NCBI GenBank assembly: GCA_018005585.1
Contig: JAGMZX010000035.1
Location: forward strand, 1-44,595
DNA: 44,595 nt
Direction: 5' to 3'
Source: Candidatus Hydrogenedentota bacterium
GTDB lineage: Bacteria > Hydrogenedentota > Hydrogenedentia > Hydrogenedentales > JAGMZX01
Position numbers and translations under genes: made by a program. Each line of letters begins with the position of its first letter. Position 1 is the first letter of the stretch. This document shows, piece by piece, positions 1-44,595 of this stretch. Under the pieces are notes generated by a model, which saw only the letters and a list, made by a program, of their open reading frames with translations, ran no database searches and was not told where the DNA came from.

Positions 1-1371
1 GGCTTGCTTTACCTGGAGGAACTCAATGCCGACGGTAATGAGCTGACGACGCTGGACGGTTTGCCCGCTGCGCCGTCACTCCAGGCACTCCACCTCGCGC
101 GCAATGCGATTACGGATATCTCGCCATTAGAGGCGTTGCCGAATCTCCTCTGGCTGGACCTTTCCGAAAACACCTTGCCCGACCTGACCCCGGTTGCGGC
201 CCTCACCGGTTTGGAGGAGTTGGTTCTGCGCAAGTGCGGAGTCAGCAGTCTAACCGCACTGAGCGGCCTGACCGCGCTGGTTGCGCTGGACGTCTCTCAA
301 AACGTATTGACCACGCTGGATGAGTTGCCGTCAGCGGCGGCGTTGCTCCGCGTTGAGGCGCGCGAAAACACGATTACGGACATCGGCGCGTTGACCGGCG
401 CCCTGAGCCTGGAATATCTGGACCTCTCCAAGAATCAGATAGCGGACATTACTCCATTGACCGGCCTGACCGGGCTCACGCGGTTATATCTCACCCAGAA
501 CCGGATAAAGCAGATTGGCGCGCTCAGCGGCATGTCATCGCTGTTCGAGTTGACGCTTGCATTCAATCAGGTAGACGACATTTCACCTCTGCCGCCGACG
601 GCCACTCTTTACCTCCTCGATCTCCGGGGCTGCGCATTCAGCGACGTGCAGGCACTGGCGCCGCTTCTCGGTCTGGAGTATTTGAATGCCGGCGCCAACC
701 GGGTCACGGATATCAGCCCGCTGGCGCCGCTCGTTTTCTTGCGCGAATTGTACCTCGACTCGAACAGCATCACGAATATCGACGCTCTTTCCGGAATGGT
801 TCAGCTCGAGCGGCTCGATCTGTCATCCAATCGCGTCGCCGAGGTGGACGCGCTCGCGCCGCTGATCCAGTTACGTTATCTCAATATCACGGCCAGCTAT
901 TTCTTTGGCGGGACCATCAGCGATATCGCGCCTCTGGCCGGGCTGACCAAGCTCACCCATCTCTACTTGTCCGACCAGGAAATCGCCGACGTGACGGCCC
1001 TTTCCGGCCTGACGGCGCTTACGCATCTATACCTGAGCTATAACCAGATTACCGACCTTTCGCCGCTGGCAGGATTGAATGACCTGAGCACGGTCGCGCT
1101 GGCGCAGAACCAGATCAATGAGGTAAGCGCGCTTGTGTCGAATCCAGGTATTGGCGCAGGGGACGTTCTATATCTTCGCGGAAACCCGCTCAGTCAGAAT
1201 GCGCTGTGTAATGATATTCCGCTGCTGGCGGCGCGCGTGCAGGTGCTCACGTTCGACGGCGAGTGCCTGGGCGGGCGCGGGGCGGTCGTGCGGCCCGACC
1301 GGATTATTCCCTCTTACGCCGCCTTCCTGACGAACAATATCAAGAGATCCGGCGCATTGGCCGGGTCGTAG
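1..1371 (+). CDS. Leucine-rich repeat protein, 5'-truncated
   Basis: The frame is open from base 1, so the true start lies upstream and about 456 residues of the C-terminal part are seen. Almost the whole segment is tandem repeats of about 22 residues with the internalin-like pattern LxxLxxLxLxxNxIxDIxPLxxL (for example SLEYLDLSKNQIADITPLTG). One longer irregular repeat lies near bases 880-930 (YFFGGTISDIAPLAG). A short capping segment follows (LRGNPLSQNALCNDIPLL) and then a tail with no membrane anchor or sorting motif. LRR arrays of this type bind protein or glycan partners outside the cell or at its surface; the ligand here cannot be told. The last 58 bases overlap a convergent methyltransferase gene, so the terminal residues may be read-through rather than conserved protein. 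The fold is certain; the role is not. Confidence 0.85.
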   Translation, partial: GLLYLEELNADGNELTTLDGLPAAPSLQALHLARNAITDISPLEALPNLLWLDLSENTLPDLTPVAALTGLEELVLRKCGVSSLTALSGLTALVALDVSQNVLTTLDELPSAAALLRVEARENTITDIGALTGALSLEYLDLSKNQIADITPLTGLTGLTRLYLTQNRIKQIGALSGMSSLFELTLAFNQVDDISPLPPTATLYLLDLRGCAFSDVQALAPLLGLEYLNAGANRVTDISPLAPLVFLRELYLDSNSITNIDALSGMVQLERLDLSSNRVAEVDALAPLIQLRYLNITASYFFGGTISDIAPLAGLTKLTHLYLSDQEIADVTALSGLTALTHLYLSYNQITDLSPLAGLNDLSTVALAQNQINEVSALVSNPGIGAGDVLYLRGNPLSQNALCNDIPLLAARVQVLTFDGECLGGRGAVVRPDRIIPSYAAFLTNNIKRSGALAGS

Positions 1372-2057
1372 GGGCTTCCGTCAAACGAGCCAAACGTCTC
1401 ACGCACGCTGAACCCTTGACCCGCCGCCACGCCGCTGATTTCGTCCGCGGTCCAGTTGCGAAGCACCGCCGTCTCGCTGACGCTCGTCCGGCCCGAGCCC
1501 GCCCCGACAAAGAAGCTGAGGTTCAGCAGCGTGTGTGCGCCGTCGGGAACCAGGTTTTTCACGGCGATGACCGGCGCGCCGTCCACGGTGGCGCGCTCGA
1601 TGCGGTGGCGGGGCTGCTGCGCCGAAGGCGCGGCGTAATTCAGCAACTGCACGAAGCACAATGCGTTCGGGCACAGCGCAGCGCGCAACCCCGAAAACAC
1701 CGTATCGAGGTCCGCCTCGGTTGCAATGAGCGACAACGAATTGCCCAGACACAACGCCCAATCGCAGGGCCCGCCTTCAATCCGCCGCATGTCGCCCACA
1801 CGATACGTGATATGAGGATGCGGGCGAACGCGGCGCGCGTAATCGATCATGTCCGCGCTGAGGTCGGTTGCCAGGACCGTCGCGCCCGCTTCGGCGAGCA
1901 GCAGCGCATGCAACCCCGTTCCGCACGCGAGCTCCAGCACGTTGCCGCCCGGCGCTTCCCTCAGCAAGCGCAGAAGCAGCGGGCGTTCCCGTTCAATGCG
2001 GCCCGCCTTGCTCGCGAGCGCATCGTAATACGGCGCAGTCGAAGTGAAGACGGGCAT
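1314..2057 (-). CDS. Class I SAM-dependent methyltransferase
   Basis: A 247-residue protein. The SAM-binding motif I is ELACGTG at residues 42-48, followed by an acidic loop (ATDLSADMI) and the GDMRRIEGGPCDWALCLGN segment, which matches motif II/post-II of Rossmann-fold methyltransferases (Methyltransf_25 type). The C-terminal half (SETAVLRNWTADEI) resembles the lid seen in small-molecule methyltransferases. The substrate is unknown. The ATG lies 3 bases after the nrfA stop on the same strand, so it is probably translationally coupled and the last gene of an nrfH-nrfA operon. A role in nitrite respiration is not implied by the family. Its 3' end overlaps the LRR gene on the other strand by 58 bases. 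Confidence 0.85.
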   Translation of the reverse strand: MPVFTSTAPYYDALASKAGRIERERPLLLRLLREAPGGNVLELACGTGLHALLLAEAGATVLATDLSADMIDYARRVRPHPHITYRVGDMRRIEGGPCDWALCLGNSLSLIATEADLDTVFSGLRAALCPNALCFVQLLNYAAPSAQQPRHRIERATVDGAPVIAVKNLVPDGAHTLLNLSFFVGAGSGRTSVSETAVLRNWTADEISGVAAGQGFSVRETFGSFDGSPYDPANAPDLLILFVRKAA

Positions 2058-2060
2058 GAC

Positions 2061-3587
2061 CTAGGATGCCGCCCCGGCCGGAGCCTCGGCCTGGGGTACA
2101 GGCATTTCGGGCGCACTGGCCGCGGGCGGCGCCATGGCCTCGGGCGCGGCGGCAGGCTCTTGCGCCGGCCGCACGGCAACCGCGGACGACGAGGTCAGCG
2201 CGATTTGCCCGTGCCGCAGATGGTCCATGGCCAGGAACAGCACGCGCGCGGCCTCCTGCGGCGCATGGAAACCGGTCGAGTTTTCCGCCTCAACAAAATC
2301 GATTAAGAACGAGGCCCTGCGCTGATAATCGCGCGCCTGCGCGAGCTGCGCCTCGGGCAACCCCGCGTCCTGACCGGCCTTGATCGCGTCGATAAGCGCG
2401 ATGAGCGCGTCCATTGCCATATTCCGCATTTCAAATGTCTTCGACTGGATATTTTCGGCGCGCGCGCGCAGTTCGTCCTCGGACAGCTTGTGGCAGGTCT
2501 GACACGCGTGGTTGATATTCAGTAACGGGCTGCGCACGTGGTGGTCGCTGACCTTCATCGCCCCCACGCGGGTGTAGGGCATGTGACAATCGGCGCACGC
2601 GACGCCGGAACGCGCGTGGATGCCTTGGTTCCACATTTCGAACTCGGGGTGTTGCGCCTTGAGCATGGGCGCGCCAGTTTCGGCGTGTTGCCAGTCCTGG
2701 AAACCGGTCTCGTCGTAATACGCCAGAATCTGGTCCGCGAGCAAGCCGCCGAACCACGGGTAGGTCAGGCGCTTTTCGTCGCCCTTGAAGTAGTATTCGA
2801 CATGGCATTGGCCGCATACGAAAGCCCGCATCTCCTGGCGCGTGGCCGACGCGTTCACGTCGTAATCGGGCACGCCCTGCGACGCCTTCCACGCACGGAT
2901 GCCCTCGATGAAGCCGGGCCGCGTCACGCGTAACTGCATGGTGTCCGGATCGTGGCAATCGATGCAGGACACGGGGTGCTCGACCAGCTTGCGCGCTTCC
3001 GCGTAGGGCATCGCGTTCATGCGCTCGAAGCCGCGGATTAGGTCGCCGTCGCCGAGGCGCTTGTAGGGCAGATAAACCGAAGCGTGGCAGTGCAGGCACG
3101 CGCCCGGCTGCGGTTTCTGGTGCCGTTGCGTGAAAGACTGGTCCTCGAGCATGTACGCGTGGCCGCGTTCCTCCCGGAAATCGATCGCGAAGGCGTAGCC
3201 GGCCCACATGCGCTTGAGACGCGGGTCCTCCTCGATTCGGGATTGCGATACGACCGACCGCGGGTCCGCCTGGTCCGGCGTGCGCGGCAACGCCTCGCTG
3301 CCGCCGAAGCGGGTCCGCACCATGTCGACGGTGCGCCGGTACATGTCATATTGCTGCGGGAAATTCTTGCCCCAGACTGTGGGGTCTTCCGTCTCGTCGG
3401 TCAATTCGACGACGCGGAAGAAGGGGTTGCGCGCTTCCTGTTGCCTTTCGAAGATGTTGACCAACAGGGCGGTCACCCCGAAGACGACCAGAGCCGTCAC
3501 GACGATGGTCACAACAAGCGCGGGCAGAAGCTTTCGGGGCGTGCCCGCCGGGCCGCTGCCTTCCGGCGCAGTATGACTTCCATTCAC
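2061..3587 (-). CDS. nrfA: Pentaheme cytochrome c nitrite reductase NrfA (CXXCH heme-1 type)
   Basis: Catalyses six-electron reduction of nitrite to ammonium on the periplasmic side. The GTG start at 3587 is chosen because CGGAGGAG sits 7 bases upstream; a longer frame to 3707 would run into nrfH. The 508 residues show an N-terminal membrane anchor (about 19-46) and five heme motifs: CLHCH 164-168, CIDCH 208-212, CGQCH 258-262, CADCH 331-335 and CQTCH 362-366. The family signatures CHVEYYF (calcium/active-site Glu-Tyr) and KAQH (310-313) are present, as is the distal His of SDHHVRSP. The first, catalytic heme motif ends in His rather than the classic Lys, which marks the known CXXCH subgroup of NrfA. 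The C-terminus carries an Ala/Pro-rich tail of about 35 residues that is not part of the fold. The gene is coupled to nrfH upstream. Confidence 0.96.
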   Translation of the reverse strand: MNGSHTAPEGSGPAGTPRKLLPALVVTIVVTALVVFGVTALLVNIFERQQEARNPFFRVVELTDETEDPTVWGKNFPQQYDMYRRTVDMVRTRFGGSEALPRTPDQADPRSVVSQSRIEEDPRLKRMWAGYAFAIDFREERGHAYMLEDQSFTQRHQKPQPGACLHCHASVYLPYKRLGDGDLIRGFERMNAMPYAEARKLVEHPVSCIDCHDPDTMQLRVTRPGFIEGIRAWKASQGVPDYDVNASATRQEMRAFVCGQCHVEYYFKGDEKRLTYPWFGGLLADQILAYYDETGFQDWQHAETGAPMLKAQHPEFEMWNQGIHARSGVACADCHMPYTRVGAMKVSDHHVRSPLLNINHACQTCHKLSEDELRARAENIQSKTFEMRNMAMDALIALIDAIKAGQDAGLPEAQLAQARDYQRRASFLIDFVEAENSTGFHAPQEAARVLFLAMDHLRHGQIALTSSSAVAVRPAQEPAAAPEAMAPPAASAPEMPVPQAEAPAGAAS

Positions 3588-3615
3588 GATGCTTCTCCTC
3601 CGGCTGAATTCCGGT

Positions 3616-4080
3616 TTAGTCCAATTCCATATGGCCGACCGAACGATGGCACGCGATGCAGGACACCTGCTCCGCGTGCGCCAGGCTCGAGTCCATCGCC
3701 TCGACAATGTCTTGATGACAATACCGGCACGCTTCCTCCGTGATGGCCTTGTTCACCGGCGTGATCTGGATGGGCTCATGGAACCAGCCCGTCGTGAAGG
3801 CCATGGAGTGGTGATAGCCGTTACGCGCCTTCGTATAGTACTTTCCGAAGAAGTTGTGGGGCGTGTGGCAATCGTTGCAGACGGCCACCGCGTGATGGCT
3901 CGACTTGCGCCACGCGTCATAATGGTCGCGCATGATATGGCAATTGGCGCAGGCGGCCGGGTCGTTGGTCAGATACGAGGCGCCCTTGGCATATAGGAAC
4001 GTGTAGCCCCCAACGCCCATGAGCGCGCCCGTCACGACACACGAAACCAGCGCCGCTCCGATCACAGCGTTTCTTTTCAT
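3616..4080 (-). CDS. nrfH: Tetraheme quinol dehydrogenase NrfH
   Basis: NrfH is a membrane-anchored NapC/NirT-family cytochrome that oxidises menaquinol and feeds electrons to NrfA. The 154 residues contain one N-terminal transmembrane helix (about 6-30) and four heme c motifs: CANCH 44-48, CNDCH 68-72, CRYCH 118-122 and CIACH 141-145. The CANCHIMRDHYDAW segment is typical of NrfH, whose first heme has an unusual Met ligand in the characterised Desulfovibrio enzyme. The length matches the family. The gene lies 28 bases upstream of nrfA on the same strand, the usual nrfHA order of bacteria that lack nrfBCD. A sigma70-like promoter is visible upstream, at 4139-4168. Confidence 0.96.
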   Translation of the reverse strand: MKRNAVIGAALVSCVVTGALMGVGGYTFLYAKGASYLTNDPAACANCHIMRDHYDAWRKSSHHAVAVCNDCHTPHNFFGKYYTKARNGYHHSMAFTTGWFHEPIQITPVNKAITEEACRYCHQDIVEAMDSSLAHAEQVSCIACHRSVGHMELD

Positions 4081-4138
4081 GCCTCCGACCGCTCCCGTAT
4101 GACCGGTTTTCCCGCGAGGCCCCCTGTTGACTTCGTTA

Positions 4139-4168
4139 CTAATACCAAGCCCGCCCCCGATGCGTCAA
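4139..4168 (-). promoter_or_regulatory. Predicted sigma70-like promoter for nrfHA
   Basis: On the minus strand, TTGACG (4168-4163) and TATTAG (4144-4139) are separated by 18 bases and lie 58 bases before the nrfH ATG. The -35 box overlaps the stop codon of the upstream ferredoxin gene. I see no clear FNR box (TTGAT-N4-ATCAA) next to it. Confidence 0.45.
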
Positions 4169-4884
4169 GGCGGGCCCCCGGCCTGCCGCGTCTCGCGAAC
4201 GGCGCCGTCGAATCCGATGACCGCCACGTTCATCGGCACGGCCTTTCCCGCCATCGCCATGCCGGCCTGCACGATGCGCGGCAGCCCCTGACAGCAGGGC
4301 ACTTCCATAACCGCGACCGTCACGCGCGCTATTTCAGACCCGGAGAAGATCTCGCCGAACTTGTGCGCGTATTCGCCCGCGGGGTCGAACTTGGGGCAGC
4401 CAAGCACGACGACTTTGCCCGCGAGCAGCGTATCGTGAAACGCGGGGCTCGCCACGGGCACGCAATCCGCCGCCACGAGCAGATGCGCGCCTTGCAGCCA
4501 CGGGGCGCCCGGCGGGACAAGACGAATCTGGACCGGCCAGTTGCCCAGCGCCGACGGCTTCTTTTCAACGGAAGCCGGCGCCGCCGCGGGCGTCCCTGCC
4601 AGTACGCGCGATTGCGCGCCGGGGCAGGCGTGGCCGCGCGGCGCGGCAGCCGGCGCGGGCGCGAGCGTTTCGTCGAAGGGTTCGGCTTCACGCTCGATGA
4701 CCTGAATCGCGCCGGTGGGACACTCGCCGAGACACGCGCCGAGCCCGTCGCAACAACGGTCCGCCACCAGCCGCGCTTTTCCGTTTTCAATCACGAGCGC
4801 ACCCTCCGCGCACGAGGGCACGCATTTCCCGCAGCCATTACACAGGCGCTCGTCGATTTGCACAATTTTCCGCATCATCTTCAT
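4165..4884 (-). CDS. Two-cluster [4Fe-4S] ferredoxin-like protein
   Basis: A 239-residue cytoplasmic protein. The N-terminus holds a classical CNGCGKCVPSC cluster site (C15, C18, C21, C25) and a second, modified site CCDGLGACLGECP (C44/C45, C51, C55) in which GLG replaces the usual spacing. An Ala/Pro-rich linker follows (about 70-110). The C-terminal domain of about 125 residues contains further Cys (AADCVP, LGCPKFD, EVPCCQG) that could bind another cofactor. Similar proteins are usually annotated simply as 4Fe-4S dicluster proteins of anaerobes. The ATG at 4884 has AGGAG 9 bases upstream. The gene sits between the glycosyltransferase (25 bases away) and nrfH (84 bases), so a redox or regulatory link with nitrite reduction is suggested only by position. 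Confidence 0.85.
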   Translation of the reverse strand: MKMMRKIVQIDERLCNGCGKCVPSCAEGALVIENGKARLVADRCCDGLGACLGECPTGAIQVIEREAEPFDETLAPAPAAAPRGHACPGAQSRVLAGTPAAAPASVEKKPSALGNWPVQIRLVPPGAPWLQGAHLLVAADCVPVASPAFHDTLLAGKVVVLGCPKFDPAGEYAHKFGEIFSGSEIARVTVAVMEVPCCQGLPRIVQAGMAMAGKAVPMNVAVIGFDGAVRETRQAGGPP

Positions 4885-4909
4885 GACGGTTCTCCTGGAA
4901 AGGGTCCCT

Positions 4910-5866
4910 TCACTCGTCTTGCGCGCGACGGCGCGCGGGATCGAAGTGACGGCGGCGCGTTGCCGCGATACGCGGCAGCCGGGCGAGGCAGTGCGCGGCG
5001 ATGTTCAAGGCATGCCACGCGCCTCGGGGCCACGGCGCCATGGCGCAGGCGAGGCTCGTCCCGGTTGCGGCGGCCAGCATGCGCAACACATTGCGGGAGA
5101 GGCCGTGGTGCGGATCCTTGAGCAGAAAAAGATACCGCGCCTGCGTTTCATTCCGCCAGCGGTGAAAGACGGCGCGCGTGTCCCGCGGCCCGGGCGGCTC
5201 GCTGAGTTTGCCATGCGCGTGATACAGATACGCTCCGGGGGCAAGCAGAATCTCACAACCCAGCCAGCGCGCGCGTGCGCACAGGTCGTCGTCGATACCG
5301 TAGAACCAGAACAGGGGATCAAATTCGCCCACCAGTTCCCAGACGTCCCGGCGCGCAAAAATGGCCGCGCCGATAATGGTGGGCAACGGGTAGGTCTGGC
5401 GCAGCGGCCGGCCGAGTACCGCGTCTTCGATAAGCTCGCGCGCCCGCAGTATGTGTTTGTAGGCGTTATTGTCTATCCTGCCCGGCTCGCGGAAATTGAG
5501 TTGCAGCGGCGTAAACAAGCTGCAGGGACGCGCATCGGAAGCGGCTACAAGACACTCGGCCGACCCAGGGGCAAGTTCCGTGTCGTCGTTCATCACGAGC
5601 ACATGCGTCGCGGCGCCATCAGCCAGGAGCGTCGTCATGCCGCGATTCAGCACCTCGACAATGTGACGGTTATCGGGAGTGCGTTGCACCTGCACGCGCT
5701 CGCCAAACGACGCGGCCACTTCAGACGTTTCGTCCGTAGAGCCGTTGTCCATCACAAGCACGCGGATATCGAGCATCTCGTTTGCGTCGCGCAGCGCGGA
5801 CGCAATACACCGGTTCAGGAAGTCGGCGCGATTGTACGCGGTGATAAGGACGCGAAGCTGAACCAC
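4910..5866 (-). CDS. Family 2 glycosyltransferase
   Basis: GT-A fold glycosyltransferase of the rhamnosyltransferase-like GT2 group, acting at the cytoplasmic face on surface-glycan precursors. From the GTG at 5866 (318 residues; GGTGGAG is 5 bases upstream) the protein starts QLRVLITAYNRADFLNRC, the nucleotide-binding beta strand. It continues with VMDNGSTDET, the DxD-like metal site VLVMNDDTEL, and the acceptor/base region GEFDPLFWFYGIDDDLCAR. The C-terminal RWRNETQARYLFLLKDP is common to this group. An upstream in-frame ATG at 5902 is an alternative start with a poorer ribosome site. Donor and acceptor sugars cannot be deduced. It may be co-transcribed with the ferredoxin gene 25 bases downstream. 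Confidence 0.9.
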   Translation of the reverse strand: MVQLRVLITAYNRADFLNRCIASALRDANEMLDIRVLVMDNGSTDETSEVAASFGERVQVQRTPDNRHIVEVLNRGMTTLLADGAATHVLVMNDDTELAPGSAECLVAASDARPCSLFTPLQLNFREPGRIDNNAYKHILRARELIEDAVLGRPLRQTYPLPTIIGAAIFARRDVWELVGEFDPLFWFYGIDDDLCARARWLGCEILLAPGAYLYHAHGKLSEPPGPRDTRAVFHRWRNETQARYLFLLKDPHHGLSRNVLRMLAAATGTSLACAMAPWPRGAWHALNIAAHCLARLPRIAATRRRHFDPARRRAQDE

Positions 5867-6407
5867 GGATGCTCCACCTTGCGGCAGGTCTCTGCCGGCC
5901 ATCGACTGGCCTGCCGGCCGCCGCGCATCCTGCCTGAACGCGCCGGGGCAACGCAATTCCGGCTTGGGGCCGCGGCCGCTTCCCGCCCGGAAGGAAGGCG
6001 CGAGCACCCGCCTTCGCGAAATACCCCGGCCCGGCGGTCGCCTCGCCTTCGTTCACGATCATCTTGAGACGGCCGTCGCGCGGCTGGGTGACACCGAGAT
6101 TCGTGACCGGGCCGGGGCGGGTTTATCGGCTCAAACACGGCAGTCTTCCCTTTCTCTGTGTGTTGGTTCCCATGGTTAGGCACTGTCTCCGCCGGATTGC
6201 ATACCGGGACGCGTCAAGCCGAGCACAAGAACTGGACGGCGCAGAAGACGAAAAGGACACCGGCGGCGTGAACCAAGCTGCTTGTCCTTGAACGCTCCCT
6301 TGGGTTCTCTCCGTCGTTTCCTTGGTAATCGTCCTTGGCCGCTGCCGTCCCTGGAATCCCGCTGAGACCCGGTATATGCTTGCGTTTCTCGCACGGGAGA
6401 CGATGGC
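5867..6407. other. Divergent intergenic region, no supported gene
   Basis: This stretch of about 540 bases separates the leftward glycosyltransferase gene from the rightward mannosidase gene. Short open frames exist on both strands, but none has a good ribosome site together with recognisable protein. On the minus strand, about 6000-6120, one frame reads like ordinary protein (GVTQPRDGRLKMIVNEGEA) but is bounded by a stop just upstream, so it may be a decayed gene fragment. A weak promoter for the mannosidase may be CTGGAA (6351-6356) with TATATG (6373-6378). Confidence 0.4.
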
Positions 6408-9002
6408 ATGCGCGTAGCATTCCCCTTCACACTGCTGTTGGCGCTGACGGCCGCGGCCAGCGCCCCCCCCGAACCGCCGCCGGCCGAGGAGAACGGCGGC
6501 GGGGAAACCGGGACTCCCGCGATCGCGCGCGGCCTGACGTTCGTGGGGCACGCGCACATCGACCTTGCCTACCGCTGGCGCTGGAACGAGACGGTGTCGT
6601 GGATCACGCGGGACACGTTCCTGGGCGTCCTGGAGGTGATGCGGCAGGAACCCGGCCTGACTTTCGTGCAGAGCCAGATGGCGCTCTACGACGCGGTCAT
6701 GCGCGCCTATCCGGACCTGTACCGCGAGATCAAGGCAGAGATAGCCGGGGGCCTCTGGGCACCGGTCGCCGGCATGTGGTCGGAGCCGGACGTGATCTTC
6801 CCGTCGGGCGAATCGTTCATCCGGCAGCGGCTCGCCGGCGCGCAGTTCCTGCGCCAGGAATTCGGCTTGCCGCCCGACGCCGTGATGTGGGTGCCGGATT
6901 CGTTCTGCGGTCACGCGGGCACGCTTCCGGCCATTTTGGGCCGGTGCGGCATCAAGTACTACGTCCTCATGCGGGGGGCGCCGCCGGACATGCCGGTCTT
7001 CTGGTGGGAAAGCAGGGACGGCACGCGCATCCTGGCCTATTCGCTGCCCCTGCCGTACGATTTTGAACTAGGCAAGCTGACGCCGCGGGTGCTGCGCGGG
7101 ATGGAGGACTGGTTCAAGCACGCATGCGGCGTGCAGAACGCAATGGTGCTCTTCGGCACGGGGGACCATGGCGGCGGGCCGCGCATGAAGGACGTGGAAC
7201 GGAAGCGCGCGCTGGAACGGACGGCCAACGGCCCCGCGGTCAGCTACGGCAGGCCGGAGACGTATTTCCGGGAACACGTCGACCCGCACGGCGGCGCATT
7301 TCCCGTGCATCGCGGCTCGCTGGGCGCCCTGGAAGGCATGCCGTTCCTCAGTCAGGCCGGGCTCAAACAGTTGAACCGCCAATGCGAGCACCTGCTGCTG
7401 ACGGCGGAGAAATTCGCGGCCCTGGGTGCGTGCTACCAGTGCAAGCCCAGTTATCCGCGTGTCGATTTCGCCGAGGTTTGGAAACGCCTTCTGTTCAACC
7501 AGTTTCACGACATCATCGCGGGCACAAGCAATGGCCGGGCGTGCGACGATGCGCGCGCGGAACTGACGTGGGTGCTCGCGGAAGGCCAGGCGCTGCTGGA
7601 CCAGGGTATCGAGCACATTGCCGGGCGCATCGACACGCGCGGCGACGGGATTCCGCTGGTTGTTTTCAATCCCCTCTCCTGGGACAGAACCGATGTCGTC
7701 GAGGCGGTTATCCGCTGTGTGGAGCCCGTGGACACGCTTGCGCTCCGCGACAAAGACGGCGTCGAAATGCCGTATCAAGTGCTGGGCTTGGACGCGGAGC
7801 GCAGGCAGTGGCGCATTCTCCTTCTGGTTGAGCAGGCGCCGTCCCTCGGGTACAAGACGGTTCGGGCATATCCCGGCCAGACCCCCGCGTTCGAGACGGC
7901 GCTCCGTGCGTCCGTCACGGCGCTCGAAAACGAGTACTTGCGCGTAAACCTCACGGAGACCGGCACGGTGGCCGGCATATTCGACAAGACCGCGAACCGC
8001 GAGATGCTGAGCGGGGAGGGCAACGTGTTCAGCCTGATGCGCGAGGGCAACGTGAGTTCTTCCTGGATGGCCGTTTTCGACGGCAGCGAGAAAGAACTCG
8101 AGGCGGCGGGCGCGCCACGGCTCGTGGAAACGGGGCCGGTACGGGCCGTGCTGCGCCGTGCATTCCATTCCGAAGATTCGACCTTCGACGTGGATGTGGT
8201 CCTTTGCGCGGGCGCGCCCCGGGTCGAATTCGTCTTCAATGCGGACTGGCACGACAGGGACGCCACGCTCCTCGTGCGTTTTCCAACGGTGGTGAACGGC
8301 GGCGCGGGGGCCGTCGAACTGCCGTACGGTTTCGAGGAGGCCGCGAGCGATGGAACACGCCGCTGCGCGCACAATTGGGTCGACCTCTCGAACACAGACT
8401 GCGGCGTGAGCCTGCTGAACGACGGCCGGTACGAGTTCTACCTGGAGGGCGCATCTCTGCGCATGGGCGTACTGCGCGGCGCGCACGACATGGACCCGCG
8501 CATGGACGAAGGCGCGCACCGGTTACGGTACGCGCTGTATCCCCATGCCGGACCCTGGCGCGACGCGGGCACGGTGCGCCAGGCGTACGCGCTGAACAAT
8601 CCGCTCATCGCGGCGCAGGAGCCGCACCACGACGGGCGCCTCGGCGACTACCTTTCCCGCAGCAACGATTACGCGCTGCCGCCGGAATTGTCCTTCTTCC
8701 GCGTGTCGCACCCGGACGTCATGGTGTCCGTGGTCAAGATGCCGCAGGCGGAGTGGACGTCGGACGGGGAAATAGTGGTCCGGCTCGTGGAGACCTCGGG
8801 CCGTGCGGCGTCGTGCGTGCTGACCACGCCGTTCCGGCTGCTGCGGGCCATCGAGACGGACCATCTCGAGCAGACGACCCTGCGCGACGTGGAAGCCAAG
8901 GACAATGCGGTCCCGTTCGAGTTCGCGCCGGGAGAGGTCAAGACGGTCATCCTGCGGCACGGCGCCGTGAATACCGTGATCGAGAACGTCCCGCCAGCAT
9001 AG
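6408..9002 (+). CDS. GH38 alpha-mannosidase, secreted
   Basis: Retaining, zinc-dependent alpha-mannosidase of glycoside hydrolase family 38; 864 residues, in the usual range. The start has GGGAGA upstream and gives a signal peptide (MRVAFPFTLLLALTAAASA), so the enzyme is exported. Visible motifs are the Zn site GHAHIDLAYRW (H50, D52), the nucleophile region VPDSFCGHAGTLPAIL (D164), the second metal-site region GTGDHGGGPRM, and FNQFHDIIAGTS. These are followed by the mid-domain and the long C-terminal beta-sandwich. The nucleophile loop has Cys where many homologues have Gly (PDSFC for PDxFG), a minor oddity. It presumably trims alpha-mannosides from glycans or oligosaccharides. It is convergent with the rhamnose mutarotase gene, only 14 bases separating the stops. 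Confidence 0.95.
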   Translation: MRVAFPFTLLLALTAAASAPPEPPPAEENGGGETGTPAIARGLTFVGHAHIDLAYRWRWNETVSWITRDTFLGVLEVMRQEPGLTFVQSQMALYDAVMRAYPDLYREIKAEIAGGLWAPVAGMWSEPDVIFPSGESFIRQRLAGAQFLRQEFGLPPDAVMWVPDSFCGHAGTLPAILGRCGIKYYVLMRGAPPDMPVFWWESRDGTRILAYSLPLPYDFELGKLTPRVLRGMEDWFKHACGVQNAMVLFGTGDHGGGPRMKDVERKRALERTANGPAVSYGRPETYFREHVDPHGGAFPVHRGSLGALEGMPFLSQAGLKQLNRQCEHLLLTAEKFAALGACYQCKPSYPRVDFAEVWKRLLFNQFHDIIAGTSNGRACDDARAELTWVLAEGQALLDQGIEHIAGRIDTRGDGIPLVVFNPLSWDRTDVVEAVIRCVEPVDTLALRDKDGVEMPYQVLGLDAERRQWRILLLVEQAPSLGYKTVRAYPGQTPAFETALRASVTALENEYLRVNLTETGTVAGIFDKTANREMLSGEGNVFSLMREGNVSSSWMAVFDGSEKELEAAGAPRLVETGPVRAVLRRAFHSEDSTFDVDVVLCAGAPRVEFVFNADWHDRDATLLVRFPTVVNGGAGAVELPYGFEEAASDGTRRCAHNWVDLSNTDCGVSLLNDGRYEFYLEGASLRMGVLRGAHDMDPRMDEGAHRLRYALYPHAGPWRDAGTVRQAYALNNPLIAAQEPHHDGRLGDYLSRSNDYALPPELSFFRVSHPDVMVSVVKMPQAEWTSDGEIVVRLVETSGRAASCVLTTPFRLLRAIETDHLEQTTLRDVEAKDNAVPFEFAPGEVKTVILRHGAVNTVIENVPPA

Positions 9003-9016
9003 GCGGTCGAAGCGCG

Positions 9017-9358
9017 CTATTCGGCGCGTTGCGGCGGCGGCTCATGGCCCATGTGGAACACCGGTTCCAGCGGCCGGCACAGGGGCGAATTGTCGGCGTT
9101 CGTATCGATGAGGTCTGCCATGTGCGCCCACCAGCGCTGCATGATTTCCTGTTGCGGCAGTTCCGCCATGGTGTGGTTGTCCGCCAGTTCCTGGACGGCA
9201 AAGAGCGTGCCTGTCAGTTCTTCGAGATAGATGCCGTAGGAGCGCATCCCGGCATTCCGCAACGCCTCCAGCAATTCCGGCCAGATTTCCCGATGCCGCT
9301 TCCGGTACTCCGCCGCGCATCCTGGTTTCAGCTTCATGGTAAAAACCGCACGCTGCAT
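9017..9358 (-). CDS. rhaM: L-rhamnose mutarotase
   Basis: Interconverts the alpha and beta anomers of L-rhamnose in the cytoplasm ahead of rhamnose isomerase. The 113-residue product starts at the ATG at 9358, which has AAGGAGG upstream; the frame stays open further upstream but without family sequence. Active-site residues known from E. coli RhaM are present at matching positions: Tyr18, His22 (KRHREIWPELL), Tyr41 (SYGIYLEE) and the paired Trp76-Trp77 (RWWAHMADLID). The conserved ending EPVFHM is also there. No rhamnose isomerase, kinase or aldolase is nearby, so it would serve a pathway encoded elsewhere, or act on a related deoxysugar released by the neighbouring hydrolases. Confidence 0.93.
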   Translation of the reverse strand: MQRAVFTMKLKPGCAAEYRKRHREIWPELLEALRNAGMRSYGIYLEELTGTLFAVQELADNHTMAELPQQEIMQRWWAHMADLIDTNADNSPLCRPLEPVFHMGHEPPPQRAE

Positions 9359-9406
9359 CTTGCTGTCCCTCCTTTGTCGCGCTGACCAGCCACGGCCGGC
9401 GCCCGC

Positions 9407-9436
9407 ACTGTAGACACAATCCGCCGTCCTGCGCAA
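9407..9436 (-). promoter_or_regulatory. Predicted promoter for rhaM
   Basis: Minus-strand TTGCGC (9436-9431) and TACAGT (9412-9407), spaced by 18 bases, lie 48 bases upstream of the ATG. Both boxes are imperfect. Confidence 0.3.
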
Positions 9437-9470
9437 GCGGTTCCCCACATCGCGCTTCGTACGCGCGCGC

Positions 9471-9500
9471 TTGGCGCTCAAGCCGTTGCTTTGCTAGACT
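9471..9500 (+). promoter_or_regulatory. Predicted extended -10 promoter for the aldolase/iol cluster
   Basis: TTGGCG (9471-9476) and TAGACT (9495-9500) with an 18-base spacer, the -10 preceded by TGC (TGCTAGACT). It lies 64 bases upstream of the aldolase ATG. The same TGnTAGA(C/G)T element recurs before the AOR gene and before the GH99-like gene, which supports it as a local promoter signature. Confidence 0.45.
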
Positions 9501-9564
9501 GCGTCCCTGCGCGCGGCCATCGGTTGCGCGCGGCGCGGCGCGCCCGAATCCGAGGGAGTATGTG

Positions 9565-10593
9565 ATGCCTGTCGTTGACCATGCGGCCTATTGCGGGATG
9601 CTGGACCGGGCACTAACCGGGCGTTTCGCCTGTCCCGCCATCAACGTGCTGCAGGTCGACACGCTCAATGCCGCCATCGAGGGTTTCGCGGCGGCGGACA
9701 GCCCCGGAATCGTGCAGGTTTCCCTCGCCGCGGGCCGCTGCGCCTCGGGGCGGATAAATGACGCCGTGCTGGGCGCGGTCTCGCTCGCGGAACACGCGCA
9801 CCGCATCGCCGCGCGATACGCTGTGCCCATCGCGGTGCACACCGACCACTGCCCCACGGAAAAGGTCGACGAATTCCTGCGCCCGCTCATCGCGGAGACG
9901 GCGCGCCGCCGCGCGCGAGGCGAGCCGAACTTGTTTCAGAGCCACATGTACGACGGCAGCGGTCTGCCGTTGAAGGAAAACCTCAAACACGCCGTCGAAC
10001 TGTTGAGACTGTGCCGCGACAATGAAATCATCCTCGAAGTCGAGGCCGGCGTCGTCGGCGGCGAGGAGGACGGCATCCGCGGCGCCGGCGCGGCGAACAA
10101 GCAGTTGTACACCACGCCGGAGGACATGCTGAAGGTCTACGAGACGCTGAGCGAGGTGGAAGGCGCGCGGTTCATGCTGGCCGCGACGTTCGGCAACGTG
10201 CACGGCGTTTACAAGCCGGGTCACGTGCAATTGCGGCCCGAGATCCTCCGGGCGGGGCAGCAGGCGGTAATGGCGAAGCACGGCCCGGACGCGCGGATGT
10301 GGCTCGTGTTCCACGGCGGGTCCGGCACCTCCGGCGCGGAAATCCGCCAGACCATCGAATACGGCGTCGTGAAGATGAACGTTCACACGGATACGCAGTA
10401 TGCGTTCTCGCGCGCCGTGGCCGATTTCATGTTCAAGCATTACGACGGCGTCATGCGCATCGACGGCGAGGTCGGCGTGAAACAGGACTACCTCGCGAGC
10501 ACGTGGCTCGAGAAGGGCCGCGAGGCCATGGCCGCGCGCGTGGTCGAGGCGTGCCGCGTGCTCGGCAGCGCGGGAAGGAGCGGGGCATCGTGA
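9565..10593 (+). CDS. fbaA: Class IIA (FbaA-type) fructose-bisphosphate aldolase family protein
   Basis: Zn-dependent class II aldolase, 342 residues. The ATG at 9565 is preferred over the adjacent GTG (9562) because GAGGGAG is 6 bases upstream. It aligns with E. coli FbaA along its length: substrate loop PAINVLQVD, the catalytic/Zn motif HTDHC (D94, H95), EVEAGVVGGEEDG, the Zn His of FGNVHGVYKPG (H213) and FHGGSG (H250), and the KMNVHTDTQ phosphate site. The family cleaves fructose-1,6-bisphosphate into DHAP and glyceraldehyde-3-phosphate. Because iolB and iolC follow on the same strand, it might instead cleave 6-phospho-5-dehydro-2-deoxygluconate, the job of the FBA-related IolJ. That is inference from context. 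Confidence 0.9.
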   Translation: MPVVDHAAYCGMLDRALTGRFACPAINVLQVDTLNAAIEGFAAADSPGIVQVSLAAGRCASGRINDAVLGAVSLAEHAHRIAARYAVPIAVHTDHCPTEKVDEFLRPLIAETARRRARGEPNLFQSHMYDGSGLPLKENLKHAVELLRLCRDNEIILEVEAGVVGGEEDGIRGAGAANKQLYTTPEDMLKVYETLSEVEGARFMLAATFGNVHGVYKPGHVQLRPEILRAGQQAVMAKHGPDARMWLVFHGGSGTSGAEIRQTIEYGVVKMNVHTDTQYAFSRAVADFMFKHYDGVMRIDGEVGVKQDYLASTWLEKGREAMAARVVEACRVLGSAGRSGAS

Positions 10594-10615
10594 ACGGGGC
10601 CCCGGCGCGGAAGTC

Positions 10616-11206
10616 ATGACGGAACTACTCGGCCAGCACAGCTATTGGCTGCTTCCCGTGCTCATCTTTCTGGCGCGGATCGCGGACGTGTCCATCGGCA
10701 CCATGCGCATCATCTTCCTGTCGCGCGGGATGCGCCTGCTGGCCCCGCTCTGCGGCTTCTTCGAAGTGCTCATCTGGCTGCTCGCCATCAGCCAGATCAT
10801 GCAGAACCTGACGTCATGGCAGAATTACCTCGCCTACGCGCTGGGCTACGCCACGGGAAACTATGTCGGCCTGATCATCGAAGACAAGCTGGCCATGGGC
10901 CTGCTTTCCCTCTGGGTCGTAACCCGGGAAGACGCGGCGGACATGCTGGACCGGCTGCAGTACGCGGGATTCGGGCTGACCAGGGTCGCGGCGCGCGGCG
11001 TGCAGGGCGACGTGCGCATCGCGATTCTCGTGATTCGCCGGAAGAACCTGGACAACGTGCTGGCCATTGTTCGCGAAACGCATCCGGAGGCGTTCATCAC
11101 CGTGAACGATGTGCGCTCGGCCAGCGGCGGCTTCTTCGCGGGCGCGCCGCCCCGCGCGGCGCGGTTCCGCGGCCTCCGCGCGTGGCGCATCCGCAAAGGC
11201 CGGTAA
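10616..11206 (+). CDS. DUF2179/DUF5698 (UPF0316) membrane protein
   Basis: A 196-residue protein of the UPF0316 family. It has three predicted membrane helices in the first 100 residues (about 10-30, 38-58 and 66-90), with the family signature RIADVSIGTMRIIFLSRG. A soluble DUF2179 domain (about 105-165) contains the typical GFGLTRVAARGVQGDVRIAI-like strand and the VRETHPEAFITVNDV ending. An Arg-rich tail of about 30 residues closes it. DUF2179 is a small regulatory-type domain also found in YitT-like proteins; no transport function has been proven. It lies 22 bases after the aldolase and 16 bases before iolB, so it is probably in the same transcript, although its link to sugar catabolism is unclear. 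Confidence 0.85.
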   Translation: MTELLGQHSYWLLPVLIFLARIADVSIGTMRIIFLSRGMRLLAPLCGFFEVLIWLLAISQIMQNLTSWQNYLAYALGYATGNYVGLIIEDKLAMGLLSLWVVTREDAADMLDRLQYAGFGLTRVAARGVQGDVRIAILVIRRKNLDNVLAIVRETHPEAFITVNDVRSASGGFFAGAPPRAARFRGLRAWRIRKGR

Positions 11207-11222
11207 CGGGAGGATACAAGAC

Positions 11223-12107
11223 ATGCAGTACACGACGGCGACGCTGCTGGTGCGGCCGGAATCCGACCCCGCCGACCCGGACGCGATCCTGAACATCACG
11301 CCCGCGCGCGCGGGTTGGCAGTTCATCCATTTTCAGGCACGGCGGCTCGGCGCGGGCGCCAAATGGACGTTTGCCACCGGCGAGCACGAACTCGCGCTCG
11401 TGAATTTCAGCGGTGCCTATGCGGTCACGTCAAACCGCGGCGCGTGGCGCTTCGGCGGGCGGGCCAACCCGTTCGCGGGCGCCGCGCACGCGCTCTACCT
11501 CCCCCGCCGCACCGAATTCACCGTCGCCGCGGAAACGCCCGGGGAATTCGCCGCCGCATGGGTGCCCACGGACCAGGACAACGACCCGTGGCTCATCCAG
11601 CCTGGGGACGTTCGCGTTTCCATCCGCGGCGGCGACAACGTGAGCCGCCAGATTAACGACCTGCTGCCCCCGGGCTCGCCCGTGCACCGGCTGGTCCTCG
11701 TGGAGGTGTATACGCCTGGCGGGAACTGGAGCAGCTATCCGCCGCACAAACACGATGTGCATCTCGTGGATGAACGCGGCGCTCTCGTCGAAGCGGACCT
11801 CGAAGAGGTCTATTTCTACAAGTTCGATCTGCCCGGGGGCTACGCGTTTCAGCGCGTCTACACCGACGCGAGCTGCCCGCTGCATCAGCAGGGCGCGCCC
11901 ATCGATGCCGTGCTCATGCCGGTCGAGGACTGCGCCGTCCTCGTGCCGGAAGGCTACCATCCCGTCGTGAGCCCGCCCGGCTACACAACGTATTATCTCA
12001 ATGTGCTGGCGGGCAGCGCCCAATGCCTGGCCAACCGCGACGACCCAAGATATGGCTGGGTCAAACACACATACCGCGGCGCGGATGACCGGCTGCCCTT
12101 GTATTAG
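11223..12107 (+). CDS. iolB: 5-deoxy-glucuronate isomerase IolB
   Basis: Bicupin isomerase of myo-inositol catabolism, converting 5-deoxy-D-glucuronate to 5-dehydro-2-deoxy-D-gluconate in the cytoplasm. The ATG at 11223 has GGGAGG upstream; 294 residues. Family motifs are the metal-binding SYPPHKHD (H175, H177), LEEVYFYKFDLPGGYAFQ (Glu194/195) and GYHPVVSPPGY (H246) in the C-terminal cupin. iolC follows 27 bases later, the normal partner kinase. The rest of the pathway (iolG, iolE, iolD, iolA) is not in this window. Confidence 0.95.
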   Translation: MQYTTATLLVRPESDPADPDAILNITPARAGWQFIHFQARRLGAGAKWTFATGEHELALVNFSGAYAVTSNRGAWRFGGRANPFAGAAHALYLPRRTEFTVAAETPGEFAAAWVPTDQDNDPWLIQPGDVRVSIRGGDNVSRQINDLLPPGSPVHRLVLVEVYTPGGNWSSYPPHKHDVHLVDERGALVEADLEEVYFYKFDLPGGYAFQRVYTDASCPLHQQGAPIDAVLMPVEDCAVLVPEGYHPVVSPPGYTTYYLNVLAGSAQCLANRDDPRYGWVKHTYRGADDRLPLY

Positions 12108-12134
12108 GCCCGGCGGCAAAAGGAGCCAAGCGTT

Positions 12135-13157
12135 ATGTCCCGTTCCTACGACAGCCTGCATATGGGGCGGTCTTCTATTGACCTCTACAGCAACGACGTG
12201 GGCTCGCCGTTTCCCGAAATCAGGAGCTTCGCCGCGTACGTCGGCGGGTCGCCCACCAACATCAGCGTGGGGTTGCGGCGGCTGGGATTGAAACCCGCGC
12301 TGCTGACCGCCGTCGGCGCGGACCCGGTCGGCGATTTCATCCTCGATTTTCTGCGGAAGGAAGGCGTCGAGACGCAGTTTATCCCGGTGAAAGGCGACCG
12401 CCGCACCAGCGCGGTGGTCCTGGGCATCGAGCCGCCGGACAAGTTCCCGCTCGTGTACTACCGCGAGAACTGCGCGGATATCGCGCTGACCATCGACGAC
12501 GTGCTGGCCGCGCCTTTGGCCGATTGCCGCGTATTCCAGTTCGCCGGCACAAACCTCAGCCGCGAGCCCAGCAGAAGCGCCACCTTCTTCGCCGCCGAAC
12601 TTGCCCGGCAGGCGGGCGTCGAGGTCGTCTTTGATATCGATTTCCGGCCCGACCAGTGGCACGACCCGCGCGCGTTCGGCGTCATGGCCCGCGCCATGCT
12701 GCCCCTCGTCGACATCGTCCTCGGCACGGAAGACGAGATCAACGCCGCCCTGCTCCAGGACCCCGCCCAGATCAAGCTGACCCATTCACAAGTCTCCGAT
12801 ACCAAGGTGGGCGGCGACATCGAGGCCAACATCGCCGCCCTGCTCGCGCTTGGGCCAAAGGCGCTGTTGCAGAAACGCGGCGCGGAGGGACTCCGCATCC
12901 ACCTTGCGCGCCCCGACGGTCTCCCCGAGCGCATCGACTGCCCCGGATTCCCCGTCGAGGTCTACAATATCCTCGGCGCGGGCGACGCGTTCGCTGCCGG
13001 GTTTCTCTGCGGCTACCTGCGCGGCGAAGGCTGGTACCGGGCCGGGCGCATGGGCACGGCGTGCGGCGCGATCGTGGTCACGCGGCACGGCTGCGCGAAT
13101 TTCATGCCGACTTTTGACGAAATGGCGGCGTTTATCGACCAATGTGGCGGTTTTTAG
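12135..13157 (+). CDS. iolC: 5-dehydro-2-deoxygluconokinase IolC
   Basis: PfkB/ribokinase-family kinase that phosphorylates the IolB product. The 340 residues open with MGRSSIDLYSNDVG, diagnostic for IolC, then the substrate-binding AYVGGSPTNISVGLRRLG. The ATP-site/anion-hole motif GAGDAFAAGF spans residues 281-290, with catalytic base D284. GGAG lies upstream of the ATG. The product would be 6-phospho-5-dehydro-2-deoxygluconate, substrate of an IolJ-type class II aldolase; an FbaA-type aldolase gene lies three genes upstream. Its stop is 4 bases from the sulfatase ATG, indicating co-transcription. Confidence 0.95.
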   Translation: MSRSYDSLHMGRSSIDLYSNDVGSPFPEIRSFAAYVGGSPTNISVGLRRLGLKPALLTAVGADPVGDFILDFLRKEGVETQFIPVKGDRRTSAVVLGIEPPDKFPLVYYRENCADIALTIDDVLAAPLADCRVFQFAGTNLSREPSRSATFFAAELARQAGVEVVFDIDFRPDQWHDPRAFGVMARAMLPLVDIVLGTEDEINAALLQDPAQIKLTHSQVSDTKVGGDIEANIAALLALGPKALLQKRGAEGLRIHLARPDGLPERIDCPGFPVEVYNILGAGDAFAAGFLCGYLRGEGWYRAGRMGTACGAIVVTRHGCANFMPTFDEMAAFIDQCGGF

Positions 13158-13161
13158 CGAT

Positions 13162-14631
13162 ATGAAGATTGGGACGGACCGTCATAATCAGGGTTCCCGT
13201 GGCGTGAACCGGCGCACGTTCCTCGGGGCGGCGGCCACCGGAGTCTGGGCGGCGTCAGGCGCGTTTTCCGCCGCTGAACCCGTGCAGGACGGCGTGCCTC
13301 CAAATCTCGTGTTCGTGTTCGCGGACCAGTGGCGCGCACAGGCCACGGGGTATTCGGGGGACCCGAACGCACGCACGCCGCACCTCGACCGGCTCGCGTC
13401 CGAGAGCGTGAATTGCGTCAATGCGGTATCGGGATGCCCAGTGTGTTCGCCTTATCGCGCGAGCCTGATGACGGGCCGGTACCCGCTGAAGCACGGCGTG
13501 TTTCTGAACGACGTGTGCCTGAACACGGAGGCGGTGTCGTTCGCGCAGGCGTTGAACGCGGCGGGCTATCAGACGGCCTACATCGGGAAGTGGCACCTGG
13601 ACGGACACGGCCGCTCGAACTTCATCCCGCCGGAGCGCCGCCAGGGGTTCCAGTTCTGGCGCGCGCAAGAATGCACGCACGACTACAACAACTCCGCGTA
13701 CTTCGCCGGCACGGGGGAACCGCTGAAGTGGGAGGGTTACGACGCCATCGCGCAGACGCGCGAAGCACAGCGGTATATCCGCGAAGAAACCGGGGAAAGG
13801 CCCTTTGCCCTGTTTGTGTCCTGGGGACCGCCGCATAACCCCTACGAGACCGCGCCAGAGCCTTTTCGGGCGCTCTACGAGCCCGGGACGCTCGTGCTGC
13901 GTCCCAATGTGCCCGAAGCCGCGCAACAGATGGCCCGGCGCGACCTCGCGGGCTACTATGCGCACTGCACCGCGCTCGACCAATGCGTGGGCGACCTCCT
14001 GGACACGGTGCGCGAGGCCGGCTTGGAGAAAGACACTATCTTCGTGTTCACATCGGACCACGGCGACATGCTGGGCTCCCAAGGTGAACAGCGAAAGCAG
14101 CGCCCCTGGGACGAGGCGGTGCGCGTGCCGCTGCTCGTGCGTTTTCCGGCGCGATGGGGACACACCCGCCGGGAACGGAGCCATCCGGTCAGCACGCCGG
14201 ACCTCATGCCGACGCTGCTGGCCCTGTGCGGGGTCGCGCCGCCGCCTACGGCTGAAGGCAGCGACTTTTCCGCTTACTGGGATGGCGGGCCGCCGCCGGG
14301 CGGGCCCGGGGCGCTCATCGCCTGCTATGCGCCCTTCGGCGAATGGACGCGCGCCAAGGGCGGACGCGAGTACCGCGGCCTGCGCACCGAACGCTACACC
14401 TACGTGCGCGACTTGCAGGGGCCGTGGCTGCTCTACGACAACGAGGACGACCCCTGCCAGCAGCAGAACCGCTGCGACGACCCGGCATTCGCCGCTGTCC
14501 AAGGAGAACTCAACGCGGCACTCGACCACGTGCTCGAAGAACGGCGCGACGAATTCCTCGCCGGCGATATCTACATCCGGCGTTGGGGTTATCACGTCGA
14601 CGCCAACGGCACAGTGCCGTACACGCCGTAA
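13162..14631 (+). CDS. Tat-exported type I sulfatase
   Basis: Formylglycine-dependent sulfatase, 489 residues, hydrolysing sulfate esters outside the cytoplasm. The ATG at 13162 is 4 bases after iolC and gives a twin-arginine signal (VNRRTFLGAAATGVWAASG, residues 15-33). The Ca-binding start is FVFADQWRA (D55). The modification site CSPYRASLMTGRYP begins at C95 (C-x-P-x-R). The alkaline-phosphatase-superfamily metal site appears as IFVFTSDHGDMLGSQ. The C-terminal subdomain ends with LLYDNEDDPCQQQN, matching the LYDLxxDPxE signature of polysaccharide sulfatases. The natural substrate is unknown; a sulfated carbohydrate is likely given the neighbouring hydrolases. An anaerobic or aerobic maturase would have to be encoded elsewhere. 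Confidence 0.95.
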   Translation: MKIGTDRHNQGSRGVNRRTFLGAAATGVWAASGAFSAAEPVQDGVPPNLVFVFADQWRAQATGYSGDPNARTPHLDRLASESVNCVNAVSGCPVCSPYRASLMTGRYPLKHGVFLNDVCLNTEAVSFAQALNAAGYQTAYIGKWHLDGHGRSNFIPPERRQGFQFWRAQECTHDYNNSAYFAGTGEPLKWEGYDAIAQTREAQRYIREETGERPFALFVSWGPPHNPYETAPEPFRALYEPGTLVLRPNVPEAAQQMARRDLAGYYAHCTALDQCVGDLLDTVREAGLEKDTIFVFTSDHGDMLGSQGEQRKQRPWDEAVRVPLLVRFPARWGHTRRERSHPVSTPDLMPTLLALCGVAPPPTAEGSDFSAYWDGGPPPGGPGALIACYAPFGEWTRAKGGREYRGLRTERYTYVRDLQGPWLLYDNEDDPCQQQNRCDDPAFAAVQGELNAALDHVLEERRDEFLAGDIYIRRWGYHVDANGTVPYTP

Positions 14632-14828
14632 GAGCGGGGCCCGGGAATCCCATTGCAGGCGGGCGCAAATACCTGGCCGTCGCGTTCTCCTCCCTCTCGC
14701 ACCGGCGCGACGCACGCAGATGCTCACAAGGATTCCTCCCCTGCAACGGCGGAGAGACGGGCACAGACACCGCGAGCAAGGCGCGCCTGTGGTACCATGC
14801 CTCATCCTGAAAGCGAGGGAGCGGGACA

Positions 14829-15461
14829 ATGCGCCTCAACTGGCTCGAACGCGTGCTGGTGAACAGCCCCTTCGACACATTTCTGCTTCGCCATTTTGAA
14901 GCACGGCGGCTCCTGGCAATGGGCGGGCAAGTCCGGGGCGAGCTTGCCCTTGAAATAGGCTGCGGACAGGGCGTGGGCGCCGCGGCTATCACGGACATCT
15001 TCGGCGCGGCGCGGGTACACGCTTTCGACATCGACCCGGCCATGCTCCGCCGCGCAAGGCGCCGGCTTCGCCCGCGCAAAGACACGGTCCGCCTCTGGCG
15101 CGGCGATGCCACGGCCATTCCCATACCCGACAACAGATACGACGCCGTTTTTGATTTCGTGGTGATACATCACATTCCCGATTGGCAGCATGCACTGCGC
15201 GAGATCTTCCGCGTATTGAAGCCCGGCGGCCGTCTCTACGCGCAGGAGGGGCTGCGGCGGCTTGTTCTCAATCCCGTGATTCGCCGCCTGGTAGTTCACC
15301 CGGAAGACGACCCATTCGATCACGCCATGTTCTGCAGCGGCCTTGAGACGGCTGGTTTCCATATCGAGAACGCCTGGCATTTCCATGAATGGTTTGGTTT
15401 CTATATCGCCGACAAACCCGGACAAGGCGCTGCGGGCGAGATGCGCCGGAACCCGGGCTGA
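14829..15461 (+). CDS. Class I SAM-dependent methyltransferase
   Basis: A 210-residue Methyltransf_11-type enzyme. Motif I is EIGCGQG (42-48), motif II is HAFDIDPAMLRRARRRL, and the GDATAIPIPDNRYDAVFDF and VVIHHIPDW segments match motifs post-II to IV. LREIFRVLKPGGRLY is motif post-III. The C-terminus (AWHFHEWFGFYIADKPG) is characteristic of small ubiE-like proteins of unknown substrate. GAGGGAG precedes the ATG. It stands about 200 bases after the sulfatase and 44 bases before the GH28 gene, so it may share a transcript with the latter, without obvious functional connection. Confidence 0.88.
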   Translation: MRLNWLERVLVNSPFDTFLLRHFEARRLLAMGGQVRGELALEIGCGQGVGAAAITDIFGAARVHAFDIDPAMLRRARRRLRPRKDTVRLWRGDATAIPIPDNRYDAVFDFVVIHHIPDWQHALREIFRVLKPGGRLYAQEGLRRLVLNPVIRRLVVHPEDDPFDHAMFCSGLETAGFHIENAWHFHEWFGFYIADKPGQGAAGEMRRNPG

Positions 15462-15505
15462 ATTGCCGGAACGTGAATGGCAGATTCCAGGGAGGGCACA
15501 GATTT

Positions 15506-16870
15506 ATGCGGCTTGTTATTCTTGTGACGGTCTGCGGCGTGGGGTATGCGCAGGCGGCAGACTGGCAGGCCCTGGCCGGCCCGGAAGCAGCGCCCGATGT
15601 CATTGCGCCGATTCACGCCCCGTTTGCAATGCCGCAGCTTGACCGGCCCGTATTCCCGGATGCGGTTTTCCCGATCACGGATTTTGGCGCGGAACCGGGC
15701 GGCGTGGTAAAGAACACGCGGATGATCCAGGCGGCTATCGATGCATGCGCCGAGGCGGGCGGAGGAGTTGTGCTGTGCCCGGCGGGGCTCTGGCTGACCG
15801 GCGCCATTCATCTGCGGAGCAACATCAACCTGCACCTTGCGGAAGGGGCGGTGCTGCGGTTTTCGGACGACCCGCGGGACTATCTCCCCGTGGTGTTCAC
15901 ACGCTGGGCCGGATTCGAATGTTACAACTATTCCCCACTCGTTTATGCGAGGGATTGTCAGAACATCGCCATCACGGGACCGGGCGCGCTCGAGGGCAAC
16001 GGCCGCCCTTGGTGGACCTGGGCCGAACGCCAGTCGGACACCGCCATGTTCATGTACAAGGAACAGATACTGAAGGGCGTGCCGCCGGAAGACCGCGTTT
16101 ACGGCGCCGTGGAAGCGGGCCTTCGCCCGCAATTCATCAGTCCGATTCACTGTTCTCATGTGCTGCTCGAAGGATTCACGATTGCGGAACCCGGACCCTT
16201 CTGGACGATCGACCTGGTCTATTGCGACCATGTCGTGGTGCGTAGACTCCGCGTCATGACCGAGGGCGGACCGAACACCGACGGCATCAACGTGGATTCG
16301 AGCGCCAACGTGCTCATCGAGCATTGTCTTCTCAATACCGGCGACGATTGCGTCTGCATGAAATCGGGCATGAACGAGGACGGCTGGCGCGTGGGCAAGC
16401 CCACGGAGAACGTGGTGATCCGCTACATCCGCACCGCGCACGGCCATGGCGGCGCGGTATTCGGCAGCGACATGAGCGGCGACATCCGGAATGTCTACGT
16501 CCATTCCTGCATTTATGACGGCACCGCCTTGGGTATTCGCCTGAAATCGACGCGCGGGCGCGGCGGCGTGGTCGAGAAGCTGTGGTTTGAAGACATTCTC
16601 ATGCGGAATATCGCCGCGGAAGCGATTCAGATTTCAACCGCCTACAGCGCCTGGATGGGCACCACGGAGGGTAAAGCGCCGCTGTTCCGCGACATCTCGT
16701 TCCGGAATATCAGCGTGGAAGGCGCGCGGCAGTCCATCAACATCGAAGGTCTGCCCGAGGCCCCGGTGCAGGATATCCGCATGGAAAACCTCTCGATAGC
16801 GGCCGAAGAAGGCATGGATGCCGCGCATCTGCAGGGATTCCAGATGGAAAACGTTACGGTGCGGCATTGA
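15506..16870 (+). CDS. GH28 polygalacturonase-type glycoside hydrolase
   Basis: Secreted right-handed beta-helix hydrolase of family GH28, inverting, acting on galacturonan or rhamnogalacturonan. The ATG at 15506 (GGGAGGG upstream) gives 454 residues with a short signal peptide ending near YAQA. It starts with FPITDFGAEPGG and DACAEAGGGVVLCPAG, typical of the family N-terminus. Catalytic motifs are GPNTDGINVDSS (D259), NTGDDCVCMKSG (D280, D281), HGHGGAVFGSDMSG (H312/H314 region) and IRLKS (345-348). All three catalytic Asp are present. The 3' end overlaps the convergent GH99-like gene by 17 bases. Confidence 0.95.
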   Translation: MRLVILVTVCGVGYAQAADWQALAGPEAAPDVIAPIHAPFAMPQLDRPVFPDAVFPITDFGAEPGGVVKNTRMIQAAIDACAEAGGGVVLCPAGLWLTGAIHLRSNINLHLAEGAVLRFSDDPRDYLPVVFTRWAGFECYNYSPLVYARDCQNIAITGPGALEGNGRPWWTWAERQSDTAMFMYKEQILKGVPPEDRVYGAVEAGLRPQFISPIHCSHVLLEGFTIAEPGPFWTIDLVYCDHVVVRRLRVMTEGGPNTDGINVDSSANVLIEHCLLNTGDDCVCMKSGMNEDGWRVGKPTENVVIRYIRTAHGHGGAVFGSDMSGDIRNVYVHSCIYDGTALGIRLKSTRGRGGVVEKLWFEDILMRNIAAEAIQISTAYSAWMGTTEGKAPLFRDISFRNISVEGARQSINIEGLPEAPVQDIRMENLSIAAEEGMDAAHLQGFQMENVTVRH

Positions 16871-17960
16871 GCGCCTGGCTGATGGCGTCCAGCCGGGCCG
16901 TGCCCTCGCTCAACGTGGGGCATAACCAGCCGCCCTCGTCGAATTCGTTCCAGGCGTAGATGAGCACGGCCTGTGCCTTCGCGGCGCCGGGATGTTGCCT
17001 GCACCATTGCAGCGCTTTTTCGAGGTGCCCGGCCAATTCCTGGGGCTGCGGCGTTTCGTAATACTGCTCGATGTCTCCTCCGCGAACCCACGGAACGGGC
17101 GTCTGCACGCGCGGGCGCATGTCCCAACCCGCGCTGACGAGCGGCGCCACTTCGCAGCCCGTTGCCCGAAAGGCGTCCCACCATCGCTCCGTGTGCGCGG
17201 CAAGCGCGGCATAGGGCGCCCCCTTGGCGCCGCCGTTGGACGCATACGCGCCGATCGCGTCCAAGCCGAGCGTCTCAAGCTGTTCTTTAAGGAGGTCCGG
17301 CGACCACCCCTGCGCGACGATGTACGGGTTGCCGGTTCCCGCCTCTTGCGCCGCGGCGCGCAGCTGGTCAAAGGCGGCGCGCGCGTCCGCCCACGTCTCG
17401 AAGCGGCCGGAGCCAACCAGGTCGCCCACACTGTAGAGATACACCAGAGGGCGATTCTCCAGGACGGTTTGATACGCCGGATCCCCGAAAGCGGCCACGT
17501 AGCGCTGCATCTTGCCGGGCCACGCGGCCGCGCCGCCCCTGCCCTCCCATCCGCCTTGCAGGTTCAGACAGAAACGGATGTCCGATTTGTGCGCGCTTGA
17601 CAGATAGTTCCGCAGGCCAAGGCTCAGCGCGTGGTCCTCGGGATAGACGACGAAGGCCCAGTAGTCGAGTCCCGCCGCGTGCGCATACGCGATTTCCCGG
17701 TCCATGATCTGCTGGGTATTGCCGCGCGCCTCGACCGCGTTATCGCCCACCACCTTGCCAAAAAAAGGCACACGATAGTGCCATTGTTCCGGGGCGAGCG
17801 TTCGCTCCACGGTCAGGCCCACTTCGGACGCCGGCCCGTGCCACGCGTCCCAACGGATGGCGCCGACGACGGGACGCGTCCCGGGGGTCTCAGCGCAAAC
17901 CTGCGCGGGAAGCGCCAACAGCAAAAGAGTACTCGCAAACAACGTCATATCACGCATCAT
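16854..17960 (-). CDS. GH99/GH71-like secreted protein
   Basis: From the ATG at 17960 the product has 368 residues with a signal peptide (MTLFASTLLLLALPAQVCA). An upstream ATG (17987) and a downstream one (17948) are alternatives. The mature start PVVGAIRWDAWHG and the DREIAYAHAAGLDYWAFVVYP segment resemble the TIM-barrel proteins annotated as GH99-like/WbsX or GH71/99. The YSVGDL, QGWSPD and IYAWNEFDEGGWLCPT segments near the C-terminus (AWNEF-E-G) are the signature of that group. It probably acts on glycans outside the cytoplasm, but no activity can be assigned. An extended -10 TGTTAGACT lies on the minus strand at 18015-18007. The gene is divergent from the AOR gene. Confidence 0.8.
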   Translation of the reverse strand: MMRDMTLFASTLLLLALPAQVCAETPGTRPVVGAIRWDAWHGPASEVGLTVERTLAPEQWHYRVPFFGKVVGDNAVEARGNTQQIMDREIAYAHAAGLDYWAFVVYPEDHALSLGLRNYLSSAHKSDIRFCLNLQGGWEGRGGAAAWPGKMQRYVAAFGDPAYQTVLENRPLVYLYSVGDLVGSGRFETWADARAAFDQLRAAAQEAGTGNPYIVAQGWSPDLLKEQLETLGLDAIGAYASNGGAKGAPYAALAAHTERWWDAFRATGCEVAPLVSAGWDMRPRVQTPVPWVRGGDIEQYYETPQPQELAGHLEKALQWCRQHPGAAKAQAVLIYAWNEFDEGGWLCPTLSEGTARLDAISQALNAAP

Positions 17961-18067
17961 TTCCCGGTTGCTTCTTCTCCCCGCCATCCGTCCTGGGCAC
18001 GCGTCAAGTCTAACACGACCCGTGCCAGCGCCGGGGTATTCCAAACGCCGCCGGGCGCGCCCTGGCA

Positions 18068-18096
18068 TTGGGCGGGCGAGCGATTTGTGCTAGAGT
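18068..18096 (+). promoter_or_regulatory. Predicted extended -10 promoter for the AOR gene
   Basis: TTGGGC (18068-18073), a 17-base spacer ending in TGC, and TAGAGT (18091-18096), 77 bases upstream of the GTG start. It resembles the aldolase promoter (TGCTAGACT). A ModE-type operator could lie in the leader between 18097 and 18172, but I do not see an unambiguous inverted repeat. Confidence 0.45.
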
Positions 18097-18172
18097 GGGG
18101 CTTGGGAAACGGGACGTTTCCTCAAGGGACCGGCCAGAGCGCGGACTTGTCGAATCATCGGGGAACTGTATC

Positions 18173-20068
18173 GTGTGCAGTCAATACGGCGGTTATGCGG
18201 GGAAGGTATTGCGGGTCGACCTTCGCACGCGGGAAGTGGACGAGTATCCCTGGACGGATGAAGACCGCACGTTGTATCTGGGCGGCAAGATAATGGCCGC
18301 GAAGATTCTGTACGACAACATCGCTGCGGGCACGGACGCCTATGCGCAGGATAACGTGCTCGTCGTTTCGACAGGACCATTGACGGGCACATCCGTGCCG
18401 TCGTCGAGCCGGTTTAACATCTCGTCGGTTTCGCCCTTGACCGGTTTCTGCGCGTCCTCGAACTGCGGCGGCGATTTTGGCCTCAGGCTGAAAAAGGCGG
18501 GCTACGACGCGCTGGTGATCACGGGAAAGGCGTCCGTGCCGGTCTGGATTGAGATCACGGAAGACAACGTCGTGTTTCACGATGCGGGGGACCTCTGGGG
18601 CAAAACGACCGGCGAAACGCAGGAGGCGCTGGGCGAGAGCCGCGGGAAGATCGTCATCGGCCCCGCGGGCGAGCATCTGGTGCGCTACGCCTGCGTGTTC
18701 AGCGGCGACCGCACGGCGGGCCGCGCGGGCATGGGCGCGGTCATGGGCGCAAAAAATCTCAAAGCCGTTACCGCGACGGGCGGCAAGAGCGCCTCCGTGC
18801 ATAACCGCGAACGATTGAAGAAAGTGGTGCGCGGCTGGGTGAAGCTGCTGAAGAGCCATCCGCTCACGGGCGAGGCCTTGCCGAAATACGGGACGGGATT
18901 TCTGTTGCGCCTCATGCAGCAACGCCGGTTACTGGCCACGCACAACTACAAGTACGGCCAGTTCCGGGACTATGAAATGCTTTCCGGCCAGACGCTGGCG
19001 GAAAAGCACCTGATTCGGAACGTGGGTTGCACGACCTGCATCATCAAATGCGGACGGCTCGTCGAGGTGGACGGCAAGCGCGTGAAAGGCCCGGAACTTG
19101 AAACGCTGGGCCTGCTTGGCCCGAACCTGGAGAACAACAACCTCGAACGCATCCTGAAGTGGAATTACGAACTGGACGAACTGGGCATGGACACGATCAG
19201 CACGGGCGGCAGCATCGGCTTTGCCATGGAACTCCAGGAAAAGAGGCTTTGGGATTGCGGCCTTGAATTCGGGAAGACAGACAATCTCTCCGACGTGATG
19301 CACGACATCGCGTACCGGCGCGGCATCGGCGACCTGCTTGCGGAGGGCACAAAACGCCTGGCGCAGCGTTTCGGCGGCGCGGAATTCGCCATCAATGCGA
19401 AGGGGTTGGAGCTTGCGGCCTACGAGCCGCGCGGCGCGGTGGGCCAGGGGCTCGGCTACGCCACGGCGAACCGCGGCGGCTGTCATCTGAACGCGGGTTA
19501 CATGGCGCTCATGGAAGGATTGGGGCTGGGCATGAACCCTTACACCCCGCGCGCAAAAGCCGCGCTGAATGTGCTGAACCAGAATCTCATGGAAGGCGTG
19601 TCCGCGGCGGGGTGCTGTCTGTTCCCGCTGTTCTCATTCTATCCGGGCTGGTTGATTTCGCACCAGGACAGCCTCGCCGGACGGATCGTCAACGCGATTC
19701 TGCCCTATTCGGGCGCGAGCGTAAACCTGCTCAACAGACTGCCGGGCAAGTTCCTGCCGATTCACTTGCCGCTGTTCCCCTATACGAAGGCGCTGAGCGC
19801 CGTCACGGGCATGAAGATGACCGTCGGCAGACTGAAGGACATCGGCGAACGCGGCTTCAACCTTGAACGGCTGCTCAATATTCGCCTGGGGCTTACCGCG
19901 GCGGACGACAGCCTGCCCAAACGGCTCACCGACGAACCGCAAGTCGAGGGCGACTTGCGCACGCGCGTGCCGCTCGGCAAAATGAAGCGGCAATACTACA
20001 GGATTCGCGGCTGGGACGCCTGCGGCGTGCCCACGGAACGGAAGAAGAAACGGCTGCGCATCGGTTGA
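18173..20068 (+). CDS. aor: Tungsten-type aldehyde:ferredoxin oxidoreductase
   Basis: Cytoplasmic tungstopterin enzyme oxidising aldehydes to acids with ferredoxin as acceptor. The GTG at 18173 (GGGGA 10 bases upstream) opens CSQYGGYAGKVLRVDL, the family N-terminus; 631 residues. The cluster ligands are in CTTCIIKC (C286, C289, C293). The pterin-binding DELGMD (335-340) matches the DxxGxD motif of Pyrococcus AOR. The partner motif DxxGLC is altered to SAAGCC (477-482), keeping the Gly and the fourth Cys but lacking the Asp. YEPRGAVGQGLGYATANRGG is typical. A Lys/Arg-rich C-terminal tail is present. The altered second pterin motif suggests a subfamily outside the classical AORs, so the substrate is open. 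The metal-uptake genes follow directly. Confidence 0.93.
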   Translation: MCSQYGGYAGKVLRVDLRTREVDEYPWTDEDRTLYLGGKIMAAKILYDNIAAGTDAYAQDNVLVVSTGPLTGTSVPSSSRFNISSVSPLTGFCASSNCGGDFGLRLKKAGYDALVITGKASVPVWIEITEDNVVFHDAGDLWGKTTGETQEALGESRGKIVIGPAGEHLVRYACVFSGDRTAGRAGMGAVMGAKNLKAVTATGGKSASVHNRERLKKVVRGWVKLLKSHPLTGEALPKYGTGFLLRLMQQRRLLATHNYKYGQFRDYEMLSGQTLAEKHLIRNVGCTTCIIKCGRLVEVDGKRVKGPELETLGLLGPNLENNNLERILKWNYELDELGMDTISTGGSIGFAMELQEKRLWDCGLEFGKTDNLSDVMHDIAYRRGIGDLLAEGTKRLAQRFGGAEFAINAKGLELAAYEPRGAVGQGLGYATANRGGCHLNAGYMALMEGLGLGMNPYTPRAKAALNVLNQNLMEGVSAAGCCLFPLFSFYPGWLISHQDSLAGRIVNAILPYSGASVNLLNRLPGKFLPIHLPLFPYTKALSAVTGMKMTVGRLKDIGERGFNLERLLNIRLGLTAADDSLPKRLTDEPQVEGDLRTRVPLGKMKRQYYRIRGWDACGVPTERKKKRLRIG

Positions 20069-20141
20069 CCCGCCCCCGCTACAGACGCGGGTCGGCCGGG
20101 CAGGCGATATGCAGCTCCAAACATAACGAGGGAAGGCATTC

Positions 20142-20330
20142 ATGACGATGCGGGAGGAAGTGGCCGCGGCGGTGCTGGCCGCCGCGCATGAGCGAGATGG
20201 GTCAGCCGAGCTGCCGTGCGCGGAAGCGTTCGCGATTGCGGAGCGGCTGGCCGTGCCCGTGGCCGAGGTGGGGCGCGCCTGCGACGAACAGCACGTGAAA
20301 ATCACGCGCTGTCAATTGGGATGCTTCTGA
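20142..20330 (+). CDS. Small conserved CQLGCF protein beside ModE
   Basis: A 62-residue protein with an excellent ribosome site (GAGGGAAGG, 5 bases before ATG). It looks like a small helical, winged-helix-like domain: a helix (EEVAAAVLAAA), LPCAEAFAIAERLAVPVAEVGRACDE as a helix-turn-helix-like pair, then the Cys-containing end HVKITRCQLGCF. I recall similar short proteins beside molybdenum/tungsten genes in anaerobes but cannot name a family with certainty. The ending with paired Cys (CQLGC) plus C26 and C47 could bind metal. Its stop overlaps the next start (TGATG), so it is coupled to the ModE-type gene and probably belongs to metal-dependent regulation. No function is proven. Confidence 0.75.
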   Translation: MTMREEVAAAVLAAAHERDGSAELPCAEAFAIAERLAVPVAEVGRACDEQHVKITRCQLGCF

Positions 20331-20704
20331 TGGCGCCCGCGAAACGCACCGTGCCCTCCGGGATACAAATCGGTTTCAAATTGTGGCTGACGCTGGACGG
20401 CGAAGGGGTCTTCGGGGAAGGCAGGTGGCAATTGCTCGCTGCGATTCACCGTGCCGGGTCGCTCCGCGCCGCGGCCGGCGCGCTGGGCATCAGCTATCGA
20501 AAAGCGTGGGGCGACTTGCGCGAGGCGGAAGAGGCGTTGGGCTTGACTCTTCTCGAACGGCGGCGCGGCGGCGCGGAAGGCGGCGAAAGCCGGCTCAGCG
20601 AAACGGGCCGCGTATGGCTGGCCGAATTCGCGCGATTGCGCGCCGAGTGCGGGCGGAACATGGAACGGTCCTTCGCCCGATGGATGAAAAGGATGCAGTC
20701 ATGA
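20330..20704 (+). CDS. modE: ModE-type winged-helix regulator (DNA-binding domain only)
   Basis: A 124-residue protein corresponding to the LysR-like N-terminal domain of ModE: FGEGRWQLLAAIHRAGSLRA, AAGALGISYRKAWGDLREAE (helix-turn-helix), LGLTLLERRRGG, then LSETGRVWLAEFARL. The C-terminal molybdate-binding (MOP/TOBE) domains of E. coli ModE are absent, as in many single-domain versions. It may therefore sense metal through a partner, conceivably the small upstream CQLGCF protein. The start at 20330 overlaps the previous stop (TGATG); an in-frame ATG at 20321 is possible. Its own stop overlaps the next start (ATGA). It presumably regulates the transporter and perhaps the AOR gene. Confidence 0.88.
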   Translation: MAPAKRTVPSGIQIGFKLWLTLDGEGVFGEGRWQLLAAIHRAGSLRAAAGALGISYRKAWGDLREAEEALGLTLLERRRGGAEGGESRLSETGRVWLAEFARLRAECGRNMERSFARWMKRMQS

Positions 20705-21669
20705 GCTTTTTGCCTGCCGGGCGGACCCTCCTCTGCGCGGGGACTGTCCTGTTGAGCATGAGCGCCGGGGCGCAGCGGGACACCCTCTCGGGCGAATTGA
20801 TGGTCTTCCATGCCGGGAGCCTCGCGGTCCCGCTCAAGCAGGTGGCCGAGGCGTTTCAACGGGAGCATCCGGCGGTGCGTATTCTCAGCGAGGCCGCGGG
20901 CAGCCGCGAATGCGCCCGCAAGCTGACCGACCTCGGCAGGGCCTGCGATGTGCTCGCCTCGGCGGACTACGCCGTGATTGAGGCCATGCTCATCCCGGAC
21001 CACGCGGAGTGGTGCATCAAGGTCGCGGGAAACGAGATGGTCATCGCGTACACGGACGAATCGGCCCATGCCGCCGAGGTCACGCGCGACAACTGGCATC
21101 ACGTGCTCCTGCTCGAAGACGTCGCCTTCGGCCGGTCCGACCCAAACACGGACCCCTGCGGTTACCGGGCCATTCTCACGGCCAAACTCGCCGCGCGCCA
21201 CTACGGCATCCCGGACCTTGCCGTTCGGCTCACGGCGAAGGACCGGCGGTTTGTCCGTCCCAAGGAGACGGACTTGCTTGCGTTGCTTGAAACGGGCGCA
21301 ATCGACTACATATTCATTTACCGGTCGGTTGCGGAGCAGCACGGGTTGCGTTGGCTGGCGCTGCCCGACGAGATCAATTTGAAACGGCCGGAACTTGCAG
21401 CGCTTTATCATTCGGTTTCCGTCGAGATCTCGGGGGATGCGCCAGGCGCCTTCGTCACGCAGTACGGCGAGCCGATGGTCTACGGCGTGACCATTCCGAA
21501 GAACGCGCCGAATCCAGAAGCCGCGCTGGCTTTCGTCACGTTCCTGCTGGAAGCCGGCAAGGGCCTCGCGATTCTGGAACGCAACGGGCAGCCGGGCGTC
21601 GTGCCGTCGCCGTCGGCGTCCTACGACCGCATACCCGGCGCCTTGAAGAGGTTCGCCCTGAAGCCATGA
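20701..21669 (+). CDS. wtpA: Tungstate/molybdate ABC transporter binding protein
   Basis: Periplasmic substrate-binding protein, 322 residues, with a signal peptide (FLPAGRTLLCAGTVLLSMSAGAQ). The mature protein begins GELMVFHAGSLAVPLKQVAE, closely matching the WtpA/ModA-like pattern FHAGSL. It continues with EAAGSRECARKLTDLGRACDVLASADYAVIE, AGNEMVIAYTDES and SDPNTDPCGYRAIL, all landmarks of the WtpA group (class III ModA), which binds tungstate and molybdate by octahedral coordination. ATGA overlap with modE and again with the permease gene shows a tight operon. Tungstate preference is inferred from the adjacent AOR gene, not from ligand residues. Confidence 0.92.
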   Translation: MSFLPAGRTLLCAGTVLLSMSAGAQRDTLSGELMVFHAGSLAVPLKQVAEAFQREHPAVRILSEAAGSRECARKLTDLGRACDVLASADYAVIEAMLIPDHAEWCIKVAGNEMVIAYTDESAHAAEVTRDNWHHVLLLEDVAFGRSDPNTDPCGYRAILTAKLAARHYGIPDLAVRLTAKDRRFVRPKETDLLALLETGAIDYIFIYRSVAEQHGLRWLALPDEINLKRPELAALYHSVSVEISGDAPGAFVTQYGEPMVYGVTIPKNAPNPEAALAFVTFLLEAGKGLAILERNGQPGVVPSPSASYDRIPGALKRFALKP

Positions 21670-22475
21670 ATTCGCGCAGCGACGCCATACGAAGCACCGA
21701 GCCATTGACGCTGGTCTTTGCCTTCTGCGGCGGCCTGGTGCTTCTGTTCCTGGTCGCGCCGCTCGCGGGCATGGTCCTCGGCAGCCCGTTCACCGCGCTG
21801 CAGCAGACCGCCGCGGACCCCGAAGTCCGGGCGAGCATCTGGCTCACGCTGTGGACGTCCCTGGCGGCGACGCTCGTGTTGTCCGTCGCGGCGATTCCGT
21901 TCGCGTATCTGCTCGCGCGGCGCAACTTCCCGCTCAAGGGTCTCGTCTCCGCGGTCATCGATCTGCCCATCGTCGTGCCCCACTCCGCCGCGGGCATCGC
22001 CATTCTCGGGTTCGTCTCGGCGAACAGCCCGGTCGGCGGCGCGGCGGAACGCCTGGGAATCCACTTTGTAGGCGGCGCGCCGGGGATCATGGCCGCGATG
22101 GCGTTCGTGAGCCTGCCTTTTCTGATCAACGCGGCGCGCGACGGGTTCGCGTCCGTACCGGAACGATTCGAGAAAGCGGCGTTGAACCTGGGCGCGTCTC
22201 CGGCGCGCGTCTTTGCCACGGTTTCGGTTCCGCTGGCTTGGCGCTCGATCCTGTCGGGGCTCGTGCTGATGTGGGCGCGCGGCCTGAGCGAGTTCGGCGC
22301 GGTCGCCGTCGTGGCCTATCACCCCATCGTGACGCCCGTGCTGATTTACGAGCGGTTTGGCGCTTTCGGCCTGAAGTATGCCCGGCCCGTCGCGGCCCTG
22401 TTCCTTGGCGTGTGCCTGCTCTTCTTTCTCGTGATCCGGCTATTGGCAAGGCGGCCCGGCCATGTTGCGCGTTGA
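21666..22475 (+). CDS. wtpB: Tungstate/molybdate ABC transporter permease
   Basis: Inner-membrane permease of the ModB/WtpB type, 269 residues, with six predicted membrane helices (first about 15-40; last about 243-262). The coupling-loop motif is RFEKAALNLGASPARVFATVSVPLAW (the EAA loop, EKAALNLGA), and ARGLSEFGAVAVVAYHP is a hallmark of molybdate/tungstate permeases. DLPIVVPHSAAGIAILG is the matching transmembrane signature. The start overlaps the wtpA stop (ATGA), and its 3' end overlaps wtpC by 14 bases. Confidence 0.93.
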   Translation: MNSRSDAIRSTEPLTLVFAFCGGLVLLFLVAPLAGMVLGSPFTALQQTAADPEVRASIWLTLWTSLAATLVLSVAAIPFAYLLARRNFPLKGLVSAVIDLPIVVPHSAAGIAILGFVSANSPVGGAAERLGIHFVGGAPGIMAAMAFVSLPFLINAARDGFASVPERFEKAALNLGASPARVFATVSVPLAWRSILSGLVLMWARGLSEFGAVAVVAYHPIVTPVLIYERFGAFGLKYARPVAALFLGVCLLFFLVIRLLARRPGHVAR

Positions 22476-23523
22476 ACAACTCTGCGTCCGCGCGGGCGCG
22501 TTTTCGCTCCGTGACGTTTCGTTCACGGTCGGGCAGGCCGCGTACTTCGTGCTGTTGGGCGCGTCCGGCGCGGGCAAGACGGTTCTGCTCGAAGCGCTGG
22601 CCGGCCTGGTGCCCGTGCAGGGGGGCCGCATCCGCCTGTGCGGCGCGGACATCACCCGCGCGCGCATACGGCACAGAGGATTCGGGCTGGTCTATCAGGA
22701 CCGGGCGCTGTTCCCGCACCTGACCGTGCGCCGCAATATCGCGTACGGCCTCCACGCGCGGCGGTTGCCGCGCGCGCTGGTCCGTGAGCGCGTCGCGGAA
22801 TTGGCCGCGGAAACCGGCACGCAGGGACTGCTCGACCGGTATCCCGGCACGCTATCGGGCGGCGAGGCGCAGCGTGTCGCGCTTGCGCGGGCGCTCGCGA
22901 CACGGCCGCAATGCCTGCTGCTCGATGAACCGTTGTCTTCGCTCGACGCGCACGCGCGCGCGGAGATGCGGGCGCTGCTGCGCACGATCCACCGTGGCGG
23001 CCGCACCATCCTGCACGTGACGCACGATTACGAGGAAGCGCTGGCGCTGGCGACGCAAATCGCAGTGGTCGAAAACGGAACCATTCGCCAGGCCGGCGCG
23101 CCTTCGGACGTCTTTCAGCACCCGAAATCGGAATTCGTTGCCCGGTTTGTCGGCATTCGCAATGTTTTCAAGGGCCGCCTCGAAGCCGCAGCCGCGGGCC
23201 AGCCGGGGGAAGCTGCCTTTGTGACCAACGGACTCCGTTTCCACGTGCTCACGGATGGGCCGCCCGGGCCGGGGCTGTTGCTCGTGCGCAGCGAGGACAT
23301 CACGCTCTCGCCGGGCAGGCCGGAATCGAGCGCTCGCAATTGCGTCCAAGGCACGGTCCGGGAAATCGTGCCCGTGCGGCTTGGCGTCGAGGTGTACATC
23401 GATGCGGGCGTGGAGATGGCCGCGCTCGTCACGCCCGGTTCGGTCGAGCATATGGAGCTGCGCGAAGGGTTGAGCGTGTGGGCAGCCTTCAAAGCCAGCG
23501 CTGCCCGATTCATAGGAGAATAA
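22462..23523 (+). CDS. wtpC: Tungstate/molybdate ABC transporter ATP-binding protein
   Basis: ATPase subunit of the same importer, 353 residues. Walker A is GASGAGKT (33-40), the Q-loop is VYQDRALFPHLTV, the ABC signature is LSGGEAQ (131-137), Walker B is LLLDEP (152-157) and the switch His is H188 in HVTHDYEEAL. The domain from about 230 is a TOBE/MOP-like region (NVFKGRLEA, LLLVRSEDITLS, VRLGVEVYIDAG), as in ModC and WtpC, where bound oxyanion can inhibit transport. It is the last gene of the CQLGCF-modE-wtpABC run; 96 bases separate it from the prepilin-like gene. Confidence 0.93.
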   Translation: MLRVEQLCVRAGAFSLRDVSFTVGQAAYFVLLGASGAGKTVLLEALAGLVPVQGGRIRLCGADITRARIRHRGFGLVYQDRALFPHLTVRRNIAYGLHARRLPRALVRERVAELAAETGTQGLLDRYPGTLSGGEAQRVALARALATRPQCLLLDEPLSSLDAHARAEMRALLRTIHRGGRTILHVTHDYEEALALATQIAVVENGTIRQAGAPSDVFQHPKSEFVARFVGIRNVFKGRLEAAAAGQPGEAAFVTNGLRFHVLTDGPPGPGLLLVRSEDITLSPGRPESSARNCVQGTVREIVPVRLGVEVYIDAGVEMAALVTPGSVEHMELREGLSVWAAFKASAARFIGE

Positions 23524-23619
23524 CAGGATGAGTGCGACAAAGTGCGCGCGCATACGCCGGGAGCCATCGGGTCCCGGCGATAAGGGCATCATTACCAACA
23601 AAGCGGAAGGAGTACAGAA

Positions 23620-24474
23620 ATGATTCGGCAGAACCGCACCAGATTACACGGCTTCACACTGATTGAACTGCTGGTCGTTATCGCGATCATCGGCATTCTC
23701 GCGGCGATTCTGCTGCCCGCGCTGGCGCGCGCCCGCGAGGCCGCGCGGCGCTCGTCCTGTCAGAACAACCTCAAGGAGATCGGGCTCTCGTTCAAGATGT
23801 ACGCGAACGAGGAGCCCGGCGAATTCTTCCCGACGCAGTTTCCGGGGTACTACCCGGAATTGGGCGGCGCGCCCGTGCCCGGGCACAGTTTCTTCTGGGG
23901 GCCCGCGGTCTATCCCGAGTACATGCCGGACTACAACATCATCTTCTGTCCGTCCGACCCCGCGGGACTCGAAAAGAAGACGGTTATCGACGAACTCGTC
24001 CGCCTTCGTTTTCCGGAAGTGGCGCAGCAGTTGCGCGACTACTCATATATGTACCTCGGCTGGGCCATGCGTCAGGATGAAGACTGGGGCCTTTGGAAAT
24101 CCGCCTCGGGCGACGCCCGAAACTCGGACAAGATCCTTCCCGAGAGTTTCGTGACGGCCGATATCCAGGACGGCGATTACACGCTTTACCGCCTGCGCGA
24201 GGGCATCGAGCGATTCCAGGTGACGGACATCAACAACCCGGGCGCAAGCGCGATGGCGCAGAGCACGCTTCCCATCATCTGGGACATTGTCTGCGCAAAC
24301 CCCGGCGGCGACGGCAATCAATTCAACCATGTGCCCGGCGGCATGAACTGCCTCTTCCTGGACGGCCACGTGGACTACCTCCGCTATCCCTCAGATTTCC
24401 CCTGCACGGAGTATCTCGCGGGTAAACTCGGCAAAGGCGGTCCCACCGATCCCACCGTCCCGGCTTCCATCTAG
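23620..24474 (+). CDS. Prepilin-like H-X-DG protein (DUF1559-like), copy 1
   Basis: A 284-residue type IV pilin-like protein. A short leader ([11 protein letters not shown]) precedes the prepilin cleavage site [19 protein letters not shown], with Glu at +5. The hydrophobic helix is followed by [22 protein letters not shown]. The C-terminus has the processing-associated motif in its H-X10-DG form ([20 protein letters not shown]). These proteins are abundant in Planctomycetes and relatives and are thought to be pseudopilins or surface fibres made through a type II secretion/pilus machine. GGAAGGAG precedes the ATG. A paralogue sits at 26743-27726, identical through nearly all of the N-terminal 40 residues. 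Confidence 0.93.
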
Positions 24475-24528
24475 TGGCGATCCCAGTACCCGGTGACGGG
24501 CGGGAGCGCGCATGCGACGCGAAGATAC

Positions 24529-24592
24529 CCTTGCGGGAGCAAGGCCGGCTTTGCCTGCGGTTCGCAGGGGCGGGGAATGCCTGGCCCCTGCG
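24529..24592 (+). promoter_or_regulatory. Structured leader with overlapping hairpins before the SUOX-like gene
   Basis: Four stems are visible in the 180-base gap. CCTTGC-GGGA-GCAAGG (24529-24544) is a perfect 6-bp stem with a GNRA-type tetraloop. GCAAGG/CTTTGC (24539-24552) competes with it. CCTGCG-GTT-CGCAGG (24554-24568) is perfect. CGCAGGGGC/GCCCCTGCG (24563-24571 with 24584-24592) is a perfect 9-bp stem that shares CGCAGG with the previous one. The pairs are therefore mutually exclusive, as in attenuators or riboswitches. No U-run follows, so intrinsic termination is unlikely; control of ribosome access is conceivable. A repetitive extragenic element is the alternative explanation. Confidence 0.45.
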
Positions 24593-24654
24593 AGAGACAG
24601 GAATCACGTTTTGGGATAGCTTCCCGACGGAACGAACATGCAAGGAGCGCCATC

Positions 24655-25227
24655 ATGAGAGGACACAGATTCCGGTTACTTTTTCTGGGCTTTGGGCTGG
24701 CGGGACTAATGGTCCCAGCGCTATTTCTCGCGCCGGGGCTGGTGAAAGCCGCGCCGGAACGTCTCTCGGAAACGCTGACCATCATCGACCTGGACGGCTC
24801 GAAAATCGCCATCACCCTCGAAGAAATGCGGAAGATGCCGCAGGAGACCGAGTGGCAGTGCATCTGCGTCGGGCAGAAAGCCGGCTACATTTGCATATTC
24901 GACTACGGCGGCGTGCGCCTGTCGGCCATCCTCGAAAAGGCGGCCGCCGCCATGAACGCGAGCGAATACCGCAAGGAAAACATGTATGTCGTGTTCAGGG
25001 GCACGGACGGCTATCAGGTCATTGCCTCGTGGACCGAGCTGACCCTGGCCGAAACGGGCCGCCGCGCGCTCGTGGCGCTTTACGCGGACGCGAAGGCCCT
25101 TTCGGAAAGCGAAGGCCGCTTCCGTATCATCTTTCCCAGTGACAAGTACGTGGGGCGCAGCGTGAAGTGCCTGGAAGAAATCGAGATTCGCTGCGCAGAA
25201 GGCTGCGTCGATTTCGGCAGCCACTAG
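24655..25227 (+). CDS. SUOX-fold molybdopterin-binding-like small protein, exported
   Basis: A 190-residue protein with a signal peptide (residues 1-32, ending VKAA). The remainder resembles the compact sulfite-oxidase-like pterin-binding fold: IIDLDGSKIAITLEEMRKMP, a Cys-bearing strand WQCICVGQKAG (C69, C71, where Mo-binding members have C-x-G-N), GVRLSAILEKA, YVVFRGTDGYQV, and the ending YVGRSVKCLEEIEI. It is shorter than sulfite oxidase or YedY/MsrP and lacks dimerisation and heme domains. It may bind a pterin or be a non-catalytic relative. AAGGAG precedes the ATG. It lies just after the tungsten/molybdenum uptake genes and one prepilin-like gene, and a structured leader precedes it. Confidence 0.75.
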   Translation: MRGHRFRLLFLGFGLAGLMVPALFLAPGLVKAAPERLSETLTIIDLDGSKIAITLEEMRKMPQETEWQCICVGQKAGYICIFDYGGVRLSAILEKAAAAMNASEYRKENMYVVFRGTDGYQVIASWTELTLAETGRRALVALYADAKALSESEGRFRIIFPSDKYVGRSVKCLEEIEIRCAEGCVDFGSH

Positions 25228-25293
25228 CGGCGGCCCGGTACGGCTCAAGACCGGCGATGCGTGTCTGTTTCGTGTAGCCGCGCCTATCCAGGC

Positions 25294-25311
25294 AATAAAC
25301 GATTGTTTATT
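25294..25311. promoter_or_regulatory. Palindromic operator-like site upstream of the LacI gene
   Basis: AATAAAC-GATT-GTTTATT is a perfect 7-bp inverted repeat with a 4-base centre, 27 bases upstream of the -35 box of the LacI gene. Its AT-rich sequence stands out from the GC-rich surroundings. It could be the autoregulatory site of the LacI protein, though classical LacI-family operators have a central CG. Confidence 0.45.
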
Positions 25312-25337
25312 TGTAGAATCCATAATTTATACATTTG

Positions 25338-25366
25338 TTGAAATCTGAGGCTCGCTATGCGATAAT
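25338..25366 (+). promoter_or_regulatory. Strong sigma70-like promoter of the LacI gene
   Basis: TTGAAA (25338-25343), a 17-base spacer and GATAAT (25361-25366). The expected start of transcription is near 25373, about 33 bases before the ATG. Confidence 0.65.
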
Positions 25367-25405
25367 ATGGAGGCGGGCCCCGCAAGGGCCAGGAGAAGAC
25401 GCAGT

Positions 25406-26443
25406 ATGACTGGAGCGGGCAGCAAGCAGAAACGGAAGATCACGACCAGCGACCTGGCCCGGCTGAGCGGGGTGTCGCGTTCCACTGTTTCAGCGGTGTT
25501 GAACGGGAAGCGGAGCGTGCGCGAGGCGACGCGCGCGAAGGTGCTCGCGTGCATTCGGGAACAGCGATACGACTCCGGGCTGATTGCGCGGACGCTGCTG
25601 GGTGAGTTGTCGCGGATCGTGGCGGTGCTTGCGCCGAATCTCGGCAGTCCGTATCACATGATGTATTTCCAGGGCCTGCAGGACATCCTGGGAAAGGAAG
25701 ACTTCCACCTGCTCTTTCACAATGTGCGCCCGGAGGACCAGGAAGACCCCGCAACGCTTGAGAGTATTCACGCCTACCGTCCCGCAGGGTTCATCATTCT
25801 GCGCGGGGCGGAGGGGCCGCAAGCGGAGCATGCGCGCAAGGTGGTGGAAGAGGGGGTGCCGCTCGTATGTGAAATGCCGATTGACGGTCTGGAAACCCAC
25901 GTCGTCGGTTTCGACCAGCGCGCGGCCATGAAACTCGCGGCGGACTATGTTATCGAGAAAGGCCACCGGAGGCTTGGCCACATTGCGGGCCCGTCGTTTT
26001 CGCACGGCGCGCGGGAACGGAAAATTGGCTTTCTGGAAAGCCTGGTCCAGCACGATATGCCCTTGTCGGAGGCTAATATCCTCGATGCGGGCGAAACCGC
26101 GGCCGATGGATACGTGGCCGCCCTGGAAATGCTGCGCGACCCGGCCACGCGGCCCACGGCTGTGCTGTGCTTCAACGACATGGTCGCCATGGGCGTGTTC
26201 CGCGCCTGCCACGAACTCAAAATGAACATCCCGGCCGACGTGAGCGTCGTCGGCTACGACGGCATCGAATTCGCGGCCCTGTTCGGGCCGCCGCTGACCA
26301 GCGTGAACATCTTCCCCACCGAGATGGGCCGGAGGGCAGGCGAGGTGCTCGTCCGCGCAATCCGGAACGAGGCCGGGCGCGGCGCGACCACGACATGGAT
26401 TCCATCAGAGTTGACCGAGCGCGGGTCCGTGCGCGCGCTGTAA
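25406..26443 (+). CDS. LacI-family transcriptional regulator
   Basis: A 345-residue repressor-type regulator. The ATG at 25406 has AGGAG 10 bases upstream. The N-terminal helix-turn-helix is KITTSDLARLSGVSRSTVSAVLNGKRSVREATRAKV (residues about 10-45, read as overlapping segments). The periplasmic-binding-protein-like sensor domain follows: IVAVLAPNLGSPYHMMYFQG, YVIEKGHRRLGHIAGPS, AVLCFNDMVAMGVFRACHEL, VSVVGYDGIEFAALFGPPLT and the closing WIPSELTERGSV. The effector is probably a sugar or sugar phosphate. Likely targets are its own promoter and the following genes (prepilin-like, GH172, GH116-like, hydrolase fusion), judging only by position. Confidence 0.92.
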   Translation: MTGAGSKQKRKITTSDLARLSGVSRSTVSAVLNGKRSVREATRAKVLACIREQRYDSGLIARTLLGELSRIVAVLAPNLGSPYHMMYFQGLQDILGKEDFHLLFHNVRPEDQEDPATLESIHAYRPAGFIILRGAEGPQAEHARKVVEEGVPLVCEMPIDGLETHVVGFDQRAAMKLAADYVIEKGHRRLGHIAGPSFSHGARERKIGFLESLVQHDMPLSEANILDAGETAADGYVAALEMLRDPATRPTAVLCFNDMVAMGVFRACHELKMNIPADVSVVGYDGIEFAALFGPPLTSVNIFPTEMGRRAGEVLVRAIRNEAGRGATTTWIPSELTERGSVRAL

Positions 26444-26610
26444 GCATGCTGCGCTTCCGGGATGCGCCTGCGGCGTTGTTGAAGGCTGGGCGGGGAATGT
26501 GGCCGAAAGAGGGCGCGCTATAGTCCAGGCCAAGTGTGTGCGCGGCTTTCGGTGTCATCAGAATATGCGACATTTGTCTAAAATATTGGAATGTAAATAA
26601 TTAACATATG

Positions 26611-26639
26611 TTGACTTTCTGCCGCCAGTGTGTTACTTT
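26611..26639 (+). promoter_or_regulatory. Predicted promoter with palindrome before prepilin-like copy 2
   Basis: TTGACT (26611-26616), a 17-base spacer and TACTTT (26634-26639). The 10-bp palindrome AACATATGTT (26603-26612) overlaps the -35 box and could be an operator. The stretch 26560-26640 is strikingly AT-rich for this genome and shares ACATTTGT with the LacI promoter region. Confidence 0.45.
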
Positions 26640-26742
26640 GTAGCCGCACTCTTCCATGGCAGCCGGATAGCCGGCCGCAATGCGTGAGGCCAATGACGCG
26701 GTCATGCGGGTCCCGCGCACAACACACCGAGGAGGATGGGTC

Positions 26743-27726
26743 ATGAAAGGGAAAGGGTTCACACTGATTGAGCTGCTCGTGGTTATTGCCATCATTGGCA
26801 TTCTGGCGGCGATCCTGCTGCCGGCGCTGGCCAGGGCGCGGGAGGCGGCACGCCGGTCCAGCTGCCAGAACAACCTGAAGGAATGGGGCATCGTGTACAA
26901 GATGTATTCGAACGAGGATCCGGGGGAGAGGTTTCCGCCGATGCAGGCGGGCGCCTGGTATGGCGGGGCAGGCACATTCATCAGCGGTTCGGAGTCCGAC
27001 TTCAGTCTGGGGCCGGCCGTGCGCACGGTCTATCCGGAATACTTGACCGACCCGAACATCGCGTTCTGTCCGTCCGATGCGGGCGCGGAAGACCGGATTG
27101 CAGACCCTGACGGCAACCTGTCGGAAGAGCCGACGGACAATTGCTTCGGGTACATGTCGTGGCACGGCACGCGGTGCATGCGCGCCGTCGACGGCAGCTA
27201 CGGCTACGTCGGGTGGGTCTTCGACCAAGCGGATGACGATGACCCGAAGACGGCGGCCGACATCTCGCTAGGCACGGTGACGATTCCGGCGGGTGCGTCG
27301 CAGCAGGTCGTGAACTGGGCGCTGTACGTGATGTTAACCGGCCCTGGCGCGGCGCAGATGGCGGCGCAGGTGTCCAGCGGCCGGGAGGGCTTCGTGCCGT
27401 TTGTGGACGAGGACATGCCGGTGCCGGCCCCCAGCGGCAATTCGGGGTCCGATACGTTGTACCGTCTGCGGGAAGGCATCGAGCGCTTCTTGATCACCGA
27501 CATCAACAACGCGGCCGCAAGCGCGCAGGCGCAGAGCGAGGTGTACATCATGTGGGATGCCGTGTCGACGGTGGCCAGCGCGTACAACCACATTCCGGGC
27601 GGCGCGAATGTGCTGTACATGGACGGACACGTGGATTACATCCGCTACGACGAACGTGGCGATGCGCCGAGCAACGGCCCGCTGGCCAGGGTGGTCGGTC
27701 TGTTCGGCGACGACGACATGAGCTGA
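26743..27726 (+). CDS. Prepilin-like H-X-DG protein (DUF1559-like), copy 2
   Basis: A 327-residue paralogue of the protein at 23620. The ATG at 26743 (GAGGAGGA upstream) gives a very short leader MKGKG before [20 protein letters not shown]. The C-terminal motif is [20 protein letters not shown] (H-X10-DG). Segments shared with copy 1 include [17 protein letters not shown] and the FCPSD strand. A central insertion (about 140-230) is unique to this copy. The DNA of the two N-terminal regions differs mostly at third positions, so the duplication is old and the helix is under strong selection. It is probably exported and assembled as a pseudopilin. Confidence 0.93.
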
Positions 27727-27742
27727 TTCATTCCGTTGCCCG

Positions 27743-27758
27743 GCGGCCGTCCGGCCGC
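27743..27758 (+). terminator. GC hairpin after prepilin-like copy 2
   Basis: GCGGCC-GTCC-GGCCGC is a perfect 6-bp stem, 16 bases after the stop codon at 27726. No T-run follows, so it is at best a weak or Rho-assisted terminator or an mRNA end-protecting structure. Confidence 0.3.
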
Positions 27759-27987
27759 AAGCGCGCGCACAAGACGGTGACAAACCGCGCCGACCCGGTC
27801 GCCATGATGGTACTATTGTCGAGATGCGGACAGTTGGCGGCATGCCGCCAGTCGTCCGCTGTGTCCGGCAAGCGCCACGCGCCGTATGGGCGTCTATCCC
27901 GCGCCGAGCAGGGGAGGTGACGGTCGTATCTGCTCGCAAGGCGTTTTTCGAGGGCCGGAAACTGGATTCCGCCACGGGAGGAAGGCA

Positions 27988-29490
27988 ATGCAGTGCGTGC
28001 GCGTTTTGACCGCATTGGTGCTCGGGGCGATTGCGGCCACGGCAGTACCTGCGGGGCCGGCGCCGGCAGACGGGGGCATCCTGGCCGGTCTGCCCGCGCT
28101 CAAGGATTACACCGCCGGGCGGGTTTCGAGCTATGACCCGACGGGAGGGAACGCCGACGGCCGCCACGACTGGCCGATCCAGCCGGGCGAGACGCGCACT
28201 ATCGCCGACATCGCGGGCGCGGGCGCGGTCACCCATCTGTGGTTCACGATTGCGTCGAAAGACGAGCATCACCTGCGCAATCTCGTGCTGCGCATGTACT
28301 GGGACGGCGAGGAACAGCCTTCGGTCGAGTCGCCAATCGGCGATTTCTTCGGGCTGGGCCACGCGACGTACTACCAGTACAGCAGCCTGCCGATTCAGAT
28401 TGGCACGGACCGCGGGCTGAACTGTTTTTGGCGCATGCCATTCGGGAACGGCGCGCGCATCACGGTGACAAATGACGGGCCGCTCCCCTGCCTGGCGTTT
28501 TATTACTACGTGGACTACCATCGTTATGGCGAGGCCCCGGCGGACGAGGGGCGCTTTCACGCGCAGTACCGGCAGGCGTTTCCCTGCGAGCCGGGCATCA
28601 ATTACGTCTTCCTGGAGGCAACGGGCCGCGGGCATTTCGTGGGGTGCAATCTCTCGGTGCACAACCGGGCTGGGGGTTGGTGGGGCGAGGGGGACGACAT
28701 GTTCTACGTGGACGGGGCAACCGCGCCCTCGCTGCACGGGACGGGTTCGGAAGACTATTTCTGCGGGGCATGGTGCTACGGAGAGTCCGGCACGCTGACC
28801 TTCAGCAATCCCTATTTCGGTCTGCCGTTCAACAAGGGCGGCAACACGCAGAACGCACTCTGGAACGTGTACCGCTACCATCTCGAGGACCCGGTCCCGT
28901 TTGCGCAGTCGATTCGCGCGACGATCGAGCACGGTCACGGGAACACGCGCAAGGACGATTTCGCCTCGGTGGCGTACTGGTACCAGACGGAGCCGCACGC
29001 GCCCTTCCCCCCGTTGCCAGAGGCCGGAGACCGGATGTTTACGGAGGCCGTCACCTTCACCGAGGACTGGGCTATCGAGGCGGAAACGCTGGCGCCCGCG
29101 TTTCAGAACGCGCAGGTGACGGCGCAATCGACGCTGGACTTCGGCAATTTCTGGAGCGGCGGCGAACACTTGTATTTCGATGCGGACGGGCCGGCGGTTT
29201 TTCGCGCGAATCTGCCCACATCGGCGAGCGATGCGGGCAACTACCTCCTCGACGTGTGGTACACGGCGGGGCCGGACTACGGCCAGTGCGAACTGTGGGT
29301 CAACGGCGAGAAAACATGTGCCTGGGATGGTTACAACGCGGACGGAGTGGTCCGCAGAAAGCTGGACAGCGCCGCGCCGATCTCCATAGAAAAAGCCGGG
29401 AACGTGATAGAACTGCGCGTGACGGGCAGGAATGAGGCGTCGCGGGGGTTCAAGGCGGGTTGGGACTGCCATCGCGTCGCCCCGCGATGA
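27988..29490 (+). CDS. GH172/DUF2961 glycoside hydrolase family protein
   Basis: A 500-residue exported protein. The ATG at 27988 (GGGAGGAAGG upstream) gives a signal peptide ending near PAGPAPA. DUF2961 landmarks are the N-terminal YTAGRVSSYDPTGGNADG, IAGAGAVTHLWFTIAS, LVLRMYWDGEEQPSVESPIG, FFGLGH, NCFWRMPFGNGARITVTN and LHGTGSEDYFCGAWCYGES, whose Glu is the expected catalytic residue. The C-terminal part after about residue 360 (AIEAETLAPAF, NFWSGGEHLYFDADG, LDVWYTAGPDYG) is a beta-sandwich, carbohydrate-binding-like addition. Characterised GH172 enzymes release alpha-D-fructofuranose or D-arabinofuranose. The substrate here is unknown. Confidence 0.92.
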   Translation: MQCVRVLTALVLGAIAATAVPAGPAPADGGILAGLPALKDYTAGRVSSYDPTGGNADGRHDWPIQPGETRTIADIAGAGAVTHLWFTIASKDEHHLRNLVLRMYWDGEEQPSVESPIGDFFGLGHATYYQYSSLPIQIGTDRGLNCFWRMPFGNGARITVTNDGPLPCLAFYYYVDYHRYGEAPADEGRFHAQYRQAFPCEPGINYVFLEATGRGHFVGCNLSVHNRAGGWWGEGDDMFYVDGATAPSLHGTGSEDYFCGAWCYGESGTLTFSNPYFGLPFNKGGNTQNALWNVYRYHLEDPVPFAQSIRATIEHGHGNTRKDDFASVAYWYQTEPHAPFPPLPEAGDRMFTEAVTFTEDWAIEAETLAPAFQNAQVTAQSTLDFGNFWSGGEHLYFDADGPAVFRANLPTSASDAGNYLLDVWYTAGPDYGQCELWVNGEKTCAWDGYNADGVVRRKLDSAAPISIEKAGNVIELRVTGRNEASRGFKAGWDCHRVAPR

Positions 29491-29505
29491 CCGGGGAGAC
29501 CGGCC

Positions 29506-30477
29506 GTGATGGGAAAGGATGCGTGCGGGTGCGGCGGGGACGCATGCGGCAGCGGGAAACGACCCGCGTGGGGACGGCGGCAATTCCTGAAGGCCGCGGG
29601 CATGCTTGCGGGCATGATCGGCGAGGCGCGGCTGGCCGCGTGGGCGGAGGGAACTCCGGGCGCGGGCAAGGCGCACGGGGAGCTCATCCCGGCGGAAAAG
29701 CACCTGTCGCCGGAGTGGCTCGCCGCGCTGCGCGCACGGGGAGACAAGGAAGTATTCGCGGGCGCGGCGCTCGAAAACATAGCGATGCCGTGCGGCGGCA
29801 TCGGCGCGGGCCAGCTCTATGTCTGCGGCGACGGGACACTGGGCGGCTGGGGTATTTTCAACGATGCGGCGTCGAACTGGGTGGATAGCACGTTCGCGAC
29901 CTATGCCCATCGCGGCGTCGCGAAGACGGTAGCGCAGGGATTCGGCATCACGGTGCGGGCGTCTGACGGTGCGCCGCTGTTCAAGACTCTGGACCGGCGC
30001 GATTTCGCCGAGGTCACGTTTACCGGTGAATACCCGGTCGCTACGATCCGGTATTCAGACGCGGCGTGTCCCGTGTGCGTCACGATGGAGGCTTTCTCGC
30101 CGTTCATTCCGCTCAACGCCGAAGATTCCGGCCTGCCCGCAACGGTCTTTCACATCACCGTGGAGAATATCCGCGGCGAGGCGGTTGAAGCGGCCGTGTC
30201 GGGCTGGCTGCAGAACGCCGCAGGGCGGGCCTACGCGCTGGAGTACGACATCAGGCCACGGACGCGCTACGAACAGCGCGACGGCTACGCCCTGTGCCTG
30301 CACTCGGCCGAGGCGGCCGCGCCCGAAGCGGCCGCCACGAAGTCGGCGGAAGCGGCTCTGCGCGCCGCGCCCGTGCCGGTTGCCGTGGACGTGCGGGACA
30401 CAAAGACGGTGGTGCGTTTCGAGCCCCCGTTGACGGTATGCGCCGGGGACCGGCTCGAACTGGTGCTGCGCGGGTGA
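29506..30477 (+). CDS. GH116-type N-terminal domain protein, lacking the catalytic domain
   Basis: A 323-residue protein with a Tat signal (GRRQFLKAAGMLAGMIG) after a Cys-rich start (DACGCGGDACGSG). The segment AALENIAMPCGGIGAGQLYV and the following TLGGWGIFND are the beginning of the GBA2-type beta-glucosidase N-terminal beta-sandwich (family GH116). The protein ends at RLELVLRG, about where that domain would finish, without the (alpha/alpha)6 catalytic domain that makes family members about 800-950 residues. It is either a stable remnant of a truncated gene or an unusual standalone domain. GTG 29506 is 7 bases after GGGGAG; the ATG at 29509 is an alternative. Gene spacing to both neighbours is short, suggesting one transcript. 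Confidence 0.8.
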   Translation: MMGKDACGCGGDACGSGKRPAWGRRQFLKAAGMLAGMIGEARLAAWAEGTPGAGKAHGELIPAEKHLSPEWLAALRARGDKEVFAGAALENIAMPCGGIGAGQLYVCGDGTLGGWGIFNDAASNWVDSTFATYAHRGVAKTVAQGFGITVRASDGAPLFKTLDRRDFAEVTFTGEYPVATIRYSDAACPVCVTMEAFSPFIPLNAEDSGLPATVFHITVENIRGEAVEAAVSGWLQNAAGRAYALEYDIRPRTRYEQRDGYALCLHSAEAAAPEAAATKSAEAALRAAPVPVAVDVRDTKTVVRFEPPLTVCAGDRLELVLRG

Positions 30478-30522
30478 GTCCGCGCAGCCTGTGCGCGCAG
30501 CGTAACAAGAAGGAGCGGCATT

Positions 30523-32457
30523 GTGAAAAGGGCAGGCATTCTGGTCTTGTGCGCGGTGATTGGTCTCGCGGTCATGGCGGCGGCCCAGGTCCCCGCGGAG
30601 GCGACGTTCGAGAAGGACCTCGTCTACGGCCGCGCGGACGGCGTAGACCTGAAGCTGGACATGGCGCGTCCCGCCCGGGCGGAGACGCCCGCGCCCGCCG
30701 TGGTCTGCATTCACGGCGGCGCGTGGATGAGCGGCAGCAAGAACGACTACGAAATGGTGCTGCGCCGGTTCGCCGCCGACGGATACCTGGCGGTGGCCGT
30801 GGAATACCGCTTCGCGCCCGCGCACCCCTGGCCCGCGCAAATCGAGGACGTCAAATGCGCCGTGCGCTATTTGCGCGCGCGGGCCGCGGAACTGCACATC
30901 AACCCGGAAAAGATCGGCGCGGTCGGTGATTCCGCGGGCGGGCACCTTGCGCTGCTTTCCGGGCTGATGGACGCGAAGGACGGGCTCGAGGGCGACGGCG
31001 GCAACGAGGGTGTCTCGAGCAAGGTACAGGCGGTTGTGAACATATACGGGCCGGTGGACCTGCGCACGTGGCGCGTGCTGCCGGAAGCGGAGGCGGCGGC
31101 CGCGGCGGCGTTTGGCAAGAGTTCCGAGCAGATGCTTGCCGATTTCGCGGGCACGGCGGACCGGAATGACCCGCGGATCGCGCAGGCCTCGCCCGTGACC
31201 TATATCGACGCGGGCGACCCGCCGGTCCTGACCTATCACGGGACCAAAGACGCGATTGTGCCGTTCGATCAGGCCGCGACTCTGCAGGCGCGGCTGGAAG
31301 CGGCGGGCGTGAAACACGAATTCGTGCCATTCGAAGGCGGTGTCCATGGCCTGGACCTCGTGCAGGTCGGCATTGTGACGCAGGGAACCTTGGCCTTCTT
31401 CGACAAGTGGCTGAAGGGCGAGACGCCAGCCGAGGAAACAGCCGGCGAAGAAGCGCCGCCGTTCGAGGCGATTCCCAAGATTGACGCGCATGCGCACGCG
31501 TTCGATGACATGCCGGAGTTCGCGGCGTGGCTGGAGCGGAACAACCTGCGCCTGATCAACATCTGCCTGTACGGGAACCGGCCCGAGGCGCTCGCACCGC
31601 TGGAGGCGCAAGCAGCCCACCTGCACCGGTTCTACCCGCGCGTGTATTCCTTCGCTTCGACCTTCGACCTGACCCGGCGCGACCAGCCGGGCTACGCGGA
31701 CGAGGTAACGGCGTGGCTGGACCAGACGTTCGCGGAGGGCGCGGTGATGGTGAAGCTGTGGAAAGAGGTTGGCATGCAATTAAAGGGGACCGACGGAAGG
31801 TACCTGCTGCCCGACGATCCGGTGTTGGACCCGGTCTGCGCGCATCTCGCCGCGCGCGGCAAGCCGCTCTTGCTGCACGCCGGAGACCCCGTCGACGCGT
31901 GGCGCCCGCTCGACCCCGAGAGCGCCCATTACCGCTATTTCTCGTCGAATCCGGAGTGGCACATGTACGACCGTGCGGATGCCCCGGATTACGAGGACAT
32001 TCTGGCCGCGGTGGACCGGTTATTGGAGAAGCACCCCGACCTGACCGTGGTCGCGGCCCATCTGGGCAACATGGCCCACGACGTGGACCGCGTGGGAGCG
32101 TGGCTGGACCGCCACCCCAACTTGTACGTCGATGTTTCGGCCCGCTTGCCCGACCTCATGCGCCAGCCGGTGGAGAAGATCCGCGCCTTTTTCATCAAGC
32201 ACCAGGACCGCATTCTGTACGGCACCGACATCGACCCCTGCCAGTTCCCTGCGCCGGGGCCCATCGCCGCGGAGAAGCGGGACGCATACCTCTGGGCCGC
32301 GGAGGCGCGATACCGGAACGAATACGCGTATTTCGCGGGATCCGGCACGAGGAATCCGGGCGATAGCGAGGCGGCGTGCCTCGCCCTGCCGCGCTCCGTG
32401 CTCGAGAAACTCTACCACGCCAACGCCGAGCGCCTGATCCCCGAACTCGCGCCGTGA
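30523..32457 (+). CDS. Fusion of alpha/beta-hydrolase (BD-FAE-like) and amidohydrolase_2 domains
   Basis: A 644-residue secreted protein. The GTG start has AAGGAG 7 bases upstream and gives a signal peptide (GILVLCAVIGLAVMAAAQ). Domain 1 (about 30-300) is a carboxylesterase of the BD-FAE/esterase-lipase type: oxyanion HGGAW (64-68), nucleophile elbow GDSAGG (S137), acid D243 (GTKDAIVP) and H275 (GGVHGLD), a complete triad. An acidic linker (300-315) follows. Domain 2 (about 318-640) is a metal-dependent amidohydrolase_2: HAH (323-325), K411, H452 (LLLHAGDP), H513 (AAHLGN) and D569 (LYGTDID), all metal-site residues present. Joining these two domains in one chain is unusual. An ester cleaved by the first domain might yield the substrate of the second, but this is conjecture. 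Confidence 0.9.
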   Translation: MKRAGILVLCAVIGLAVMAAAQVPAEATFEKDLVYGRADGVDLKLDMARPARAETPAPAVVCIHGGAWMSGSKNDYEMVLRRFAADGYLAVAVEYRFAPAHPWPAQIEDVKCAVRYLRARAAELHINPEKIGAVGDSAGGHLALLSGLMDAKDGLEGDGGNEGVSSKVQAVVNIYGPVDLRTWRVLPEAEAAAAAAFGKSSEQMLADFAGTADRNDPRIAQASPVTYIDAGDPPVLTYHGTKDAIVPFDQAATLQARLEAAGVKHEFVPFEGGVHGLDLVQVGIVTQGTLAFFDKWLKGETPAEETAGEEAPPFEAIPKIDAHAHAFDDMPEFAAWLERNNLRLINICLYGNRPEALAPLEAQAAHLHRFYPRVYSFASTFDLTRRDQPGYADEVTAWLDQTFAEGAVMVKLWKEVGMQLKGTDGRYLLPDDPVLDPVCAHLAARGKPLLLHAGDPVDAWRPLDPESAHYRYFSSNPEWHMYDRADAPDYEDILAAVDRLLEKHPDLTVVAAHLGNMAHDVDRVGAWLDRHPNLYVDVSARLPDLMRQPVEKIRAFFIKHQDRILYGTDIDPCQFPAPGPIAAEKRDAYLWAAEARYRNEYAYFAGSGTRNPGDSEAACLALPRSVLEKLYHANAERLIPELAP

Positions 32458-32507
32458 CAAAACGCGTTGCGAGTCTCTTGCTCTTCAAACTCACCGTTGA
32501 ACCAGCC

Positions 32508-32531
32508 GCCTGCAAGGCAGGGATTGCAGGC
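32508..32531. repeat. Perfect inverted repeat GCCTGCAA-N8-TTGCAGGC
   Basis: Two 8-bp arms flank GGCAGGGA. It lies 50 bases after the stop of the hydrolase fusion and 41 bases before the -35 box of the next promoter. It could be a Rho-assisted terminator hairpin or a dimeric regulator site. There is no T-run. Confidence 0.5.
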
Positions 32532-32540
32532 ATCCATCGC

Positions 32541-32569
32541 CCGAACAAACGTCACCGAACAAAACGTCA
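32541..32569 (+). repeat. Tandem direct repeat CCGAACAAA(A)CGTCA
   Basis: Two adjacent copies, 14 and 15 bases long and differing by one inserted A, end 2 bases before the -35 box. Such a placement fits an activator binding as two units. Confidence 0.55.
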
Positions 32570-32571
32570 CT

Positions 32572-32600
32572 TTGACATCAGATTGCCGGGGTGGTACGCT
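32572..32600 (+). promoter_or_regulatory. Strong sigma70-like promoter
   Basis: Consensus TTGACA (32572-32577), a 17-base spacer and TACGCT (32595-32600). It drives the membrane-protein gene at 32824. Confidence 0.6.
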
Positions 32601-32823
32601 TTTCGCCATATATGGGGAACGAGGCGCGCAGCAAATGGGGGCCTTGCCGGTCGCGTTGACGCACGAGAGAATGAGCCGTGCGGGAGCAAGAGCGCCCGAC
32701 GTGCCTATGCGCACAGTTCTCGACTGCTGTGCGGCATCTTTTGCCACTGTATGATGCAGCGAGGTCAAGACACGGCGCCAGAACGCGGCAAGGGGGAAAA
32801 GGGTTTGGTGAGGAGTACCGTGC

Positions 32824-33531
32824 ATGAATGATCAAACGCAAGAAGCCTATGGTTGTGCCCTCATTGTTGGCGCATTTGCTGTGGGCCTGCTTACCTGCCT
32901 GGTTCTGGGACTTGCTCAGCTTGCCGTTGGCTGCATCATCTTTTTCGCCCTCTATCTGCTCATGGCTATATCAATCAATGAATGGATGAAAGCCACCGGG
33001 ATTCGCGGCACGCCTAAAGGAAAGCTGTTCGCTGTCATTGCTATCGTGGGTATGCTGGTAGTCTGCAGTTTCGTGGCCTTCGTGAGCGTACGCATCATTT
33101 TCGGAAGCGCGCCGGACGACGCACAGTACTGGATAGGCGATCCTCCCGTTGACAGTTTTTTCCATGCTTCCAACTGCCCCGACCTTCCCAAAGACGTAAA
33201 AGGTTATGCGTCGAAAGAACCGCTGCTCTCCACCGGCTACCTTCCGTGTCCAAAGTGCCTGGCCCTGGAAGTTCTTTCTGACACGACATGGAATGGCGCG
33301 CTGCCTGTCCACGGTCAGACTACGTTTGAGTTTGCCCCAAACCAAAGGGTCAGGCTCACTTTCTTTCGAAACAAGACGGACATGTCGTGCAGTTGGTCTT
33401 TGGATGGAAACCTCTTGACAATCGTCGGGACCAATCTCACCGGCGAACAATTCACGCTCAGTGGCGAGATCGTGGATGGCAACCCCGTCGTGCAAGGTGT
33501 GACGTTGCGTCAGGGATACTCTCCCCGATAG
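32824..33531 (+). CDS. Membrane protein with Ada-like Cys motif, unknown function
   Basis: A 235-residue protein; GAGGAG lies before the ATG. Three predicted membrane helices occupy about 10-92 (GAFAVGLLTCLVLGLAQLAV, CIIFFALYLLMAI, LFAVIAIVGMLVVCSFVAF). The soluble part begins YWIGDPPVDSFFHASNCPDL and continues to STGYLPCPKC. The spacing H-x3-C followed by GYxPCxxC recalls the small zinc modules at the Ada N-terminus and in some nuclease-linked proteins. A C-terminal beta-rich segment (FEFAPNQRVRLTF to QGVTLRQGYSPR) follows. Base composition is visibly more AT-rich than in neighbouring genes, suggesting acquisition. I do not recognise the family. Confidence 0.75.
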   Translation: MNDQTQEAYGCALIVGAFAVGLLTCLVLGLAQLAVGCIIFFALYLLMAISINEWMKATGIRGTPKGKLFAVIAIVGMLVVCSFVAFVSVRIIFGSAPDDAQYWIGDPPVDSFFHASNCPDLPKDVKGYASKEPLLSTGYLPCPKCLALEVLSDTTWNGALPVHGQTTFEFAPNQRVRLTFFRNKTDMSCSWSLDGNLLTIVGTNLTGEQFTLSGEIVDGNPVVQGVTLRQGYSPR

Positions 33532-33723
33532 GCTCCAGACACCATGGCCGTAACTCATGCCCGCGCGATAGAAATGGGCCGGACTTCCATTCCAGGCAAT
33601 GCAGAATCGAACGGGTTCCGCCTGCGGGGCATGCAGGTCTCGCCATCCCGCGGTAATTGTCTGGCAAAGGCAGCCCGAAACCGGTTGGGCCATGCCCTTG
33701 CCTGAAGCATAGGACGACAGCTC

Positions 33724-34446
33724 ATGAAGATGTTTCTCGTTGTTCTGTTGGCGTGTGTTGCGCCTGCGGCGAGCGGACAGCCCGCCGTTCCGGGCGAGGC
33801 TCCCGAAAACCCACCGTTCAAGGAAGCGCAGGTCTTGCCGGCCGATGAAGCGGCGCACCAGCCGGATTTTCTCGAGTTCCGGAAGCAACTCATTGCCGCT
33901 GTGGCCAAGCGTGACCGTGCGTCCTTGATTGAACACCTTGCCGACGATGTGAGCAACGAACTGGCTGGAGTCCTCGGCCTGCCAGAATTCATCTCCTTCT
34001 ACGGACTCACGGGAAAGACGGACACTGGTCACGATGAATCCTTCATTTGGGAAGAATTGAAGGAGATTCTTGCTCTGGGCGGCACGTTTCGCGATGGCGC
34101 ATTCCACGCTCCCTATCTGACCACCCAATTCCCGGATGAATTCGACGCATTCGAGTTTGCGGTCATCACGGGCAAAGACGTCAATGTCCGGCAAGGCCCG
34201 GGCACCAACACGCGCGTGGTCGCGAAGAAGAGCTACACCATTGTGAGAGTCCTCGACTGGGGAGATAGTCCCGAAGCCACCTTGTCCGCGGGCGAGAAGA
34301 CGTATGGGTGGGTTCGCGTGGGCTTGCCCACAGGAGAGACTGGGTACGTATACGGGAAGTACGTGCGCTCGCCAATCGCCTGTCGCGCGATTTTCCAGAA
34401 ACGCGGCGGGGCTTGGAAGCTGGCGATCTTTGTGTGTGGAGACTAG
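33724..34446 (+). CDS. Secreted SH3-domain (SH3b/SH3_3) protein
   Basis: A 240-residue protein with a signal peptide (MKMFLVVLLACVAPAASG). The N-terminal half (LEFRKQLIAAVAKRDRASLIEHLADDVSNELAG) looks like the SnoaL/DUF4440-like opening seen in exported SH3b proteins that sense or bind the wall. The bacterial SH3 domain (about 150-225) has VITGKDVNVRQGPGTNTRVV, the YGWVRVGLPTGETGYVYGKYV strand and the CRAIFQKRGGAWKLAIFVCGD closing strand. It is likely a periplasmic or wall-associated binding protein; no catalytic residues are seen. The ribosome site is weak. The same AT-richer composition as the previous gene suggests the two came together. Confidence 0.85.
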   Translation: MKMFLVVLLACVAPAASGQPAVPGEAPENPPFKEAQVLPADEAAHQPDFLEFRKQLIAAVAKRDRASLIEHLADDVSNELAGVLGLPEFISFYGLTGKTDTGHDESFIWEELKEILALGGTFRDGAFHAPYLTTQFPDEFDAFEFAVITGKDVNVRQGPGTNTRVVAKKSYTIVRVLDWGDSPEATLSAGEKTYGWVRVGLPTGETGYVYGKYVRSPIACRAIFQKRGGAWKLAIFVCGD

Positions 34447-34536
34447 GGGCTGTCCCAAGACCCGTGCGACGAGCAGAATCGCGCGTTCGACACGAAAATA
34501 CCATTTGAAGAGCGAGGTCAGCTTTGCCCGCGCCCC

Positions 34537-36366
34537 TTATTCCGTCACGCCGCATGATTCTTCGCGCGTCCCCCACCGCGCGATCGCGGCCTGCGTCTGT
34601 GAGGGGTTGTGCTGCATGCGGATGCGCCAGATCAGTTCCTCAGGGAGCACGACGCGGATACCGGTGGGCAGGCGGTCCACGCACCAGCCCACGGGCTCGT
34701 ATCCCCGAACACCGCCGTATTTCGCTGCGTCCGTCTGGTCCATGTTCTCCGCGTCTTCGTCGGGCCCGGGCGCATGGCGGAAGAACGACCACGCATGAGT
34801 GATCACCCAATCGAGCTGCTGGCGGCCTTCCCGCGCCGCCTGCGCGGCCGACTCGCCAATCTCGCGCGCAATCTTCGCGGGCGTGCCCGCGCGCGGCCGT
34901 TGGTTCGAATGCTCCCAGATGGCGTATCGGGCGGAAACGACGGGCACGTCCCAGCCGCGCGCGTCCTGCACCCATAGGACCGTGCCCGCGCCACCTTCGT
35001 ACGGGTAGTACTGGAACGCGAGGATGCCGAGCAGTCCGTCCATCTCGCGCGCATATGTTTCACAGGCGCGCCGGGCCTCGGGCGCGGAGAAATCGCCGAA
35101 GTTGAACGCGATGATGCGCGTCCCCGTTTTCCGCATGTGCGCCCAGGTGCGCCGCGCGTGCCGCGCGAGCAGTTCTTCCGCATTCGAGCGGTTCAACGCG
35201 AATTTGTCGGGGTAGAAGTAGCCGCCTCCCCATTCGATGAATGCGTCGTTGCGCGACTGCGTGCCCACGCAATAGGCCAGCATCTCCGGGCAAAGCTGGA
35301 CCAGTTGCGAGAAACAACAGGACCAGCCAAAAGGGAAACGGCCGCGCCCGGGGTTGCCGTACCAGCTGTCTCCCTGCGCGCGCGCGAACCCGCCCAGGTA
35401 CCATTGCACATTGTCACCGTCGGTAATGACGAAACTGACCGCGGGGCGCCGGTCGCTCCAGTCTATGCGCGCGGGATCGACGTGACGAGGGCGCGGGACA
35501 GCCGACTGGTCCGAGGCGGCCATCAGCAGGGGCAGGTTCAGGCACCAGTTCGTGGCGCTCTGGATATGGCCCTCGAGACTGGTCATGAGCGTGGCCTTGT
35601 ATTCGTCGCCGCCGTTCCAGCCGAGCACGGGCGATAACGGTTCGAGCCACGCCAGAATCGACGGCACGGGTTCCTCGAAACCGTACACGGCGATAGCCCG
35701 TTGGGCGATGGCGAAATCGCGCGTGTGGGGGCATCTCGGGTCCTGCGTGCAGACCATGTGCCTGCTGAACCGGTCCCGGTACGCATCGAAAACCCACTGC
35801 TGCGTCTTGCCGCGCGCGTCGAAGAGCAGCGCAAGACCGCGCGCCATGGCCTCGCTTTCGAGGCACTCCTCCACGACCGCGCCGTCCAGCAGGCCCGCCA
35901 GGCTCGTGGCGACGTTGATGGACAAGTCCATGCCGTGCCGGTGCTGGGCGGTCTCGCCCTCCGAAGTGTCGCGGCGGTACAGGATATAACCCTTGACGAT
36001 GCCTTGGTGCGCGAACCGCTCGGCCAATTCCCACGGCGATAGGACGCCGCGCACCTCGAGGTTGAGCCGCGCGAGCGTGTGCGCGTACCAGTCTTCGTAG
36101 TCCGGATTATTCCAGGCGAGCCAGACCATCTCGTCGCCACGACCCTCATTCACGGCCTTGGCCGCAAGCCCGGCCAAGGATTCGGTCAGCATGTGCAGGG
36201 GCATATTGTCTGCGCACGCGGCCGTCGCGGCGGGCAAGACAACGCGTATAACCGCGCTGGGCGCTGTCTGGACCGGCCACCAGCGGGCTTCGCCCTCTTC
36301 CGCGGCATGGGCAACGCCGGTCAAGAGCATCAGGCCGGGCAAAATCGCGCGGAATGCGAAACGCAT
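34537..36366 (-). CDS. GxGYxYP-family putative glycoside hydrolase, secreted
   Basis: A 609-residue exported protein. The ATG at 36366 has GGGAGA 7 bases upstream and gives a signal peptide (MRFAFRAILPGLMLLTGVAHA). It carries the family landmarks: an N-terminal domain containing WYAHTLARLNLEVRGVLSPWELAERF, then FVITDGDNVQWYLGGF, and the naming motif GGGYFYPDKFA. Later come NFGDFSAPEARRACETYARE and WVITHAWSFFRHAPG. Such proteins occur in polysaccharide-utilising Bacteroidetes, Planctomycetes and relatives; no biochemical activity is firmly established, so the function is only carbohydrate-related by association. A possible TATGCT -10 lies upstream, around 36437-36442. Confidence 0.9.
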   Translation of the reverse strand: MRFAFRAILPGLMLLTGVAHAAEEGEARWWPVQTAPSAVIRVVLPAATAACADNMPLHMLTESLAGLAAKAVNEGRGDEMVWLAWNNPDYEDWYAHTLARLNLEVRGVLSPWELAERFAHQGIVKGYILYRRDTSEGETAQHRHGMDLSINVATSLAGLLDGAVVEECLESEAMARGLALLFDARGKTQQWVFDAYRDRFSRHMVCTQDPRCPHTRDFAIAQRAIAVYGFEEPVPSILAWLEPLSPVLGWNGGDEYKATLMTSLEGHIQSATNWCLNLPLLMAASDQSAVPRPRHVDPARIDWSDRRPAVSFVITDGDNVQWYLGGFARAQGDSWYGNPGRGRFPFGWSCCFSQLVQLCPEMLAYCVGTQSRNDAFIEWGGGYFYPDKFALNRSNAEELLARHARRTWAHMRKTGTRIIAFNFGDFSAPEARRACETYAREMDGLLGILAFQYYPYEGGAGTVLWVQDARGWDVPVVSARYAIWEHSNQRPRAGTPAKIAREIGESAAQAAREGRQQLDWVITHAWSFFRHAPGPDEDAENMDQTDAAKYGGVRGYEPVGWCVDRLPTGIRVVLPEELIWRIRMQHNPSQTQAAIARWGTREESCGVTE

Positions 36367-36490
36367 GTTCGAGTCTCCCGGCCGGTTGTTCTGATGTCTT
36401 GCCGCGCGGCTCGAGCCCTTCTGCCCGAAGGAAAGCATAGCCGTCTATGAGGTCGGCGCGCGGGAGACGCGCGGTTGTCCGCGTGCGGGA

Positions 36491-37951
36491 TCAATTCGTG
36501 CGGCATCGCCAGCCGACTCTTGAGGACCGCGCGATTTGGAGCACAATTATCACGCCGTTGAGCACCAGTGCAAGCCCCGAATACGTGAGCTTGTACATCT
36601 GCGAACGGCCAAATGCGAATTCCGAGTCCAGTCGTGCAACCGCAGGATTCGACTGCAGATAACGCACCCGAACCGGCCCGCCGATGGTCACGCCGCTTGC
36701 ATTTTCAAACCGCAGGTCGTCGCCGGCCTCGTAACGCCGGGTATTCGCCTGAGGCGGCGCACCTGCCGGCGTGAAGCTGAACGTGACATGGTAATAGTGC
36801 CCGCTCCTCTCCTGCCTCTCGCGCATATGCGTCACGAGACCGTCCGTAACGCGGCTGTCCGGCGAGCCAAGCGCACGGAATGTGGAAAGGTTGGCGAACC
36901 CTGCCGGACTCAACAGCACACCGGCGCAGGACACGAACAAGGCTGGAAAACGCAGCAGGCTGAGCGCGCCAACAAAGAAACGCGCCGTGTCGTCCCCGGG
37001 CGTGGGCAACGATGCCGCCAGCACGCCGCAGATGCCGCACGCGATGGTGAGCGGTATAACATGAAGAATGCCCCAATCGCGAAGGCCGGCGGTCCAGCTT
37101 ATCACGATCGCGAGCACTGCGAGAATGCTTATGTATAAAAGAGTACGATGGACCCGCTGGAAGACCCGGCCCCGCGTGGCCCGCGTGAGGGGGAATTCGG
37201 GAACTGGGTCCGCGCCCCGCGCGCGGTCCAGGGTATGGCCTGCCAAGTCCGCTATGGTCTTTGCCGCCATGAGCACGAGAAGGAATCCCTTGGGCAGGTC
37301 GAACGCCGGGCTGACCGTGACGCCGAATACGATGCACATGTGAAGCGGCACAACGCGCAAGGCGGTGGATTTCACAAGCGCCTCCGCGGTGGTCCGGCGG
37401 AACTCGCCCCGCCCCACGAAATCGTAGACAAGACTGAAGAACTGGTGTCCCGCCATCAGGGCGAGTGTTGCCAGAACCTGTGGCGACACGAAGATCTTCA
37501 ATACGGGTATTGTCTGCTCGAAATGCAGGCGAACCGTGGTTTTCCCCTCGGCCTGGGCCTGAAATGCGGTGCATAGCGCCACCACGAAGAGAAGATGAAT
37601 GACGGTAAACACCGCGTAAGGGAATACGCCGGATATTCCCTGCGAGATCCGCCGCAACAGTGTGAGGTCGTGCCGGACCAAGGCGATTTTTGCGGCCAGG
37701 AACAAACCAATGACGGCGTTTTCCAGCCAGTACAGCACCAGGATCATGGTTACGTCCCAGTGAAAGAAGAACACGCCGGACACGGGTATCAGGTTCGCGA
37801 TGATGACTGAAACAAAAGAGAGAGGCCCTGCTCTGAACCGGTCGTGAAGCGCGTACCTGAATCGCACGGGCGTGCCGTCATCAGGGGCCGCAGCCACGAC
37901 GTGCCTTACCACGTGCGGCGTGGACTTGCGATTGCGGTGTTCCGGTTTCAC
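36491..37951 (-). CDS. DUF6498-like polytopic membrane protein
   Basis: A 486-residue protein with about nine hydrophobic helices. The opening LIPVSGVFFFHWDVTMILVLYWLENAVIG (read in parts) followed by FLAAKIAL is typical of DUF6498 proteins: a Trp-rich, ENxxxG-containing helix. Further helices include FTVIHLLFVVALCTAF, PLHMCIVFGV and ISILAVLAIVISWTAG. The C-terminal part contains a soluble segment (YYHVTFSFTPAGAPPQANTRRY, VRVRYLQSNPAVARLDSEF) resembling DUF3592 domains, then a last helix. Base composition is less GC-rich than in the neighbours. Function is unknown. Confidence 0.8.
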   Translation of the reverse strand: MKPEHRNRKSTPHVVRHVVAAAPDDGTPVRFRYALHDRFRAGPLSFVSVIIANLIPVSGVFFFHWDVTMILVLYWLENAVIGLFLAAKIALVRHDLTLLRRISQGISGVFPYAVFTVIHLLFVVALCTAFQAQAEGKTTVRLHFEQTIPVLKIFVSPQVLATLALMAGHQFFSLVYDFVGRGEFRRTTAEALVKSTALRVVPLHMCIVFGVTVSPAFDLPKGFLLVLMAAKTIADLAGHTLDRARGADPVPEFPLTRATRGRVFQRVHRTLLYISILAVLAIVISWTAGLRDWGILHVIPLTIACGICGVLAASLPTPGDDTARFFVGALSLLRFPALFVSCAGVLLSPAGFANLSTFRALGSPDSRVTDGLVTHMRERQERSGHYYHVTFSFTPAGAPPQANTRRYEAGDDLRFENASGVTIGGPVRVRYLQSNPAVARLDSEFAFGRSQMYKLTYSGLALVLNGVIIVLQIARSSRVGWRCRTN

Positions 37952-38082
37952 TGAGCCGCCATATGCGCCGCGAATTCCCGCATGTTTGAGGCAACCGTGT
38001 TTTTCCGCATGCGGTCAGGCGATGAATGAAGCATATGCAAGCCGGAGGTCTTGAGTCAATGGACCGCGTGCGGCCGCCGCGC

Positions 38083-39483
38083 CTATTCAGATTGCGCGGC
38101 GGGCGCTGGAAGCTCGCGCGCGGCGACAATGCCGCCGTAGGCAAAACCGGTCCCCTTGATTGTGCTGATGTCGACCTGGCCATTGCGGCGCTGGTAGATG
38201 CCGGGGTGTGTTCTGGCCTCGGGCAGGCTAGCTTCCGGGTAAAACTGCATGGCGTTGGTTTCGACGCCCATGATTGTCCCCGCGTGCGCGGCGAGCAGGC
38301 AATGGGGCACCTGCGCGAGCATCGGATTGGTGAGGTCCTGCACCATGAGCATCATGCCGTGGACCTTGGCCCAGCACAGGGCCAGCAGCGCGCCGGTCTG
38401 CGTCTTGCACGTCTTCAGCGCGACGCCCGTCCAGCCGAGTTCGCGGCCCAGTCTCACGAGCCGCCAGTCGTGCGCGCTCTCATCCATGAACAGCGGCTTG
38501 CGCGCGGATACGCTATGCACATCGATGCGGTTTTGTTCGAGTTCATAGGGGAACGGTTGCTCGACGTAGAGGATCATGCCGTATATGCGTGGTTGCTCGA
38601 TCAGCAATTGATCGAGAATATCGGCGACGTAAGCGGGTTCGGAGACGGTCGAGTTGAAGTCGGCAGAAAGCCAGTTCACGTTCTCTTCGATTGCGATCTG
38701 GCCAACGCGGACGAGCCGGTCGTAATCCCAGGCGCGGTCATTGCCGCGCAACTTGATCTTGAGGCACTTCAAGCCGTCGGTGCGGATCCAGTCGCGCAAC
38801 AGCACGGGGTAACCGTCCTCGGGTTCCGAGCCGTCGCGCTCGCTCTCGTCGATCCAGTCCTTGCCGCCGACAAGGTGCCATGCGGGCATGCGGTCCGGGC
38901 GCGGGCGCACCAGGAAATGCTCGGGATAACGGCCGGAAAAACTGGCGCCCGCGTCGCCGGCGGGCCCGAAGAAATGGGCAAGATCCCTGCTCATGTATTC
39001 GTCGGTGTAGGCATCGTAGATGTAGACTTGGCGCAATCGGCCGAAGGCGTCGTGCAATGCGATGTCGAAAGCGCTGCAACACACCAGCGCCGCGAGCCAC
39101 GGCACGGGTTCGCCGCCACGCTCGGCGTTGAACGCGGCGAGCATCTCTCGGAGGCGCCCCTCGATGAAAGCGTGGCCCACTTCCATCGGATGTCCCGCGA
39201 CGTCAAAGACAGCCCATTCCCTGACAAGCCGGCGCGTGAATTCCATGAGGGCGGTGTGGCGTTCCCCGTACGAGAGGCTGCTCGGCCAGACCCACTGCAC
39301 GCTCAGCGGCGTTTCGCCCCAGCCCTCGGCGCTATGCCCTTTCGCGTCCTCGACACGCAGCCGCACGCGCGCACAGGTGACGCTGGTCAGTGTTTCAGGC
39401 CCGAACTTGAGCGGCACGCGCGTCTCGACGGGCAGGAAGTACAAGGCGGCGGCCTTCGGGCGGATATCAGTCGGCTTGGGCAT
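38083..39483 (-). CDS. Enolase-superfamily (mandelate racemase/muconate lactonizing type) enzyme
   Basis: A 466-residue cytoplasmic protein. The ATG has GAGGAA upstream and a perfect TATAAT -10 (39534-39529, minus strand). The capping N-terminal domain includes EGWGETPLSVQW. The barrel shows KIK (K242, K244), SADFN (D275, N277), VEQPF (E308), DES (D334, E335) and LKTCKTQTG (K357/K360), the expected metal ligands and general bases. The family abstracts the alpha-proton of carboxylates: acid-sugar dehydratase, racemase or cycloisomerase. It is longer than typical members (about 370-400) because of an insertion around 150-230. The substrate is undetermined; an acid sugar would fit this neighbourhood. 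Confidence 0.88.
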   Translation of the reverse strand: MPKPTDIRPKAAALYFLPVETRVPLKFGPETLTSVTCARVRLRVEDAKGHSAEGWGETPLSVQWVWPSSLSYGERHTALMEFTRRLVREWAVFDVAGHPMEVGHAFIEGRLREMLAAFNAERGGEPVPWLAALVCCSAFDIALHDAFGRLRQVYIYDAYTDEYMSRDLAHFFGPAGDAGASFSGRYPEHFLVRPRPDRMPAWHLVGGKDWIDESERDGSEPEDGYPVLLRDWIRTDGLKCLKIKLRGNDRAWDYDRLVRVGQIAIEENVNWLSADFNSTVSEPAYVADILDQLLIEQPRIYGMILYVEQPFPYELEQNRIDVHSVSARKPLFMDESAHDWRLVRLGRELGWTGVALKTCKTQTGALLALCWAKVHGMMLMVQDLTNPMLAQVPHCLLAAHAGTIMGVETNAMQFYPEASLPEARTHPGIYQRRNGQVDISTIKGTGFAYGGIVAARELPAPAAQSE

Positions 39484-39570
39484 GGCAATTCCTCATACCG
39501 TGATTCGGCCTCGTCAATTCGGAGCGTCATTATAGCCGACGTTACGCGATAAAGCCCTTCGAAGCAGTGG

Positions 39571-40686
39571 TCAGCCTTCCAGGAGCATGTGAATGCCTGG
39601 GATGAGGATGTCCCAGAATCCGTCGGTCGGTTCGGCGGGCGTCCATTCGACCTGGATATCTTCGAGACGCGCGCCGGTGATGTCGATGAGTTGCCTGTAG
39701 ATTTGGCCGATGCCTTGATGGTACGCCATCGCGAGGTGGCGCGTTTCGGTGACCTCCTGGCCGATAAGACGCGCCGCGGTGGCGTCCGCCGCGGCGAGGT
39801 CTGTGCTGGCGAGAAGCACCCACGCGCCGAGCCGTTCGCGCATGTCGACGGTCGTGCCCCAATAACCGGGAAGGACGTGGGGACCATTGCCTTCGCAGCC
39901 GATGGAACAGTCTATGATTGTGAAGTCGGGTCTTACCGCGTTGACGATATCGAGAAATGCCTGTTCGATGCCCGCGTTGTGCAGCCGGAAACGCCAGGGT
40001 CCGCCGAAGCCGTAGTCGTTGACGGACGTCACGCCGACGAAGTTCTTCATGGATGCCGTTATTTGGGTCCAGCGGTGCGTCTTGAGCACGGGCAGCGAAA
40101 TCACGCGGTCCGCGTCGAGGAGCAGACTGGAAACCTTGATATGCCCGAGGCGCGTGCAGGAGGGCACCGGACGCCACGCGGGCGATTCCGAGTTGAGGCA
40201 CGCGAGACGCAGGCGCCCGCCATAGCGCGCGTTCAACTGGTTGGCCGCGGCCCGCATGTTCGTGGACCCGTCGAGGGTTTGCAGCTCCTCCCACGAGTAC
40301 ATGGGCACTTGCGCCGCGTCGCCGACGGTCACCCGCGACGCGCCCGCCTTCAAACACTCCTCAGCAACGGCGAGAATGATCTCCGGCTTCGTCGAGTCGC
40401 CGGCGGTGACCGAGTTGTGCCGGACCAGGCCCGCGGCGCAGAAGTTGGCCTTGATGAAAACGCTCTCGCCGGGATTGACGATACTCGCGATGCCGCCGCA
40501 GGCGTCGACCGCATCCCGGGCCATCTGGGCAAGGTCCAAACCCGTAATCGCAGCCACCAGCGCACGGCTGTTCACCGGCGCGTACGGCGGTGCCGCGGGG
40601 CAGCCCGATAGGGCAGCGCTTGCGGCCAGGGCAGAAGATGCGTGGACCCCCCTGCGCATAAAATCGCGGCGCGATAACGTCTTCAT
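39571..40686 (-). CDS. DUF362 domain lipoprotein with Tat-type signal
   Basis: A 371-residue protein. The N-terminus MKTLSRRDFMRRGVHASS carries a twin-arginine motif (R6-R7) and then a lipobox LSGC (C29), so it is probably a Tat-exported lipoprotein. The DUF362 core shows NPGESVFIKANFC, GASRVTVGDA, ADRVISLPVLKTHRWTQITA and MKNFVGVTSVNDYG, followed by AVRPDFTIIDCSIGCEGNGP and the VLLASTDLAAADATAARLIG ending, all standard for DUF362. The family includes many proteins with extra 4Fe-4S domains; this one lacks them. Function is unknown. It is head-to-head with the LolA-like gene. Confidence 0.9.
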   Translation of the reverse strand: MKTLSRRDFMRRGVHASSALAASAALSGCPAAPPYAPVNSRALVAAITGLDLAQMARDAVDACGGIASIVNPGESVFIKANFCAAGLVRHNSVTAGDSTKPEIILAVAEECLKAGASRVTVGDAAQVPMYSWEELQTLDGSTNMRAAANQLNARYGGRLRLACLNSESPAWRPVPSCTRLGHIKVSSLLLDADRVISLPVLKTHRWTQITASMKNFVGVTSVNDYGFGGPWRFRLHNAGIEQAFLDIVNAVRPDFTIIDCSIGCEGNGPHVLPGYWGTTVDMRERLGAWVLLASTDLAAADATAARLIGQEVTETRHLAMAYHQGIGQIYRQLIDITGARLEDIQVEWTPAEPTDGFWDILIPGIHMLLEG

Positions 40687-40788
40687 GACTCATCCCTTTC
40701 GACCCCGGAAGGATCGAGACACCCTAACCCAGCGCGGCCGCACTTTACAACTCAGCCGGGGCACCCGCGCCTGGCAGAAACGGTTTTT

Positions 40789-40818
40789 TTGACTCTATTC
40801 CCGCCGGAAAGGTAGAGT
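40789..40818 (+). promoter_or_regulatory. Predicted promoter of the LolA-like genes
   Basis: TTGACT (40789-40794), an 18-base spacer and TAGAGT (40813-40818). The TAGAGT -10 is again the form seen before the AOR gene. The predicted start leaves a leader of about 95 bases. Confidence 0.5.
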
Positions 40819-40919
40819 TATGGTTTCGGCGCCGGGCGCATGGAAGGAATGCGCCTGTGTTCCGTCTCCCGGCGCGTAACACGCGGACCCACAGGTCCGT
40901 TCCCCGCAGAGGAGCCTGT

Positions 40920-41717
40920 ATGAAGCCGTTCCGCCTATGCTTTGCAGCATCCCTTCTTCTCTCGTGCAGTATAGCCCCCGCCACCGCCGCTTCCTTCGAG
41001 GAGACGGAATCGGGCATTCTCGAAGCCTTCAGCAAGGTCAAGAGCATGACGGCGGATTTCATGATGGATGTGCCGCTGGACGAGCAACTCGGGAACATAA
41101 AGCTTGCCATCGCGGGAGATCTGGCCCTGCTGGTGGAAGGGGACACGTCACAGTTCCTGCAACACGTCTTAGCGAAAGCGGAACTGCCCGATGGCGTTCA
41201 GGAAATGAAGATGACGATGGTGTGCGACGGCGCGTTTCTTGATATCCTCAATGAAGGCATGGGAGAGGCCAGTGTTGTGAAAACCCGCCTGGCCAACCAT
41301 CATGACTTCCCGCCGCCCGGCGCGAAGCTGCTCCTCGAGTTCATCAAGAGGGACTTCGAGAACTTCGAGGTGTTGGCGGAAGCGCAAGTCGATGGGAAGA
41401 CCTGCCACGTCATCGAAGGAAGCATGGGCGAAGACGCGCCGGGCAACAAGATCCGGCTGTATTTTGACAAGGAGACCGGCGCGCCGGTCAAGATGGAGTT
41501 GTTCGAAGAGAGCAGCGCCGAACCAGCAATCCTGCGGTATTCGAATATTGTCATCAACCCGGAACTGAAAGCGGATCTGTTCGTGTTCACGGCGCCGGAC
41601 GGCGTCGAAATCATGGACCTCACACAAGAACCGGAACCGGCGACGGAACCGGGAGCGGAACCGGACGCCGAAGATACGCCCGTGGAAGAAGCGCCCGCGC
41701 CGCCACCGGCAGAGTAG
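40920..41717 (+). CDS. LolA-like exported protein, copy 1
   Basis: A 265-residue protein. The ATG at 40920 has AGAGGAG upstream; signal peptide FRLCFAASLLLSCSIAPATAA. The mature region looks like the LolA/DUF2092 half-barrel: SFEETESGILEAFSKVKSMTADF (the LolA start, where a helix precedes the first strand), LPDGVQEMKMTMVCDGAFL, DGKTCHVIEGSM, YFDKETGAPVKMELF, ILRYSNIVINPELKADLFVF and TAPDGVEI. The C-terminal tail is Glu/Pro/Ala-rich (EPEPATEPGAEPDAEDT). Family members carry lipid or lipoprotein through the periplasm, but this group has no proven role. A second copy follows 66 bases downstream. Confidence 0.85.
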   Translation: MKPFRLCFAASLLLSCSIAPATAASFEETESGILEAFSKVKSMTADFMMDVPLDEQLGNIKLAIAGDLALLVEGDTSQFLQHVLAKAELPDGVQEMKMTMVCDGAFLDILNEGMGEASVVKTRLANHHDFPPPGAKLLLEFIKRDFENFEVLAEAQVDGKTCHVIEGSMGEDAPGNKIRLYFDKETGAPVKMELFEESSAEPAILRYSNIVINPELKADLFVFTAPDGVEIMDLTQEPEPATEPGAEPDAEDTPVEEAPAPPPAE

Positions 41718-41783
41718 GGAATCCTGTGGCGCCGTCTTTCTGGTGCGCGCCCGCGCGGCACGGATGTGATGAAGGAATCTGTC

Positions 41784-43013
41784 ATGTATCGATTGAGTAC
41801 GCTTGCCATCATGAGTTCGTTGTGCCTGACGCTCTGGTGCGGCTCGGTTCCCGCAGCCACTTTCGAGGAGACCGAAGCCGCCATCCTCAAGACATGGAGC
41901 AACGTGAAGACGCTCACGGCTGACGTCGCTCTGGAGACTTCCGCGAAGGACGGCGGCGCCACGAGCGCGACCGGAAGCATCGTCATGCTGGTCGAAGCTC
42001 ATGTCGTCAAGTATCGCGAACAATTGACTATGCGCGTGGCGGAACCGGCGCCCATCGAAATGGCCATGGACTGTATCTTTGATGGCCAGGACCTCTACGT
42101 GATCAACGAGGTCTCGGGTGAGACGACCGTTCTGAAGACGCAACCAGGCGCAGGAGACGACATTCCTCCGCCGGGCGGGAAGGTCCTGCTGGATCAGGTG
42201 AAGGCGGATTTCACGGTCACGGTTGGCGAACAGCAGCGTGTCCACGGCAAGAATTGCCACGTACTGGAATGCACGCCCAAGGATACGACCGAAGGCGTAT
42301 CGCACTTGCGCCTCTTCATCGACCGGGAAACGGGCGTGGCTGTGCGCATGGAAATCACGCCGCAAACGGGCGACCCCATCATCGTGCGGTACAGCAATGT
42401 GAGACTCAACCGCGACGTGAACCCGGCCCAGTTCGTTTTCCATGCGCCCGAAGGTGTGCCCCTCCTGGAGGCCCGGCCTGCCGGTACGGTTCCCGAGACT
42501 GCGCCACAACCCGAGGCCACCGCTCCGCCCGCGGAAGCCGCGCCCGAACCTGCGCCACAACCCGAGGCCGCCGCTCCACCCGCGGAAGCCGCGCCCGAAC
42601 CTGCGCCACAACCCGAGGCCGCCGCTCCGCCCGCGGAAGCCGCGCCCGAACCTGCGCCACAACCCGAGGCCGCCGCTCCGCCCGCGGAAGCCGCGCCCGA
42701 AACTGCGCCACGACCCGAGGCCGCCGCTCCGCCCGCGGAAGCCGCGCCCGAAACTGCGCCACAACCCGAAGCCGCCGCTGCGCCCGCGGAGGCCGCGCCC
42801 ACAGCCGAGGCCATGCCCGAAGCACAGGCCGCTCTCCCACCTGCTGAGGAGGTCCTGGAATTGGAGGCAACCGCCCCGGTCGCGGAAGCCGATTCGGAAT
42901 CCGCCTTGTCTGGCCCATCCTCCGGAACCAGGCTGCAATTGCGGGGGGACGCTTTGTTCGAAAGCGAAGGCGAAGAAGACCCTGGCATCGGACTGGATGA
43001 CAACGGGCCTTGA
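41784..43013 (+). CDS. LolA-like exported protein with 17-residue repeat tail, copy 2
   Basis: A 409-residue paralogue of the preceding gene. The ATG at 41784 has AAGGA 7 bases upstream; signal peptide MYRLSTLAIMSSLCLTLWCG. The LolA-like domain (about 30-240) matches copy 1: TFEETEAAILKTWSNVKTLTADV, YVINEVSGETTVLKTQ, HGKNCHVLECTP, LFIDRETGVAVRMEI, YSNVRLNRDVNPAQFVFHAP. A tail of about 170 residues follows, containing six copies of a 17-residue Pro/Ala/Glu unit (PEPAPQPEAAAPPAEAA and variants), then acidic sequence. Such rods usually act as spacers or span the periplasm. The tail has no predicted membrane segment or cell-wall motif, so its purpose is unknown. Confidence 0.87.
   Translation: MYRLSTLAIMSSLCLTLWCGSVPAATFEETEAAILKTWSNVKTLTADVALETSAKDGGATSATGSIVMLVEAHVVKYREQLTMRVAEPAPIEMAMDCIFDGQDLYVINEVSGETTVLKTQPGAGDDIPPPGGKVLLDQVKADFTVTVGEQQRVHGKNCHVLECTPKDTTEGVSHLRLFIDRETGVAVRMEITPQTGDPIIVRYSNVRLNRDVNPAQFVFHAPEGVPLLEARPAGTVPETAPQPEATAPPAEAAPEPAPQPEAAAPPAEAAPEPAPQPEAAAPPAEAAPEPAPQPEAAAPPAEAAPETAPRPEAAAPPAEAAPETAPQPEAAAAPAEAAPTAEAMPEAQAALPPAEEVLELEATAPVAEADSESALSGPSSGTRLQLRGDALFESEGEEDPGIGLDDNGP
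42492..42797 (+). repeat. Six tandem 51-bp units inside the LolA-like gene
   Basis: Six in-frame 51-bp units code for 17 residues each; the inner units differ by only a few bases. The high similarity suggests recent expansion by slippage or unequal recombination, and the copy number probably varies between strains. Each unit preserves frame, so variation would change spacer length without truncating the protein. Confidence 0.9.
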
Positions 43014-43019
43014 AGGCAG

Positions 43020-43257
43020 GCCGGATCGCCGTGAATGCGCCGCGTGGACTTTCCGCGGAGCATCCCAAGAAGACACATGGCGTGCGGCGAACGAGATTAC
43101 CGCATGCTTCGACAAGGAGACGGGACTCGCGCTCCGTTTTGAGTACATACCAGGGGAAGACGGGGCATCGGACCGCATTTCACGCGAGAATGTTGGGATT
43201 GCGCCGGCACGGAACCCAAATGATTTTGTTTTCCAGGCTCTGACGCGGCCATCTTGA
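43020..43257 (+). pseudogene. C-terminal remnant of a third LolA-like copy
   Basis: In another frame just after copy 2, the sequence reads ECAAWTFRGASQEDT, then ITACFDKETGLALRFEYI and RNPNDFVFQAL before a stop at 43257. This parallels the C-terminal half of copy 1 (CHVIEGSM, LYFDKETGAPVKMEL, LKADLFVF). The N-terminal half is missing and no ribosome site or start is seen. It is therefore read as a degraded third paralogue, probably a deletion product of tandem duplication. Confidence 0.7.
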
Positions 43258-43616
43258 ACCGCACGGCCCTTCCCGCCGGGAGTGCGGCGCCGGACGCAGC
43301 GCGTTGATAAACGCCGTCAGGCACATGCGCGGAAATATAAGCCCTCCGGTCTGTGTTCCAGAATTACGTTTACGAGCGCCCCGTAAAGGTCTGACGATGG
43401 TCACAGGCCTTGTGCGCGGGCCCATGAACGGTCGGGGAGCCTCGTGAAACCAAAAACACGCGAAAGACTCGCCGCAGTTTCCCTGGCGAGCCTTATTCCG
43501 GGCGGCAGGTGTGGACACGCAAAGCCGGTATTGTTATTATCCGGTCTTTTCGCCCTCTGTCGAGTCACCGGGGGACAGGTACTGAAACTCGGGCGCGAGG
43601 AGGCCTTAAACGGATC
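43258..43616 (+). other. Intergenic region before sdhC
   Basis: About 360 bases with no recognisable gene. It contains the sdh promoter at 43512-43540; otherwise I see nothing I can support. Confidence 0.5.
43512..43540 (+). promoter_or_regulatory. Strong sigma70-like promoter of the sdh operon
   Basis: TGGACA (43512-43517), a 17-base spacer and TATTAT (43535-43540). Each box matches consensus at five of six positions. The predicted start is about 70 bases before the sdhC ATG. Confidence 0.65.
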
Positions 43617-44300
43617 ATGAGCATTTCACGAAGCAGCCTGTGGCGGAGCACCGTGTTGCGTGAACTGGCGCTGTCGCTGGCCGGCATCGGCCTCGTCGGC
43701 TTCATCTTGATGCATCTCGCAGGCAATCTGCTTATCTATGCGGGACCCGACGCCTTCAACGCCTACTCGAAGAAACTGCACGACCTGGGCGCGTTGCTCT
43801 GGGTGGCGCGCATCGGCCTCATTGCCATCTTCACGTTGCACGTGGTCATTACGGCCTCGCTCTGGTGGAAGAACCGTTACACCCGTGCGCAGCGGTACGC
43901 GGTTACGGTGCGGCGCACGCGCAAGACCATCGCGACACGCACCATGATTATTACCGGCGCCCTCATCTTTGTGTTTGCATGCATACACCTGCTCGATTTC
44001 ACCTTTGCAGACAAGGAAGGCCCCAAGTCACTCATCGACGGCGCCAGTCTGGGGCTGTACGGCGTCGTATGGAACGGGTTCGCGAACCCGCTGCGCGCCA
44101 TCGCCTACGTCGTATTCATGTGTTGCGTCGGATTTCACCTGAGCCACGCCATTTCAAGCCTGTGTATCACGCTCGGCGCCGAAAACGACCGCTTCGTGGA
44201 AAGAGCAGACTTGGCGGCGAAGGTCATCGGCGCTCTTGTGGCTGTCGCGTTCAGTTCGATTCCCCTTTACGTGCTGGTGCGGTCGCACCTGTTGGGATAG
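43617..44300 (+). CDS. sdhC: Succinate dehydrogenase/fumarate reductase cytochrome b subunit
   Basis: Integral membrane subunit of complex II, 227 residues, of the single-polypeptide cytochrome b558 type (Bacteroidetes/Wolinella-like), which binds two hemes and quinone. Five helices are visible: [86 protein letters not shown] and [19 protein letters not shown]. Heme-ligand His candidates are in HLAGN, TLHVV, IHLLDF and HLSHAI. GAGGAGG lies 13 bases before the ATG. The flavoprotein gene starts 11 bases after the stop. The type is compatible with menaquinone and with either succinate oxidation or fumarate reduction. Confidence 0.93.
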
Positions 44301-44311
44301 GAGGCTGCCCC

Positions 44312-44595
44312 ATGCTCGAGTCGCATATTCCCGGCGGACCCATCGCGGAGAAATGGACCCGCCACAGGGACCATCTCAGACTGGTCAACCCGGCGAACAA
44401 GCGCAAATACACCGTCATCGTCGTGGGCACGGGGCTGGCCGGCGCGTCGGCCGCCGCATCGCTCTCGGAACTCGGGTATCAAGTCAAAGCGTTCTGTTTC
44501 CAGGACACGCCCCGCCGCGCCCACAGCATTGCGGCGCAGGGCGGCATCAACGCCGCGAAGAACTACCAGAATGACAACGACAGTATCTACCGCCT
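44312..44595 (+). CDS. sdhA: Succinate dehydrogenase/fumarate reductase flavoprotein subunit, 3'-truncated by the window
   Basis: The first 94 residues are present. The ATG at 44312 is preceded by GGAGG. The FAD-binding Rossmann motif is [14 protein letters not shown] (35-48). His71 in [20 protein letters not shown] is the residue expected to bind FAD covalently. The [17 protein letters not shown] ending is characteristic of the Bacteroidetes/Wolinella-type long SdhA/FrdA. The rest, and presumably sdhB, lie beyond the window. This flavoprotein together with sdhC forms part of the TCA cycle or a fumarate-respiration complex, electrons passing through quinone. Confidence 0.93.

What the first reader, a model, noticed from the sequence alone, without database searches (positions are those of the whole stretch)
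30523..32457. Alpha/beta-hydrolase fused to a metal amidohydrolase
The protein joins a BD-FAE-like esterase with a full triad (S137, D243, H275) to an amidohydrolase_2 domain with all metal ligands (HAH, H452, H513, D569) through an acidic linker, behind one signal peptide. The separate domains are common, but I do not know this two-domain chain. Secretion suggests sequential processing of an ester-linked polysaccharide or lignin-type substrate, for example release of an acid that the second domain hydrolyses or decarboxylates. It sits directly after GH172 and GH116-like genes.
Basis: partly seen in the sequence, partly recalled or inferred. Interest (0 to 1): 0.62.

Follow-up and report, generated by a model that had tools for sequence, protein, structure and literature searches.

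The report
Fused secreted esterase and metal hydrolase
A bacterium has joined two neighbouring sugar-polymer "undressing" genes, an esterase and a metal-dependent hydrolase that its relatives keep separate, into one secreted two-headed enzyme; it is a real and apparently rare fusion, but of a familiar kind.

Summary
One open frame (30523-32457, 644 aa, good ribosome-binding site) encodes a signal peptide, a BD-FAE-type esterase with its triad (S137/D243/H275), a 13-residue linker and an Amidohydro_2 domain with HAH, H452, H513 and D569. I add K411, invariant in 31 diverse relatives. It aligns without gaps on the carboxylated metal-bridging lysine of ochratoxinase, which predicts a two-metal hydrolase rather than a one-metal decarboxylase. 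The fusion is probably not an assembly join. A relative from another family (G067) carries the same two genes adjacent and in the same order after GH172, as separate secreted proteins. G009 carries both within one GH172/GH116/LacI cluster. The join lies where the second protein's signal peptide would end. No other fused copy appeared among about 1,085 genomes sampled in four phyla. Relatives of the second domain are instead fused to GDSL lipase, ceramidase-like or CBM9 modules, and a Verrucomicrobiota relative has a sulfatase-esterase fusion nearby. I read this as a recent fusion of two accessory enzymes of a polysaccharide-degradation cluster that remove different substituents. New variant of a known kind; substrate unknown.

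The parts
30510..30515 (+). ribosome-binding site AAGGAG, 7 bases before the GTG start
   Evidence: sequence
30523..32457 (+). fusion gene, 644 aa, esterase + amidohydrolase
   Evidence: same open frame in the whole-genome copy, the only copy there
30523..30588 (+). predicted signal peptide, about residues 1-22 (VKRAGILVLCAVIGLAVMAAAQ)
   Evidence: read from sequence; low-confidence N-terminal helix in the AF2 model; no signal-peptide program available
30604..31416 (+). esterase domain, about residues 28-298; triad S137, D243, H275; Pfam BD-FAE PF20434
31417..31455 (+). acidic linker GETPAEETAGEEA, residues 299-311
   Evidence: sequence; pLDDT below 50 at residues 301-307; replaces the stop, spacer and signal peptide seen in relatives
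31456..32454 (+). amidohydrolase domain, residues 312-644; H323, H325, K411, H452, H513, D569 invariant
27886..29490 (+). GH172 (DUF2961) glycoside hydrolase, same cluster
   Evidence: Pfam E 8.6e-88; PDB relatives are difructose dianhydride I synthase/hydrolase and exo-alpha-D-arabinofuranosidase
29506..30477 (+). internally deleted GH116: N-terminal domain joined to the last ~45 residues, catalytic domain missing
25367..26443 (+). LacI-type regulator conserved with the cluster in G009 and G016
26680..27726 (+). prepilin-like secreted protein conserved with the cluster in G009 and G015

Best explanation
The gene is a genuine, recent, in-frame fusion of two adjacent accessory genes of a LacI-regulated polysaccharide-degradation cluster. 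The product is exported by the esterase's signal peptide and carries two independent active sites on a flexible acidic tether. The N-terminal BD-FAE-like esterase removes acyl groups (acetyl or feruloyl type) by a Ser-Asp-His mechanism. The C-terminal domain is predicted to be a two-metal hydrolase with a carboxylated lysine (H323, H325, K411, H452, H513, D569) that cleaves a second substituent (ester, lactone or amide) on the same glycan or its oligosaccharides, so that glycosidases such as GH172 can act. Shown here: frame, domains, residues, separate neighbouring genes in relatives, lone occurrence. Inferred: export, regulation by the LacI protein, metal count, substrate, and action on the same glycan.
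For: Domains, triad and metal residues. In G067 (another family) the order is GH172, esterase, 33 bp, amidohydrolase with its own lipobox signal, then a sulfatase. In G009 all cluster genes lie within ~10 kb. Thus in all three genomes of the phylum with close relatives of both halves, the two are fused, adjacent or in one cluster. The fused sequence resumes at the mature N-terminus of the amidohydrolase. AF2: both domains confident, overall pTM 0.61, linker disordered, so no fixed mutual arrangement. K and H of the domain align ungapped with K246 and H287 of ochratoxinase (ligands from PMC11342369). Relatives of the second domain carry CBM9, GDSL or ceramidase-like modules, and a Verrucomicrobiota genome has a sulfatase-BD-FAE fusion ~2.3 kb from its amidohydrolase.
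Against: The fusion was seen in one multi-contig assembly only, with no reads to inspect. The adjacent GH116 also has an in-frame internal deletion, which could mean a locus in decay or an assembly collapse. The ochratoxinase match is weak overall (E 0.011) and the two-metal site is predicted, not modelled with metals. No substrate evidence exists for the second domain, and it occurs without this esterase in most genomes.
Confidence: 0.5

Rival explanations
1. Sequential processing: the esterase releases an aromatic or other acid and the Amidohydro_2 domain decarboxylates or hydrolyses that released acid.
For: Nearest solved folds are gamma-resorcylate decarboxylase, LigW, LigJ, LigY and ACMSD; the esterase family can release ferulate (PMC8165983).
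Against: Those matches share 10-17% identity; the invariant strand-4 lysine points to two-metal hydrolysis; CBM9-fused relatives suggest polymer-directed action; released monoaromatics are usually imported and handled in the cytoplasm (general knowledge).
Confidence: 0.12
2. Assembly artefact: two separate genes joined by a false deletion.
For: Single assembly, 288 contigs; the neighbouring GH116 also looks internally deleted.
Against: In frame, resumes exactly at the mature N-terminus of the second protein with an acidic linker; uniform codon pattern; no unfused second copy in the genome; the same gene order in G067 is what a real fusion would start from.
Confidence: 0.06
3. Chance or neutral fusion: the two enzymes were merely neighbours, the fusion brings no joint function, and the locus is decaying.
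For: Truncated GH116 beside it; only one fused case among genomes sampled.
Against: All catalytic residues of both halves are intact and the two are repeatedly neighbours in related clusters.
Confidence: 0.25

Closest known systems
BD-FAE, bifunctional feruloyl/acetyl xylan esterase (PF20434; PDB 6xyc, 6tkx; PMC8165983)
   Same: fold, Ser-Asp-His triad, Pfam match E 4.5e-57, found in polysaccharide clusters
   Different: single-domain esterase; here fused to a metal hydrolase; 27% identity, specificity untested
GH43-CE bifunctional enzyme BACEGG_01304 (PDB 6mly)
   Same: a related esterase domain fused to a second carbohydrate-active enzyme
   Different: partner is a GH43 glycosidase, not an amidohydrolase
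Amidohydro_2 decarboxylases and hydratases (gamma-resorcylate decarboxylase, LigW, LigJ, ACMSD)
   Same: Pfam family and barrel fold; strand 1, 5, 6 and 8 metal-site positions
   Different: mononuclear; this family has an additional invariant strand-4 lysine and less than 20% identity
Ochratoxinase and other subtype-I amidohydrolases
   Same: complete ligand set HxH, K, H, H, D; ungapped match over the K and strand-5 H
   Different: another Pfam family (PF01979 type, my knowledge); weak similarity only, E 0.011
Secreted Amidohydro_2 proteins of Planctomycetota and Verrucomicrobiota fused to GDSL lipase, ceramidase-like or CBM9 modules
   Same: the same second-domain family, multi-module architecture
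   Different: other partner and often other domain order; none has the BD-FAE esterase

Membership tests
BD-FAE esterase (PF20434) | profile match above gathering score | tested here: met
   193 bits against a cut-off of 26.8
BD-FAE esterase (PF20434) | Ser-Asp-His triad | tested here: met
   S137, D243, H275 conserved in close relatives
BD-FAE esterase (PF20434) | feruloyl and acetyl xylan esterase activity | not testable with these tools
   needs purified enzyme
Amidohydro_2 (PF04909) | profile match above gathering score | tested here: met
   53.5 bits against 26.4
Amidohydro_2 (PF04909) | barrel fold of the family | tested here: met
   AF2 pLDDT 91, pTM 0.91; Foldseek best hits are Amidohydro_2-type structures, TM about 0.5
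Mononuclear Amidohydro_2 decarboxylases | one metal held by strands 1, 5 and 8 with no bridging lysine | tested here: inconclusive
   the ligands are present, but an invariant strand-4 lysine is too; metal content unknown
Subtype-I binuclear amidohydrolases | HxH, strand-4 Lys, strand-5 His, strand-6 His, strand-8 Asp | tested here: met
   all six residues invariant in 31 sequences; strand placement from AF2
Subtype-I binuclear amidohydrolases | lysine carboxylation and two bound metals | not testable with these tools
   needs structure and metal analysis

The most novel reading that the evidence does not exclude
The second domain represents an uncharacterised, widespread family of mostly exported two-metal hydrolases (57 of 237 Myxococcota, 45 of 392 Planctomycetota, 18 of 388 Verrucomicrobiota and 8 of 68 own-phylum genomes sampled) that remove a still unknown non-sugar substituent from glycans, a new kind of carbohydrate-modifying enzyme; natural fusions to an esterase, a GDSL lipase and CBM9 would be the clues to its role.
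Probability: 0.3. Interest if true: 0.6.

Novelty: new variant of a known kind. Interest (0 to 1): 0.36.

Why it matters
Gene fusions are strong hints of shared function. This one ties an exported amidohydrolase family of unknown substrate to a characterised class of carbohydrate esterases within a GH172/GH116 cluster, and so gives a concrete assay to try (acylated glycans, with and without the esterase half).

Tried and rejected
A genome-contig scan with the fused protein found only single-domain relatives; its patterns are short exact peptides, so it is not exhaustive. Long open frames (600 aa or more) around amidohydrolase hits in Planctomycetota, Verrucomicrobiota and Myxococcota were fetched and checked: other module fusions, or GC-rich read-through before a signal peptide, never BD-FAE. 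PDB sequence search with the second domain found only weak or partial hits (best single-sequence E 0.0054; none at E 0.01 with the 17-sequence profile). Whether the truncated GH116 is a chimera with the genome's other GH116 genes: rejected, about 50% protein identity only. Literature searches gave no described fusion of this kind.

Full report
What is there. The + strand ORF 30523-32457 encodes 644 residues from a GTG with AAGGAG seven bases upstream. GC by codon position is constant through the frame (esterase half 0.72/0.46/0.85, amidohydrolase half 0.69/0.43/0.87), so nothing suggests a hidden frameshift. Pfam finds BD-FAE (PF20434, 45-258, E 4.5e-57) and Amidohydro_2 (PF04909, 381-638, E 4e-14).

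Is the fusion real? I looked for the two halves in whole genomes. In the window's phylum (68 genomes held), close relatives of the amidohydrolase occur in few genomes, and of the esterase in more. In G067, from another family, a 3.8-kb contig reads GH172 (partial), esterase 510-1454, a 33-bp gap, amidohydrolase 1488-2597 with its own lipobox signal peptide (AGAGC), then a sulfatase. In G009 the amidohydrolase, a LacI regulator, a prepilin-like protein, GH172, the esterase and a 1,081-aa GH116 all lie within about 10 kb. G016 and G015 keep parts of this cluster with the esterase. The window cluster is the same set (LacI, prepilin-like, GH172, GH116), with esterase and amidohydrolase fused. Compared with G067, the fusion lost the esterase's tail and stop, the spacer and the second signal peptide, and gained or kept a 13-residue acidic linker; homology resumes at the mature N-terminus (FEAIPKIDAHAH against FEEMRKIDVHVH). 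The genome holds no unfused second copy. I therefore regard the fusion as real, with the reservation that only one assembly shows it.

How rare is it? No other ORF joining both halves was found among 151 loci, nor among the amidohydrolase hits in 392 Planctomycetota, 388 Verrucomicrobiota and 237 Myxococcota genomes (phylum names taken from the record titles of the centre loci), where every listed hit in an open frame of 600 aa or more was examined. These are samples, not all genomes. The amidohydrolase family is widespread there and is often modular: with GDSL lipase (L119, L120), with a ceramidase-like domain (L127, L128) and with CBM9 modules (for example L116, L117, L118, L122). In the Verrucomicrobiota genome G624 a sulfatase-BD-FAE fusion lies about 2.3 kb from a 45%-identical amidohydrolase on the same strand. 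The neighbourhood signal esterase + amidohydrolase + sulfatase thus recurs in two phyla.

The second active site. Aligning 31 diverse relatives leaves 17 invariant columns, including H18, H20, K106, H147, H208 and D264 of the domain (H323, H325, K411, H452, H513, D569 of the protein). In the AF2 model these sit at strands 1, 4, 5, 6 and 8. A profile search of PDB sequences aligned the stretch with K106 and H147 without gaps to ochratoxinase (E 0.011), placing them on chain residues 204 and 245; assuming the construct is offset by 42, these are K246 and H287 (my residue count). In ochratoxinase these are the carboxylated bridging lysine and a metal histidine (PMC11342369). Decarboxylases of the same Pfam family hold one metal through Glu/His-x-His, His and Asp (PMC8187880). 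So I predict a two-metal hydrolase. This is inference: similarity is weak and no metal was modelled.

Structure. The full-length model has mean pLDDT 91.8 but pTM 0.61, with the linker (301-307) below 50; the domains look like beads on a string with no predicted channel. Foldseek places the esterase next to rumen and gut carbohydrate esterases (6nkf, 6xyc, 6tkx) and the second domain among Amidohydro_2 decarboxylases and hydratases at TM about 0.5.

Mechanism. Most likely: export by one signal peptide; acyl removal by the esterase; hydrolysis of a second substituent by the metal domain; glycosidases follow. CBM9-bearing relatives and the sulfatase neighbours favour action on glycan-bound groups. 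The substrate stays unknown; GH172 relatives with known activity act on furanosidic linkages.

Novelty. Both domains are known families and multi-module carbohydrate esterases are known (for example the GH43-CE enzyme 6mly). The combination was not found described in the papers I could search, which is weak evidence of absence. I file it as a new variant of a known kind.

Noticed in passing
window 29506-30477: GH116-like ORF is internally deleted in frame: N-terminal domain (to about residue 276) joined to roughly the last 45 residues of GH116, lacking the catalytic domain (local score 54 against a shuffle maximum of 41 with the G016 relative; not significant against G009 alone). Real deletion or assembly collapse not settled.
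   Followed up: partly
L119, L120, L127, L128, L116-L118, L121, L122, L124, L126, L129: Planctomycetota and Verrucomicrobiota relatives of the amidohydrolase domain are fused to GDSL lipase, ceramidase-like or CBM9-like modules (Pfam-confirmed for L116-L120, L122, L127, L128; the rest read from sequence).
   Followed up: partly
L136:884-3367 (-) and 5701-6906 (-): Verrucomicrobiota genome with a sulfatase-BD-FAE fusion close to a 45%-identical amidohydrolase.
   Followed up: partly
L043, L046: In two genomes of one family the amidohydrolase gene lies beside what look like murG/ftsW-type cell-wall genes and an HD-domain gene, a conserved but different neighbourhood.
   Followed up: no
window 23620-24474 and 26680-27726: Two prepilin-like proteins with nearly identical N-termini ([42 protein letters not shown]).
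   Followed up: no
window 34537-36438 (-), 38083-39483 (-), 39571-40686 (-): GxGYxYP putative glycoside hydrolase, an enolase-superfamily protein and a DUF362 protein on the opposite strand downstream.
   Followed up: no
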